IMG/VR virus record: IMGVR_UViG_3300020129_000546 | Coordinates: 1-46,260 of that record | DNA: 46,260 nucleotides | From: a virus | Reading direction: 5' to 3' (one strand) | In this document: piece after piece, positions 1 through 46,260 of the stretch | Numbering within the stretch: position 1 is the stretch's first letter | Layout: each line of letters begins with the position of its first letter | Notes under the pieces: generated by a model | Told to the model about the DNA's origin: nothing | Seen by the model: the letters and a program-made list of their open reading frames with translations, nothing else | The model's database searches: none | Made by a program: the position numbers and the translations under genes

Positions 1-127
1 CTCCGCGCTGTTGACTCTGTCACGTGTCGAATAGACCGTGATCTCGCCGTGCTCGCCGTAGCTGACGCTCAGGCCGTTGCCGTCCTTGCCGTCACCGTGG
101 GCGCCGGGGAAGATGCGCAGTATCACC
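1..127. repeat. Left copy of the exact 127-bp terminal overlap (circular genome)
   Basis: These bases are identical to 46134-46260. The overlap lies inside a minus-strand gene that reads through the join without a break. An odd length of 127 matches a common assembler k-mer, so this most likely marks a circular or circularly permuted molecule and not a biological terminal repeat. Confidence 0.93.
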
Positions 128-300
128 TGGCCATTGGGGTAGGCCCGGCCGGTGACGCTGAGCGCCTTCTCACTGCTGCCGTTCGCGCGCTGGTAGATGT
201 CCAGGTCGAACCCGCCGTCCTTGGACCGCGGGCCGCCGTCCAGCATGGTGGACCGACCATCGATGTCAGCGCTCAGCCAGAAGTTGCGAACGTTGCGCAT
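1..300 (-). CDS. Hypothetical phage protein (5' part of a gene that crosses the circle join)
   Basis: The gene starts with ATG at 300-298 behind a GAGGTTCTAC ribosome site that ends RNA element copy A. It has exactly 100 codons in this part. Across the join it adds Tyr-Arg-Gly and stops at TAA 46124-46122, giving a 103-aa protein. It is Gly/Asp-rich and soluble, starts MRNVRNFWLSADIDG and has no recognised domain. Its last codons lie in the first helix of RNA element copy H. It belongs to the leftward operon that starts near 1.2-1.5 kb. Function unknown. Confidence 0.7.
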   Translation of the reverse strand, partial: MRNVRNFWLSADIDGRSTMLDGGPRSKDGGFDLDIYQRANGSSEKALSVTGRAYPNGQVILRIFPGAHGDGKDGNGLSVSYGEHGEITVYSTRDRVNSAE

Positions 301-383
301 GTAGAACCTCGCCGCGGGTAGTTTGACTGGGCTTGGAACCAGTCTGCCGCGTTACCAGGGGCGAGAGCCCCTAGTCCTCCGCG
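301..383 (-). ncRNA. Conserved intergenic RNA element, copy A
   Basis: Read on the minus strand: helix P1 CGCG/CGCG; internal loop GAGG/AA; helix P2 with a TCTC loop (includes A-U, C-G and U.G pairs at its base); helix P3 GACTGG/CCAGTC with loop TTCCAAG; then the ribosome site GAGGTTCTAC and the ATG at 300. The stop codon of the upstream gene (371-373) lies inside P2. Eight copies of this architecture exist in the genome. Confidence 0.75.
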
Positions 384-985
384 CTGATGTCGCAGTGGTC
401 GGCCAGGTAGCGCCGGACGCCGTCGTCTCCGTCCGCGTACCGCTGCCAGTCCTCGACCAGCAGGTCCGGCCACGACTCGGCGCCGTTCTCGTACTTCACC
501 GGCGCCTTGGGCTTGGCGGTGTTCGACGGGTTGTCCTCGCAGGGGAGGAACAGCCCATCGTCGTCGGCGTCCGCGTGCTCCCACCGGTCGTTCCGGTAAA
601 CGATGGACTCGCCGCAGCTCGCGCACTCGTCCGTGTACGGGCTGTCGTTCACCAGCACTACCGACGTGTCGATGTCCTTGTGGCCGTACTGCCACAGCAC
701 CTCGGCCACGCGCAGCCTCGACTGTTCGCGGGTGAGATTGCCCAGTCGGTACAGTGAGCGCCAGTCATCGCCGTTGCACGATCGCATGGCATTGCGGATC
801 TCGGCCCGCGAGTAGTATTCGTGGCTCGTGCTGCCGGTTTCGACCAGTACGAGACCGTCCGCACCACAGGCGCTGTCCAGGTCCGTGACCTCGACAACGT
901 CGAAGTAGTGGCCGCAGTCCCGGACGAACAGGCCGCCGTAGGAAATGCTGACGTCACCGCTGTAATGCCACTTGCTATTGCCCAC
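371..985 (-). CDS. Hypothetical protein with a CxxC motif, 204 aa
   Basis: The start is GTG at 985, placed by the GGAGGTTCTACC ribosome site at the end of RNA element copy B. The protein is acidic and rich in Asp/Tyr. It holds a possible metal site made of C-x2-C (ECASCGES, about residue 120), a later Cys (FLPCED) and N-terminal Cys residues. No family is recognised. It is the second sizeable gene of the leftward operon. The final residues SAED are encoded by the first helix of RNA element copy A, so coding and structural constraint overlap there. Confidence 0.75.
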   Translation of the reverse strand: MGNSKWHYSGDVSISYGGLFVRDCGHYFDVVEVTDLDSACGADGLVLVETGSTSHEYYSRAEIRNAMRSCNGDDWRSLYRLGNLTREQSRLRVAEVLWQYGHKDIDTSVVLVNDSPYTDECASCGESIVYRNDRWEHADADDDGLFLPCEDNPSNTAKPKAPVKYENGAESWPDLLVEDWQRYADGDDGVRRYLADHCDISAED

Positions 986-1068
986 GGTAGAACCTCCAGC
1001 GGTCTGTATAGCTGGGCTTGGAACCAGCTTGCCGCGTTACACCGGCCAGCGGGCCGGTGTCCTCCGCG
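986..1068 (-). ncRNA. Conserved intergenic RNA element, copy B
   Basis: Minus strand: P1 CGCG/CGCG, loop GAGG/AA, P2 ACACCGGCC/GGCCGGTGT with loop CGCT, P3 AGCTGG/CCAGCT with loop TTCCAAG, then GGAGGTTCTACC and the GTG start at 985. It lies immediately 3' of the TAG at 1074-1072. P2 and P3 differ in sequence from every other copy but keep pairing. Confidence 0.78.
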
Positions 1069-1071
1069 CTG

Positions 1072-1197
1072 CTACGAATCGAGCGACCACCACGCATCGT
1101 TGGCGAGGAAATACTCGCCATCGGACCAGCCGAAGCTGTAGCCGTCCGGTACGAGCGTGTTGAGGTAGACCTCAGCATCGTCCGCGGTCTCAATCAC
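1072..1197 (-). CDS. Small acidic protein, 41 aa
   Basis: The frame encodes an acidic, aromatic-rich peptide (ETADDAEVYLNTLVPDGY at its start). I chose GTG at 1197 because its GTGA overlaps the TGA of the 14-codon ORF above, the coupling seen all over this genome. No other start with a ribosome site is in frame. The codon third positions look like those of other genes. Function unknown. An upstream frameshift joining it to the 14-codon ORF is a possible alternative. Confidence 0.5.
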   Translation of the reverse strand: MIETADDAEVYLNTLVPDGYSFGWSDGEYFLANDAWWSLDS

Positions 1198-1238
1198 GTA
1201 GTGAGATCGATGAGGACATCCTCGCGTGTGTCTCGCAT
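1194..1238 (-). CDS. 14-aa leader peptide candidate
   Basis: ATG at 1238 follows a good ribosome site (GGGAGGTCGCACAGC) and gives MRDTREDVLIDLTT. Its TGA overlaps the GTG of the 41-aa gene. It is the first open frame of the leftward operon, so it may be a coupling or leader peptide. It may instead be the true N-terminus of the next gene interrupted by a frameshift. Confidence 0.4.
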   Translation of the reverse strand: MRDTREDVLIDLTT

Positions 1239-1440
1239 GCTGTGCGACCTCCCTAGATTGCTGTGCTCTCCGTTCATGCAGGCTTGCAACTGCTGGCCGC
1301 ATGGATTATGCGAACCAGCCGGATTACAGCTAGAACCACGGGGGAATAGGGAGGTTCTATCGTGCTGGGGCAATCATCCCTTGTCTGTACCGCGGCGCGG
1401 CCATCGGGCGGCTATGCGGCCATTAGGGGGGTAGCGTCGG

Positions 1441-1463
1441 GGTACAGGGTTAGAACCCGTACC
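1441..1463. promoter_or_regulatory. Hairpin or operator-like inverted repeat
   Basis: GGTAC and GGGT pair with ACCC and GTACC around a small loop, with one extra base in one arm. It lies in the divergent control region and could be a regulator site or a transcript hairpin. No T tract follows on either strand. Confidence 0.4.
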
Positions 1464-1678
1464 GGGAACTGAATCCCACTCGACTCACCCGTATGCACTG
1501 TCGGTATTTGGTTGTCCGACCGAGCCACCTATCCGGCCCGTCCCGGCCGGTCGTTCCAGCCGATGACGCCAGTATGAGGCGGTCAGCAAACGCTTGTCAA
1601 GGCTTTTCGGAAGAAAATTTGGTCTAGACCCAAAATTGGTTGGCCGCATAGAAGACGCGCGCTGTACGAGGCTCGGTC

Positions 1679-1745
1679 CACATGCCACATACAGCAGTAC
1701 GAACGCCTGTTGTGGCATGTCACATGCCACATACAGCAGTACGAA
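1679..1745. repeat. 25-bp exact direct repeat (two copies, 17 bp apart)
   Basis: The 25 bases at 1679-1703 recur exactly at 1721-1745. Each starts with the ACATGCCACA box. Between them, 1711-1720 is the inverted form of the box, which with 1722-1731 forms a perfect 21-bp palindrome. Such clustered repeats are typical of protein-binding iterons or operators. Confidence 0.85.
1711..1731. promoter_or_regulatory. 21-bp palindromic operator or iteron
   Basis: TGTGGCATGT, one central C, then ACATGCCACA: a perfect 10-bp inverted repeat. The same half-site occurs at 1680-1689, 2086-2095 and 2098-2107, and inverted with one mismatch at 1949-1958. The spacing suits a dimeric DNA-binding protein. Confidence 0.65.
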
Positions 1746-2085
1746 TGGCCTATTGCGTGTTTCGGCTTGTATGTGCTAGTACGCGCGTTGTACGCGATAC
1801 TGATTTGTACAAGACCAGTCGGACTTGCCGACTGAACACAAACAGGGCACCCTGCACTTTCAGGGGGGTAATGTTAAAGACCCCTCGCAGTTTTAGTGAC
1901 ATGTGTGACATGTGAAGGCACGACGAATCGCGCAGTATGGAATACGAAAGTGGCATGTGGACATGTCAGCATGTCCATCTTTCTAATTGCTGGTGCAATA
2001 TGCGTGTGCGCCTCGCCTGTGCGCCTGTGGGAGACCACCACCACCACATCACCTAAGGACTACGCGGGGGGGTATGGGGGGGTTC

Positions 2086-2107
2086 ACATGCCACACCACA
2101 TGCCACA
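2086..2107. promoter_or_regulatory. Tandem ACATGCCACA boxes at the primase promoter
   Basis: Two direct half-sites 12 bp apart (2086-2095 and 2098-2107) sit just upstream of the extended -10 box at 2118-2126, covering where a -35 element would be. A factor bound here would directly control the rightward operon. Confidence 0.55.
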
Positions 2108-2117
2108 GGCCCACCTG

Positions 2118-2126
2118 TGCTACACT
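2118..2126 (+). promoter_or_regulatory. Extended -10 promoter of the rightward operon
   Basis: TGCTACACT is an extended -10 (TGn plus TACACT). The same nine bases occur on the minus strand at 43977-43969. No good -35 is visible; the ACATGCCACA boxes occupy that position. Transcription would start near 2133, leaving a leader of about 65 nt before the primase gene. Confidence 0.5.
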
Positions 2127-2199
2127 CCTCGTCGCCCGCCACGCAGCGGTGCCCGGGGTGAGAGCCGGCGGCCCACACGAGACCCAAGCGAAGGAGCAG

Positions 2200-4551
2200 A
2201 TGGCGATCACGGAAGACCTCGACCCTCGCGAGGCCAGGCGCCTCCACAACGCGATCCGGCAGGCGCTCATGTCGATGGGCGGTCGCCGGCAGCCGGGCAA
2301 GCGAGACGACCACGGTCGGCCCCGCGAGAAGGTCCGGCACTCGTGCCTCTTCCACGACGACCCCGAGCCCAGCGCCGACTACTACGCCGACGAGGGCTGG
2401 TACTACTGCCACGGCTGTGGCCGGGTCTTCGACACCCTGCGCGAGGTCGTACCCGCGCTGCGCGAACTCCAGCGCGAGGAGCTGGACGGCATCGACATCC
2501 CGGGAAATGAAAACGCCCGCCGTGAGAGAAGCGGGCGTTCCCGGGGCGATGGCGATCAGACCTCGCCGCACCATCATAACCGATTCGGCGTGCCCGATGT
2601 GGTGTACACCTACCGCCACCCCAACGGCCAGGTCTCTCACTACCGCCTGCGCTGGAACCGGTACGACCCCGAGACCGGCGAGTACGTCGGCAAGGATCTC
2701 CGCACCCAGGGCGCCAACTACGCCTGGAAGGACGTCGCGGTCACCTGGCCGATCTACGGCGATACCACGCTCTGGCCCGGCCTCAACATCATCGTCTGCG
2801 AAGGCGAGAAGGCCGTTGAGGCGATCAACGCCCGCGCTGAGCTGTACAACGACTCGCTGATCGTCGGCGTGACCTGCGGCTCCAATACCAACCTGCTCAT
2901 GTACAGCCGCCAACTGGCCGATCGCCTCGCCCAGCTCGCGCCGTCTCGCGTACTGCTCTGGCACGACAACGACCGCCGGCGCGAGACCATGCGCTGGGTG
3001 GCCCCGCTGCAGCGGGCGCTGGAGGCCCACGGCATCACGGTCGGTCGCGTGGACCTGACCCCGCTCGGCCTCCCGCCCAAGGCCGGTCCCGACGACTTCT
3101 GCAAGCAGGGCGGCCAGCTCACCGACATCTTCGGCGCTACCTTCACCCCCCAGGGCGCCCCCACCCTCGACCAGCTCATCCGCGACACCGTCATGACCCA
3201 CGACGGCCGCTTCCTGATCCCCGGTACCCGGCGGCTGATGCTGCCCACGACCGAGAACCTGGAGACGCTGTGGTACCGCCATACTGGCGGCCAGGTCCCC
3301 AAGGTGGCCGCCTTGAAGATCCTCCGTGCCGGCCTGCTCAACCGCGGCTGGGACTCCCGTACCCAGGTCGCGTACCGGCGCTGGCACGATGTCGAGAACA
3401 CGTGCGTGTACTGGCGGCCGTACAGCGAGGGCTTCTGCTACCGCATCGATCGCGACGGCGTGACCACCACCATCGATCCGCCCGAGACGCTGCTGCTGGT
3501 CGAGGACGAGCCGCGCTTCGACCCCGCGGTGGACGAATCCGGCACCATGGCCGACCTGGAGGAGATGGTCGGCATGTTCGGCATCGAGCCGCGGTGGGCG
3601 GCGCTGCTCTTGGGATGGCTTGTATGCGCGCTTGTGGGGCTGGAGACGCCCATCCTCGTGCTGCGCGGCGAGTCCGGAGCCGGCAAGACCACCCTGGCCC
3701 ACTTGCTGATGTCCGTACTGGAGCCTGGCGTCCCGCACATGAGTCTGCCTGCCGACCAGCGCTCCAACTTCGACTCGCGCCAGTTCGTGGAGACGCTGCG
3801 GCGGGCGTCCGGCGTGGTCATCGACAACGTCACGCGGTTCTCCCCCGAGGCCGAAGACCTGCTCAGCCAGGTCGTTACTGGCCTCGGCGTGAGCCAGCGC
3901 CGGTTGAACACGCACGACGTCGAGATGATGAACATGAAGCGGGCGCTCGCGGTCACCACCATCCACTGGGACGTGAAGAAGGGCGACCTCGCGACGCGGC
4001 TGCTGCCGCTGCACATCGCGGATCGCAGCGAGTACATCCCCCGGCTGGAGGTCCGCAGCCGGTTCGACCCCATCATCCGCCGCGTCCGCGGCTTCGTGTT
4101 CCAGGCTGCTCAGGAGTTCTTCCTGCAGCGCGATACAACCCCGAAGCGAACCCACATTCGACTCGCCGATCTCGGCTTTGTACTGGCCGCGCTCGGATAC
4201 GACGGCCCCGAGATGGCCGGCTTGGTGCATCGCACTCGCTCCGACGTCATGGCCGAGACCGATTACTGGCTCGATGCCGTGCGCGACCTGTACCGCAGCC
4301 AGTACCAGGACCAGTATCCCAACGTCGGCGACCACTTCACCGTGACCAGCATGGACATCGTCTCGCACATGGTGAACTTCGGCTGCGAGAACGTGCCCAG
4401 TCATCGCAGCCCGGCCCTGGCTCGCTGGCTGCGCGAGCGCAACCCCATGTTCAAGGACTCCGGCTTCGTGGTCGAGTACATCAAGACCAACCCCTTCCGC
4501 GGCTGGAAGTTCCGTACTATTCGGCGGACGGAATGGGGCGATGACGAATAG
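2200..4551 (+). CDS. Primase-helicase (CHC2 zinc finger, TOPRIM, P-loop ATPase)
   Basis: I chose ATG at 2200 behind GGAG because the upstream extension covers the promoter and repeats. The 783-aa product has a CHC2-type zinc finger (C-x2-H near residue 47, YCHGCG near 71), a TOPRIM core (CEGEKA near 205, WHDND near 256) and a C-terminal helicase/ATPase with Walker A GESGAGKT near residue 493. These are the domains of phage primase-helicases, which prime DNA and unwind it at the fork. It is unusual that this replication gene heads the structural operon and overlaps terminase by 11 bp. With no phage polymerase seen, it probably works with the host replisome. Confidence 0.88.
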   Translation: MAITEDLDPREARRLHNAIRQALMSMGGRRQPGKRDDHGRPREKVRHSCLFHDDPEPSADYYADEGWYYCHGCGRVFDTLREVVPALRELQREELDGIDIPGNENARRERSGRSRGDGDQTSPHHHNRFGVPDVVYTYRHPNGQVSHYRLRWNRYDPETGEYVGKDLRTQGANYAWKDVAVTWPIYGDTTLWPGLNIIVCEGEKAVEAINARAELYNDSLIVGVTCGSNTNLLMYSRQLADRLAQLAPSRVLLWHDNDRRRETMRWVAPLQRALEAHGITVGRVDLTPLGLPPKAGPDDFCKQGGQLTDIFGATFTPQGAPTLDQLIRDTVMTHDGRFLIPGTRRLMLPTTENLETLWYRHTGGQVPKVAALKILRAGLLNRGWDSRTQVAYRRWHDVENTCVYWRPYSEGFCYRIDRDGVTTTIDPPETLLLVEDEPRFDPAVDESGTMADLEEMVGMFGIEPRWAALLLGWLVCALVGLETPILVLRGESGAGKTTLAHLLMSVLEPGVPHMSLPADQRSNFDSRQFVETLRRASGVVIDNVTRFSPEAEDLLSQVVTGLGVSQRRLNTHDVEMMNMKRALAVTTIHWDVKKGDLATRLLPLHIADRSEYIPRLEVRSRFDPIIRRVRGFVFQAAQEFFLQRDTTPKRTHIRLADLGFVLAALGYDGPEMAGLVHRTRSDVMAETDYWLDAVRDLYRSQYQDQYPNVGDHFTVTSMDIVSHMVNFGCENVPSHRSPALARWLRERNPMFKDSGFVVEYIKTNPFRGWKFRTIRRTEWGDDE

Positions 4552-6232
4552 GTTCATCTGGACGCGATCGGAAGTCGATGCGGTGGTCCGCGAGGTGTGG
4601 GGCGTCAACCTGCTCGCGTGGCAGCTCGATGACCTGTACACGTTCGTGCTCGGCGGCATCTTCGCGTACTCGATCCCGACGTACCACGGGAAGTCGATGA
4701 TGATGGAGATGCTGCACTGCCTGCGCCTGGCCGGCAACGGCAACCGTCGCCAGATCGGGGTCAAGTCCAACGACACCACGGCCAACGAGATGGCCACCGA
4801 GGTCTGCCGGCGGCTGGTGATCCTCGCCACCGAGGTGAAGCGCGGCGGCGCCCCGGCGTTCCCCTGGGTCATGCCCGTCTGCAAGTGGTCCGGCCGGTCC
4901 CCCGGCGAGGCGGTGAACATCGATCGCCACACGCCGTACGGCATCAAGGACGGCTTCGACGTCGAAGGCATCGACCACCGCGTGCGGCACCGCTCGATCC
5001 ACAGCTTCCGCGCCTACGGCATCGGTGACAAGGATCTCCAGGGCAAGGGCGGCGATACCAGCATCGATGACGTCGAGACGCTGGAGCACGCCGACTCCGA
5101 GGCCGAGCGGCGTGTGCTGGCTCGCCGTCTCGACGGCCTGGTGCGCACCATCCAGGACGACCTCGCCGAGATCCTGTGGGTGCTGGTCGGCACGCCGATG
5201 TACAGCGAGTCCGTGTACAACCAGATCACGGAACGGCTGGAGGGATTGCCCGTGCCCTGGGCGCGCATCCTGCGCCCGTACCAGAACCAGGACGGGTCGC
5301 TGCTCATGCCCAGCCAGGAGGAGAAGGTCAGCATCCAGCGCGCGATGATGTCGAAGCGCGCTGCGCAGGCGGCGTTCGACCTGGTGATGCCGAGGCAGCG
5401 CAAGCTGAGCAAGGACGAGATCCTGTCCGCGATTCGCGACACCACCATGCCCTGGATCGAGAACGAGCGCGAGTTTGGCATGTGGTTTCTGGACTGGGCG
5501 ATGCGCAACACGCCGCCGTACATGGCACCTACCACGTGGCGGAAGTACGTCGAGGAGCGCATTCAAAAAGACCTGCAGTTCTACATCTGCTGGGACCCCG
5601 CGACCGAGAACGATTGGGCGATTGTCCTGCTCGCGATGTGGGGTGACTACGGTTGGGTTCTGCGCTGCACGGTGGACGACACCGACGTGTGGGACCAGAT
5701 GATGCTGGTGCGCGATATCTTCCTGCGCTTCCCGAGCGCTCGCTTCATCCTGGAGACCAACGGCCAGCAGAAGGTCTTCCTCGACGTGGCCCGCGAGGAC
5801 GACGTGCTCCGGCACGTGCCCTACGTCCGCCACACCAGCCAGGGCAAGGAGCACCCGCGGGCCGGACTCCCGGCCATGATGGAGTTCTTGCGCGAGGGCT
5901 ACCTGCGCACCCCCTGGGCGGACGCCGCCCGGGCCGAGGTCGAGTTCGCCCCCCTGGAGCGGGAGATCGAGCGGCACTCGGCCACCGCCCACCCCCACGC
6001 GCTGATGGCGATCTGGTTCGGCTGGCGCTTCCACCGCCGCCACCGCCAGGGCAACTCGATCCGGCGCCGCGTTGCGCAGGAGGAGCTGAACCGTCAAACT
6101 CAGCCCGTGCGGATCGACGTGCCCAAGCCGGCCATCCTCCTGCCCAACTCGGGCTCGGCCTGGAGCCCGACGCGGACCCCGGCCCAGCGCCGGCGGTCGG
6201 CTGACGCTTGGAAGCGGAGGCACGGCCGGTGA
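4541..6232 (+). CDS. terL: Terminase large subunit
   Basis: This 563-aa ATPase/nuclease pumps DNA into the prohead and cuts it. Residues 46-52 (PTYHGKS) form a degenerate Walker A. The RNase-H-like nuclease is seen from FYICWDPATENDW (Asp352) and the ETN acidic position (LETNGQQ). The last conserved acidic position seems replaced in HPHALMAIW, where relatives usually carry D-x-x-D-A. The start overlaps the primase stop by 11 bp, and its TGA overlaps the portal GTG. The portal gene follows directly, the standard order. No small terminase is recognised. Confidence 0.85.
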   Translation: MTNRFIWTRSEVDAVVREVWGVNLLAWQLDDLYTFVLGGIFAYSIPTYHGKSMMMEMLHCLRLAGNGNRRQIGVKSNDTTANEMATEVCRRLVILATEVKRGGAPAFPWVMPVCKWSGRSPGEAVNIDRHTPYGIKDGFDVEGIDHRVRHRSIHSFRAYGIGDKDLQGKGGDTSIDDVETLEHADSEAERRVLARRLDGLVRTIQDDLAEILWVLVGTPMYSESVYNQITERLEGLPVPWARILRPYQNQDGSLLMPSQEEKVSIQRAMMSKRAAQAAFDLVMPRQRKLSKDEILSAIRDTTMPWIENEREFGMWFLDWAMRNTPPYMAPTTWRKYVEERIQKDLQFYICWDPATENDWAIVLLAMWGDYGWVLRCTVDDTDVWDQMMLVRDIFLRFPSARFILETNGQQKVFLDVAREDDVLRHVPYVRHTSQGKEHPRAGLPAMMEFLREGYLRTPWADAARAEVEFAPLEREIERHSATAHPHALMAIWFGWRFHRRHRQGNSIRRRVAQEELNRQTQPVRIDVPKPAILLPNSGSAWSPTRTPAQRRRSADAWKRRHGR

Positions 6233-7878
6233 AGTCCCTGCGCGAGCTGTACGAGGAGCGCGTCGCCAGCGACGAGTTCAAGCGCCGCGACCGCACGTAC
6301 GACGAGCTGCAGAAGGTGTTCGACTCCGAGGAGGGGCGGCCGCAGGGCGACAGCAGCTACCGCCCCAACCTGCAGGACCCCAGCCAGGGCGGCGATGCGC
6401 AGCGCGACGCCGAGGAGATCGTCGTCAACCAGACCCGTCGCGTGGTCAACCACTTCACCGCGGTCTTCGCGTACCCGCCGCGGGTGCAGGTTCTGCCGCT
6501 GGTGCTGGAGAAGGACCAGGCCAAGTTTGTGGCCGCCGACGCGCTGACCGAGTACAACGACCACGTGCTCAAGAAGTCCAACGTGGCGACGCTGCATCCG
6601 CGCGTTTCGCACTGGCTCTCGCTCCGCGGCGACGCCATGTACGGCGTCGATTGGGGGCTGCTCGACGGCTGGGGATCGATGGGCAATCTGAAGCGCGGCG
6701 TGCGCATCTTCACGTTCGACCCGCGACACTGCTACCCACTCATCTCGAAGTTCGATCTCGGCGCCTGCGACGACATGCTGATCGCTCTCGAAGTCACTCG
6801 CGAGCAGGCCAAGGAGATGTACGACGTCACCGACGAAGAGATGGGCACCATGCACAACCCGCGGGTGTTCTACCACTGGACCTCGAAGTCGTTCAAGGCT
6901 GCGATTGAGGACCACGTCATCGCGGAGGACGATCACAACCTCGGCTTCTGTCCCTTCCGCTGGATCTTCGGCGACCCCTCGGGCAAGTTCGCGCAGGCCG
7001 ACGTTCGCGAAGTGCCGAAGCTCCAGCGTACGTTCAACGAGGGCCTGCTGCTCGCCATCGACGCCATCCGCAAGCAGGTCGATGGTTCGTGGTGGTACAG
7101 CGCCGACGAGACCAAGGAGATCGAGCCCACGCCCGGCCACGTGGACCCGCTCGGCCCCGGTGCCACGGTGGGTCGCTGGGAGATCGCGGCCGACCCGCAG
7201 ATCATCCTCGGGGTGATGCGCTACCTGGAGGATTCCATCCAGGCGACTACCGGCGTCTCGCCGATCTCGATGCAGGGTGCGGCCCCGCAGACCTCGCACG
7301 TCACCGGCGCCGCGGTGCGCCACCAGGTGGAGGCGGCCGAGGCTCGCAGCGAGACCCGCAAGGCGCTGCTGCAGGCGGCGTACTCGCGCCTGGCCGAGTA
7401 CGTGCTGATGGTCACCCGGTTGAAGTTCGCCGGCGAGACCATGCTGTTCCGCTCCGGGCAGAAGCTGAGCGGGTTCAGCGCCGACCAGATCGCGGTGTAC
7501 GTCGAGGCCGACGCCGAGTACGGCGGGTTCCTGGGGCTGCCGCCCGAGCAGCGGGTGCAGCTCGCCATGGCCGGGCTCGGGCACCTGTGGGACGACGTCT
7601 TCGCCAACGACCACATCGTGGACCTCGGCATCTCGGGCACGGTCATGCGGGACCGGATCGCCGCCTACCAGCTCGCGCAGGCGCAGGCGCAGGCCAAGGC
7701 CCAGCAGGCGATGCAGGGCCAGGGCGAAGAGGGAGCGGGAGACGGTGCTCCGGGCGCACCGCAGGCGCCCGGCGGCCCGCCCCCGACCATGGCCCGGCCG
7801 CAGCGTCCGACCGCGCCCAACGGCACCCAGCTCCGCAACTACCTGGCCCGCAAGACCGGCGCCGCCAACGGGCACTGA
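6229..7878 (+). CDS. Portal protein
   Basis: This 549-aa protein is taken as the portal, the dodecameric ring for DNA entry and exit. The evidence is its place right after TerL, its length, and portal-like stretches: a long helical C-terminal half with an AQAQAQAKAQQAMQ coiled region and a Pro/Gly-rich tail. GTG at 6229 is preferred because GGAGG lies eight bases upstream and GTGA overlaps the terminase stop; a TTG seven codons earlier is less likely. Its stop overlaps the next ATG. Confidence 0.82.
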   Translation: MKSLRELYEERVASDEFKRRDRTYDELQKVFDSEEGRPQGDSSYRPNLQDPSQGGDAQRDAEEIVVNQTRRVVNHFTAVFAYPPRVQVLPLVLEKDQAKFVAADALTEYNDHVLKKSNVATLHPRVSHWLSLRGDAMYGVDWGLLDGWGSMGNLKRGVRIFTFDPRHCYPLISKFDLGACDDMLIALEVTREQAKEMYDVTDEEMGTMHNPRVFYHWTSKSFKAAIEDHVIAEDDHNLGFCPFRWIFGDPSGKFAQADVREVPKLQRTFNEGLLLAIDAIRKQVDGSWWYSADETKEIEPTPGHVDPLGPGATVGRWEIAADPQIILGVMRYLEDSIQATTGVSPISMQGAAPQTSHVTGAAVRHQVEAAEARSETRKALLQAAYSRLAEYVLMVTRLKFAGETMLFRSGQKLSGFSADQIAVYVEADAEYGGFLGLPPEQRVQLAMAGLGHLWDDVFANDHIVDLGISGTVMRDRIAAYQLAQAQAQAKAQQAMQGQGEEGAGDGAPGAPQAPGGPPPTMARPQRPTAPNGTQLRNYLARKTGAANGH

Positions 7879-8252
7879 TGGCCGGCACGCAGTTCAGCTC
7901 GGACTCCGCGAAGGCTGGCCCCGGGCGGCCGAGCCGGGGCGCCGGCGATCGACGCATCGACCGCGAGCAGCAGCGTCACGCTGCGCCCAAGGGAGCCGCC
8001 AAGGCCCAGGGTCCGGCCGGCGCTCCTGGCGGCGATGGGCCGCACCTGGGCTTCCCGCAGGCCCAGCAGCAGGCGCCGGAGCCCGGCCAGCAGCCGTCTG
8101 ACCTGCGCCACGTCCAGCTCCTCGCCCAGCACGTCAACATGCAGGGCCTGGGGCGGGAAGGGCTGTTCGGGAACCGGGTCGCGGTGAACGGCGACTACCG
8201 CCAGGTGCTGGGCTCCGGCCAGGTGCCGTTCGACATCTTCGAGGATCTGTAG
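7878..8252 (+). CDS. Hypothetical virion protein, 124 aa
   Basis: The start ATG overlaps the portal stop (TGATG). The N-terminal two thirds is low-complexity (Gly, Pro, Gln, Ala, Arg) and the C-terminal 45 residues are more ordered (LAQHVNMQGLGREGLFGNR). Its place between portal and the large ejection-like protein suggests a head-tail or internal virion part. No family is recognised. Confidence 0.7.
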   Translation: MAGTQFSSDSAKAGPGRPSRGAGDRRIDREQQRHAAPKGAAKAQGPAGAPGGDGPHLGFPQAQQQAPEPGQQPSDLRHVQLLAQHVNMQGLGREGLFGNRVAVNGDYRQVLGSGQVPFDIFEDL

Positions 8253-8253
8253 C

Positions 8254-8370
8254 ATGCGCCGGGTGGAGGCGCTGCCGACGCCGTGGTGGTGGCTGCGGGC
8301 CGCCGGCTGGAACGTACTCGTGTGGGGGCCGGTGTGCCTGGCGTTGATCTTCGTCGGGACGCGGTGCTGA
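8254..8370 (+). CDS. Small single-span membrane protein, 38 aa
   Basis: ATG at 8254 lies just after the previous TAG and its stop lies one base before the next GTG. The peptide has an N-terminal MRRVEALPTPWWWLRAAG and one hydrophobic helix of about 18 residues (about 20-37). Tight packing between two real genes supports it. The role is unknown; it could be inserted in the host membrane during DNA entry. Confidence 0.6.
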   Translation: MRRVEALPTPWWWLRAAGWNVLVWGPVCLALIFVGTRC

Positions 8371-8371
8371 G

Positions 8372-11300
8372 GTGGCCGTCAACAACCCGCTGAGCACGAT
8401 CCTGCCGGCGGCTCAGCAGCCGAGCGTCGGCTCCTCCCCGGGCGCCGGCCAGGCGCCGGGCTTCGGTCCCGCGCAGCAGCAGTTCACGCTCCAGAACCTC
8501 GGCCAGCAGCCGCAGGGCGAGCAGCAGCCGGCGCTCGCGCCGTTGCCCCAGCTCGTGCCCTACGTCGGCATGCGGCCGTACTACGCTGCGCTCGGCCAGC
8601 AGCCGCAGGCGGTCATGCCCCAGGTCTCGGACCCCACCCTGCAGGCCATCCAGCAGAAGCTCAGCGCCTTGCAGGCGACCACGCCGCTCCTCCAGGGCGC
8701 GCAGCCGCCGCACCCCAGCTCGGTACTGGCCAAGCAGCAGGCGCCGATGAGCCCGCTCCAGATCGTGGGGGCGGCCGGGCAGCAGCTCTGGCAGCAGGAG
8801 GTGGTCAACCCTGTCCAGGACTACATCAAGACCTGGCAGACCAACCCCGGCCAGGCGCTGGCCGAGACCGCGCTCGGGATCGGCACGATCGCCGCCGTGG
8901 TCGGCCTGGAGGCGGTCACCGGCGGCGCCGCGACCCCGGTCATCTTCGCTGCCTTCGGCGCCATGGCCGCGCCTGCGCTGGTCAAGAGCTGGGCGCAGGA
9001 GGTGACCGACCCCACGGACGGCCACCTGGTACAGGCGCTGGTATCGACCGGCAGCGCCGTGCTCTCGGTCGGCTCGCCGGTGCGCGCGTTCAAGGGCATC
9101 CAGAGCGCCCGTGCGCTGCTGAACAACGCCATCGTGGCGCGCAAGATGGTCGTGGACGCGGATGCCGCGGCGGGCCTGATCCTCGGCGGCCGGTCGGCGA
9201 CGTGGGCCATCCGCACCGGGGTCCCGCTGGAGAAGCAGATCGAGGTGCTGAGCCCCGATCCCGAGGAGGCGCTGCGCCAGTTTCAGGCCCGGTCGGTCAA
9301 CGTCGAGGAGGGCACGGCCGCCGCGTACATGGCGGCGTCGCGCAGCCAGCAGGCCCTGACCAAGCGTCTGCAGACGGCTCGCGACGCCGGCGACCTGGAC
9401 GCGGTCAAGAACCTCCTCCAGGAGATCCGCGGACACGCCAAGGAGACCCTGGCACCGGCTACCCTGGCAGCGGCGTACGACCACCTGTTCATCCCCTCGA
9501 CGCCGTACACGCACGTGCCGCTGTCCCCCCTGGAGGGGGTGTCGCCCGATCTGCACGACGCCCTGAATGAGCACGAGGGGGCGATCCGCGGGCTGCTGCG
9601 CGAGCTGCACAGCGGCAACGCGCTCCAGGGCCTGCACGAGACGGCCACCCGCATCGAGTCGGTGATGGAGCAGGGCGCACTCGACCGCGCCGCCGGCACC
9701 GCCTGGGACATGGGCAATCGGGTCCTGTCGCGTATCGAGGAGATGGCTCGGGCGGCCGGGCTCAGCGGCCTCAATGACGAGCGGATCGAGCCCATCCTGC
9801 AGGCGCTGGAGGAGCCCGAGAAGTGGCAGGCCCTGCTCGATGCCGAGCCCGAGCAGGCGGCGTTCGCGCAGCGGCTCCGCAACATCTCGAACATGCTCAC
9901 CGCCGGCGAGCTGAAGCACGGCACCGTGGCGCTGCCGCTGCTCGGCCGGGTGGCTCACTACGTGCGCGGCACGACCGGCGACCAGCAGGCCGAGCCGATC
10001 GAGATGTTCAGCTCCTGGTGGAAGAACCCGACCGGTTCGCGCTCGCGGTACTGGCGTGTCGCCGTGGACGACGAGAGCGGAGCGGTGACATTCCTGCCTC
10101 GTACGCGGGCCGGCATCATCGAGAAGTTCAAGAAGCAGACCGAGTTCTACGAGGCGACGCACGAGCACCGCCAGATGTACATCGCGAATCGGGCCGCGAT
10201 CAACGCCGCTCGCCGCCGCTTCGGCCAGCTCGAAGGCAAGCGCGGACTCGGCCACGACGATCCCAAGGTTGTCGCCGCGGCGCGGGCCAAGATCGATCAG
10301 ATGATGCTCGAAGCCCACAGCTCGATGGGTAGGCTCGCGCCCGAGCTGATCGGCATGGAGTACAAGCAGCTTCAGAAGCTGCGGCGCGCGGCCCCGGCCA
10401 CCCAGGAGCTGGTGACCGGCGGCGAGGCTGTACGGCAGATGCTGGCCCGCCACATGCACCGGATGCACATGGCGGTGATCGGCGACGGCCTGCGCTCGCA
10501 TGCCAACCTGAACATGCAGAAGATGCGGGACATCTTCGGCGAGACGCCGATGAAGACCTGGGGGGCGGCGATGGAGCTGCCTTCGTTCAAGAGCAAGCAT
10601 GAACTCCCGGACATCCTGGAGGACACGGTCTTCCTGGGCCAGGGCAAGAACGCCGGCTCGGTAGAGGATAACGCTCGGCGCCTGGGCTACTTCCTGGCGC
10701 ACCCCGCGGTCGGTCGCCCCGGCGACCTGCACCATCGGCCGGCGCTGTACGCACGCGGTGACCTGGCCAACAAGATCAAGCAGGCGGAAGCCGATACATC
10801 GGCGGCGGGCCTGCAGAACGGCATCCTGGATGCCCTGTACAACATCAGCGGAACGAGCAAGCGGTTCGTCATGTACAACCCGCTGTTCCACCGCATGAAC
10901 ACAGCGGGCCGGGCCTTCAGCTTTTTGCTGAGTGATCCGGCCATGGCCCAGTCGGCGTTCAAGGCCGTGGGCGAACTCAAGAAGGACTCGGAGGCGTACT
11001 ACGCACTGCTGGAGGAAGCCGGTCAGGCCGGCATGGTCCATGCCAACCAGTGGAACGTCTCGCACCATCTGCAGCTCCTGCAGCGTGAGGAGGATGGCCA
11101 GCACCACTTCCTGGGCGCCATCCGGAACTTCGGGAGGGCCATCAACGACTGGCACTCCGAGCACCTGGAGCGCGGGCTCTGGAACAGCGTGGACAACACG
11201 CAGCTCGCGGCCTACATGTACATGAAGGCGAGGATGGCCGGTAAGGGCATCCATGGACCAGACGCCCGACGTGCTGCGGCGCAGTACGCGAACATGCTGG

Positions 11301-13027
11301 GCGGCATGGTCAACCCGTTGTATATGAACCGGATGTGGCGCCATCTCAAGGGCCTGGTCTGGTTCGCTCCCTCGTACTGGGCCACCTTCCTGCACTCGCT
11401 CCAGTCGATGGTGCCGGGTGCGGCGCGGCTGTCCCAGTTCATGGCCGAGGCCGGCGGCGGGCGCTTCGTGCGGATGTCTGCCGTCCCCCTGAAGGCGCTC
11501 GACTACCGTGCCCGCGTCGAGCTGGTACGTGCACAGCGGAGCTGGATGCTCACTTACCTGTCCACGGCCGCGGTGTCGATGGACCTGCTCAACGTGATGT
11601 TCTCTGGCCACCACCTGTGGGACAACCAGCAGGGACACCAGTTCGATATCGACGTCACCAACGTGACCGGCACGTCGCAGGTCGATGCGCAGCACCCGGA
11701 GCCCAAGCCGGCGTACATCACCACCATGCCCTTCTTCCGGCAGGCGGTGGATGTCGCCAACGCGATCGGGCTCGGTCACGACTACGGGTTCGCCCACAAC
11801 TTCAGCGATGCCACCTGGCAGAAGCAGGACGCCTTCCACAAGGCGTCGATGGCGATGGGGGCGCTGGTTGACGGTGTCCGTCGCGAGGCGGCCGGCAAGG
11901 TCGGTGCCATCCCGCAGGCGGGGTACACCGCGGCCACCGGCCAGTCGTTCTACGGGAACGCCGGCCAGGGCGTGAACCAGCCGATCGACCGTTGGGAGGC
12001 GCTGGCTTCCCTGGTGCCGAGCGGGTACCAGGTGCAGCGAATCATCAAGCAGTACCAGCAGGAGCAGGCTCAGGCTACAGGTCAGCAGCAGCCAGCGAGC
12101 GCGTTCTGGAAGGACGCCACGATCGGCATGCTGTCCAGCCTGGTCGGGGTCCCGAGCATCTATCACATGGGCGTCGAGACGCCGCCGATTGACGACAGCA
12201 AGTACCAGAACTGGCAGTCCCAGCGGACTGCGATCCACGACCAGATGGTGGCGTACAGCAACCAGGTCTTCTCGGGGGGCATTTCCCCTGCTGAATACTC
12301 CCGGCACAGGCACGACATGGAGCAGCGCATGGCGCAGCTCGACGCAGATACATGGGGCGACAGTTCGCCAGGTGCGGGCCTGTCGGCCGCGTACTCACAG
12401 CTCTCCAAGCAGTTCGGTCTGGACAACCAGGCTCTGTCGGACCAGCAGTGGTTCGAGCTGTACGACGCCTTCCTGCCAGCCTGGAACCAGATGCTCCAGG
12501 CGGCCGACCCCTCGTCTCGCGCTGCTTGGTGGGAGCACCGTACGCAGCAGTGGACCGACGCCGACTACCTGGAGTGGGAGGCGCAGCAGCTCAAGGAGGC
12601 CCTGGCCGGCTCGATCGATGGCCAGGGCGGGGCGTACATCCGCGCCGTCCAGAACCAGCTCTACCAGCTCAAGCCGTACATGAGCGCGGCCGACTTCTCG
12701 GCCATGGAGGACTCGGACCCGGCATACTCCGCGTACCGGGCCATGCTCCAGAACATCGGGCAGACCAGTCCCCTCGGCGCCTTCGTCTCGGCGTTCAGCT
12801 CGCCGTTCTCGACCACGGCCATCCTGCCGCCCGGCATGACGTCCGAGCAGGCCCAGGAGGTGGCTGGATCGACGGGCGGCTACGCGGTGCGCGCCGAGGA
12901 GGCGTCGCAGCTCGCGCAGCAGGCCCGCCAGGTGGCGGCCGAGCCCGAGGTGGCGCAGGCCGGCGGTGACGCCGGCGCCAGCCCCGAGGTTCAGGCCGCG
13001 GTCCAGGCCGCGAGCGAGGCGCAGTAG
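8372..13027 (+). CDS. Large internal virion / DNA ejection protein (probable), 1551 aa
   Basis: This is the largest gene. GTG at 8372 follows the previous stop by one base. Visible parts are a Gln/Pro-rich N-terminus (1-150), a hydrophobic Gly/Ala-rich segment (about 167-207) that could contact a membrane, long helical regions, and an aromatic helical block (about 925-1075, containing WHSEHLERGLWN) resembling the alpha-helical domains of large polyvalent or ejected phage proteins. Its position between portal and a peptidoglycan hydrolase matches the T7-like set of ejected core proteins. No enzyme motif is seen. The ejection role is inference from position, size and composition. Confidence 0.6.
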   Translation: MAVNNPLSTILPAAQQPSVGSSPGAGQAPGFGPAQQQFTLQNLGQQPQGEQQPALAPLPQLVPYVGMRPYYAALGQQPQAVMPQVSDPTLQAIQQKLSALQATTPLLQGAQPPHPSSVLAKQQAPMSPLQIVGAAGQQLWQQEVVNPVQDYIKTWQTNPGQALAETALGIGTIAAVVGLEAVTGGAATPVIFAAFGAMAAPALVKSWAQEVTDPTDGHLVQALVSTGSAVLSVGSPVRAFKGIQSARALLNNAIVARKMVVDADAAAGLILGGRSATWAIRTGVPLEKQIEVLSPDPEEALRQFQARSVNVEEGTAAAYMAASRSQQALTKRLQTARDAGDLDAVKNLLQEIRGHAKETLAPATLAAAYDHLFIPSTPYTHVPLSPLEGVSPDLHDALNEHEGAIRGLLRELHSGNALQGLHETATRIESVMEQGALDRAAGTAWDMGNRVLSRIEEMARAAGLSGLNDERIEPILQALEEPEKWQALLDAEPEQAAFAQRLRNISNMLTAGELKHGTVALPLLGRVAHYVRGTTGDQQAEPIEMFSSWWKNPTGSRSRYWRVAVDDESGAVTFLPRTRAGIIEKFKKQTEFYEATHEHRQMYIANRAAINAARRRFGQLEGKRGLGHDDPKVVAAARAKIDQMMLEAHSSMGRLAPELIGMEYKQLQKLRRAAPATQELVTGGEAVRQMLARHMHRMHMAVIGDGLRSHANLNMQKMRDIFGETPMKTWGAAMELPSFKSKHELPDILEDTVFLGQGKNAGSVEDNARRLGYFLAHPAVGRPGDLHHRPALYARGDLANKIKQAEADTSAAGLQNGILDALYNISGTSKRFVMYNPLFHRMNTAGRAFSFLLSDPAMAQSAFKAVGELKKDSEAYYALLEEAGQAGMVHANQWNVSHHLQLLQREEDGQHHFLGAIRNFGRAINDWHSEHLERGLWNSVDNTQLAAYMYMKARMAGKGIHGPDARRAAAQYANMLGGMVNPLYMNRMWRHLKGLVWFAPSYWATFLHSLQSMVPGAARLSQFMAEAGGGRFVRMSAVPLKALDYRARVELVRAQRSWMLTYLSTAAVSMDLLNVMFSGHHLWDNQQGHQFDIDVTNVTGTSQVDAQHPEPKPAYITTMPFFRQAVDVANAIGLGHDYGFAHNFSDATWQKQDAFHKASMAMGALVDGVRREAAGKVGAIPQAGYTAATGQSFYGNAGQGVNQPIDRWEALASLVPSGYQVQRIIKQYQQEQAQATGQQQPASAFWKDATIGMLSSLVGVPSIYHMGVETPPIDDSKYQNWQSQRTAIHDQMVAYSNQVFSGGISPAEYSRHRHDMEQRMAQLDADTWGDSSPGAGLSAAYSQLSKQFGLDNQALSDQQWFELYDAFLPAWNQMLQAADPSSRAAWWEHRTQQWTDADYLEWEAQQLKEALAGSIDGQGGAYIRAVQNQLYQLKPYMSAADFSAMEDSDPAYSAYRAMLQNIGQTSPLGAFVSAFSSPFSTTAILPPGMTSEQAQEVAGSTGGYAVRAEEASQLAQQARQVAAEPEVAQAGGDAGASPEVQAAVQAASEAQ

Positions 13028-14844
13028 TGGGTTGGCTGGACGACGCCACCAGCGCGATCGGCTGGCTGGCCAACGCGGCGACCGGGGAGTCCCCGCAGCA
13101 GCTCCAGCAGGGGTTCCAGCAGCTCGGCATCTCGGCTGAGGACTTCCTGTCCTGGTTCGGCTACATGCAGGATCAGCAGGGGGCGCCGGGCACCGCGTTC
13201 ACGCCGGGTGGGGCGGACGCGTTGGGCCAGTGGCTGACCACCGCGCCGGCCGCCGGCGCTCCGGCGAAGAAGCCGACCGCGGCCCAGCAGCAGGCCCAGC
13301 AGCTCGGCAACTTGAAGATCCCGGCCGGCGTCAACCAGGTCGGGTTCATGGCCACCATCCAGGCGGCCCAGGAGATGGGCGTGCCGGTGGCCATCGCGCT
13401 CGCGCTGGTGGCTCAGGAGACCGGCGGCGGCTTCGACCCCAACAGCCAGGGCGACTACGTGGACGGGCGGCCGACCAGCTTCGGCCTGGCCCAGCTCCAC
13501 GAGGGCGGCGAGCTGGACGACTCGGGTCTCGACCCGACGACAGCGCTGACCAACCCGGTCGAGAACGTGAAGGTGGCCCTGCGCCAGGTGCAGAAGGTCA
13601 TGCAGCAGCATCCTGACTGGTCGTACGGCCAGATCGCCGCCGCCGCGCAGCGCCCCTCCGACCAGGCCGGGTACGCCGCCAGCGTCAACGCGTGGGTCGA
13701 TCAGATCCAGACCGGGCACGGCCCGCTGGGTTTCGCGCAGTCGCTGACGACCGGTTCCCTCAGCCAGCGCCAGAATCTGCCCGGTGGCACCAACCAGGTG
13801 CCGCTGCCGTTCAGCTCGGCGTACTTCCAGAACATCACCGAGCCCTTCGGGGAGGACGGCGAGCAGGGCACCGACTTCGGGATGCCCGAGCACCAGGCCA
13901 TCACCACGCCGGTCGGCGGCACCATCGAGACCCGCGACGACGGCAACCGGAACTGGGGCCGCGCGGTGTACGTGAAGATGCCCAACGGGTGGACGTTCTT
14001 CGTCGGCCACCTGTTCGACTTCGCGGTCCAGGATGGCCAGGTGGTGGCGCCCGGCCAGGTGCTGGGGACCAGCGGCGGCGGCAGCGACGCGCCGAGCCCG
14101 GGCAACTCCACCGGTCCCCACATCGAGATCCGGTTCATCGACCCGAGCGGCCAGAACCAGGACCCGATGCCCTTCCTGCAGCAGCTCTACAGCCCGACCG
14201 GGAGCGGCGCCAACGCGTCCAACCTGTACTCGAACTGGATGGGCGGCATGTTCCAGAGTTCTGCACAGGTCACTCCCACCGAGGCCAACCAGAACCTGGT
14301 CACCACCCCGGACCAGCGCTTGCTCGATCTCAACAGCCCGACCGGGCTCTGGTACCAGGCTGTGGATAGCGTGTGGACGAGTATCTTTGGGCAGCACGCG
14401 CCGCTGCAGGCAGCGATCGACTTCCACAACTCCGGCATCTCCACGCGCCAGGGCATCCAGGACGCGGTCAACGGGCTGCCGTCCGGCATCGTCCCGGGTG
14501 TGACCATCGGCGCCTTCAACAACCTCGACCAGGCGGTGAACTCGCTCTCGACTCAGATGTTCGGGCGCCCGGCGCCGCAGTCGCTGGTGGCGCAGTTCTT
14601 CCAGCAGGGCATCACGTCGGCCTCGGACGCGAAGCTGTGGTTCGACACCCACAGCTCCAGCGACATCCCGACGCAGGACTACCAGCAGGTCTTCGACGCG
14701 ATGAACCCGTACACGCAGGCGGTGTGGGGCGACTCGCCGCACCCGACTGACGTCGCTGCGGCGTACCAGGCGGCGGGTGGCCAGGTGAGCACCCAGGATT
14801 CCACGCAGAAGACGATCAGCGACTTCACCGCGGGGGTGTACTGA
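13027..14844 (+). CDS. Virion lytic transglycosylase with degenerate M23 domain, 605 aa
   Basis: The start GTG overlaps the previous TAG. Residues about 105-235 look like an SLT lysozyme fold, with a candidate catalytic Glu131 (LVAQETGGGF) and TSFGLAQLHE. Residues about 265-385 follow the LytM/M23 peptidase pattern (QGTDFGMPEHQ, GHLFDF, GPHIEIRF). The usual first zinc His is Gln280 and the last HxH zinc ligand is Glu367, while Asp283 and His365 remain, so the peptidase is probably inactive and may only bind peptidoglycan. It follows the ejection-like protein and probably opens the wall during DNA entry. Confidence 0.75.
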   Translation: MGWLDDATSAIGWLANAATGESPQQLQQGFQQLGISAEDFLSWFGYMQDQQGAPGTAFTPGGADALGQWLTTAPAAGAPAKKPTAAQQQAQQLGNLKIPAGVNQVGFMATIQAAQEMGVPVAIALALVAQETGGGFDPNSQGDYVDGRPTSFGLAQLHEGGELDDSGLDPTTALTNPVENVKVALRQVQKVMQQHPDWSYGQIAAAAQRPSDQAGYAASVNAWVDQIQTGHGPLGFAQSLTTGSLSQRQNLPGGTNQVPLPFSSAYFQNITEPFGEDGEQGTDFGMPEHQAITTPVGGTIETRDDGNRNWGRAVYVKMPNGWTFFVGHLFDFAVQDGQVVAPGQVLGTSGGGSDAPSPGNSTGPHIEIRFIDPSGQNQDPMPFLQQLYSPTGSGANASNLYSNWMGGMFQSSAQVTPTEANQNLVTTPDQRLLDLNSPTGLWYQAVDSVWTSIFGQHAPLQAAIDFHNSGISTRQGIQDAVNGLPSGIVPGVTIGAFNNLDQAVNSLSTQMFGRPAPQSLVAQFFQQGITSASDAKLWFDTHSSSDIPTQDYQQVFDAMNPYTQAVWGDSPHPTDVAAAYQAAGGQVSTQDSTQKTISDFTAGVY

Positions 14845-15377
14845 TGTTCGACCCCGCGAAGCTGTCGCAGGCGGTCAGCACGGTGCTCGGCAACAAGCCG
14901 CATCCGGACCTGCCCGAGGTCAAGGTCAACCAGTACGAGGCGTTCGGCCGGGTGGCCGCGCGCATGTTCGGGAACTCGCAGCCGCTGCCCGGCCAGGTCC
15001 GGCTGGCGTACCACTCGCTGACCAGCTCCGGCATCTCACCGGCCGAGTTCGAGCGCCTGTGGGACACCGCGCGCCCGCTCGCGAACGAGCTGCTGGACAG
15101 GGACCCCACGCTGCACGACATGACGATGTTGCAGGGGGCGCCGCCGAACGCGATCGCCGATTACTACGCGACGCATCCTCACCCTGAGGCGCCGGACGTG
15201 CCGGCTGGCAAGATCAACGCCTACCGCGCGCACGCTGCCCCGGTGTCGCAGGTGCTGCACGGCCGCGATCCGAACATCATCGAGCTGCACCGCTTCGCCA
15301 CCGGCAACTACGGCATCGAGGACATCCTGGCCCACTACCACGACGATGGGTCCTCGATCTCCGGAGCCAAGAAGTGA
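14844..15377 (+). CDS. Hypothetical virion protein, 177 aa
   Basis: The ATG overlaps the previous TGA and the TGA overlaps the next GTG, so it is translationally coupled. The protein is helical and soluble, with repeated His/Pro-containing turns (ADYYATHPHPEAPDVP). No family is recognised. Position suggests an internal or head protein. Confidence 0.68.
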   Translation: MFDPAKLSQAVSTVLGNKPHPDLPEVKVNQYEAFGRVAARMFGNSQPLPGQVRLAYHSLTSSGISPAEFERLWDTARPLANELLDRDPTLHDMTMLQGAPPNAIADYYATHPHPEAPDVPAGKINAYRAHAAPVSQVLHGRDPNIIELHRFATGNYGIEDILAHYHDDGSSISGAKK

Positions 15378-16219
15378 ACCTTACTGGCGACAACACGCCG
15401 GTATACAACCCCCAGGACACGCCGGGGTACAACCCGTTTGGTCACCCCTACCCGACGAGTCCGACGCCGCCGCCGAAGCATTACGACTCCGGGCCGCCGC
15501 GCAAGGGGAAGTCCAGCAAGAAGCCGGCGCCGGCGCCGCCGCCTGATCCGTGGGCCGGTGTTCCCGGTGCGGTGCGCGACCAGGCCAATGCGATCGTGGA
15601 CAAGTTCCTGGCCACGGTCGGGTATCCGCAGGGGCTCGACGCCAACAGCATCGCGCAGCAGCTCGCGAAGTCCAGTGTGAACATCACGGGCAGTCCCTTC
15701 GACGCTTACCAGTGGCTGTACGACAACATCCTGGGCGTGAAGAACCCGGACCTCGCCAAGAACTCGCCCTGGGCGGCGTTCGGGATGGGCAAGGACGACT
15801 ACACACAGACCGTTTCCAAGCTGGACAGCGTGTACTCGAACTGGACCGGGGAGAAGCTGTCCACGCAGAACCTGGGCGCCAACGGCGGCTTGTGGTCGGG
15901 GAGCCCCCTGTGGCAGGCCATCCGCGGTTCCTGGACGCCCGACCAGATCCGCAACTTCGCCATGTTCGGGAACGCCGAGGGCACCGGCCCGCTCCTCGCC
16001 GACGCGCAGATGACCGGCGCCGACCCGTGGATCGGGATGGGGCAGACCTACACGCAGACCCTGCAGGGGTTCCAGACGTTCGAGGGCTCGACGCCCACGG
16101 ACAAGGCCACCCTCGCCGCGTGGTTCCGGTTCGGCGCCAGCACCAAGCAGCTCGGCGGCCAGCAGGCCACGCAGCAGGCCACGCAGAAGCCGCTGTACCA
16201 GCCGGCCGAGGTCAGGTAG
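15374..16219 (+). CDS. Hypothetical virion protein with Pro/Lys-rich N-terminus, 281 aa
   Basis: GTG at 15374 overlaps the previous stop as GTGA. Residues 1-60 are Pro/Lys-rich and disordered, the centre is helical and Trp-containing (AYQWLYDNILGVKNPDLAKN), and the end is a short Gln/Thr repeat (QQATQQATQKP). The TAG stop doubles as the first bases of a possible -10 box for the next gene. Function unknown. Confidence 0.68.
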   Translation: MNLTGDNTPVYNPQDTPGYNPFGHPYPTSPTPPPKHYDSGPPRKGKSSKKPAPAPPPDPWAGVPGAVRDQANAIVDKFLATVGYPQGLDANSIAQQLAKSSVNITGSPFDAYQWLYDNILGVKNPDLAKNSPWAAFGMGKDDYTQTVSKLDSVYSNWTGEKLSTQNLGANGGLWSGSPLWQAIRGSWTPDQIRNFAMFGNAEGTGPLLADAQMTGADPWIGMGQTYTQTLQGFQTFEGSTPTDKATLAAWFRFGASTKQLGGQQATQQATQKPLYQPAEVR

Positions 16220-16222
16220 GCT
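16217..16222 (+). promoter_or_regulatory. Possible leaderless -10 box (TAGGCT)
   Basis: TAGGCT fits TANNNT and ends seven bases before the ATG at 16230, which has no clear Shine-Dalgarno site. It overlaps the preceding TAG stop, so chance is more likely here than for the boxes at 21660 and 31429. Confidence 0.3.
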
Positions 16223-16229
16223 GCGCGCG

Positions 16230-16586
16230 ATGGCGAGGACCACGTGGGCGAACCCGAACCCGGCCGGAGGGGCGTACGGTCGCCGCGGCAACCTGTACAC
16301 CGACGTGATCTTCATCGACTCCGGGGTGGCTCCGCTCAGCTCCCCGGCGCCGGCCCCGTTCAGCGCCGGCAACCCGACCGGCATCGTGCCCCAGGGGTGG
16401 GTGCAGCAGATGGGGAACGACGGCGAGGTGGACACCATGGCGGCCGTCACGGTCGGCGCCCAGCTCACCCGTCAGGCCAACATCTACCAGTGGATCTTGC
16501 CGTACGACGGCTGGGCCGCGTGGCCCCCCGATCCGCAGCGAGGCCAACCCGGTCATACTGCACAGCGACCAACCGGAGAAGGGTGA
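16230..16586 (+). CDS. Hypothetical virion protein, 118 aa
   Basis: ATG at 16230 is the only sensible start. It lacks a Shine-Dalgarno site but has a TANNNT box seven bases before it. The sequence is Gly/Pro/Trp-rich and beta-like (YTDVIFIDSGVAPLS, YQWILPYDGWAAWPP), as in small decoration or fibre proteins. Its TGA overlaps the next ATG. No family is recognised. Confidence 0.62.
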   Translation: MARTTWANPNPAGGAYGRRGNLYTDVIFIDSGVAPLSSPAPAPFSAGNPTGIVPQGWVQQMGNDGEVDTMAAVTVGAQLTRQANIYQWILPYDGWAAWPPDPQRGQPGHTAQRPTGEG

Positions 16587-17044
16587 TGAGTAGGCGAGTT
16601 TTCGGCATGAACGGATTCGGCAAGGGCTCCAGCGCCGTCGCCGCCGATGTGCGCGAGCGCATGGACCGCGTCGAGGCGGCGCGGGAGCTGGAGCTGCGCG
16701 CCTTGATGGAGAGTGACACGCCGATCCCGAACGGGGGCGGGGAGACGTTCCGTCAGCGCGCCGAGCGGCTGGGGGTAGACCGCTCGGCCCTGGCGAACGT
16801 CCGCAGCTTCATGGAGCTGATGGGGGGCAAGACCCCCGCCACCGGCCGCCACGGGGCGCCGGCCCCGATCGAGGTTCGCGGCGAGCGCTTCGTGGCCACC
16901 GACTCCTGGACGGATGCCCACGGCGACACCCACACCGAGGGGTACCGCCAGGTGGGCGGCGGCCGGATGCAGCGCGTGGTCGCGGTGGAGGAGCGGGTGA
17001 ACGAGCACACGCGACTGGTCACCCGGACGCGAGGAGGTAGGTGA
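16586..17044 (+). CDS. Hypothetical protein upstream of the scaffold, 152 aa
   Basis: ATG overlaps the previous TGA, and the stop at 17042-17044 overlaps the next ATG. The first 70 residues are charged and helical (VRERMDRVEAARELELRA); the rest is beta-rich and charged (FVATDSWTDAHGDTHTEGY). It could assist head assembly, judged only from its neighbours. Confidence 0.65.
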   Translation: MSRRVFGMNGFGKGSSAVAADVRERMDRVEAARELELRALMESDTPIPNGGGETFRQRAERLGVDRSALANVRSFMELMGGKTPATGRHGAPAPIEVRGERFVATDSWTDAHGDTHTEGYRQVGGGRMQRVVAVEERVNEHTRLVTRTRGGR

Positions 17045-17682
17045 TGTATCGGGTGCCGATGTGGCGCGTGTTCGACGCCAACGACGGGACGAACGGTGGC
17101 GCGGGCGGGGTGGCGACCGCGGGGCAGCAGGAGCCGGCGGCCGGGGCGGCAGCCCCGTCAACCCCCGGCACCCAGCCTCCGGCCGCCCCGCCCACACCGC
17201 AGCTCGACCCGGCGGCGTACAACGCGCTCCTGGTGCAGAACGCCCGCCTGCAGGCTCGTGTCGAGTTCCCGCAGGCGGACGCCGCGCTCATCGAGACCCT
17301 GACCGACCCGGCGGCCATCGCCGCGGTGGCCAAGCGCACGCACGAGCTGGCGCTCGCGGCGCAGCCGGCGCCGGGCCAGCCGCAGGGCGTGCCGGTCCCG
17401 AGCGACAACGCCACCCGGGCGGCTGAGGCCGAGGAGGCGCGGCGCGTCCGGGAGATGCAGTACAAGGTCCGGCAGCGCGTGCGCCCGGGGGCTCGCGGCG
17501 GCCGGACGGTGATCGAGCCGTGGGAGGCCGAGGACTTCCGGGACCTCGCGTTCAAGGTGTCGTGGAACGCCCACATGCAGCACCGGCGCGCGGGCCGCGG
17601 CAACGTCTCGGAGCCGCCCACCGGAGCCCCGCCTGCCGTCGCGCAGGCCCAGCAGATCCCGACCATGGGTCGGGCGTTCTAG
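17044..17682 (+). CDS. Probable capsid scaffolding protein, 212 aa
   Basis: GAGGAGG lies six bases before ATG 17044, so this start is preferred to the GTG three bases upstream. The protein has a disordered Ala/Gly/Pro/Gln N-terminus (15-60), a helical charged middle (ALLVQNARLQARVEFPQAD, EAEEARRVREMQYKVRQR) and a basic C-terminal helix. Low-complexity ends around a coiled middle, lying before the major capsid gene, are typical of phage scaffolds, which shape the prohead and then leave. There is no sequence proof. Confidence 0.55.
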   Translation: MYRVPMWRVFDANDGTNGGAGGVATAGQQEPAAGAAAPSTPGTQPPAAPPTPQLDPAAYNALLVQNARLQARVEFPQADAALIETLTDPAAIAAVAKRTHELALAAQPAPGQPQGVPVPSDNATRAAEAEEARRVREMQYKVRQRVRPGARGGRTVIEPWEAEDFRDLAFKVSWNAHMQHRRAGRGNVSEPPTGAPPAVAQAQQIPTMGRAF

Positions 17683-17702
17683 AACAGGAGGGTCCGTAGC
17701 CT

Positions 17703-18134
17703 ATGGGCATCCAGGACGCGAAGCAGGCGGTAGGGACGGCCCCGCCCGCTGAGCCCGACGAGCCCGCCGCCGTCGCGACCGCGGATGCCCCGCCGGTCCC
17801 GAACATGTACTGCCTCGACCACCGCCACGCCGCGCGGCTGGTCACGGTCGAGCGGTTCTTCAGGTGGGACGGCGAGCGCTACCCGGTCGATCACCCGCAG
17901 GCGGGCGACCTCATCATGATCGACCAGGGCGCCGGCCAGCCGGCCGTGCCCGTGCTCTCGACGTGCCCGGTCTGCCCGGTCTGCACGGCGAAGGACGCCA
18001 ACAACATCAACCCCCTGACCGGGCTCCCGCGGGAGGCGCGTGTGAGCTGCATCCCGCTGGAGTACAACGAGGCGGGCGAGCCGCAGATCCCGCAGTCGGT
18101 GCTCGGCATCGCTGCGCGCGCAGGGGAGGCGTAG
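17703..18134 (+). CDS. Hypothetical Cys-containing head protein, 143 aa
   Basis: GGAGGG lies upstream of ATG 17703. After a Pro/Ala-rich N-terminus comes NMYCLDHRHAARLVTVERFF and a cluster CPVCPVCTAKD, which with Cys36 and nearby His residues could bind zinc. It lies between scaffold and capsid genes, where small head or decoration proteins are common. No family is recognised. Confidence 0.62.
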   Translation: MGIQDAKQAVGTAPPAEPDEPAAVATADAPPVPNMYCLDHRHAARLVTVERFFRWDGERYPVDHPQAGDLIMIDQGAGQPAVPVLSTCPVCPVCTAKDANNINPLTGLPREARVSCIPLEYNEAGEPQIPQSVLGIAARAGEA

Positions 18135-18137
18135 GTC

Positions 18138-19391
18138 GTGGCCTTCACTCACGTCGGCCTGGCCGAGCTGGACTACACGCCGGGCGCGATCCGCACCGAC
18201 ATGTCGGACGGCCAGTACGCGTCCCTCATCATGCTCACCAACTTCCTGTCGTCGCTCGGGTTCGGCAACTTCGGCGGCGGCGGTACGGGCGTGGGCGCCA
18301 GCAATCAGCAGCTCATCCACTACTGGACCGAGACGCGGCTCAACCCGCGCACGGTGACGCTCCTCGACGCGGGCGGCATCAACAACGCGGTCCAGGTGTT
18401 CACGGTCTCGCTCGCGGACGGCGGCCTGCTCGACGTCGGCTACATCCTGAAGGACCGCGCGCAGACGCTCCTGGTCGCGGAGCAGATCTTCGTGAACGGC
18501 TTCATCGTCGGCGCGAGCAACGTCAGCGTCCAGATCACGCGCGGCTTCAACGGCACCACGCTCGCCAGCCACGCGCAGAACGCCATCCTGGAGATCGTCG
18601 GCGCTCCGGTGCCCGAGGGCTCCGACGTCGGCCGCGACCAGAGCCGCAGCCCCGGGGTGAAGGGCAACCTGATCCAGAGCTGGCGGCGCGACGTCGTGAT
18701 CGACGGCTCGATGGTCTCGCTGGCGCGGCACGGGATGATCCCGGGCCAGCCCAACATGCCGGCCTTCCAGCTCCACGAGCGCTGGTGGGAGATGACGATC
18801 GACATGGAGCGGTCGCTCATCAACGGCATCGGCACGCCGGCGGCGACGCAGACCGACTACCAGGAGATGTGGGGCGCGCTTGCGTGGCTCGGGTACAGCA
18901 ACCCGGTCCCCAACAGCACCGCGCAGTTGTTCAACGCGAACGGCGCCTTCATCAGCGACATCCTGTGCTCGCAGGTCGGTATCAACATCTACCTGCAGGG
19001 CGGCGACATCCCCGACGTCGTGGTGGCGCACCCGTACGTGATCGACAGGATCAGCCGCGTCTTCCGCGACCAGATCCGGATCACCGAGTCGGAGCTGATC
19101 CGCGGCGTGAACGTGGACGCCATCCGGCTCAGCATCGGTCGCAAGCCGCTGCAGCTCGTGATGAGCGGCTACATGCCCGATCCGACCCTGGTCGAGTCGA
19201 TCGCCGCGTTCATCGACCTCGACCGGATCAACATCGTCCCGTTCCTCGACCGGTTCTGCTTCCTGATCTCCAGCCCCAGCATGAAGGACGCCGACATGGT
19301 GTCGGTCTTCAGCCAGTACACCATCGAGTTCAGGAACACCGGCACCGATACTGGCTTCACCAGCCAGGTCATGCGGAACTTCGGGATCTAG
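18138..19391 (+). CDS. Major capsid protein (SU10 / DUF5309 type)
   Basis: GTG at 18138 follows GGGGAGG at a good distance. The 417-aa protein shows the pattern of SU10-like major capsid proteins: GNLIQSWRRDVVIDGSM, then an acidic helix HERWWEMTIDMERSLINGIG, a later VAHPYVIDRISRVFRDQ region and a C-terminal beta part with LVMSGYMPDPT and DLDRINIVPF. The HK97 fold is known for this family; the assignment is by motif recall. Its place after a scaffold-like gene agrees. It would form the icosahedral shell. Confidence 0.75.
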   Translation: MAFTHVGLAELDYTPGAIRTDMSDGQYASLIMLTNFLSSLGFGNFGGGGTGVGASNQQLIHYWTETRLNPRTVTLLDAGGINNAVQVFTVSLADGGLLDVGYILKDRAQTLLVAEQIFVNGFIVGASNVSVQITRGFNGTTLASHAQNAILEIVGAPVPEGSDVGRDQSRSPGVKGNLIQSWRRDVVIDGSMVSLARHGMIPGQPNMPAFQLHERWWEMTIDMERSLINGIGTPAATQTDYQEMWGALAWLGYSNPVPNSTAQLFNANGAFISDILCSQVGINIYLQGGDIPDVVVAHPYVIDRISRVFRDQIRITESELIRGVNVDAIRLSIGRKPLQLVMSGYMPDPTLVESIAAFIDLDRINIVPFLDRFCFLISSPSMKDADMVSVFSQYTIEFRNTGTDTGFTSQVMRNFGI

Positions 19392-19394
19392 CCG

Positions 19395-20006
19395 ATGGCC
19401 GCCAAGTTCAAGTGGGAGGAGGCCAACGGGTCTCCTCCCGGGGTCAACGGCTCCTGGGACTTCAAGAACGACGTCGCCGACTTCGGCGACTTCGTGCTGG
19501 CGGGCGCGGGCTCGGTCATCCAGGAAGTCCTCCTGCTGCCGCCCAGCACCAACCTCCAGGGGGCCGGCGAGTACGACGCGTACCCGACGCCCCTGGCGGC
19601 TGCCTCGGGCACGCGCAGCGTCGGCGCCAGCAGCTCCCCGATCGGCATCCTGACCAGGGCCTGGATCTTCGCGCGGACCAGCGCCGGCGGTCTGTACCAG
19701 CCGGCCGCGGGCTCGACCATCACGCTCGACGTGGTGAACGCGTCGGAGACGGCGGGCGCCGGCAACCAGGTCAAGACCAACATCGTCGCCGCGCAGACGC
19801 TGGCCACGTTCAACACCGCGTTCTGGAACATCATGCCGTTCGCCTCGTTCACGGGTACCGACCGGGCCGCCGCTCGGCCGGACGGCACGGTCATGACGAG
19901 CTGGATGTACCTGTACACCGGCGACGTCATCATCGCCACGCTCACGACCACGGGCGCGCTCACCAACCAGGGCAACTCGCTCGCCGTCGTCCTGGAGTGG
20001 GTGTAG
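19395..20006 (+). CDS. Probable capsid decoration or minor head protein, 203 aa
   Basis: It starts four bases after the capsid stop with no clear ribosome site, so translation may be coupled. The protein is Thr/Gly/Ala-rich and mostly beta-like (AGSTITLDVVNASETAGAG, VIIATLTTTGALTNQGN), without Cys or enzyme motifs. This composition and position fit a decoration or head-surface protein. The function is inferred. Confidence 0.6.
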   Translation: MAAKFKWEEANGSPPGVNGSWDFKNDVADFGDFVLAGAGSVIQEVLLLPPSTNLQGAGEYDAYPTPLAAASGTRSVGASSSPIGILTRAWIFARTSAGGLYQPAAGSTITLDVVNASETAGAGNQVKTNIVAAQTLATFNTAFWNIMPFASFTGTDRAAARPDGTVMTSWMYLYTGDVIIATLTTTGALTNQGNSLAVVLEWV

Positions 20007-20009
20007 GCT
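20004..20009 (+). promoter_or_regulatory. Possible leaderless -10 box (TAGGCT)
   Basis: TAGGCT overlaps the preceding TAG stop and ends six bases before ATG 20016, which lacks a Shine-Dalgarno site. The same hexamer and spacing are seen before 16230. It is weak as a single case. Confidence 0.3.
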
Positions 20010-20015
20010 TCGGTC

Positions 20016-20243
20016 ATGGCAGCTCAGATCGGCGCGATGCAGTCCCCGCACCTGAACGCCAGGAAGGGGCAGGCGGTCCCGCTGGGCGGGATCTCTGTCG
20101 GCGGCCTGCAGAAGGCAGCGCAGAACCTGGGCGGGCAGCACGCCGAGAACCGTGTGGCGCGGCGCCCGCGCAAGACGGGCCAGCTCCGCGATTCGGGCCG
20201 CGGGAAGCATCGGGCTTCCCGCCGGGCCGGGTACCTGGGATAA
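20016..20243 (+). CDS. Small basic protein, 75 aa
   Basis: The C-terminal half is strongly basic (RVARRPRKTGQLRDSGRGKH), suggesting nucleic-acid contact or packing inside the head. ATG at 20016 has no ribosome site, and a TAGGCT box lies six bases upstream. The TAA stop forms part of the next putative -10. No family is recognised. Confidence 0.55.
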   Translation: MAAQIGAMQSPHLNARKGQAVPLGGISVGGLQKAAQNLGGQHAENRVARRPRKTGQLRDSGRGKHRASRRAGYLG

Positions 20244-20244
20244 T
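20236..20244 (+). promoter_or_regulatory. Leaderless extended -10 box (TGGGATAAT)
   Basis: TGG precedes GATAAT, an extended -10, and six bases separate it from ATG 20251. No Shine-Dalgarno site is present. No good -35 is visible. Confidence 0.45.
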
Positions 20245-20250
20245 GCGCCC

Positions 20251-20838
20251 ATGAGCGGAGTCCCGGCGCAGAACACCGTCCAGCAGGACTATCGCGACCA
20301 CCTGGTGTACGACACCCCGGCCGCGAACGTCTTCGGCTTCGGCGTCCGCCCGGGCACCAGCCCGAGCATGGACTTCACGGAGAACCTGCTCGGGCAGCGC
20401 ACCGGGGTCGGGATCACCACGCCGTGGTCCACCCCGATTCGCACCGGCATCCGGCCCGCCCCCGACACCGACACCGGCGCCGCGGGCTCGGTCTACGCGG
20501 CCGGGCCGCCGGCCACCGTGACCGACGCCGGCAAGGCATGGGTCGCCAACCAGTGGGCGGCGGCGGCCACCGGGGGCTCGCGCACCCTGTTCTCGATCAA
20601 CGGCGCCGGGGCGATCACCAAGTTCAAGATCGCCTCGAACACGCCCACGGTCCTGTCCGCGGCGGCCACGGTCGGGTGGTCGAACGGCACCCCGGCCAAC
20701 GGCACGCTGTACTGGATCGCCCCGGACAACTACCTGCAGACGGGCTCCGGTCAGGCAGTGGCGGCGGGCGCCGTCCTGGGAGCCGACAACTGGTGGGCCG
20801 CCCTGCGCCAGGCCCCCGGCAACCCGGGAGGTGAATAG
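20251..20838 (+). CDS. Hypothetical structural protein, 195 aa
   Basis: ATG at 20251 fits the leaderless -10 box and avoids overlap with the previous gene. The product is Thr/Gly/Ala-rich and beta-like, with a repeated Trp pattern (NQWAAAATGGS, TLYWIAPDNYL, ADNWWAALRQAP). It may be a head fibre or small tail adhesion protein. No family is recognised. Confidence 0.6.
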   Translation: MSGVPAQNTVQQDYRDHLVYDTPAANVFGFGVRPGTSPSMDFTENLLGQRTGVGITTPWSTPIRTGIRPAPDTDTGAAGSVYAAGPPATVTDAGKAWVANQWAAAATGGSRTLFSINGAGAITKFKIASNTPTVLSAAATVGWSNGTPANGTLYWIAPDNYLQTGSGQAVAAGAVLGADNWWAALRQAPGNPGGE

Positions 20839-20840
20839 CG

Positions 20841-21089
20841 ATGGCGAAGGGCGCCACGCAGCGTCCGCGGAGCCGCGGCCCCCAGGCGGGGGCGAGGTTC
20901 CTGGACGAGGAGTCCCGGCGGGGGACGCTCGGCAACGGCAACCAGGTGATGCCGCGGCCGACCTTCACGCAGCCGGACAACGGGACGTTCACGTACGCCC
21001 CGGGCCAGCTCGGGCCGCACTACGACCCGACGTCGGCGCGCATGAAGTCCGGGAACCAGGAGACCGACCTGAAGGCGGGGCTGTACTAG
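20841..21089 (+). CDS. Small hypothetical protein, 82 aa
   Basis: GGGAGGTG stands before ATG 20841. The N-terminus is basic (MAKGATQRPRSRGPQAGARF) and the rest is polar with Pro/Thr and Asn turns. It opens a run of small basic genes ahead of the tail module. Function unknown. Confidence 0.62.
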   Translation: MAKGATQRPRSRGPQAGARFLDEESRRGTLGNGNQVMPRPTFTQPDNGTFTYAPGQLGPHYDPTSARMKSGNQETDLKAGLY

Positions 21090-21090
21090 C

Positions 21091-21192
21091 GTGGCCCGCG
21101 GACGGCGGATCTCCGCGCTGCCCAAGGTCAAGACCCGCAAGTTCCGCCTGAGCAAGGGCAAGCGCAGCTCGCGGAGGGGCGCGGCCTACTAG
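21091..21192 (+). CDS. Very basic 33-aa protein
   Basis: GTG at 21091 is one base after the previous TAG and its own TAG is one base before the next ATG. About 13 of 33 residues are Arg or Lys (KVKTRKFRLSKGKRSSRRG). Such peptides can coat nucleic acid. The tight spacing supports it as a gene. Confidence 0.55.
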   Translation: MARGRRISALPKVKTRKFRLSKGKRSSRRGAAY

Positions 21193-21193
21193 G

Positions 21194-21424
21194 ATGGCCA
21201 TGCCCATGCCCCCGTCCATGAACCCCGCGGCGATGCAGGGCATGCCGCCGATGGGCGGCGCTGGCCCGGGTGCCGGTCCCGGCCCAGGGATGGCGCCGGC
21301 GGTGCCCGCCCCACCGGACCTGACGGCGGGACTGGCCAAGGGGAAGGGCAAGACCAGGCACCGCGGTCGTTCCAAGTCGAAGGCGAAGCGGCGACACGGG
21401 CGGAAGCGCTCGCGGAGCCGCTGA
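21194..21424 (+). CDS. Protamine-like protein, 76 aa
   Basis: The N-terminal half is Met/Pro/Gly-rich and the C-terminal 28 residues are almost all Lys, Arg and Ser (KSKAKRRHGRKRSRSR). This resembles protamines and Lys/Arg/Ser tails that neutralise DNA. It is flanked by two other Arg-rich mini-genes. A role in DNA condensation in the head is inference. Confidence 0.55.
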   Translation: MAMPMPPSMNPAAMQGMPPMGGAGPGAGPGPGMAPAVPAPPDLTAGLAKGKGKTRHRGRSKSKAKRRHGRKRSRSR

Positions 21425-21464
21425 GGCCGATGGAGTCGAGAGTCCCCTGAAAGGAGGTGCCTCC

Positions 21465-21509
21465 ATGGCGCGTGATCGTCACCGCCGCGGCCGCGGCCGC
21501 AAGCGGTAG
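21465..21509 (+). CDS. 14-aa Arg-rich micro-protein
   Basis: ATG at 21465 follows the strong ribosome site AAAGGAGG, which is also one arm of a GGAGG/CCTCC inverted repeat reaching to the start codon. The peptide MARDRHRRGRGRKR has nine basic residues of 14. A very good ribosome site on such a short frame argues that it is translated. Confidence 0.5.
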   Translation: MARDRHRRGRGRKR

Positions 21510-21542
21510 CCTCGGCCCCGTGAGGGGCTGAGCGAACCACAG

Positions 21543-21571
21543 GCCCCCGGGAGCCCGCCGCGCCCGGGGGC
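21543..21571 (+). terminator. Hairpin terminator candidate
   Basis: GCCCCCGGG pairs with CCCGGGGGC (nine pairs) across an 11-base loop. Only TTCGTGT follows, so it lacks a real U tract; it may be a weak or hairpin-only terminator. Confidence 0.5.
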
Positions 21572-21656
21572 TTCGTGTATCCTGGGCTCGATCGCTCCGC
21601 GTACGTGGTCGAAGCCGGGGCTGACGGCGCCAATCGGAGTCGTCGGCCCACCCTCC

Positions 21657-21665
21657 TGCTATCCT
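21657..21665 (+). promoter_or_regulatory. Leaderless extended -10 promoter (TGCTATCCT)
   Basis: TGC precedes TATCCT, and seven bases separate it from GTG 21673. The gene has no Shine-Dalgarno site and follows a hairpin, so it needs its own promoter. This is one of the best leaderless cases. Confidence 0.55.
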
Positions 21666-21672
21666 CCTCCGC

Positions 21673-23001
21673 GTGACGCTCGCGCTCGGCAACGGCCAGC
21701 CGGACAGCTTCTTCGTCCAGGAGGTCCGGCGCATCTTCCGGGACCAGGGGCGGTTCGTTCAGGAGGCGCCCGGCGCGGACGGCCAGCGCGGCGGGTACGG
21801 CTCGGCGGCCAGCTCGCCGATCAAGCTCCAGCAGGCGCCGGTGCTGCGCACGGTGATCGCGCTCACGGCGCCCGGCGCCGTCAACCAGCCCCTGCCGGGC
21901 ACCCTGACGGCGCCGGCCTACGCCCCCCTGTTCGACCCCCTGCCGCCGACCCCGGGCATTCTGCCCACGCCGGTGCTGACCGCCGGCGCCGCCGGCATCT
22001 ACCCGGCCGGGACCTACCAGGTGGTCTTGACCTACCAGGTGGGCACGACCGAGGTGGGCATGTCCTTCCCCTCCAACGCGCTCGCGCTCGGCGCCGGGCT
22101 CTCGATCCGGGTCGGCGCGCTGAGCGGGTTGCCGGCCGCTGTCACCGCGGTGAACGTGTACCTCATCACCAGCCCCGGCGCCCCGGTGTTCTGCGGGTTC
22201 CTGGGCCAGATGGCAGTCACTGCCAACGCCACCCCGGCGACCACGTTCAACGTCTCCGGCAACGGCGTGCTGCCGGTGCTCATCAGCACCGACACCGGCG
22301 AGCTGTGGTTCCCGCTGCCGCCCGTCTCGGGCTCCATCCAGATCCAGTACCAGACCGCGCGCTACAGCGACCAGCAGGTACTGGAGGCGCTGTACGAGGG
22401 CCTGGGCATGCTCTGGCCGGAGATTTGGTCGTACCAGCCCTTCGACCTGGTCAGCGTGCTGCCGAGCCCGGTGCAGTACGAGTACGTGCTGCCGGCCGTG
22501 CCCTACGCGGACCCCAAGACGGTCATCACCCAGGTCGAGGTCCGGCCGCCGCAGGCGTGGATTCGCTTCCGGCGCGTCTCGGGCTGGCGCTTCGCCCAGG
22601 ACCCGGTGTCGCCGACGCTCATCTTCGAGAAGACCCCGCCCACCGGCGGCCAGGTCCGCATCACCGCGGTGCAGCCCTTCCAGAACCTGGCCGACGTGCC
22701 CGGCATGGGCGGCACCGGCATCCTGCTGCCGCCGGCCAACCTGCCCGTGTACTACGCGGTGGGCCGGCTCCTGGCGGACGCCGAGGTGATGCGCTCGCGC
22801 GCCGACGACATGCCCGCGCTGACCGGGGAGAGCGCGGGCTCCGAGAAGGGCGGCAACCTCCAGACGGCCACGTTCTGGTTCTCGACCATGTTCGCGCAGG
22901 AGCTGGCCAAGCTCTCGATCGGCAAGCCGGCCCGGCGCATGGTCGCGCACCGGATCGTGGAGCGGCTGGGGCTCAGCTCGATCTGGCAGGAGGCAGCATG
23001 A
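21673..23001 (+). CDS. Probable head-tail connector or tail protein with beta domain, 442 aa
   Basis: The GTG start fits the leaderless promoter. Residues 1-45 and about 220-270 are helical (VQEVRRIFRDQG; QQVLEALYEGLGMLWPEIW), and between them lies a Thr/Val/Gly-rich beta domain like an Ig or fibronectin fold (AGTYQVVLTYQVGTTEVG). The C-terminus is helical. Split connector proteins with such insertions occur in short-tailed phages. No exact family is recognised. Confidence 0.58.
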   Translation: MTLALGNGQPDSFFVQEVRRIFRDQGRFVQEAPGADGQRGGYGSAASSPIKLQQAPVLRTVIALTAPGAVNQPLPGTLTAPAYAPLFDPLPPTPGILPTPVLTAGAAGIYPAGTYQVVLTYQVGTTEVGMSFPSNALALGAGLSIRVGALSGLPAAVTAVNVYLITSPGAPVFCGFLGQMAVTANATPATTFNVSGNGVLPVLISTDTGELWFPLPPVSGSIQIQYQTARYSDQQVLEALYEGLGMLWPEIWSYQPFDLVSVLPSPVQYEYVLPAVPYADPKTVITQVEVRPPQAWIRFRRVSGWRFAQDPVSPTLIFEKTPPTGGQVRITAVQPFQNLADVPGMGGTGILLPPANLPVYYAVGRLLADAEVMRSRADDMPALTGESAGSEKGGNLQTATFWFSTMFAQELAKLSIGKPARRMVAHRIVERLGLSSIWQEAA

Positions 23002-23402
23002 AGCACCGCACCCCGACCGGCCGCGTCACCCACGTCGCGGTGCCGCCCGAGCCCACCCAGGGCGTCCAGCCGAGCGCGGACTACACCCGGGTCAGCCGGC
23101 AGCTCATCGCTCGCCAGGACCAGCACGGCCGCCCCCGCGAGACGGTCAAGGTCGAGGGCATGGGGCCGAGCCGGCTCCAGCTCGACCGCACCCGGGTCAC
23201 GGCCGCGGAGATCGCGGCCCAGGAGCTGGCGGCCACCCAGCGCCAGCAGGCGGACCAGGCGCGGGGCCTGGCGGATTCGCTCAGCTTCGAGGCCCGGGCG
23301 CGGGCCGCCGGCGCCATGGGCCGCGTCACCCCGGCCATGCGGTTCCGTCTCGACCAGCGGGAGGCCGAGCGCTCCTATGCCTACCCGCGGACCTCGCGCT
23401 GA
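22998..23402 (+). CDS. Hypothetical protein, 134 aa
   Basis: GGAGG stands four bases before ATG 22998, which overlaps the previous stop by four bases. The product is charged, Arg/Gln-rich and helical (AAEIAAQELAATQRQQADQA), with a basic C-terminus. It is placed between connector-like and AAA+ genes. Function unknown. Confidence 0.65.
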   Translation: MKHRTPTGRVTHVAVPPEPTQGVQPSADYTRVSRQLIARQDQHGRPRETVKVEGMGPSRLQLDRTRVTAAEIAAQELAATQRQQADQARGLADSLSFEARARAAGAMGRVTPAMRFRLDQREAERSYAYPRTSR

Positions 23403-24495
23403 CGGCCGCGACGCGGCTGTATCAGCCAGTACACGGCGCGGGAAGCCCCATGGCCGTATGCCGCAGTCTCCGGCCGCTCAGGAGCCCGAGCTGCCCGAGC
23501 TGCGCAGGCCCGAGGTCTTCTTCGACGCGCTCGACTCGCTGGTTGGCCAGGACGACCTCCGGCTGAAGCTGGCGAGCACCTTCTTCCAGTACCTCGCCTA
23601 CCTCCACGATCCTGACGTCGGCCGCCCCAACCTGCTCGTGTACGGCCGCTCGGGCTCGGGCAAGACGTACGCCATCCAGCAGTGCATCAAGGCCGCCGGC
23701 CTGCCGGTGACCATGCCCAGCGCGGCCAGCCTGGCGCCGCCCGGCTTCCGGGGCCGCGTCTTCGTGGACGTGCTGATCGACCACTGGCGGAAGTGGAAGA
23801 CGGACTACGGCGTGATCTTCCTGGACGAGATCGACAAGTGGTGCGCCGGCTCCGCGCAGCAGAACTCGCGCAAGCCCGCCGACCAGTCCCGCGTCGGCAG
23901 TGAGCTGGAGATGGGCGGCATCGCGCTCCAGCAGGAGCTGCTGCGCACGATCGAGGGCGAGCTGGTCACCTTCACCGACGACGCCAAGGACGTCGAGGAG
24001 CTGGAGGACGTGGTCTTCGACACCGGCCACGTGTTCTGGATCTTCGGCGGCGCCTTCGTCCACCTGGACCGGTACGTGCGCGCCCGCGCCAACCCGCACT
24101 TCAGCGAGGAGGAGGCGTGGGAGCACGCCGTACCGGCCGACTTCAAGCGCTACGGGATGACCGCCGAGCTGGCCGACCGGATCTCGACCTGGGCCTGGAC
24201 CAAGCCGCTCAAGGTCCCGCAGATGATGCAGATCCTGCGCGACCAGGACGCGCCCCGCTGGCAGAAGCGGTTCGCCATGCTCGACGTCGAGCTGCGCCTG
24301 GAGGACGGCGCCCTGGGCGCCTGCGCGCAGCACGCCTGGGAGATGCGCGAGGGGCCGCGGGTGGCTCGCGCTATGCTCAACCGCGGCATGGACGACATCC
24401 TCGCTCTCGCCTCGCGCCGCGCCGCCACCGAGCCCGGGTGGGATCGGGTCGTGACCGTTCACGCTGGCACCGTGAAGTCGGGAACGATCGACTGA
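23377..24495 (+). CDS. ClpX-like AAA+ unfoldase without ClpP-docking loop
   Basis: The 372-aa protein has Walker A GRSGSGKT (90-97), Walker B IFLDEID (147-153), ALQQELLRTIEGE like the ClpX QQALLKLIEG block, GGAF (224-227), and sensor 2 GPR (326-328; GAR in ClpX). The pore loop GYVG is GFRG (123-126). The zinc-binding N-domain and the IGF loop for ClpP are absent: only about 25 residues separate GGAFVHLDR from FKRYG. It may remodel virion proteins during assembly without proteolysis. ATG 23377 overlaps the previous gene by 26 bp and has only a distant ribosome site; ATG 23458 is an alternative. Confidence 0.85.
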   Translation: MPTRGPRADGRDAAVSASTRRGKPHGRMPQSPAAQEPELPELRRPEVFFDALDSLVGQDDLRLKLASTFFQYLAYLHDPDVGRPNLLVYGRSGSGKTYAIQQCIKAAGLPVTMPSAASLAPPGFRGRVFVDVLIDHWRKWKTDYGVIFLDEIDKWCAGSAQQNSRKPADQSRVGSELEMGGIALQQELLRTIEGELVTFTDDAKDVEELEDVVFDTGHVFWIFGGAFVHLDRYVRARANPHFSEEEAWEHAVPADFKRYGMTAELADRISTWAWTKPLKVPQMMQILRDQDAPRWQKRFAMLDVELRLEDGALGACAQHAWEMREGPRVARAMLNRGMDDILALASRRAATEPGWDRVVTVHAGTVKSGTID

Positions 24496-26723
24496 TGGGC
24501 TCGAACCCGCAGGCGCAGGAGGTCGGCCCGATCTATGACCTGCTGCTGCAGACCCGCGACGGCTCAGCGCTGGCGTGTCGAGATGCCCAGGGCCAGATCC
24601 GCCAGCTCACCGGCGTCGCGTACATGGGCACGATCGACCGCAACCAGGGGCAGAAGGAAGAGACCGAGCTGCAGCACAAGGACGAGCTGGTGCAGCTCGG
24701 CAGCTCGAACATCATCGACCGCGAGCTGACCAACTGGCCCCAGGTCACGCAGGGCGACTGGACCGGGGGCATGCTCCAGCGCGTGTTCAGCGGCCCCAAC
24801 TCCGACCCGTCCCGATACTGGGAGGGCGACGGCATCCTGTGGCCGATCAGCGACTACCTGCCCCAGCGGCCGGCGCAGTACGCTCCGTTCCAGGCCGAGG
24901 GCGGCGCCGTCATGAGGGTGATCGGACAGACCGGAACGCCGGCAGGGTCGATCAATTCCATCGGCATGTCGTACGCGTTCCTGTACACCACCACGGTCGG
25001 CACCATCGCCACCAACCTGGTCATCGTCAACAACGACACGCGGTACACGATCACCAACCCGGCCGGTATCGCGACTGGCAACGGTACACCGGCCGCGCCC
25101 GCCGCGGTCGCGGAGTTCATGATCGCTGCTGGCGTGCTCTGGTACATCGTCCAGGGCGGCGCTGGCAGCACCGAGATTCGGTTCGTAACGGTGGGCACTC
25201 CGACGACGACGTTGTTCGACACCATCGCCAACTCGGCGCCGCTGGGACAGAGCGGCACGTGCGCGGTCGGCTACGTCGGCAACAAGGTCTACCTCGCGGT
25301 GCCGTACCTGAGCAACACCACCCCCACCACGCGCATCCGCATCTACGAAATCCAGAACGGCGTCGCGACCTCGTTCACCGAGCTGGTCCTGGCCGACACA
25401 ACCACGGTCCTCGGCAGCAGCGATCAGCTCAGCATCGCGAGCACGGTGTTCGTCGGCGACACGCTGTACTACTCGCTGCAGACCGGCGACGGGAGCGCCA
25501 TCATCGTGGCCTTCAACCTGCCCGGCGCGACCTTCTCGACCGTGGCCACGCTGCCCGGCGAGGGCCAGCTCTACATGACCGCGGCGGCCGGCGTGATCTT
25601 CGTCATCTCCGGCGGCGGCAACATGTACCTGCTCCAGGGCGGATCGCTGCAGCACATCGGCCCGCTGCCGCCGCAGATCGGGCCGGTGACCGTCACCCCG
25701 GGCACGCAGGGGATCGCGTTCGTGGCCAGCAACTCGCTCTCCCGGGCGGTGTCGTTCGGACCATACGTGGTCTTCGCGGCGTCGTACTACCCGCCGGGGG
25801 CCAGCACATCGATCGTGGTCGTGTACGCGTACGACGTGCTCCGCGGACGCTTGTTCCGACTCGGTGTGGCCAGCAACCTGGCCCGCGCTCAGGCGATGAG
25901 CGGGGCGCGCATCGGGCTGCTGACGGGCCACTCGCGCACGATCGCGACCGGCCTCACGATTGTGCCCCAGTGGTCGGTCGTGGTGCCCATCCTGGGCTTC
26001 CTGGGCCAGGCGCTCGACGTCTCCAACGCGCAGATACTCGACGTCGGTGTGCGCCGCCAGAACTTCGCGGTGACGCAGCTCGGGTTCCAGGCGACGTCGT
26101 CCATCATCGACTTCACGTCGTCGCAGCCCAAGCTCTACCGCGACGTGCTCGCGACCTTCCTGCCCCTGCTGGCGGACGCGAGCTGCGGCGTCCAGCTCGA
26201 TGTGTGGCTCGACCGCGACCCGGCCGCCCTGAGCCCGGTGCCCGACTTCACGACGTCGGTCTTCGGTGACACCCACGCCGGCAGCACCCAGCTCGTGCTG
26301 CCGGTCAACACCATCGCTACCAAGCTGGTGTACCGCGTCACGACCTTCGGCGGCGCCGCGGTGGGCTCGACCCTGTTCGACGCGCCCAAGATCGTCTCGG
26401 TCATCGTTCGGGTCGCGACCGGGTGGGTGCAGACGCTGAAGCTCGACCTGGCGCCGCAGCTCCAGAGCAACGGCAAGAACGTGCAGGACGTGTGGACGTA
26501 CCAGGGCATCGACAACGTGGCCGCGTACAACTTCCTGCGCCAGCTCTGGCGACAGAAGGGCGGTCAGTGCAACATCGCGCTGCCCAACGGTGACGCCGGG
26601 CGATGGCAGATGGAGGACATGCAGTTCGACTCGCCCAAGCCCTTCGGCACGGTCTTCCGCGCCGACCAGGCGAGCGGGTTCAAGTGGATGGCGACAGTCA
26701 AGATCCGCGAGGACATCGACTGA
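24495..26723 (+). CDS. Tail protein, probable beta-propeller nozzle or hub, 742 aa
   Basis: ATG overlaps the previous TGA. After a helical N-terminal 90 residues come many repeating beta units with Gly/Thr/Val patterns (VGNKVYLAVPYLSNTT, VGDTLYYSLQTGDGS, AAAGVIFVISGGGNMYLL, VVFAASYYPPGASTS), like propeller blades. The last 120 residues are a beta/alpha domain. Tail nozzle and hub proteins of short-tailed phages have this build. The assignment rests on sequence pattern and position. Confidence 0.6.
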   Translation: MGSNPQAQEVGPIYDLLLQTRDGSALACRDAQGQIRQLTGVAYMGTIDRNQGQKEETELQHKDELVQLGSSNIIDRELTNWPQVTQGDWTGGMLQRVFSGPNSDPSRYWEGDGILWPISDYLPQRPAQYAPFQAEGGAVMRVIGQTGTPAGSINSIGMSYAFLYTTTVGTIATNLVIVNNDTRYTITNPAGIATGNGTPAAPAAVAEFMIAAGVLWYIVQGGAGSTEIRFVTVGTPTTTLFDTIANSAPLGQSGTCAVGYVGNKVYLAVPYLSNTTPTTRIRIYEIQNGVATSFTELVLADTTTVLGSSDQLSIASTVFVGDTLYYSLQTGDGSAIIVAFNLPGATFSTVATLPGEGQLYMTAAAGVIFVISGGGNMYLLQGGSLQHIGPLPPQIGPVTVTPGTQGIAFVASNSLSRAVSFGPYVVFAASYYPPGASTSIVVVYAYDVLRGRLFRLGVASNLARAQAMSGARIGLLTGHSRTIATGLTIVPQWSVVVPILGFLGQALDVSNAQILDVGVRRQNFAVTQLGFQATSSIIDFTSSQPKLYRDVLATFLPLLADASCGVQLDVWLDRDPAALSPVPDFTTSVFGDTHAGSTQLVLPVNTIATKLVYRVTTFGGAAVGSTLFDAPKIVSVIVRVATGWVQTLKLDLAPQLQSNGKNVQDVWTYQGIDNVAAYNFLRQLWRQKGGQCNIALPNGDAGRWQMEDMQFDSPKPFGTVFRADQASGFKWMATVKIREDID

Positions 26724-27355
26724 TGGCCGGCGGGCTGCCGGCGGCGCGGATGCTGCCGCCTCAGCAGCAGTCCGGCGGGCTGCCGTCTGGCGAGCTGCTG
26801 CCGCCGCCAGGGCCGCCCACGTGGCGCTTCGTGAAGCGGTACACGATCAGTATCGCGTCGATCGACACGACGCCGCTGGGCGACATCCTGGTGCCCACGC
26901 AGGCTGTCCACCTGATGGTCGAATGGGAGGCCATCGACAACACCGCCAATACCGGAGCAGCCTTTGGCGGTCTCCAGCTCGGGACCAACAACGGCGCCAT
27001 CAACACTGGCAACAACTACGCCTGGACCGACTACTCGAACGCCAACGGCGGCGCTCCCACGGGAACCGGCGCCAACCCAGCCGCGTCCTGGGCCGCGTTC
27101 GTGACCACCGGCGGCGGCACCGGCGCCGCCTGGCGCAGCAAGGGCACAATCAAGATGCTGGGCGTTCAGGACACCAGCCAAACGCCCAAGGCCACCTGGG
27201 AGACTGTCCAGATCAACAACGGCACCGTCGTCCGGCGCTCAGGCGCCGGGTACGTGAACTTCGGCGGCGCGGTCACCAAGCTCCACTTCTTCGCCGGCGC
27301 CGGGCTCCTGGCGCCGGGCACGTACTTCGAGCTGTGGGCTGCGTACGCGGCCTGA
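26723..27355 (+). CDS. Hypothetical tail protein, 210 aa
   Basis: ATG overlaps the previous stop (TGATG). The first 30 residues are Pro/Gln/Leu-rich, followed by a beta-like domain with Asn/Thr/Gly loops (NTANTGAAFGGLQLGTNNGA). This fits a tail accessory or fibre protein. No family is recognised. Confidence 0.62.
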   Translation: MAGGLPAARMLPPQQQSGGLPSGELLPPPGPPTWRFVKRYTISIASIDTTPLGDILVPTQAVHLMVEWEAIDNTANTGAAFGGLQLGTNNGAINTGNNYAWTDYSNANGGAPTGTGANPAASWAAFVTTGGGTGAAWRSKGTIKMLGVQDTSQTPKATWETVQINNGTVVRRSGAGYVNFGGAVTKLHFFAGAGLLAPGTYFELWAAYAA

Positions 27356-27363
27356 CGAGGCGC

Positions 27364-27369
27364 TACACT
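27364..27369 (+). promoter_or_regulatory. Leaderless -10 box (TACACT)
   Basis: TACACT ends six bases before ATG 27376, which lacks a Shine-Dalgarno site. The surrounding GCTACACT also occurs at the promoters near 2121 and 43970. Confidence 0.5.
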
Positions 27370-27375
27370 ACCGCC

Positions 27376-27612
27376 ATGGCGAGTCAGCTCAACCCCCTGG
27401 CGGCCGGGAACATGACCGATGACCCCCGGTTCAACCAGCGGTTCGGGCTCCAGCCGGCGACCGCGCTGCCGGCCTTCATCCCCTCCCAGGGCGTCCCCTC
27501 GAACGCGGTCGGGTCGGACGGCGACTTCGCCTTCCGCCAGGACGGCACCGTGGCGGGCCACACCGTGATCTACCACAAGCAGGCCGGTGCCTGGGTGGCG
27601 ACGGCGGCCTGA
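27376..27612 (+). CDS. Hypothetical tail protein, 78 aa
   Basis: ATG 27376 matches the leaderless -10. The protein has Asn/Pro/Phe turns (NPLAAGNMTDDPRFNQRFG) and a C-terminal beta hairpin ending in YHKQAGAWVATAA, a short pattern often seen in tail fibre tips. Its TGA overlaps the next ATG. Function unknown. Confidence 0.58.
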   Translation: MASQLNPLAAGNMTDDPRFNQRFGLQPATALPAFIPSQGVPSNAVGSDGDFAFRQDGTVAGHTVIYHKQAGAWVATAA

Positions 27613-28172
27613 TGGCGCCCCCCAGCCAGCAGCGCGGCCAGCTCATGGCCACCCCCGGCTTCACGGTCGATCTCGACCCCTGGTACGGGACCCCGCAGAA
27701 CGAGATCCTGCTGCCCGCGCCGGTCAGCTTCGCGGCCCAGTTCCTGGACTTCGGGCTGGCGGTCATGCCGACCAGGATCAAGACCATCGCGGTCGTGATC
27801 GACACCGCGCTGACCTCGGGCGCCGCCGGCCAGGCCACCGCTCAGCTCTACGTCGCCCGCTCGATCTTCTCGACCGCGGGCACGCCCCCGGCTCCGGGGG
27901 TCGCGGGCGTCGGAGCCTCGGGCGCCTTCACGGGCGGCAGCGGCGGCGCCAGCCAGTTCCCGACCACCGGGCTCAACGCCTGCCAGGCCCGCGGCACCGC
28001 CGTCAACCTGGGGCCGAACACCGCCAGCCTGGGGCCGGGCGTCTTCTTCCTGAGCCCGGCCGACATCCCCGACCTGCAGTGGGAGTGGTGCGTGGTGGGC
28101 GTCGAGATCAAGGCGGCGGTCGCCTTCACCGGCGGCTCGGCCCGCGTCTTCGTTGAGCTGGCCAACACCTGA
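27612..28172 (+). CDS. Hypothetical tail/fibre protein, 186 aa
   Basis: ATG overlaps the previous stop. The sequence is beta-like and hydrophobic/Thr-rich (TIAVVIDTALTSGAAGQATA) with a Gly-rich loop (GVGASGAFTGGSGGASQ). It resembles the proteins on either side in style, so the region may hold several related beta-sandwich tail proteins. No family is recognised. Confidence 0.6.
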   Translation: MAPPSQQRGQLMATPGFTVDLDPWYGTPQNEILLPAPVSFAAQFLDFGLAVMPTRIKTIAVVIDTALTSGAAGQATAQLYVARSIFSTAGTPPAPGVAGVGASGAFTGGSGGASQFPTTGLNACQARGTAVNLGPNTASLGPGVFFLSPADIPDLQWEWCVVGVEIKAAVAFTGGSARVFVELANT

Positions 28173-28639
28173 TGCCGCGCTACCGCCTCGGCTTCAGCGG
28201 CGTCGCGGGCGGCCCGGCCAATGCCGCCGCCTACTTCAACATCTGGACCGCGACCCGAGCCATTCGGGTGCGCGAGCTGGCGTTCTTCAACATCTCGGCC
28301 GCGCTCCAGCTCAACGGCTCGTCGCTGATCCGGACCACCGCCCGAGGCACACAGAACGCGACCGTGACCCCCACGGCCGCCGCCAACGCCTACAACACGA
28401 CCGACGTCAACCCGACGCTGGTCGTGGACAACGGCTGGACCGTCCAGCCCACGTTCGCGGCGCTGAACATGGGGGCGATCGACGTCGCCGCCTCGGTGCA
28501 GTCGGGCATCGTCTGGATCTGGAACGACGAGCGCGACGGCGTGCTCATGATCCAGCCCGCCACCGGCCTCGCTGTGCAAAACAACTCCGGCGGCGCGCTC
28601 GCGACCACTCCTCGCTGCTGGATCGACTGGGAGGAGTGA
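28172..28639 (+). CDS. Hypothetical tail/fibre protein, 155 aa
   Basis: ATG overlaps the previous TGA. Composition is beta-like with Asn/Thr/Ala (AAYFNIWTATRAIRVRELAF), similar in style to the preceding gene. It ends CWIDWEE. A fibre or adhesion role is inferred. Confidence 0.6.
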   Translation: MPRYRLGFSGVAGGPANAAAYFNIWTATRAIRVRELAFFNISAALQLNGSSLIRTTARGTQNATVTPTAAANAYNTTDVNPTLVVDNGWTVQPTFAALNMGAIDVAASVQSGIVWIWNDERDGVLMIQPATGLAVQNNSGGALATTPRCWIDWEE

Positions 28640-28640
28640 C

Positions 28641-29483
28641 GTGCCGGTGCGGAACATCTCCGCGCCGGCGGCGAGACGGGGCCGCCGCCTAGTCCCGGTC
28701 GCCTCGCGCTCGCACGTCACCGGTCCCGCGCCCGGGCCGCGCGCCTACTTCTCCCAGGTGATGGGTCTTGGCCCGGTCCTCTACCTGCGCATGAACGATC
28801 GCTTCAGCAGCTTCGCGCCCATTGGCGACTCCAGCTCCAGCAACGCCACCGGTGCGGTCAACGGGACAGTCACCAAGGAGCAGGTCGGCCCCCTGGCTGG
28901 CGATGCCACGACCAGCGGCCTGCTGTTCGACGGGGCCACCGGCTTCCTGGAGCTGGGAGCGCCGCCGCCGGCGCCGTTGCTGGGCGTGTTCCAGAACCAC
29001 GACTTCACCATCGAGGCATGGATCAAGCCCACCGCCTCGGCCAACTTCTTCTTCTCGTGCGGGCTGTTCAACAATCCCACGCAGACCGACCAGTTCCTGC
29101 ACTTCGGGTTCGGCGGCGGCAACCTGCTCAAGCTGGGGTTCTTCGGCGACGACCTGAACGGCGTGCTGCCAGTCTCGACCGGCGCCTATCACCACGTCGT
29201 CGCGACCTGGAGCGCGACCACCCGACTGATGGCGACGTACGTGGACGGCATGCTCGACTCCTCGCGCACGTCGGGCGGCGCCCTGGTCGTTCCCGGCAAC
29301 TCCGACGCCCAGGTGGCACGCGTCGCCTTCGCCACTGGCAACGGCCCGTTCTGGTACAACGGCATCATCAGCGAGTTGGCCGTCTATCCGATCACGCTGT
29401 CGCCGTCTCAGGTGAACTACCACTTCCTGCTGGGTGCCAATCCCGTTCCCAATCCAGTGCCCAAGATCACGTTGGAGGTTTGA
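28641..29483 (+). CDS. LamG/concanavalin-like receptor-binding tail protein, 280 aa
   Basis: GTG 28641 follows GGAGGAG. After a basic N-terminus, residues about 45-270 follow the LamG/concanavalin-A sandwich pattern: VLYLRMND, FTIEAWIKPT, AYHHVVATWSATTRLMATYVDGML and WYNGIISELAVYP. These jelly-roll lectin folds bind sugars and are frequent in phage fibres. It lies last in the tail gene run before lysis genes, so it is the best receptor-binding candidate. Confidence 0.72.
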   Translation: MPVRNISAPAARRGRRLVPVASRSHVTGPAPGPRAYFSQVMGLGPVLYLRMNDRFSSFAPIGDSSSSNATGAVNGTVTKEQVGPLAGDATTSGLLFDGATGFLELGAPPPAPLLGVFQNHDFTIEAWIKPTASANFFFSCGLFNNPTQTDQFLHFGFGGGNLLKLGFFGDDLNGVLPVSTGAYHHVVATWSATTRLMATYVDGMLDSSRTSGGALVVPGNSDAQVARVAFATGNGPFWYNGIISELAVYPITLSPSQVNYHFLLGANPVPNPVPKITLEV

Positions 29484-29486
29484 AGC

Positions 29487-29687
29487 ATGCCGTACACAGG
29501 CACGCCACCCGGGGGTGCGGACCACGGCCCCTCGATCAAGAACCCGGCCACGTACGAGGCGCTGGTACGTGAAGGCAAGTCGCGAGCCAGCGCTGCCGCC
29601 ATCAGCAACGCAGCGGTACACAAGGGCTTCAAGAAGGGCCGTCACCGCTCGGGCCGTCGCCATGGGCGGGCGCGTGGGCACCGGTAA
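29487..29687 (+). CDS. Small basic protein, 66 aa
   Basis: GGAGG lies upstream of ATG 29487. The middle (IKNPATYEALVREGKSRASA) resembles small Lys/Arg phage and bacterial proteins with a YEALREKGMSKE-type helix. The C-terminus is very basic (KGRHRSGRRHGRARGHR). It may bind nucleic acid. Its TAA overlaps the next ATG. Confidence 0.6.
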   Translation: MPYTGTPPGGADHGPSIKNPATYEALVREGKSRASAAAISNAAVHKGFKKGRHRSGRRHGRARGHR

Positions 29688-30064
29688 TGTCCGCGGCCGA
29701 GGAGTCATCGATTCCAGGTTGGGCGGCTGACCTGCGCGTGAGCGTAGCCGAGATAAGGGGGCGTGTGGAGCAGATCCCCGAGATCAGCAGGGCACTGGAG
29801 GAGCTGCGCGCCAACACCGTGCCCATGCAGGAGCACGTGAAGCTGATGGCCGACGTCGAGGAGCTGAAGGTGCGCGACCTGGGCGCCCGCAGCGACTGGA
29901 GCGAGATGCTGGATCGGGTGCCCAAGCTGTGGGAGGAGCGCGCGGAGTGGCGCGGCAGCCTGCGCGTGGTGAAGTGGAGCATGGCCGTGCTGAGCTTGGT
30001 GGTGGCGCTCCTGACCGCCATCACGCTGCTGCACGACCTCGGACTCAGCGTTCAGATCAAGTAG
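29687..30064 (+). CDS. Coiled-coil protein with C-terminal membrane segment, 125 aa
   Basis: ATG overlaps the previous stop (TAATG). Residues about 15-95 are charged and helical (AEIRGRVEQIPEISRALEEL), followed by a hydrophobic helix at about 97-117 (WSMAVLSLVVALLTAITLL). This build occurs in XhlA-like and other lysis accessory proteins, and the lysin follows. It is a holin or spanin-like candidate. Confidence 0.6.
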   Translation: MSAAEESSIPGWAADLRVSVAEIRGRVEQIPEISRALEELRANTVPMQEHVKLMADVEELKVRDLGARSDWSEMLDRVPKLWEERAEWRGSLRVVKWSMAVLSLVVALLTAITLLHDLGLSVQIK

Positions 30065-30074
30065 GGAGGAGACG

Positions 30075-31148
30075 ATGACCGAGCTGTTGATGCGGGATAG
30101 CGACAACGCGTCCGCGATCCCGACCACCGGCCTGGCCGCGGTCGCCGGCTACGGCGACGGCAACGCGATGTGGTCGAGCGAGGACTGGGCGCGCTTCAAC
30201 GACCCGTCGATCGTGAAGCTCTCGATCGTGCTGGACGCCGGCAACGTCGGCGACATCCTGGACGTCGAGAACGGCGCCGCCAGCCCCGGCGACTGCCCGG
30301 GCTGGGCCGACCGCTTCCACCGGCCCGCCCGCCGGCGGCCGACCATCTACTGCAACCGGAGCACGATCGACGCCGTGCGTCGGGCCATGGGGTCACGACC
30401 CTTCGACTGGTGGGCGGCCACCCTGGACGGCACCAAGAACGTGCCCGGCGCGGTCGCGGTCCAGTATTGCGGCGCCGCCGACAGCCACGACCCCTGCCGC
30501 ACCGGCGGCCACTATGACGAGTCGGTGATCCTGGACGCGAGCTGGATCGGCCAGGCGGCGGCGCCCCAGCCCGGCCCCGAGGTCACCGATCCCGCCCTGC
30601 ACTGGTGGGGGCCGTACGTGGACCTCGACGGGCAGGCGGCCGACCAGGTGGTGGAGCTGAACGGCTACTGCCACGCGCCGGTCTTCGAGGCCGGGGGCAC
30701 CTGGTACCGCGGCAACACCCCGGTCCAGCCCGCCGTCCAGGGCGAGTACGCCCAGTGGGTCTTGGCCAACCGGATCGGCGGGGCGTGGTACGTCATGGAC
30801 GAGACCGGCGGCCCCCAGGGCTCCGGGAGCCAGGGCCGCCTGGCGCCGGCGGACGCCTGGTGGACCGAGGACGCCCACACCGACAGCTCGGGCTGCGGCG
30901 GAACCAACCCGCCGGCGCTCGCCCTGGCCGGGCGCGGCCGCTGGTACAGCCTGGCCACGCTGCCCCCTCCTCCCCCGGCGCCCACGCCGCCGCCCACCCC
31001 CGAGCCGCCGCCCCCGCCTCCGGCTCCTGAGCCGCCGCCGGAGCCCGTTCCCCCGCCCCCGCCGGAGCCGGACCTGAGCGCCGCCAGGGCCGCCCTGGAC
31101 GCCGCCGCCAAGGGCATCGCCGACGCGCGCTCCGCGCTGGGGCTGTAG
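30075..31148 (+). CDS. Endolysin, GH25-like muramidase, 357 aa
   Basis: GGGAGGAG precedes ATG 30075. Residues about 20-155 follow the GH25-like pattern, with a candidate catalytic DxE (Asp63, Glu65 in ILDVENG), TIYCNRSTIDAV, FDWWAATLDG and VAVQYCG. GH25 enzymes cleave peptidoglycan. Residues 165-290 are Trp/Gly/Asp-rich, perhaps a wall-binding region. A proline linker (about 297-338) and a short C-terminal helix end the protein. Holin candidates lie on both sides. The exact subfamily (including Rv2525c-like) cannot be fixed from sequence. Confidence 0.8.
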   Translation: MTELLMRDSDNASAIPTTGLAAVAGYGDGNAMWSSEDWARFNDPSIVKLSIVLDAGNVGDILDVENGAASPGDCPGWADRFHRPARRRPTIYCNRSTIDAVRRAMGSRPFDWWAATLDGTKNVPGAVAVQYCGAADSHDPCRTGGHYDESVILDASWIGQAAAPQPGPEVTDPALHWWGPYVDLDGQAADQVVELNGYCHAPVFEAGGTWYRGNTPVQPAVQGEYAQWVLANRIGGAWYVMDETGGPQGSGSQGRLAPADAWWTEDAHTDSSGCGGTNPPALALAGRGRWYSLATLPPPPPAPTPPPTPEPPPPPPAPEPPPEPVPPPPPEPDLSAARAALDAAAKGIADARSALGL

Positions 31149-31366
31149 TGGGCGGTGTACAGCGCGATACTGGCTCCAGCACCCCGGCGCCGGCCGACGT
31201 CTGGTGGTGGGTGCCGAACGCGGTCATCGCCGCGGCGGGGATCGGCCTGGTCGCGCTCGGGGTCCTGACCCACACGTCCGACAGCCACGACCTGGTGGTG
31301 GCAGGCATCGCGCTCGTCGCGACCGCCGCTGGCCACGCGGCCGGGAAGCAGTCCCCGACTCCCTGA
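31148..31366 (+). CDS. Holin candidate, 72 aa, two membrane segments
   Basis: The start GTG overlaps the lysin TAG. Two hydrophobic segments (about 21-41, WVPNAVIAAAGIGLVALGV; about 49-66, DLVVAGIALVATAAGHAAG) flank a short polar turn with His. Size, topology and place fit a class II holin that opens the inner membrane for the lysin. Confidence 0.68.
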   Translation: MGGVQRDTGSSTPAPADVWWWVPNAVIAAAGIGLVALGVLTHTSDSHDLVVAGIALVATAAGHAAGKQSPTP

Positions 31367-31386
31367 CAGCTCCCTCCCTTAGTCCC

Positions 31387-31424
31387 GAGAGCCCCGAGCA
31401 CCGCGCCCGGGGCTCTCACCTTTT
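31387..31424 (+). terminator. Rho-independent-like terminator of the rightward operon
   Basis: GAGAGCCCCG (31387-31396) pairs with CGGGGCTCTC (31408-31417), ten pairs, followed by ACCTTTT. It lies right after the holin gene and would stop most rightward transcripts. Confidence 0.75.
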
Positions 31425-31425
31425 G

Positions 31426-31434
31426 TGATACCCT
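31426..31434 (+). promoter_or_regulatory. Leaderless extended -10 promoter (TGATACCCT)
   Basis: TGA precedes TACCCT, and six bases separate it from ATG 31441. The gene lies just after the terminator and has no Shine-Dalgarno site, so a private leaderless promoter makes sense. Confidence 0.55.
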
Positions 31435-31440
31435 CGCTGT

Positions 31441-31620
31441 ATGGCTACTCAGCAGCCGCAGCGATACGCGCCAGCCTGGCTGACTGGCTACTGGTCACTC
31501 GGACGGGCCGCCGCCGTCGCCTACGCGATCGTCGTCCTGGTGCTGTTCATCGTGGGACGAATCTCCGGCGTCGAGCTGGTGCTGTTCGCTCTGATCGCTG
31601 CGGCTCTCCTGCTTCCGTAG
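31441..31620 (+). CDS. Small two-segment membrane protein, 59 aa
   Basis: The frame encodes a basic N-terminus and two hydrophobic helices (about 23-40, AAAVAYAIVVLVLFIVG; about 44-58, VELVLFALIAAALLL). Size and topology are holin-like. It is the last rightward gene, transcribed from its own leaderless promoter beyond the operon terminator, so timing may differ from the first holin. It is antisense to the end of a minus-strand gene. Confidence 0.6.
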   Translation: MATQQPQRYAPAWLTGYWSLGRAAAVAYAIVVLVLFIVGRISGVELVLFALIAAALLLP

Positions 31621-32146
31621 AGTCCGCCCGCGGTCGAGCCGGACGTACTCCACCGGGCGCTCGTCGCGCACCGGGGGAAGTACCTGCTCGGGTACCTGAA
31701 TCGGCTCCGGGCTCGACGGCCCGGACGCCGACCACGGCACCTTCCAGCCGCTCGACTGCGTAGCGAATCGTCGGGTGATCCTCGGGTCCACCGGCCGTCC
31801 GGCCAGGTGGTCGAAGAAGGCCCGGCTGGTCAGCAGCTCCAGCTCCTTCACCGCGGCGTCGGCCTGGGCGACGGCGTGACAGCGCCCGAGCAGTTCGAGC
31901 ACGTGCGCGGAGTCGCTGCTGAGCCCTGGCGGCGTGGTCGATGCAGGTGCCGCAGACGGCGTAGTGGCGCTGGAGTTCGGCGAGGTTGGCTTCGCGCTCG
32001 ACCTCGACCTCTTGCCTCCGCTTGTACGACTTCGACTGGTCACGGTAGTCCAGCAGGGACTCGTTCTTGAGCATGAGCCGGCGCCCTTCGGGGCACGCGT
32101 CCGGCCACGCGATCTCGGGGATGATGGGCCGCTTGTTCAGGGGCAT
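31495..32146 (-). CDS. Hypothetical protein split by an apparent +1 frameshift
   Basis: ATG 32146 follows AGGAGG. The first frame reads well to about 31930 (LQRHYAVCGTCIDHAA), then becomes Arg-rich shadow. One base later, the next frame continues with gene-like codons (HVLELLGRCHAVAQADAAVK, ELELLTSRAFFDHLAGR) to TGA at 31495. A +1 shift near 31918-31934 would yield one protein of about 215 aa with a CxxC site. It could be programmed, a true mutation or a sequence error. The 3' end overlaps the convergent membrane gene antisense. No family is recognised. Confidence 0.55.
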
Positions 32147-32282
32147 GCAGCCTCCTCGCGTCCCACCCGGTGGGGTCCACCAGCGCGTACATGGCCCGCA
32201 GGATACGGGCTCGGCGACGACGCTCGGCAGCGTTCTCGCGCAGGTCCCATGACAGCTCGTTCTTCTGCCCGTACCGGCTCAC
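32040..32282 (-). CDS. Hypothetical small protein, 80 aa
   Basis: GTG 32282 overlaps the previous TGA (GTGA). The N-terminal half looks real (MSRYGQKNELSWDLRENAAE, RRRRARILRAMYALVDPTGW). The last 35 residues overlap the next gene by 107 bp and look like shadow, so the true end may be altered by another shift. Function unknown. Confidence 0.5.
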   Translation of the reverse strand: MSRYGQKNELSWDLRENAAERRRRARILRAMYALVDPTGWDARRLHAPEQAAHHPRDRVAGRVPRRAPAHAQERVPAGLP

Positions 32283-32644
32283 AGCCTGGCGTTGAACCCC
32301 GGGTCGCCCGGCTTCAGGATGGTCTTGACCGGCGTCGCGATCTGCTGCTCGACGCGCGCCCTGAGCGGCGTGGCCTCCTGGCCCTCGCGCTCCTGGCGCT
32401 CCTTGTGGAACTGGCCCAGCATGGCCATGAACAGCTTGCTGCAGACCTCGCAGAACGGCATCGGGTCGGCCTGCTCGCGGTGGATGCGGACCAGGGGCAC
32501 GACCCTGCGGGGCCGGAAGTCGGGGCGCTCGTCCACGTGCTCCTCGGGCCACGCCTCGTACAGCCAGTCGATGACCGTGAGGCAGAAGATGCACTCGGGG
32601 GCGTCGGCGGCGGGGGCCGGAGCCCCCGCCTGCTGCTGCGTCAC
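32279..32644 (-). CDS. Zinc-ribbon protein, 121 aa
   Basis: GTG 32644 overlaps the previous TGA. After an Ala/Pro/Gln-rich start it has C-x2-C (CIFC, near residue 18) and C-x2-C (FCEVCSKL, near residue 67), a classic zinc-ribbon pair, then a charged helical C-terminus (FHKERQEREGQEATPLRARV). It may bind nucleic acid or a host protein. No family is assigned. Confidence 0.6.
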   Translation of the reverse strand: MTQQQAGAPAPAADAPECIFCLTVIDWLYEAWPEEHVDERPDFRPRRVVPLVRIHREQADPMPFCEVCSKLFMAMLGQFHKERQEREGQEATPLRARVEQQIATPVKTILKPGDPGFNARL

Positions 32645-32832
32645 TGCTGCTCGACCAGGTCCATGCTGGCCTCGTGCACGTTCTCGATCTTGTACGTGCC
32701 GCCCAGCAGCGTGGGGTCCACCGGCGTCGTGTCGTCGGTCACGACCTCCAGCAGCAGCTCGTCCCCCTCCTGCATGCCCATGGTCGGGTTGCGCAGGGGG
32801 TGGGTGACGCGGATGGTGATGGGGTTGGCCAT
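32641..32832 (-). CDS. Small beta protein, 63 aa
   Basis: ATG 32832 comes directly after the RusA stop, with GGAG inside that gene as ribosome site. The sequence is beta-rich and acidic (MANPITIRVTHPLRNPTMG, DELLLEVVTDDTTPVDP). It is coupled to its neighbours. No family is recognised. Confidence 0.62.
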   Translation of the reverse strand: MANPITIRVTHPLRNPTMGMQEGDELLLEVVTDDTTPVDPTLLGGTYKIENVHEASMDLVEQQ

Positions 32833-33288
32833 CTACAGCTCCTCCAGTCGAATCCACAGGTGGGGCGGGGTGTCGGCTCCGGTGAGCTGGTTGAACGCGT
32901 ACAGCACCATGTACGGCTCACGGTGCATCACGACCTGCTTGTCGTTCCAGAACGCGAAGCCCTGGAGCGCGTCCCACACCGCCTTCTCAATGTTGTCCAG
33001 GTCGCCGTCGCGACCCTGGGGCCAGCCGGCCTGGCCCAGGCGCCGGCGCCGCAGGCTGATCGACGCCGGGCACGGCACGTGCGCGATCAGCGAGGCTGCC
33101 AGCACCACTCCCTTCGGGAACATCACCTCCTCACCGAACTCCGCGATGTACGCCTCGCGGATGAAGACGCGGTACACGACGTCGCGCGGGTGCGGGTACG
33201 TCCGGTGGATCGCACCCTTCACCGTGTGCCGAGCCCGGCGCTGCGGCTCCGGCTTCGCCCACACGGTCAGCTCCATCGTGCGCTTCAC
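32833..33288 (-). CDS. rusA-like: RusA-like Holliday junction resolvase, 151 aa
   Basis: RusA cuts four-way junctions before packaging. The protein shows GDLDN (Asp96, Asp98), Lys102, then VWDALQGFAFWNDKQVV with Asp116, matching the PDLDN, K, DAL and DDxQ catalytic pattern of RusA. Length is a little above the usual 120 residues. GTG 33288 overlaps the upstream TGA. It acts with the RecB-like nuclease and SNF2 helicase of the same strand in recombination and branch removal. Confidence 0.85.
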   Translation of the reverse strand: MKRTMELTVWAKPEPQRRARHTVKGAIHRTYPHPRDVVYRVFIREAYIAEFGEEVMFPKGVVLAASLIAHVPCPASISLRRRRLGQAGWPQGRDGDLDNIEKAVWDALQGFAFWNDKQVVMHREPYMVLYAFNQLTGADTPPHLWIRLEEL

Positions 33289-33458
33289 GGCTGGTAGGTG
33301 ACCGCGGCGTAGACCAGGAGCACGATCACGATCGCGAGCGCCACGGCGGCCACCACCATCACCGCGTCGAGCCGGTCGGCGCCGCGCTGGCGGTTGCGGC
33401 CACAGAGCGGGCACGGCCGCCCGCCCGGGCACGTGCAGCCGTCCATGAAGCGCCTCAC
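33285..33458 (-). CDS. Zinc-motif membrane protein, 57 aa
   Basis: GTG 33458 overlaps the previous TGA, with GGGAG just upstream. C-x-C and C-x2-C (DGCTCPGGRPCPLCGRNRQ) are followed by a hydrophobic helix at about 33-52 (AVMVVAAVALAIVIVLLVY). It is probably anchored to the membrane with the zinc head in the cytoplasm. Function unknown. Confidence 0.58.
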   Translation of the reverse strand: MRRFMDGCTCPGGRPCPLCGRNRQRGADRLDAVMVVAAVALAIVIVLLVYAAVTYQP

Positions 33459-33910
33459 TGCTCCCGCCTCGCGAGCACGCCGCGGAGCAGGTTCAGGTAC
33501 CCCTCGGCGCCCAGCGCCAGCTCGATGCGGTCGCCGAGGCAGCCCATGACCGAGAGCAGGGCCTGGAGCCGGTGCTCCGGAGGCACCCGGGCGTAGTTGA
33601 ACTCGACCTCGCCGGCGCCCTCGTGGTCGGCGCGGAAGGTCGTGACCAGCTCCAGGTCGCGGAGCAGCCGCTGGGGCAGGCCCGACTTCAGCGGGAAGCG
33701 CTCGACGCTGGGATTGACCTCGCGCTCCTCGCGGTTCCACTGCTCGTACAGCGCCTCGCCGCGGCGCTCCTCCGGCTCGGCCAGCTTCGCCAGCGCCGGC
33801 CGCAGCACCGCGAGCCAGCGGCGCACGTGAGCACCGGCCCCGTCGTCGCCCGGCCACACGCCGCGGTTCACCACGTCGTCCATCTCGCGCAGCACGTCGC
33901 TCACATCCAC
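33455..33910 (-). CDS. Hypothetical protein, 151 aa
   Basis: The start is GTG 33910 with GGAGGG about nine bases upstream. The protein is charged and helical (MDVSDVLREMDDVVNRG; PALAKLAEPEERRGEALYEQ). No motif is recognised. It overlaps the 33-aa gene by ten bases and the next gene by four. Confidence 0.65.
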   Translation of the reverse strand: MDVSDVLREMDDVVNRGVWPGDDGAGAHVRRWLAVLRPALAKLAEPEERRGEALYEQWNREEREVNPSVERFPLKSGLPQRLLRDLELVTTFRADHEGAGEVEFNYARVPPEHRLQALLSVMGCLGDRIELALGAEGYLNLLRGVLARREQ

Positions 33911-34002
33911 GGGAACTTACCCTCCGTCACGAGCACGGCCCAGGCGAGGATTGCGAGCGCGACGGTTACCAGGCGCCACAGGAACCCGGCGTTCTTCTCC
34001 AT
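33901..34002 (-). CDS. Single-span membrane micro-protein, 33 aa
   Basis: The frame MEKNAGFLWRLVTVALAILA continues to VTEGKFPWM. It has one hydrophobic helix and clean high-GC third positions, unlike the frame of the longer overlapping gene here. The start ATG 34002 has only a weak ribosome site. Confidence 0.55.
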   Translation of the reverse strand: MEKNAGFLWRLVTVALAILAWAVLVTEGKFPWM

Positions 34003-34378
34003 CCACCGCCACCGTCTTGAGATCCGGAAGCACATCCGCCTTCGTCGGCTCCACGCCATCGCTCTCCTCCAGGGGGCAGCGATGCGGCTTCCAGAGCGGG
34101 GCGCCGGTACGCAGCTTGTCGTTCGAGCGGACCATGGCCACTTCCCACTGGCCCAGCTCGAAGTCGATGTAGCAGATGTAGAGCTTGTACGGGAGCTGCT
34201 GGCGCCACCGCTTGTACGCCGCCTCGGACAGGGACTCGTCGGCCGGGGTCTCGTCCAACGGCGACCACGGCACCGGCTCGAACAGCGCCAGGTTCTTGTA
34301 CGACGCCCGACCGTAGACCATGATGCAGGTCGCGTGGCAGCGCGGGCAGCGCGCCAGGTAGTCGCCCAGGCTGGGCAC
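33917..34378 (-). CDS. Hypothetical protein with CxxCH motif, 153 aa
   Basis: GTG 34378 overlaps the previous TAG with GGGGAG upstream. It starts VPSLGDYLARCPRCHATCIM, with C-x2-C-H-x2-C, and has an aromatic core (KLYICYIDFELGQWEVAMV). The last 29 residues run antisense-like to the micro-protein frame and look poor, so a frameshift or natural overlap is possible. Function unknown. Confidence 0.55.
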   Translation of the reverse strand: MPSLGDYLARCPRCHATCIMVYGRASYKNLALFEPVPWSPLDETPADESLSEAAYKRWRQQLPYKLYICYIDFELGQWEVAMVRSNDKLRTGAPLWKPHRCPLEESDGVEPTKADVLPDLKTVAVDGEERRVPVAPGNRRARNPRLGRARDGG

Positions 34379-34620
34379 TACGGCTCCCCGCGCCGCCGCA
34401 TGATGTCGGCCAGGATCGCCTCCACGCGCTGGTCCTCGAACAGCTCCTCCATCACGTCGTGGGTCACGACCGGCGCGTCCTTCTGCGAGCGGCACAGCGT
34501 CACCGGCCTGCCCCCGGCCGCCGGCTTCCAGCGCAGCGACCACGACCGGTCGGTGCCGTTCTTGTACCTGCTGAACAGCAGCCTGCTACCGGTCTGCGTG
34601 CTCGTCTCCTGCGTTTCCAT
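34378..34620 (-). CDS. Hypothetical protein, 80 aa
   Basis: ATG 34620 follows GGAGGAG at a good distance; the longer upstream extension lies inside the next gene and is rejected. The product is basic with a central Trp-containing strand (RYKNGTDRSWSLRWKPAAGG) and an acidic C-terminal helix (HDVMEELFEDQRVEAILADI). No family is recognised. Confidence 0.6.
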   Translation of the reverse strand: METQETSTQTGSRLLFSRYKNGTDRSWSLRWKPAAGGRPVTLCRSQKDAPVVTHDVMEELFEDQRVEAILADIMRRRGEP

Positions 34621-34816
34621 CGGACTCCTCCACATACAGCGTATCGACCAGCTCCCGCGACAGCACGTAGCTGTAGAACGGGAACTGGACGTACAGGTCT
34701 CCAGGCGCGAACGGCAGCTCGCGACCCTGGATGTCACGGGGGCGGTCGCCCGCCTCCAGCTCGCGCATCGACACCGGCGTGGTGATGCGCGGGTGGTAGC
34801 GCCGGGCCGGCTTCAC
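34586..34816 (-). CDS. Hypothetical protein, 76 aa
   Basis: GTG 34816 overlaps the upstream TGA, with GGAGG close by. The protein is charged with an aromatic centre (GDLYVQFPFYSYVLSRELVD). It overlaps the next gene by 35 bp. Function unknown. Confidence 0.58.
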   Translation of the reverse strand: MKPARRYHPRITTPVSMRELEAGDRPRDIQGRELPFAPGDLYVQFPFYSYVLSRELVDTLYVEESDGNAGDEHADR

Positions 34817-35028
34817 AGCCTCCAGAGCCCTTCCCAGTGCCGCCGGTCGTACCAGCTCCAGATCGGCACCGCCACCACCTTCAGGACGACGTAGACGCCG
34901 GTGCCGGTGAGCACGTAGCCCAGGCCGTGAGCGCCCTCCCAGGCCCACATCGCGCCCGCGAACGCGCCCACGAAGAACGCCACGTCGCCCCAGCTCGGCG
35001 TCGTCAGCGTGCGCAGCAGCTTCTTCAT
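34813..35028 (-). CDS. Membrane protein, 71 aa
   Basis: ATG 35028 is chosen because it overlaps the TGA of the zinc-ribbon gene (ATGA). A start ten codons upstream would overlap more. Two hydrophobic segments (VAFFVGAFAGAMWAWEGA; YVLTGTGVYVVLKVVAVPIW) suggest a two-helix membrane protein. It could exclude other phages or modify the envelope, but nothing proves this. Confidence 0.6.
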   Translation of the reverse strand: MKKLLRTLTTPSWGDVAFFVGAFAGAMWAWEGAHGLGYVLTGTGVYVVLKVVAVPIWSWYDRRHWEGLWRL

Positions 35029-35126
35029 GCCGGCTTGGTCGCCTGGCACTTGATGCACCGCTTCTGCACCGTCTTCAGTGTCTTCGGGTCCACCTCATCG
35101 ACCCAGTCGTGGTCGCACTCAGGCAC
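35025..35126 (-). CDS. Zinc-ribbon micro-protein, 33 aa
   Basis: GTG 35126 gives a small protein with ECDHDW and RCIKCQATKPA (C-x-H and C-x2-C), a minimal zinc site. It overlaps the nuclease stop by eight bases and the next ATG by four, so it is in the operon. Function unknown. Confidence 0.55.
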   Translation of the reverse strand: MPECDHDWVDEVDPKTLKTVQKRCIKCQATKPA

Positions 35127-36174
35127 CTCGCCGTCTCCGCAGGCGCACGACCTTGCCGGTGTCCTCGTCGGGCAGGGGCTCGGTCAGGCGCGTCATGCCG
35201 GTCTGCTTGAAGCGCTCCCACTGCTCGTGCTCGGTGCAGCCGATGGTCTCGAAGTTGCCCAGCCGGCTGAAGTTGCAGTACGAGCAGGGGTAACTGTCCC
35301 ACGCCGACTCCTTGTACGGAGCCGGGATCTCGCCGCTGATGCGGGCCGCGTCGGCGTCCTGGACGAGCTGCCGCGCGACCTCCTCGGGGATCGTGCGCAT
35401 GCTGTCGTGCCACGGCAGCTCGATCACGTCGAGGTAGGGATCGGCGCCGTGCTTCGCCCCGGTGAAGTTGCCCTCCATGGTCCCGACCAGCAGGTACGAG
35501 CGGCTGATCGGCCAGCCCATCTTGCGACCGATGTACATCTCGGTCACCATCTGCGCGCGGTAGTTCTCCAGGGCCTCCTTCGGCCCCATGCGCTTGATCC
35601 GCTCGCACTTGCTGATCCGCGGGCACTTGATCTGTACCAGCGCCAGCTCGTTGTCGTGGTCCGGGTCCAGGACCATGACGTCCGGGTGGCCGGCGAAGAC
35701 CATGCCGTTTTCCAGCTCGTCGGCGCGGCTGCCGTCCGGGTTGTACGAGCCCCGGGCCTTGGTCATGCGCACCCACATCGAGAGCAGCGGGTCGTCGCCC
35801 TGGTAGCGCCACCGGAACAGCAGCGTGGGGGCATGACCCGCGACTGTGGTCCCCAGCACGTGCTTCAGGGCGGCCACCGCGATGCCCTCGAAGTTGAAGC
35901 CGCGCAGCATGTTGATCTTGCTGTTGGGGTCCGGGAAGCCCTGGCGCACGCCCATGTGCTTCAGGCCCGGCTGGGGGTCATGGCCCAGGAACTTCTTCAG
36001 GCGGGCCAGCCGGCATTCGAGCCCGACCAGGCTGGGGCTGACCACGCCCGTCTCCCACTCGCCCTCAGCGCTGTTGTGCTGGATCTGGAGCTTCAGCAGC
36101 TCGGGAACGTCCAGCTCGCGCAGGCCGTCGAGCAGGGCCTGCTCCAGGAAGTGCCGTCGTGCTCTCTTGGTCAT
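35119..36174 (-). CDS. Cas4/RecB-family PD-(D/E)XK nuclease, 351 aa
   Basis: ATG 36174 follows GAGGAG. The nuclease core shows FEGIAVA (Glu97), AGHPDVMVLD (Asp165) and LALVQIKCPR (Gln181, Lys183), the D, [EQ]xK signature of RecB-type exonucleases. Cys54, Cys297, Cys300 and Cys313 are placed as in Cas4/AddB iron-sulphur nucleases. It probably trims DNA ends in recombination or replication. The Gln in place of Glu is seen in part of the family. It works near RusA and the SNF2 helicase. Confidence 0.8.
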   Translation of the reverse strand: MTKRARRHFLEQALLDGLRELDVPELLKLQIQHNSAEGEWETGVVSPSLVGLECRLARLKKFLGHDPQPGLKHMGVRQGFPDPNSKINMLRGFNFEGIAVAALKHVLGTTVAGHAPTLLFRWRYQGDDPLLSMWVRMTKARGSYNPDGSRADELENGMVFAGHPDVMVLDPDHDNELALVQIKCPRISKCERIKRMGPKEALENYRAQMVTEMYIGRKMGWPISRSYLLVGTMEGNFTGAKHGADPYLDVIELPWHDSMRTIPEEVARQLVQDADAARISGEIPAPYKESAWDSYPCSYCNFSRLGNFETIGCTEHEQWERFKQTGMTRLTEPLPDEDTGKVVRLRRRRGA

Positions 36175-36195
36175 CGCTCCTCGTACTGATGGGAA

Positions 36196-36220
36196 GGGGC
36201 CGGGCGCTGTGCCCGGCCCC
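36196..36220 (-). terminator. GC-rich hairpin terminator candidate
   Basis: GGGGCCGGGC pairs with GCCCGGCCCC (ten pairs) around GCTGT. It lies between the 33-aa Cys-rich gene and the nuclease gene. There is no U tract, so it may be partial termination or an RNA-stability hairpin. Confidence 0.55.
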
Positions 36221-36239
36221 CGAAGGTTCCCCGTTGACG

Positions 36240-36341
36240 TCAGTCGGTCTCGCCGTCGCTCGCGCAGAGCGTGCCGCCGCAGTGCTGCGGGGGGTTCCCC
36301 TTGCAGCCGGCGCAGTTGCAGTGGCAGCCGCCCTCGATCAC
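36240..36341 (-). CDS. Cys-rich micro-protein, 33 aa
   Basis: GTG 36341 overlaps the previous TGA. Six Cys in 33 residues (GGCHCNCAGCKGNPPQHCGG then LC) form a dense metal-binding candidate. Coupling to the Acb2-like gene suggests they are made together. Function unknown. Confidence 0.55.
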   Translation of the reverse strand: MIEGGCHCNCAGCKGNPPQHCGGTLCASDGETD

Positions 36342-36595
36342 GACGACACCTGGTCGTGCAGCTCGGGGTTGCGCGCGATGGCGCTGTGGCTGTGGAAGCC
36401 CACCTCCTCCAGCTTGGTGAAGGCGAGCGCCTTCTCGCGGCCGTCCGGCAGCAGCTCGTTGAGGTCGTGCGCCAGGTCCAGCAGGAGCGCGCGCACGTCC
36501 TGGTGGCGCTCGATCGCCTGGCCGGACGGCGCCACGTAGCCGAACCGGCGCCGGATCTCCCCCTCGCTGAACTGCCGCTCCTGCTGGTTCTGCAT
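36338..36595 (-). CDS. acb2-like: Acb2-like cyclic-nucleotide sponge (anti-CBASS candidate), 85 aa
   Basis: Acb2 proteins (DUF7681-type) bind cyclic oligonucleotides and block CBASS and related defences. Residues 18-76 follow the family pattern: FGYVAPSGQAIERHQDVRA, a helix with DLNELLPDGREKALAFTKLE, then IARN. The SREK..AxTKLEEA..IAR block is the most typical part. Usual family length is 70-100 aa, which fits. GGGGTGAGG stands before ATG 36595. It is small, early and beside other accessory genes. The call is by motif recall and needs a structure or profile test. Confidence 0.7.
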   Translation of the reverse strand: MQNQQERQFSEGEIRRRFGYVAPSGQAIERHQDVRALLLDLAHDLNELLPDGREKALAFTKLEEVGFHSHSAIARNPELHDQVSS

Positions 36596-36597
36596 CC

Positions 36598-38085
36598 TCA
36601 CCCCTTCCTGATGTTGTGCGCCTGGAGCGGCAGCGTGGCGCCGCTGGTCGGGCACTCGTGGACGATGCCGAACGCGCCCCCGCCGCTCGGGAACGCCCGG
36701 GCGGTCACGACCACGCCGCAGCCCGGGCACGGCTCGATGCTGTCGCCGATGTCGTTGGGCTCGTACACGTGCTCGCTGGCCGCCTGCTGCCCGCGGGCGG
36801 CTTGGTCGGGCGGCATCCACGCCGCCTTGTCCTGGGGGCGCACCGGCGCGTCGGCCGGACGCTTGTCGCTGTCCTGGTGGTGCGCGCCCTCCGGCACCTC
36901 GGCCTCGCGGACCCGGCGCTGGCGCACGTGCTCGGCGCCGCTGGGGGTCACGGCCCCCTCGCGCACCGCGGGGTTGGGGCTCGTCCTGGACGCGTTGTCC
37001 TGGGGCGCCCCCTCGGCCGGCTCGCCCTCGTACGGGCTGCCGCCCGCGTTCCGGCCGGTGTGCTCCATCCAGACCCGCAGCGCGATGCTGTACGCGTCCC
37101 GGTAGCGGGGCTTGATCTTGCCCCGGCCGGGCGGGTAGTCATCGATGCCGTGGTCCGAGAGCCACACCTTGATGGCCGGGAACGCCGTGCCCTCGGGCAG
37201 GTCGTACTCCTCGGCCAGCTCCGTCTCGGTGTACGGGTCGCCCCCGACGACCTCGGAGACCAGCTTCAGGTCGGCGGCGCTGACGACGTCGCCTGCCAGC
37301 GCGGGAGCGGGGGCCGTGCCCTCGCCACTCTCAGCCCCGCTGGCGCCCGCGAAACCCCCCGAACTCGCGGTCGATCCGCTCGCGCGACCAGCCGAACGTC
37401 CGGAGCCACTCGTCGGAGCGGCCGCGGAGCCACCGTTCGACCGGGTCCTGCCGCCCCTGCCCCGCGCCGGGGGGTCGGGCTCGTTCTCCGGCTCCGGCTC
37501 GGCCGCCGCCTGCTGGCGCTGCCGGCCGCCCTGCTGCTGGCGCCCGCCCCGGGCCGGGGCCTGGCGGCCGGACGGCCTGCGCGGCTCGTCGTTCTCCTCG
37601 GGCGCCGTCTCGGTGCCCTCGCTGAGGATCGGGCGCTCGTTCTCCTCGTCCCACTCGCACAGGTCGGTGTACTTGCCGCCCTTGCCGCCGGGGACCCGGA
37701 TCTTGACCAGCACCGCGGCGCCGATCTCGTCCGTGGCGGCGTCGCCCAGCTCGTCCAGCGTGTCGGCGAGCTGGTTCATCAGCGGGTCGCGGCTCTGGTG
37801 GTACGCGAGCCCGATCCGGCCCGCCTCCAGCATCACCGGCCGACCGCGGTCGTCCTGCGCGGCCCCGGGCAGCAGGTCGCCCTCGTACCAGGGGATGATG
37901 TCGAGAATCCAGCGCGGGCGCGGGGTGCCGTTGTACTGGTTCTCGTCGTCGGCCTCGATGTTGGTGATGCCGAACACCACCTCGCGGGCGACCATGGCGT
38001 CGATGTCGAGCCACGACCCCCCGCCGCCGAACTTCGGCTTGTCCGCACCCGTCTCCTGACGGGCCTTGGTCAGAAACCCTGGCAT
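36598..38085 (-). CDS. Probable ssDNA-binding-like protein with zinc C-terminus, 495 aa
   Basis: GGAGG lies ten bases before ATG 38085. Residues 1-155 form a beta-rich domain (WLDIDAMVAREVVFGITNIE; RPRWILDIIPWYEG; LVKIRVPGGKGGKYTDLCEW) that could be an OB-like fold. Residues about 160-260 are low complexity. A further ordered domain follows (LKLVSEVVGGDPYTETELAE) and the C-terminus has CPGCG and HECPTSG, a zinc-finger pattern. It stands first in its sub-operon behind its own promoter. A role in DNA binding or recombination is only inference. Confidence 0.5.
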   Translation of the reverse strand: MPGFLTKARQETGADKPKFGGGGSWLDIDAMVAREVVFGITNIEADDENQYNGTPRPRWILDIIPWYEGDLLPGAAQDDRGRPVMLEAGRIGLAYHQSRDPLMNQLADTLDELGDAATDEIGAAVLVKIRVPGGKGGKYTDLCEWDEENERPILSEGTETAPEENDEPRRPSGRQAPARGGRQQQGGRQRQQAAAEPEPENEPDPPARGRGGRTRSNGGSAAAPTSGSGRSAGRASGSTASSGGFAGASGAESGEGTAPAPALAGDVVSAADLKLVSEVVGGDPYTETELAEEYDLPEGTAFPAIKVWLSDHGIDDYPPGRGKIKPRYRDAYSIALRVWMEHTGRNAGGSPYEGEPAEGAPQDNASRTSPNPAVREGAVTPSGAEHVRQRRVREAEVPEGAHHQDSDKRPADAPVRPQDKAAWMPPDQAARGQQAASEHVYEPNDIGDSIEPCPGCGVVVTARAFPSGGGAFGIVHECPTSGATLPLQAHNIRKG

Positions 38086-38119
38086 ACGCGTCGATCCTCC
38101 GTACTATGTGGTTGATACT

Positions 38120-38177
38120 CGGCGAGGGGCCGGGCGGGCTGGCGCCTCGGTTCTACGCTTCATACGACCCCTCGCCG
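38120..38177 (-). promoter_or_regulatory. Long leader hairpin upstream of the 495-aa gene
   Basis: On the minus strand CGGCGAGGGG pairs with CCCCTCGCCG (ten pairs) around a 38-base loop. It lies between the promoter at 38186 and the ribosome site for ATG 38085, so it can affect transcript stability or attenuate transcription. Confidence 0.5.
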
Positions 38178-38180
38178 AAG

Positions 38181-38208
38181 ATACTAGCACAAGCAGACGC
38201 TCGTCTGC
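38181..38208 (-). promoter_or_regulatory. Promoter with palindromic operator
   Basis: Minus strand: TGCTAGTAT is an extended -10 (38189-38181). Directly upstream lies the 16-bp palindrome GCAGACG-AG-CGTCTGC (38208-38193). The core GACGAGCGTCTGCT recurs at the promoter near 43980, so one regulator may act at both. Confidence 0.6.
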
Positions 38209-38528
38209 TAGCCCTCCAGCAGCTTGTACCAGGCTGGAGGCTCCTGGCGTACCGGCCTCGGCTCCGGCTCCTCGTTCCGGATGCCGTTGATCGCGGTCAG
38301 GTCCAGGCGCTGGAACACCGGCGACCCGTGCTCGGGGCGCCAGATGCCGGGACCGCGACCGGCCCCCACCTCGAAGTGGGTGTCCGTGCGCTCGCAGCCG
38401 GGCGCCCAGCACGTGCCCATGCTGATCGGATGCAGCTCGACGCGGTCCATCGAACCCGGCGGCACCACGATCCCGTCCGCTCGCTCCTCCCAGCCGTCGC
38501 CGTACAGCGCTCGCCGCAGGTCGTACAT
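38208..38528 (-). CDS. Hypothetical protein, 106 aa
   Basis: GGAGG precedes ATG 38528, which overlaps the previous TGA. It shows GTCWAPGCERTDTHF (C-x4-C and His), with Pro/Trp-rich ends (RQEPPAWYKLLEG). Its stop overlaps the edge of the palindromic operator. Function unknown. Confidence 0.6.
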   Translation of the reverse strand: MYDLRRALYGDGWEERADGIVVPPGSMDRVELHPISMGTCWAPGCERTDTHFEVGAGRGPGIWRPEHGSPVFQRLDLTAINGIRNEEPEPRPVRQEPPAWYKLLEG

Positions 38529-38659
38529 CAGAACGGCCTCCTTCCCGACCACGCCTGGCGCCAGGTCGGCTTCCAGACCCGGCCATCGGTGTAGGTCAGC
38601 GTCATGTTGAGCGCGCGAAGCAGCAGCCGGAGCCACCGCGGGGCGGACTCCCAGGTCAT
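38528..38659 (-). CDS. Small Trp/Arg-rich protein, 43 aa
   Basis: GGAGGTGCG precedes ATG 38659, which overlaps the helicase stop, and its TGA overlaps the next ATG. The peptide (MTWESAPRWLRLLLRALNMT then more Trp/Arg) is amphipathic. It lies directly behind the helicase. No family is recognised. Confidence 0.55.
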   Translation of the reverse strand: MTWESAPRWLRLLLRALNMTLTYTDGRVWKPTWRQAWSGRRPF

Positions 38660-40083
38660 CGCACCTCCTCCAGGAACCTTCCGCCGGCCTCGCGGCCGAC
38701 GTCGCGGCCAGCAGTATAGAACCTTTCGATGTCGTCGCCCCGGTGCAGTCGGTGCCGCCAGATCGTGGCGTCCACGCTGCCCCGGATGAGCAGGTAGGCG
38801 TGGCGCAGGGTCTTGGCCTTCTGATTCGGCCCGCGGCCCCGAGCCTCGGCCTGGTAGTGGAGCGCGGCGTCGCGCCGGGGCTCCCCGTACAGGAACCAGC
38901 GGGCGGCCGAGAGATCGATGCCCAAGCCCGCCGACTGGAGGTTGCCGACCAGCAGCGGGAGCTTGCCGGCGGCGAAGTCGTGGCGAATCTGGTCGCGCTC
39001 GCGGACGCTGGTATCGCCGGTGATGACCGGGCAGTTCAGCACCCTGGCCAGGCCCTCGGTGTAGGCGCGGTGCCAGCCGAAGATGACCACCGGCTCGTGG
39101 TGCTCGACCAGCGGACGGTCGGGCCGCTCGACGTACGCCAGCTCACCAGCGCGGAGCTGGGCCAGGTACGCCTGCGTCAGCCTGATCTTGGCCGGCACCA
39201 GGGCCTGCTGCTCGGCGTCCAGGATGCTGTCGGGGAGGTCGTCGTCCGGCCATGCGGCGTCGCCCTCGCCCACCCACACCGGGAAGCGGTCGGGCAGCGC
39301 GATGGCGCGGACGTCCTCCTCGCGCAGGGCGAGCACGTTGGGCAGCTTCGCCCACAGCTCGCCCTCGTTCTTGATGCCGGTGTACGAGAGCCCGGTCTGC
39401 GCGAACGGGTTGGGCACGGCGTGGCAGTACCGGCAGGCGAAGCAGCGACCGCAGGCCGCGTTCTTGCGGTCCTTGGCCCAGGGCGCCTTGAAGCACGCCT
39501 TCTTCATGAAGAAGAACGGGTTGTTGGTGCTGCCGAAGGGTCGAAGCTGCCAGTAGATGTCCAGCGCGCTGTTCACGTACCAGGTTCCAGACAGCTCCCA
39601 CACTCGATCGGTGCCCTTGGCCAGCGCGTCGAAGGCGATGTACCGCTGGGTCTGCCCGGTGGCGCAGCGCAGGTAGACGTGGCTCTCGTCGGCCACCAGG
39701 TTGAACTGCTCGACCTCCAGGTGCTCCTGGAACCAGCCCAGCCAGTAGGGCAGGATCTCGGGGTTGATGAGGTACACCCGGGGCAGCCAGTCGGGCCAGC
39801 CGCTGGGGTCCGGCACCAGCCGTCGCGTGGACTCCTTGGTGCCGTAGCAGCGGACGAAGCGGAGGCCGAGGCTCATGGCCTCGGCCTCCTCCGGCCACAC
39901 ACCGAGCGCGGTGCTGGGGCCGACCACGACCAGGTCGCGGGCGCGGCCCGCGTTGACCTGGTTGTTGTGGGCGTGGAGCGTGGTCCGGGTCTTGCCCGTC
40001 CGCATCTCCCAGTTCAGGACGCCGCTGGTCCGCTCCAGCATCTCGGCGCCCCGGGGCTGCCACGGGAACAGCGTGTACGCCAC
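38656..40083 (-). CDS. SNF2/SF2-family DNA helicase with Cys cluster, 475 aa
   Basis: GTG 40083 overlaps the previous TAG. SF2 motifs are clear: motif I EMRTGKT (26-32), motif II ADESH (131-135), LSGTW (165-169, motif III) and the C-terminal half with ITGDTSVRERDQ, SAGLGIDLSAA and QAEARGRG. Between them is CGRCFACRYC (211-220) with Cys197 nearby, an unusual inserted metal cluster. It probably translocates on DNA in replication or recombination. It is coupled to the TOPRIM protein, suggesting a shared pathway. Confidence 0.85.
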   Translation of the reverse strand: MAYTLFPWQPRGAEMLERTSGVLNWEMRTGKTRTTLHAHNNQVNAGRARDLVVVGPSTALGVWPEEAEAMSLGLRFVRCYGTKESTRRLVPDPSGWPDWLPRVYLINPEILPYWLGWFQEHLEVEQFNLVADESHVYLRCATGQTQRYIAFDALAKGTDRVWELSGTWYVNSALDIYWQLRPFGSTNNPFFFMKKACFKAPWAKDRKNAACGRCFACRYCHAVPNPFAQTGLSYTGIKNEGELWAKLPNVLALREEDVRAIALPDRFPVWVGEGDAAWPDDDLPDSILDAEQQALVPAKIRLTQAYLAQLRAGELAYVERPDRPLVEHHEPVVIFGWHRAYTEGLARVLNCPVITGDTSVRERDQIRHDFAAGKLPLLVGNLQSAGLGIDLSAARWFLYGEPRRDAALHYQAEARGRGPNQKAKTLRHAYLLIRGSVDATIWRHRLHRGDDIERFYTAGRDVGREAGGRFLEEVR

Positions 40084-41021
40084 TACTCGTCGCCGTGGCT
40101 GTCGCGCAGGTACTCGGCGACGTCGAACCAGTTGTCGGCGGCCAGGGTCAGCAGTCGCTTCGCCTTGGCCTCCTCCTCCTGCGCCGCCTGCATCAGGTCG
40201 CTGTCCATCACGCCCTCGATGGATGACCGTACCAGATCGGCCAGCACCTGGGGCTCCAGCGCGTCCAGCTCCCAGCTCTCGTCGCCATACTGGGCCTGGT
40301 AGCCCTCGAACCGGCTGTCGGTGATCTTGGCCGGGTTGGGCGGCGGCCCGTACTGCTGGACCTGGTCCATGGTCAGCGCCACCCGCTCGACGCGGAAGCG
40401 GGAGATGTAGGCGCCGGCATGGTGGCCGATGAACGTGTACAGCCGGTCGGTGATGTCGCGCGTCATGTCCAGGCCGGACGGGTCGTGATCGCCGAAGTGG
40501 AAGATCACCACCCGCTTGCCGTCGTGGATCTTGCGCTGGAGCCGCATGCCGGCCATCCAGACCTCGCTGGCGCTGGCGTAGCCCCGACAGGAGAACAGGG
40601 GCACATCCAGCTCGTTGCAGACGCCCTCGAACACGCCCACGAGCGCGTCCTTCTCGATCCAGACCTCGGGGTGGATGGGCTGGTCCCGCCACCACGCCTC
40701 GTGGTACGAGTTGGCCGCCGAGTGGATGATGCTCTCGGGGTCCGTCCACGACGACAGCGAGCGCAGGAACCGGGTCCGGTCCTCGATCGCGGTCCAGGAG
40801 ACGCGCCCGGCCATCCGTGCGTCGTTGATGAGGTTGCCCAGGCTCTTGTACGACTGGAGCGTGTTGGGGATCAGCCCCCTGGCCACGTGCTGGTAGTAGA
40901 GCTGCCTCAGCGTCAGGCTGAAGCCCTGGGCCTGGTACTCGGCGATGATGTCGTTCGCCTGTACGATCTTGGCCTCGGACGCCCGTGAGAACTGCTTATG
41001 CTCATAGGCGATCAACGTCAA
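40083..41021 (-). CDS. Spo11/TopoVI-A-like TOPRIM protein, 312 aa
   Basis: TTG 41021 is placed by the GGAGGTTCTACG ribosome site at the end of RNA element copy C. The TOPRIM core has Glu123 (VWIEKDAL) and Asp178/Asp180 (FGDHDPSGLDM). Upstream LTLRQLYYQHV resembles the TSRxxYY catalytic Tyr motif of Spo11/TopoVI-A, with Tyr43 as candidate nucleophile. It may cut or relax DNA with the SNF2 helicase, whose gene it overlaps by one base. No TopoVI-B subunit is seen. The fold assignment is by motif only; JetD-like proteins are an alternative. Confidence 0.65.
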   Translation of the reverse strand: MTLIAYEHKQFSRASEAKIVQANDIIAEYQAQGFSLTLRQLYYQHVARGLIPNTLQSYKSLGNLINDARMAGRVSWTAIEDRTRFLRSLSSWTDPESIIHSAANSYHEAWWRDQPIHPEVWIEKDALVGVFEGVCNELDVPLFSCRGYASASEVWMAGMRLQRKIHDGKRVVIFHFGDHDPSGLDMTRDITDRLYTFIGHHAGAYISRFRVERVALTMDQVQQYGPPPNPAKITDSRFEGYQAQYGDESWELDALEPQVLADLVRSSIEGVMDSDLMQAAQEEEAKAKRLLTLAADNWFDVAEYLRDSHGDE

Positions 41022-41101
41022 CGTAGAACCTCCTTGTTGTATGGCCGGCGTTGGGACCGGCCGCGGTAGTTACACCGGGCCGCTGCCCGGTGCCCTCCTA
41101 C
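41022..41101 (-). ncRNA. Conserved intergenic RNA element, copy C
   Basis: Minus strand: P1 is GTAG/CTAC here instead of CGCG/CGCG, loop GAGG/AA, P2 CACCGGGC/GCCCGGTG with loop AGCG, P3 GGCCGG/CCGGCC with loop TCCCAACG, then GGAGGTTCTACG and the TTG at 41021. The exchange of all P1 pairs is strong evidence for a real helix. Confidence 0.8.
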
Positions 41102-41616
41102 TAACGGGGAACGCGTCGTTCGGCGAGCATCTGGCGGACAGCCGCGAGCGCTGCCGCCTCAGCCTTCGCCTCCAGCTCGGTCTCCTGCTCCTCCAGGCGC
41201 CGGCGCAGGTCGGCGTTGTCGTTGGCCAGCGCGGTGGCGCGGGCCTCAGCCTCCTTCACCAGCACCTCCAGGTTGGCCGTGCGCCGGGCCAGCTCCTCCT
41301 CGATGAGGTCGGCCAGGCTGCTGACGAACGGGTCGAGCGCCTTGGGCTCGGGCTTGGGCTCCACAGCCTCCTCCTGAGCCGGCATACCGCGCCGTCCGGG
41401 TATCTCCAGCCCGGCCCGCCGGAGCTGGGCGACGCTGTTGGCCAGCCCGTGGTCGCGGTCGCCCGGTGACATCGGCGTCACGACCATGTTGACGGCCTTG
41501 TCGGGGTTGAACCAATGCAGCTCGGTGCCGTGCTGCTCGACGCGCCAACCCCGCTCCAGCGCCAGCTTGGCCAGCTCGCGCATGGTCGGGTGGCGCAGGT
41601 TGAGCTGTCCGCTCAC
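41101..41616 (-). CDS. HicA-like domain fused to coiled coil, 171 aa
   Basis: GTG 41616 overlaps the previous TGA. Residues about 10-75 (PTMRELAKLALERGWRVEQ; GTELHWFNPDKAVNMVVTP) resemble HicA mRNA-interferase folds, with GTELHWF where HicA has GSHHxF. From about 105 to 165 it is a long charged coiled coil (LEVLVKEAEARATALANDNA). It may bind RNA or block a HicB-like host antitoxin. The similarity is pattern level only, and no HicB partner is seen. Confidence 0.5.
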   Translation of the reverse strand: MSGQLNLRHPTMRELAKLALERGWRVEQHGTELHWFNPDKAVNMVVTPMSPGDRDHGLANSVAQLRRAGLEIPGRRGMPAQEEAVEPKPEPKALDPFVSSLADLIEEELARRTANLEVLVKEAEARATALANDNADLRRRLEEQETELEAKAEAAALAAVRQMLAERRVPR

Positions 41617-42203
41617 CCGGTGACGTTGCCGAAGTCGTGGCCCTCGCACCACAGGTGCAGGGCTTCGGCCGCGAGCATCGACTCGTGGCCCTCGACACCC
41701 TCCCGGTACCAGTTGAGCAGCAACTGCTCGATCTCGACCACCGCGTTGGCGACCTTGGTCAGTTCGGCCGCGGAGACGGTGACCTCGAACTCCTCCAGCA
41801 GCGGGCGCGGCTGCATGAAGCGCTGGTCGTGCAGCCCGAGCCGACCCAGGGCCTCGCGCACGATGGCGATGTTCATGTCGCGAGCCGCAGTCCTGGCCGC
41901 CCGCTCGCGGTGCCGCTCCTGCTGGTCCTTCCAGGTCCGCCACACGAAGCGGCTGGGGATGACCAGCTCGGAGCCCTTGACCAGGTCACGCCACGGCTCG
42001 TTGAACAGCCCGCGCGACGGCTCGTCCAGCAGCACGAAGACGCAGCGCGTCTCCTTGCGCTGGTGCCGGCCCTGGCCGGTGGTGGTCTTGGTCGCGAAGC
42101 GCAGGAACCGGGCTCGGCACGGCTCGCTGTAGCGTTCGCTGGTGACCGGGTTGCTGGGGTGGACCGCGTACTCGATGCCCTCGTACAGCTCAGCGAGCTT
42201 CAT
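41613..42203 (-). CDS. Hypothetical protein, 196 aa
   Basis: GGGAGG precedes ATG 42203; the longer upstream frame runs into RNA element copy D and is rejected. The protein is charged, with a beta-like N-terminus (EGIEYAVHPSNPVTSERYS; CVFVLLDEPSRGLFNEP) and helical C-terminus (AELTKVANAVVEIEQLLLNW). No family is recognised. Confidence 0.65.
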   Translation of the reverse strand: MKLAELYEGIEYAVHPSNPVTSERYSEPCRARFLRFATKTTTGQGRHQRKETRCVFVLLDEPSRGLFNEPWRDLVKGSELVIPSRFVWRTWKDQQERHRERAARTAARDMNIAIVREALGRLGLHDQRFMQPRPLLEEFEVTVSAAELTKVANAVVEIEQLLLNWYREGVEGHESMLAAEALHLWCEGHDFGNVTG

Positions 42204-42216
42204 ACAGGTACCTCCC

Positions 42217-42312
42217 TCACTTCCGCTTGCTCTGGCAGTCCGAGCAGAGACCTCCCGGACTGGAAGCGTTCCCGTTGCAGTTCGGGTTGGCGCAGACGTA
42301 GATGGTGCCGAT
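42217..42312 (-). CDS. Zinc-ribbon protein that appears to start at AUC, 31 aa
   Basis: The peptide has CANPNC and CSDC, a zinc-ribbon pair. The leader GGAGGTTCTGTC matches the leader of the DUF932 gene (GGAGGTTCTGTCATG) base for base, but here the start position is ATC. No ATG, GTG, TTG or CTG is in frame nearby. AUC starts are rare (as with infC AUU), so the protein may be made at low level. A single base error ATC/ATG is the main alternative. Confidence 0.5.
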   Translation of the reverse strand: MGTIYVCANPNCNGNASSPGGLCSDCQSKRK

Positions 42313-42394
42313 GACAGAACCTCCTTCAACGCGTGCCCCCGACTTGGGACGGGGCGCTGGCGCGTTACGGCGGCCGAAGCCGCCGCCCTCCGCT
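42313..42394 (-). ncRNA. Conserved intergenic RNA element, copy D
   Basis: Minus strand: P1 GCG/CGC, loop GAGG/AA, P2 CGGCGGC/GCCGCCG with UUCG loop, P3 GCCCCG pairing with CGGGGGC around TCCCAAGT, then GGAGGTTCTGTC and the ATC start. P3 has one bulged G. Confidence 0.72.
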
Positions 42395-42875
42395 ACTGCC
42401 AGATGGTGTCGTAGAAGACGCCGCCGTTGTTGCTGTTGTAGCAGGCGAACTGCGTGCAGGCCGTGGTGCCGCTGCTGCCCACGTCGTCGGCCCGGTTGCC
42501 GCAGCCTCCGCTGCTGTACCAGCCCGTCCAGGCCACGCTGGAGAAGATGTGCACGGTCTCGAAGTTGAAGTTGCACTGCCACAGACGCATCGTGATCGAC
42601 ACGTTGCTGAGTGACGAGCCCGTGCGCGACCAGACGCTGTAGCGCTCCTGCTCGTCGCCGCAGTCGTTCTGGTAGGCGGTGATGTCGGTGGACGCGTTGT
42701 TGCCCAGCGGGTCGGTGTTCCCGGCCGACGCGTAGCCGACCTGGTGCATGCCGCTGTTGCCGCCGAAGCAGGCGTGCGCGGCCTTGGGGCCGAAGCCCCC
42801 TGGCCAGCTCGCAGCCGCCGGGACCAGCGTCAGCGCCAGCAGTACCAGCAGCACGACCCTCGCAAATCGCCTCAT
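42393..42875 (-). CDS. Secreted Cys-containing protein with signal peptide, 160 aa
   Basis: ATG 42875 follows GGGAGG. The N-terminus is a typical signal peptide: MRRFAR, a hydrophobic core (VVLLVLLALTLVP) and a cleavage-like AAAS site near residue 23. The mature part has six Cys and many Asn/Ser/Thr/Gly (GGNSGMHQVGYASAGNTDPL; SVAWTGWYSSGGCGNRADD). Phages that export such proteins may alter the host surface, exclude other phages or carry a virulence factor. No toxin motif is seen. Confidence 0.72.
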   Translation of the reverse strand: MRRFARVVLLVLLALTLVPAAASWPGGFGPKAAHACFGGNSGMHQVGYASAGNTDPLGNNASTDITAYQNDCGDEQERYSVWSRTGSSLSNVSITMRLWQCNFNFETVHIFSSVAWTGWYSSGGCGNRADDVGSSGTTACTQFACYNSNNGGVFYDTIWQ

Positions 42876-42958
42876 AGAGACCTCCCACGCGCGTGATTTG
42901 ACCAGGGCTTGGGACCTGGTCTGCGCGTTACAGCGGGCACGGCCCGCTGCCCTCCGCT
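42876..42958 (-). ncRNA. Conserved intergenic RNA element, copy E
   Basis: Minus strand: P1 GCG/CGC, loop GAGG/AA, P2 CAGCGGGC/GCCCGCTG with CGT loop, P3 GACCAGG/CCTGGTC with loop TCCCAAGC, then GGGAGGTCTCT and ATG 42875. The TAG of the upstream gene overlaps the start of P1. Confidence 0.75.
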
Positions 42959-43091
42959 ACTTGCGCTCCGAGATGATCTCGTTGTTGGGACCGACCTTGG
43001 TCTCGAACTGACCGTTGCCGACCTGGTTGGCGGTGGCGATGGCCTCGGCCACGTCGGTGGCCTTGCGGGTGGTGTCGTCGTTGCCCTTCAC
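42957..43091 (-). CDS. Small hypothetical protein, 44 aa
   Basis: AAGGAGG precedes GTG 43091, whose GTGA overlaps the upstream stop. It is polar and helical (DDTTRKATDVAEAIATANQV), ending ISERK. The good ribosome site and coupling support it. Function unknown. Confidence 0.6.
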   Translation of the reverse strand: MKGNDDTTRKATDVAEAIATANQVGNGQFETKVGPNNEIISERK

Positions 43092-43300
43092 GGACGGGTT
43101 CCTCCTTGCTGGTATGGCGTGCAGCCGAACCGATCGCAGTACCCGAGCAGGGTCAGCGTCGTGCTCGGCGTGGGGGTCGCGGCGGGAGCCGGCACCACGT
43201 AGTCGGTCTGCCCGCTCGCGCGCACGGCCACCAGCCCGAGCATGGCGCCGGCCGCCAGCAGCGCGACCGCCAGCGACAGCGCCGGCCCCCGCCAGCTCAC
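43088..43300 (-). CDS. Single-span membrane protein, 70 aa
   Basis: GTG 43300 overlaps the previous TGA. A hydrophobic helix (about 6-26, PALSLAVALLAAGAMLGLVA) is followed by a Pro/Thr stalk and CDRFGC, a small Cys pair outside the membrane. It could be a membrane-anchored surface protein. No family is recognised. Confidence 0.58.
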   Translation of the reverse strand: MSWRGPALSLAVALLAAGAMLGLVAVRASGQTDYVVPAPAATPTPSTTLTLLGYCDRFGCTPYQQGGTRP

Positions 43301-43698
43301 CGGACGATCTGCTCGGCGGCCGGGGGCTCGGGCGGGTTCTCGCCGCCTGTGTCGTCGTCGCCCTCGTGGACGACGTTGTCGGGGTCGGTGGCCATCATGA
43401 ACAGCAGCTTGGCCGCCTGGCCCTCGCCGTCCACGCGGTCGATCTGCCGGCGCAGCGAGTCGAGCAGGATGGCGTGCCCGAAGCGGAGCGCGGGGTCGTC
43501 GTCGCTGTGGCCGGTGTAGATGACGTGGCACTCGCCGGTGGACGTCTTGAGCACCGTGTAGGTCAGGATCGGCTCCTCGCCCCGCATCAGGGCCTCGACC
43601 ACCTGGTGGTCGCCCAGGAAGCCGCTGCCCACCTCCAGCGGCGAGCGCTCGGGCTCGGGCTCGTCCATCGGCGGCCCCAGGTCACGCCTGACGTGCAT
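43297..43698 (-). CDS. Hypothetical acidic protein, 133 aa
   Basis: ATG 43698 overlaps the previous TGA (TGATG), with GGGAGG upstream; the TTG just before it is an alternative start. The protein is acidic (EPEPERSPLEVGSGFLGDHQ; HEGDDDTGGENPPEPPA). No family is recognised. Confidence 0.65.
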   Translation of the reverse strand: MHVRRDLGPPMDEPEPERSPLEVGSGFLGDHQVVEALMRGEEPILTYTVLKTSTGECHVIYTGHSDDDPALRFGHAILLDSLRRQIDRVDGEGQAAKLLFMMATDPDNVVHEGDDDTGGENPPEPPAAEQIVR

Positions 43699-43958
43699 CA
43701 ATACACACCTCCCTGGTGCATGCGGCGAGCGCGGGCCTCGCCTCCTCCGTGGCCGTCGTGTCGTCGGGCCGCCCGCGCGGCCCGCAGCCTGAACAGCACC
43801 TCGGAGACCGAGGACTCCGGGATCACGCCCCACCCGTTGGGTAGGCGCTGGACCTCGATCTCGGCCTGGTGCAGCCAGTACCACACCAGCGGCCGCGTCC
43901 AGTCCGACCCCAGCATGCGGGCCAGCGCGGACACGGTCACCAGCTTCTCGTGGGTCAT
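43698..43958 (-). CDS. HTH DNA-binding protein, probable regulator, 86 aa
   Basis: ATG 43958 is only about ten bases from a -10 box, so the mRNA is nearly leaderless. Residues 8-60 look like a helix-turn-helix or winged helix: VTVSALARMLG, VWYWLHQAEIEVQRLPNG and SSVSEVLFRLRAA, similar to MerR/excisionase-type folds. The basic C-terminus may contact DNA. Its promoter carries the GACGAGCGTCTGCT core also found at 38.2 kb, so it may control itself and that promoter. Confidence 0.65.
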   Translation of the reverse strand: MTHEKLVTVSALARMLGSDWTRPLVWYWLHQAEIEVQRLPNGWGVIPESSVSEVLFRLRAARAARRHDGHGGGEARARRMHQGGVY

Positions 43959-43968
43959 GACGGCGCCC

Positions 43969-43987
43969 AGTGTAGCAGACGCTCGTC
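43969..43987 (-). promoter_or_regulatory. Promoter and operator of the HTH gene
   Basis: Minus strand: extended -10 TGCTACACT (43977-43969) directly after GACGAGCGTC (43987-43978). The spacer to ATG 43958 is ten bases. The -10 matches the one at 2118-2126, and the operator core matches 38.2 kb. Confidence 0.6.
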
Positions 43988-44008
43988 AGTGGCCTCTACA
44001 AATACGAA

Positions 44009-44036
44009 AAGGCCCCCAGCCGAAGCTGGGGGCCTT
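44009..44036 (-). terminator. Strong Rho-independent terminator (UUCG loop)
   Basis: AAGGCCCCCAGC and GCTGGGGGCCTT form a perfect 12-pair stem. On the minus strand the loop is TTCG and TTTTCGTATTT overlaps and follows the stem. It ends the left operon before the HTH promoter. On the plus strand only CTTGGGG follows. Confidence 0.88.
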
Positions 44037-44073
44037 GGGGGTAGTGGAAGCCGCTCCCTGGTACGCGCGCAGT

Positions 44074-44391
44074 CTAGAGCGCCGCCACCACGCAGTGCCG
44101 GCAGACGTGCGGACGGCCGGGATGGGCGCCCATGACGCCGCAGCGGTGGGCTCGGTCGCCGGAGCGGAACACGTAGCCGCACTCGCCGTGGGGGCCGTGC
44201 TCCTCGGGGTCCTGGTCGAAGACGACGCCCTCGTTGACGTACACGCGCAGCCGGCCGCGCACGGCGCTGGTGTCGATCTCGACCACGGTCGCGCCGTCTA
44301 TCTCGCTGATGTACGTCGTGACGCCCAGGTGCTCCAGCTCCTCCGACTCGATGCTGCCGCTCTCGGGCCGCTCGCGGGTGTCGCTGCTCAC
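44074..44391 (-). CDS. Hypothetical protein with C-terminal zinc motif, 105 aa
   Basis: GTG 44391 overlaps the previous TGA. It has an acidic beta N-terminus (LGVTTYISEIDGATVVEIDT) and a C-terminal cluster with ECGY, HRCGVM and HVCRHC, a zinc-finger set. It is the last gene before the terminator. Function unknown. Confidence 0.62.
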   Translation of the reverse strand: MSSDTRERPESGSIESEELEHLGVTTYISEIDGATVVEIDTSAVRGRLRVYVNEGVVFDQDPEEHGPHGECGYVFRSGDRAHRCGVMGAHPGRPHVCRHCVVAAL

Positions 44392-44600
44392 AGCCGCTCA
44401 CTGCTGTAGGCCAGCGTCACCTGGCGCTCGCCGTGGCCCAGGGGCATGACGTGGGTCTCGCCCGGCTCCTCGACCGTCCAGCCCGAACGCGGGCCGTCCT
44501 CCACCTTCTCGATCGTGAAGCGCGACAGGTGGCCGGTGAGCAGCATGCGCACGGCCTCGTTGACCTCGATCTTGCCGCCGGTGATGATGATGGTGGGCAC
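44388..44600 (-). CDS. Hypothetical protein, 70 aa
   Basis: GTG 44600 follows GGAGGTTCTAC, the last part of RNA element copy F. The sequence is beta-rich and hydrophobic/charged (MPTIIITGGKIEVNEAVRML; GERQVTLAYSSERL). Its TGA overlaps the next GTG. No family is recognised. Confidence 0.65.
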   Translation of the reverse strand: MPTIIITGGKIEVNEAVRMLLTGHLSRFTIEKVEDGPRSGWTVEEPGETHVMPLGHGERQVTLAYSSERL

Positions 44601-44679
44601 GTAGAACCTCCTGTCATGTGGTGTACGGCCTTGGGACCGTACTGGGTAGTTACACCGGGTTGCCCCGGTGCCCTCCTAC
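44601..44679 (-). ncRNA. Conserved intergenic RNA element, copy F
   Basis: Minus strand: P1 GTAG/CTAC (as in copy C), loop GAGG/AA, P2 CACCGGG/CCCGGTG with GCAA tetraloop, P3 GTACGG/CCGTAC with loop TCCCAAG, then AGGAGGTTCTAC and GTG 44600. Confidence 0.8.
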
Positions 44680-45758
44680 TAGAACGTGAACGAGAGCAGC
44701 TTGCCCGCCGCCTGGTCCAGCTCCGTGCGCTTGTCCGCGTGCGGGGTGGTCTGCGAGAAGCGGGTGATGCCCTGGGCCATACCCCACACGGTGTTGGGGT
44801 TGCCGTCCTGGGACGGCACGACGGCCGCGTACGACGCCTCCAGCGCCTTGCGCGAGAGCCCCAGGGTCCGGATGCCGAACAGCTTGTCGAGCACGCCCTC
44901 CTTGGTGTCGGCGATGGTGGTCGTCTGCGCCTTCTCGATCATCGCCTGGTCGTCGCTGGCGCTGGCGTTCGCGTACTGCCGGAGCGCGTAGCTCCAGCGG
45001 TGCATCCGGCCGCGCACGTTGCCCACGTGCCGGAGCGACAGGTCCACGACGTTGCGGGCGCCCCAAATGATGTGGTTCCCGCACATCTCGCGGTACAGGA
45101 ACCGGGTGAGCTTGAGGCTCCCGGCGCCGACCTCGGAGTTCTCCACGATGACACCGCGGAACAGCGCGCCGTCCTGGCCGGGCTCGGCGATGGCCAGGTC
45201 CGACCGAGCCAGGAACACGAACATGTCGTGGTCGCTGGCGTAGAGCGGCAGGCTGTCGTCCAGGACTCGGATGGTGGGACGCGCCGGAGCCCAACCCTGG
45301 GCCTCCAGCTCCAGCAGCCGCTCGGCGACCTCGTGGTTCCAGATCCGCGCGTACTTGTCCGTGGTCAGCGACCGGCACACGGTGCCGCCGTTGACGTGGA
45401 ACAGCAGGCGCGCGGTGTTGCTGGCGCGTCCGCCCGCGTCCTGGCGCTGGGCCAGGCCGTGGTTGAGCAGGTCGGCTGCCAGTGTCGCGGGAAGCCCCCG
45501 CAGGTACTCCGCGGGAGCGCCCACGCGGTTGGCGAGCTGACCGAACGCCCAGTGCGTGAGCATGGCGGGGTTGCCGGCCCTGCCGACCACGGCCACGTCG
45601 TTGGCGACGGGCTGGGCCTTCAGGTCGGACCACGCCACCTCGCGCTCGGTCGAGGTCTTGGCGTACGCGTGGGTGGCCTCGTACAGCTCGCGGAGCGACT
45701 TGAACCGCTCGTCCGCCGGCCGGGTCGCCCACTGGTGATGCGCCTTGAACAGCTCCAT
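44679..45758 (-). CDS. DUF932-family phage/plasmid protein, 359 aa
   Basis: ATG 45758 follows GGAGGTTCTGTC. The protein matches the DUF932 pattern (QLANRVGAPAEYLRGLPATL; LLFHVNGGTVCRSLTTDKY; IVENSEVGAGSLKLTRFLYR; YREMCGNHIIWGA; YAAVVPSQDGNPNTVWGMAQ). The family is common on phages and plasmids; its exact function is unknown, with DNA or replication roles suggested. It sits between RNA elements G and F and is the largest gene of the left operon, so it may be a key early protein. Confidence 0.78.
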   Translation of the reverse strand: MELFKAHHQWATRPADERFKSLRELYEATHAYAKTSTEREVAWSDLKAQPVANDVAVVGRAGNPAMLTHWAFGQLANRVGAPAEYLRGLPATLAADLLNHGLAQRQDAGGRASNTARLLFHVNGGTVCRSLTTDKYARIWNHEVAERLLELEAQGWAPARPTIRVLDDSLPLYASDHDMFVFLARSDLAIAEPGQDGALFRGVIVENSEVGAGSLKLTRFLYREMCGNHIIWGARNVVDLSLRHVGNVRGRMHRWSYALRQYANASASDDQAMIEKAQTTTIADTKEGVLDKLFGIRTLGLSRKALEASYAAVVPSQDGNPNTVWGMAQGITRFSQTTPHADKRTELDQAAGKLLSFTF

Positions 45759-45842
45759 GACAGAACCTCCAACGTGGCTCGATTTGTACGGGCTTGGGAC
45801 CGTACAGCCGCGTTACTGGGGCCGAAGCCCCAGCCCTCCGCG
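45759..45842 (-). ncRNA. Conserved intergenic RNA element, copy G
   Basis: Minus strand: P1 CGCG/CGCG, loop GAGG/AA, P2 CTGGGGC/GCCCCAG with UUCG loop, P3 GTACGG/CCGTAC with loop TCCCAAGC, then GGAGGTTCTGTC and ATG 45758. Confidence 0.8.
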
Positions 45843-45843
45843 T

Positions 45844-46059
45844 TCAGGCAACCACTGTGCACCAGTCGCGAGAGATGCGCCGCGCCAGCGCCCGGCGCTC
45901 GGCCTCGGCGCGGTCCAGCTCGGCCTCGCACTCGGCCGTGATGACCTCTTCGGCCTCGGCCTGGGACTCGGGGTCCTCGGCCATCAGGTACCGGCGATCA
46001 GTGCTCAGCCGGCGCATGACCATCGCGTCCAGCGCGCGCTCGCGCCTCACATCGTCCAT
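45844..46059 (-). CDS. Small charged protein, 71 aa
   Basis: GGAGGTTCCA at the end of RNA element copy H places ATG 46059; a start four codons upstream would lie inside the element. The protein is Glu/Arg-rich and helical (SQAEAEEVITAECEAELDRA), ending in CTVVA. No family is recognised. Confidence 0.65.
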   Translation of the reverse strand: MDDVRRERALDAMVMRRLSTDRRYLMAEDPESQAEAEEVITAECEAELDRAEAERRALARRISRDWCTVVA

Positions 46060-46140
46060 TGGAACCTCCACGCGGTACAGTGTGGCCGGGCTTGGAACCG
46101 GCCTGCCGCGTTACAGGGGCGTTAGCCCCTGTACTCCGCG
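46060..46140 (-). ncRNA. Conserved intergenic RNA element, copy H (crosses the repeat edge)
   Basis: Minus strand: P1 CGCG/CGCG, loop GAG/AA, P2 ACAGGGGC/GCCCCTGT with loop TAAC, P3 GGCCGG/CCGGCC with loop TTCCAAGC, then GGAGGTTCCA and ATG 46059. The stop of the gene crossing the circle join (TAA 46124-46122) lies in the P2 loop. Confidence 0.76.
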
Positions 46141-46260
46141 CTGTTGACTCTGTCACGTGTCGAATAGACCGTGATCTCGCCGTGCTCGCCGTAGCTGACG
46201 CTCAGGCCGTTGCCGTCCTTGCCGTCACCGTGGGCGCCGGGGAAGATGCGCAGTATCACC
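46122..46260 (-). CDS. 3' part of the gene that crosses the circle join
   Basis: This is the same gene as the one that starts at 300. Bases 46134-46260 duplicate its end at 1-127. From 46133 it adds Tyr, Arg and Gly and ends at TAA 46124-46122. In the circular genome the protein has 103 residues. Confidence 0.7.
   Translation of the reverse strand, partial: VILRIFPGAHGDGKDGNGLSVSYGEHGEITVYSTRDRVNSAEYRG
46134..46260. repeat. Right copy of the exact 127-bp terminal overlap
   Basis: These bases are identical to 1-127. When the two are merged, the gene at the join is intact and RNA element copy H is complete, which supports a circle of about 46,133 bp. Confidence 0.93.

Follow-up and report, generated by a model that had tools for sequence, protein, structure and literature searches.

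We find that the window, by which we mean the whole 46,260-base stretch of viral DNA analysed here, encodes, within a tail-gene operon, a 372-residue AAA+ protein related to the ClpX unfoldase. What is new is the combination of a ClpX-type motor without any recognised ClpP-docking feature, a 46-kb phage genome and a conserved location in the tail operon; ClpX proteins of phages and AAA+ chaperones for virus assembly are already known or have been proposed. The case for the protein being a ClpX-clade AAA+ is strong, and its function we infer. Our tentative reading is that it may be a ClpP-independent unfoldase made late in infection, which would act as a chaperone in assembling or remodelling a component of the head-tail junction, the tail or the ejection apparatus.

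The genome and its relatives

Given its direct terminal repeat of 127 bases (positions 1-127 and 46134-46260), the window most likely represents a complete phage genome that was assembled as a circle. Two relatives were used for comparison, IMGVR 3300047160_021962 (G001; 45,742 bases) and IMGVR 3300010398_000005 (G002; 46,275 bases), the latter with a 123-base repeat and, like the window, probably a complete circular genome. The major capsid protein is of the SU10 family (Table 1) and the portal gave a weak SU10 match, which together suggest a short-tailed phage. Neither TerL nor the portal had a match in named phages, and queries with TerL and the capsid protein recovered only the two sister genomes.

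Other genes of the window can be described briefly. Between the portal and capsid genes, at 8372-13027 (+), lies the gene for a 1551-aa protein that is 88% conserved, has no family match and is possibly an ejection or inner-virion protein. The product of 28641-29483 (+) contains a Concanavalin A-like lectin domain (Laminin_G_3, E = 2.7e-18) and is likely a host-recognition protein. Encoded on the minus strand are a phage topoisomerase family protein (40083-41021; phrog_6247, E = 4e-110), whose relatives in named phages include one annotated as DNA topoisomerase VI, and a DUF932 protein (44679-45758; E = 8.6e-6; phrog_1362, E = 3.9e-33).

Table 1. Features of the AAA+ gene, of its product and of the surrounding late genes.
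Feature	Position	Strand	Basis or remark
Major capsid protein, SU10 type	18138..19391	+	Pfam SU10_MCP, E = 3.1e-22; phrog_1328
442-aa late protein, possibly head-tail connector	21673..23001	+	Conserved 69% and 92%; phrog_8040 head closure, weak, E = 0.19
134-aa basic protein, pI 11.3	22998..23402	+	Overlaps AAA+ start by 26 bases; candidate partner or adaptor
ClpX-type AAA+ ATPase, 372 aa, without zinc-binding domain, IGF loop or RKH loop	23377..24495	+	Sequence and fold matches, orthologs
Basic, disordered N-terminal tail, residues 1-44, pI 11.5	23377..23508	+	Replaces zinc-binding domain
Walker A, residues 90-97, GRSGSGKT	23644..23667	+	G90, G93, G95, K96 and T97 invariant in 75 aligned proteins
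Pore loop 1, residues 123-126, GFRG (ClpX: GYVG)	23743..23754	+	Alignment
Walker B, residues 146-153, VIFLDEID	23812..23835	+	Invariant in 75 proteins
Acidic stretch DDAKDVEELEDV, residues 201-212, at ClpX RKH-loop position	23977..24012	+	Alignment
Short connection, about residues 237-246, at ClpX IGF-loop position	24085..24114	+	Alignment
Arginine finger R268	24178..24180	+	Invariant in 75 proteins
Sensor-2 arginine R328 (GPR; ClpX: GAR)	24358..24360	+	Invariant in 75 proteins
742-aa beta-rich protein, likely tail nozzle or receptor-binding protein	24495..26723	+	Start overlaps AAA+ stop

The AAA+ gene is conserved and under selection

Orthologs of the AAA+ protein are present at the same locus in G001 (85% identity) and G002 (87%), and the pairwise dN/dS values are 0.22 for the window against G001, 0.36 for the window against G002 and 0.25 for G001 against G002. 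The orthologs and these ratios rule out a chance open reading frame, and the frame is a real gene under purifying selection. Within the first 30 codons, 12 of the 13 nucleotide changes fall at third positions, a bias that supports the upstream start. The corresponding residues 1-30 are nearly invariant, with 0 and 2 amino acid changes in the two relatives, and are modelled with a pLDDT of about 45 (AlphaFold2).

The protein belongs to the ClpX clade

The best sequence match in the PDB was Neisseria ClpX (phmmer, E = 2.6e-21), at an identity to ClpX of only 22-28%. The NCBIfam clpX models (NF003745 / TIGR00382) gave 103 and 84 bits, below the equivalog cut-offs of 359 and 370.75. By tests of family membership the protein should be called ClpX-like or ClpX-derived, not ClpX. 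A single-chain AlphaFold2 model, made from an input alignment of 75 sequences, had a pLDDT of 87 and a pTM of 0.84, with a disordered N-terminal tail. When this model was searched against the PDB, all 50 matches listed were ClpX (best E = 2.5e-21), with TM-scores, by query length, of 0.57-0.67, values that may reflect how the two AAA+ subdomains are oriented and the absence of several ClpX parts. In the viral library the best match was one 401-residue protein (1.4e-21), followed by far weaker AAA+ proteins. Among PHROG profiles the best match was PHROG 4339, for which we found no associated named phages, and phrog_5534, a family of reduced phage ClpX-like AAA+ proteins, matched residues 83-228 (E = 2.4e-11). 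Similarity to HslU was marginal (E = 2.2e-4, 20 bits), and the MoxR, HslU, Lon and DnaA-like clades are ruled out as the identity of the protein by the profile and fold searches. The preliminary description of this DNA had likened the AAA+ motifs to those of ClpX. The alignment agrees, placing Walker A and B, QQELLRTIEGE (residues 185-195), GGAF (residues 224-227), the arginine finger and sensor 2 on their ClpX counterparts, and the predicted fold is that of ClpX and of no other AAA+ clade.

Features for ClpP docking are missing and substrate loops are rebuilt

In ClpX, most contacts with ClpP come from the IGF loops (PMC7112951). The site of this loop is reduced to 8-9 residues in the window protein, as against about 20 in ClpX, and no [LIVM]GF motif occurs anywhere in the protein, so that no intact IGF loop is found elsewhere. 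No CxxC or C4 zinc-binding domain was found in the protein either. Tyr153 and Val154 of pore loop 1 in ClpX grip the substrate, and the RKH loops serve in substrate recognition (PMC7112951). The middle columns of pore loop 1 hold Y in 70 of 72 and V in 71 of 72 other viral ClpX-like proteins, and the window protein has GFRG at this place. The aromatic-Arg-Gly sequence is also found in the D1 pore loops of Hsp100 proteins (KYRG). Since GFRG thus has precedent and retains the gripping aromatic residue, its presence is no sign of an inactive motor. Missing zinc domain, missing IGF loop and altered pore loop had all been claimed before, and the alignment bears them out; to these we add the loss of the RKH loop, the place of which is taken by DDAKDVEELED, and an insertion, relative to ClpX, of 11 residues near pore loop 2, just before the pore-2 region.

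An IGF-like loop was recognised in 71 of the 72 other viral ClpX-like proteins, a zinc domain in 65, one or the other in all 72 and, by a loose pattern, an RKH loop in 37, in a set that leans towards canonical ClpX because it was gathered by ClpX motifs. No clpP was detected in the window, G001 or G002, and it was detected in 12 of 14 control genomes. The absence of ClpP-docking features, as previously proposed, is thus upheld, and no ClpP of the phage's own was found. It is very improbable that substrates still reach ClpP or HslV of the host by way of a docking surface that has escaped recognition: all the catalytic residues of an unfoldase are present, but the protein has lost the IGF loop, has no [LIVM]GF motif in its stead and bears a marginal resemblance to HslU. 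As a separate observation, a sequence titled Acinetobacter phage MD-2021a (CAKLQH020000005.1; L004) carries tig-clpP-clpX and leuA, and is therefore probably a bacterial chromosome contig and not a phage.

Origin of the protein

In the tree, the AAA+ proteins of the window, G001 and G002 form a single clade that falls outside canonical ClpX and whose branch exceeds 6 changes per site. This clade lies on the same side as the short proteins of HD01, phCDa and Frozen with a support of 96/90, a place where long branches meet and for which the tree program cautions that long branches may have been joined and that the composition is unusual. Judging from their length and kind, these short proteins are probably members of phrog_5534; their genes lie in replication or early regions. 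The tree position and the long branch argue against a recent capture of host clpX, which is ruled out by these together with the low identity; the idea of a captured host gene is thus not borne out in any recent sense. Searches of viral and bacterial genome collections with patterns derived from the AAA+ protein or from pair alignments, and with FLDEIDKW, gave only G001, G002 and chance matches, with patterns that are blind to distant relatives and of which the first even missed G002.

It had further been suggested that the protein blocks host ClpX, for which we found no positive evidence. An inhibitor that acted by poisoning the hexamers of the host, or by competing for adaptors, would share the ClpX fold and the arginine finger, as the window protein does, but the low identity and the rebuilt loops speak against it, the zinc domain for adaptor binding is missing, and a mere decoy would have no need of an ATPase site that is fully conserved and kept by purifying selection. 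We consider this reading highly unlikely.

A conserved place among the tail genes

The genes for the 442-aa, 134-aa, AAA+ and 742-aa proteins are chained by overlapping starts and stops, no terminator-like site was found on the plus strand between 17600 and 28027, and the SU10-type capsid gene lies 4 kb upstream of the AAA+ gene. The 134-aa protein is 84-85% identical in G001 and G002, its gene is always directly upstream of the AAA+ gene, to which it is linked in translation, and the two genes are conserved to an equal degree. The 742-aa protein shares 43-44% identity with its orthologs, with a conserved N-terminus and a diverged remainder; it had no family match, its fold model was poor, and neither it nor the 442-aa protein gave useful PDB profile matches. 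G001 has an inserted gene for a pectate-lyase-like protein of 529 aa (Pfam, E = 3.2e-7; L002 11122-12711), which starts on the stop codon of the AAA+ gene and separates the latter from the gene for the 742-aa tail protein. Pectate-lyase-like folds are typical of tailspikes. Together, this insertion and the pattern of conservation indicate that the AAA+ gene and the 134-aa gene form a stable unit, next to which the downstream tail gene varies. The place of the AAA+ gene in the tail-gene operon is conserved in all three genomes. It had been described as lying between connector-like and tail genes; the late and tail context stands, and the one match in favour of the term connector-like is the weak phrog_8040 match of the upstream 442-aa gene.

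Proposed function

We infer hexamer formation, unfoldase activity, expression timing, client and assembly role as follows. The protein most likely forms an ATP-driven hexamer and is most likely made late, together with the virion proteins. Selected proteins, which would be head-tail, tail or ejection components of the virion, may be recruited through the conserved basic N-terminal tail, the adjacent 134-aa protein or both, pulled through the pore of the hexamer and released undegraded. A protease-free motor acting on the virion had been proposed before. The ClpX clade, the ATPase residues, the missing ClpP docking and the late-operon position are consistent with it and with a putative part in assembly.

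The late-operon position suggests timing, not function, and host-directed genes can occupy late regions. The protein may be a late factor directed at the host: it would take apart or remodel host proteins, such as a defence complex or a division protein, but not degrade them, and the place of its gene in the operon would serve expression only. The rebuilding of the loops by which ClpX recognises substrates would fit new clients of this sort, but all three genomes keep the AAA+ gene next to tail genes and nothing specific points to a host client, and we regard this as fairly unlikely. Slightly less probable still is a motor for phage DNA-protein complexes, which would load or take off proteins that act in replication, recombination or packaging, in the way that ClpX works on the Mu transpososome. 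The basic N-terminal tail and the basic 134-aa neighbour would suit such a task, and the reduced ClpX-like relatives are found in replication or early regions; the AAA+ gene, however, belongs to a late plus-strand operon, and the genes for replication (helicase, topoisomerase-like, RusA-like) mostly lie beyond 32 kb and on the minus strand. The location of those relatives, HD01, phCDa and Frozen, also means that the loss of parts alone does not imply a role in the virion.

To our knowledge, well-studied tailed phages assemble, fold and load their tail and ejection proteins without an ATP-driven AAA+ unfoldase of their own, which speaks against an assembly role. In a bolder form of the assembly reading, the morphogenesis of short-tailed phages, or even their virion, would have a ClpP-free ClpX-type unfoldase as a dedicated component, threading an ejection or tail protein into place with ATP and with the 134-aa protein as adaptor; this we think rather unlikely. 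Our literature search on ClpX-like proteins associated with the virion and on phage-encoded ClpX returned no paper. The unfoldase proposed here has shed the ClpP and ssrA features known from ClpX, while selection maintains its ATPase within the tail operon; it would be a small and testable example of how a degradation motor becomes a remodelling motor, and would point to a possible energy-driven step in virion assembly.

Comparison with known systems

Phage SU10 (Kuravirus) has the same capsid family as the window, and tail genes after the capsid gene; in contrast to the window, a AAA protein was not among the terms matched in its structure paper (PMC9509320). In the archaeal virus ATV, the AAA+ protein p618 is a virion component to which a chaperone role in tail development has been assigned (PMC4124505), a precedent for our proposal. 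However, p618 is of the MoxR clade and has a VWA cofactor, p892, whereas the window protein has the ClpX fold and no VWA match was found in the genes neighbouring it. Bacterial ClpX shares with the window protein the large and small AAA+ domains, the Walker motifs, the arginine finger, sensor 2, the QQ..L..EG and GGAF motifs and the predicted fold; it differs in having the zinc-binding domain and the IGF and RKH loops, in its pore loop 1 and in lacking the 11-residue insertion, and the scores of the window protein fall far below the ClpX cut-offs. A role in virion assembly has also been suggested for phage-encoded ClpX of jumbo phages, such as that of Agrobacterium phage Atu_ph07 (AUZ94814.1; PMC7824862), but this protein retains the zinc domain and GYVG, and its gene lies beside topoisomerase genes in a 490-kb genome and not in a tail operon. 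The reduced ClpX-like AAA+ proteins of Schitoviridae and of Acinetobacter phage HD01, some of which are annotated as "Clp protease", resemble the window protein in having ClpX-like motifs without a zinc domain or IGF loop and are on the nearest side of the tree, but they are only 249-278 residues long, have GTSG or GLSG as pore loops and are encoded among replication or early genes.

Follow-up and report, generated by a model that had tools for sequence, protein, structure and literature searches.

Topo VI is an A2B2 enzyme with a GHKL B subunit, which is required for strand passage, and Spo11 makes breaks without strand passage. The active site of Topo VI, as set out in the portion of PMC13040014 drawn on here, comprises Tyr106, Glu202, Asp254, Asp256 and Glu342, with a clasp between Arg102 and Glu342; it is split over two subunits, in such a way that the tyrosine of one acts on the Toprim of its partner, and before cleavage this tyrosine rests about 10 Å away. 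JetD/MksG, the nuclease of Wadjet, is described in an excerpt from PMC10123090 as having no catalytic tyrosine in its 5Y-CAP domain. Closest to the locus considered here are the Mini-A proteins, named by Takahashi et al. (2020; NAR Genom Bioinform lqz021), whose work is known to us through four other papers, each represented here by extracts: in PMC7614492, Mini-A proteins are truncated Top6A homologues of archaeoviruses and bacteriophages, the legend to its Fig. 4 giving 'Pseudomonas phage NP1 Mini-A' as the exemplar, and similar descriptions are found in PMC8185306 (where they are called uncharacterised in archaea), PMC11302465 and PMC8084294. No form of the Spo11/Topo VI-A cutting module simpler than Mini-A is known. 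Although phages and bacterial genomes commonly encode it, its function is called unknown in the extracts of these reviews (PMC8084294). A literature search over titles and the openings of abstracts found no experimental or biochemical work on Mini-A, which may nevertheless exist. The question worth asking is what Mini-A does at all.

The DNA analysed (the window) is the whole of a virus record (G000), 46,260 bases long. Genes for a terminase, a portal-like protein, a major head protein and a tape-measure-like protein are encoded in it, and the source is therefore a tailed phage; no phage near-identical to positions 22000-46260 was present in the annotated phage collection. At 40083-41021 lies a gene for a Topo VI-A/Spo11-like protein of 312 amino acids, which had been picked out at these coordinates in an earlier note made from the raw sequence. 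It is read on the minus strand, from 41021 down to 40083, and begins with a TTG codon preceded, at a distance of seven bases, by a ribosome-binding site (AAGGAGG, 41029-41035, minus strand). The protein matches the phrog_6247 profile ('DNA topoisomerase') with an E-value of 4e-110, residues 4-307 aligning with positions 4-301 of 303, and its homologue in Pseudomonas phage NP1 (H32, locus L005, annotated 'DNA topoisomerase' and the only matching place in the NP1 record by tblastn) is 48.5% identical over 86% of the query (E 5e-75). Since the NP1 protein is the very one given as the exemplar of Mini-A, we file the window protein under that name, and its membership of the family is in our judgement almost certain. 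Like other Mini-A proteins, it is a truncated homologue of Topo VI-A encoded by a virus, with a winged helix carrying an RxxxY tyrosine, a Toprim domain carrying a glutamate and a DxD motif, and no B subunit fused or adjoining. Nothing was found that separates it from a family that has been in print since 2020; it differs from other members in having a helicase gene next door, and this is confined to a small lineage around the window.

Such genes are widespread. Searches with tblastn found relatives in 77 of 50,697 phage records, every one below 60% identity, and pattern scans showed that at least 512 stretches of viral contigs encode them, which takes the observation far beyond chance; similar scans of bacterial and archaeal genome contigs gave 192 relatives, of which 80 were kept. 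Three relatives (L108, L128 and L156) lie on contigs of metagenome-assembled genomes binned as archaea. The Toprim family of Topo VI-A had no match in these three genomes, which would be odd for archaea and could reflect incomplete or mixed bins.

The case for a Topo VI-A-like fold rests chiefly on predicted structure and on profiles. When the AlphaFold model of the whole protein (built from 17 sequences; pLDDT 87.3) was realigned by VIA-align against 1000 PDB chains, Topo VI-A (1d3y) came out on top (Z 11.2, rmsd 2.7, 137 residues aligned, covering model residues 115-270), and among the best 12 matches were seven more Topo VI-A or Spo11 chains (including Spo11 8uru at Z 9.3 and 8urq at Z 9.2) and two nucleases of the JetD/MksG type (7til and 8b7f, both Z 10.2). 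This places the Toprim domain at residues 115-272 (40206-40679, minus strand). The winged helix, modelled alone from residues 1-112 (pLDDT 86.2) and assigned to residues 12-84 (a domain resembling 5Y-CAP; 40770-40988, minus strand), also gave 1d3y as its best match (Z 7.9, rmsd 2.3, 69 aligned), a score that supports the likeness to Topo VI-A without proving it, as it falls inside the tool's own range common for unrelated folds and the second match, to an unrelated fold, reached 6.8. Model residues 12-83 lie on residues 72-143 of 1d3y, an equal span, so that if the alignment is ungapped Tyr43 falls on residue 103, which we take to be the catalytic tyrosine of that protein (presumably as in Nichols et al., 1999). 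Thus the AlphaFold comparison with Topo VI-A, Spo11 and JetD that the earlier note had called for put Topo VI-A 1d3y first with both models. Foldseek alone was less decisive (best E 5e-3, to Topo VI-A, with a TM of 0.32), and a fold search of BFVD gave one match below 1e-3, to an unnamed protein of 152 residues.

Sequence methods alone are weak here, and structure together with profiles settles the likeness better. Neither the protein nor its profile found any match in a sequence search of the PDB up to E 10; Pfam TP6A_N scored 12.7 bits (E 0.11) against a curated cut-off of 26, and the Toprim family PF21180 matched two of 17 members, at best with E 0.014, the window protein not being one of them, so neither Topo VI family was recognised in it above its curated cut-off. 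No Topo VI-A was found with PF21180 in seven host genomes that carry Mini-A, and a comparison set of eight archaeal Topo VI-A proteins was therefore taken from the phylum of one of these hosts; its profile matches Topo VI-A 2q2e with E 8e-192. Profile-profile alignment of Mini-A with this set by hhalign gave E 0.0024 (reversed control 0.69), and with a Mini-A alignment of 179 rows E 9.3e-4 (reversed control 0.43), the associated probabilities being low (12-22%); in these alignments the LYY, Glu and DxD columns of Mini-A lie on those of Topo VI-A. The window protein is thus like the A subunit of Topo VI (1d3y, 2q2e, 2zbk, 9o0g) in its two domains and in the order of its active-site motifs, and unlike it in being shorter, in lacking a Topo VI-B partner and in showing sequence likeness at the profile level only.

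The residues that the earlier note had singled out, Tyr43 within LTLRQLYYQ, Glu123 and the pair Asp178/Asp180, are all at the positions it gave. Tyr43, the predicted catalytic residue, closes the motif RQLYY (Arg39 to Tyr43; 40893-40907), a placing supported by conservation, by the alignment with 1d3y and by hhalign; the spacing of Arg39 and Tyr43 equals that of Arg102 and Tyr106 in Topo VI (RELYY). The acidic residue Glu123 of the Toprim (40653-40655) falls on the Toprim glutamate of Topo VI-A by hhalign, and Asp178-His179-Asp180 (40482-40490) on its DGD; all of these are on the minus strand, as is Glu251 (40269-40271) in the motif SWELDAL. Glu251 resembles Glu342 of Topo VI (KKAEQQA) in that both sit in an ExxA motif that precedes the end of the domain, and is therefore a candidate for the fourth acidic residue and clasp partner, a pairing that was not recovered by hhalign. 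Arg39, Tyr43, Glu123, Asp178, Asp180 and Glu251 are invariant in all 179 sequences, although for Arg39, Tyr43 and Glu123 this is partly built in, as many of the loci were gathered by patterns holding those three residues; in the 26 sequences gathered without such patterns all six residues are present in every case. Tyr42, by comparison, is Phe in 11 of the 179. Fold, active-site positions and family therefore agree in the reading of the gene as Spo11/Topo VI-A-like, which had been recognised accurately from the raw sequence. It had been suggested at that stage that a model with Tyr43 far from the Toprim site would count against this reading, but since the tyrosine of Topo VI acts in trans and lies some 10 Å off, a genuine Topo VI would fail such a test. 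No catalytic position has been lost from the window copy, the candidate Arg39/Glu251 clasp (of the kind recently described in Topo VI) included, and it therefore offers a fair test case for whether such a cutting module works without any B subunit.

The absence of a GHKL subunit from the window, also remarked on at the outset, was borne out with PF02518 and PF13589, neither of which scored above its threshold in any of the 50 records scanned, the window included. To lack a GHKL partner is usual for Mini-A proteins and no special trait of this phage. Nor did another common neighbour emerge: when open reading frames of at least 80 amino acids within 5 kb of Mini-A were clustered across 88 loci (less than 80% identical), no family occurred in more than six of them. 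In 12 annotated phages (a 13th record, which carries no annotation, was left out) the neighbours of Mini-A include genes for ThyX, Sak4, a Cas4 exonuclease, a DNA polymerase and endonuclease V, as well as unnamed genes, and by their annotation nine of the 12 have DNA-metabolism genes within 5 kb of it.

We infer that Mini-A may be a stand-alone Spo11/Topo VI-A-like cutter that has no GHKL ATPase and acts as a homodimer, with Tyr43 cleaving in trans, in replication or recombination; taken as a whole, and with its family, domains, residue conservation and gene context being what was observed and its dimer, cleavage and role what was deduced, this proposal seems to us moderately probable. Two copies would pair through their Toprim domains and bind bent duplex DNA; Tyr43 of one winged helix, together with the metal site of the other copy (Glu123, Asp178, Asp180 and probably Glu251), would break each strand, and the protein would stay covalently bound to the 5' end after cleavage. 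It would most likely serve as a Spo11-like maker of breaks in the DNA replication and recombination programme of the phage, with the adjoining helicase gene presumably sharing its operon but otherwise independent of it. We favour a Spo11-like activity over strand passage because the ATPase that would move a second duplex is missing; Spo11 itself, which the protein resembles in fold (8uru, 8urq), differs in having B-like partners, none of which was found for the window protein.

How do other readings of the protein fare? A true type IIB topoisomerase, which would reseal its cuts and relax or unlink phage DNA alone, either without ATP or with an ATPase borrowed from the host, would fit the retention of the Topo VI-A active-site positions, the naming of many homologues in RefSeq as 'DNA topoisomerase' and, according to an extract of PMC7614492, the precedent of one topo VIII (from Microscilla marina) that relaxed DNA without ATP; we nevertheless think it unlikely, given the dependence of Topo VI on its B subunit for strand passage and the failure of any GHKL partner to rise above cut-off in the 50 records. 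Hydrolysis of DNA by a metal-dependent nuclease like JetD, with no tyrosine link, had been offered as another option from the start, and the Toprim domain does resemble those of JetD and MksG, with JetD 7til fourth in the Toprim match and a weak PADLOC match to JetD (E 0.037) over residues 129-193. We disfavour it, and rate it as very unlikely, because the 5Y-CAP tyrosine that is absent from JetD/MksG (PMC10123090, in the excerpt cited above) is invariant throughout the Mini-A set, which also sets the window protein apart from the JetD type of N-terminal domain; moreover, Pfam gave no JetD match. Some phage annotators have labelled homologues (H20 and H24) 'DNA binding protein', and a purely DNA-binding protein that cuts nothing, with for example a structural or regulatory function, could be imagined, though the strict invariance of the tyrosine and of all the acidic residues would be hard to explain without catalysis, and we regard this as highly improbable.

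It had also been proposed that the next gene, as an SNF2 helicase, could partner Mini-A in a new kind of DNA-cutting or relaxing pair; the helicase would then stand in as the missing motor. The gene in question (38656-40083, minus strand; 475 amino acids) does overlap Mini-A by one base, the first G of its GTG start being the last base of the Mini-A TAG, and it does encode an SF2 helicase, as judged by Pfam Helicase_C (E 1.4e-5) and phrog_62 ('DNA helicase', E 1.7e-48); the SNF2 label is only plausible, since Pfam SNF2_N gave no match to it at E up to 1. By eye, the two motor domains of the helicase are separated by an insert, CGRCFACRYC (39390-39470, minus strand), that resembles a zinc-binding loop. 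For a two-part machine one may cite the retention of both genes in all three genomes of the window lineage and their overlap, which is of four bases in L008. Against it, an SF2 helicase was found by phrog_62 (50 other records) or PF00271 (49 of these) in 22 of the 50, and within 1 kb of Mini-A in only three, two of these being L008 and L009, near kin of the window (Mini-A 86-87% identical); in L009 (87%) a gene of 119 amino acids (6942-7301), with short overlaps to both, splits Mini-A from the helicase, and in the third, L023, a different SF2 helicase lies 0.4 kb downstream, beyond a gene that looks HNH-like by eye. Among the 20 non-kin records with a helicase, one, three and four have it within 1, 3 and 5 kb, as against 1.6, 3.0 and 4.2 for random placement (assuming one helicase per record), and none of the genes directly beside Mini-A in the 12 annotated phages carries a helicase annotation. 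With proximity in non-kin at the level of chance, a conserved helicase partner was rejected. The adjacency is peculiar to the small window lineage, the helicase appears to be a chance neighbour, and the coupling does not hold; we consider the two-part machine extremely unlikely. An open reading frame that looks SNF2-like by eye ends 268 bases upstream of Mini-A in L089, a short contig outside the 50 records, and may be counted with L023 on its side. A related idea is that, within the window lineage, a co-translated SNF2-like translocase has replaced the missing GHKL motor and would drive DNA bending or tracking, Mini-A cutting or passing strands only where the translocase stalls, to which we give scarcely any credence.

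Minor observations concern two other kinds of neighbour of the Mini-A gene. About 0.8 kb downstream of Mini-A in L044 is a 480-amino-acid open reading frame (7785-9224) with a weak HATPase_c match (E 8e-4); by eye it has GHKL-like boxes and, near its C-terminus, a metallopeptidase-like motif, HEFTHH. It has no relatives in the other 49 records, and as it is missing from the window and not common to other records, it was rejected as a hidden GHKL partner. A second open reading frame of L044, from 10106 onward, had no Pfam match and by eye contains GQFGSGNKHAI and ALREFVSNAID, which resemble GHKL boxes in swapped order. Genes for DUF932 occur in 14 of the 50 records, and in eight of the 11 non-kin records they share the strand of Mini-A and lie upstream within 8.5 kb (a cut-off set after the distances had been seen), compared with about 0.9 to 1.7 for random placement, an excess that early-gene modules could explain. 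The window's own DUF932 gene (44679-45758) shares the minus strand with Mini-A and lies 3.7 kb upstream of it.
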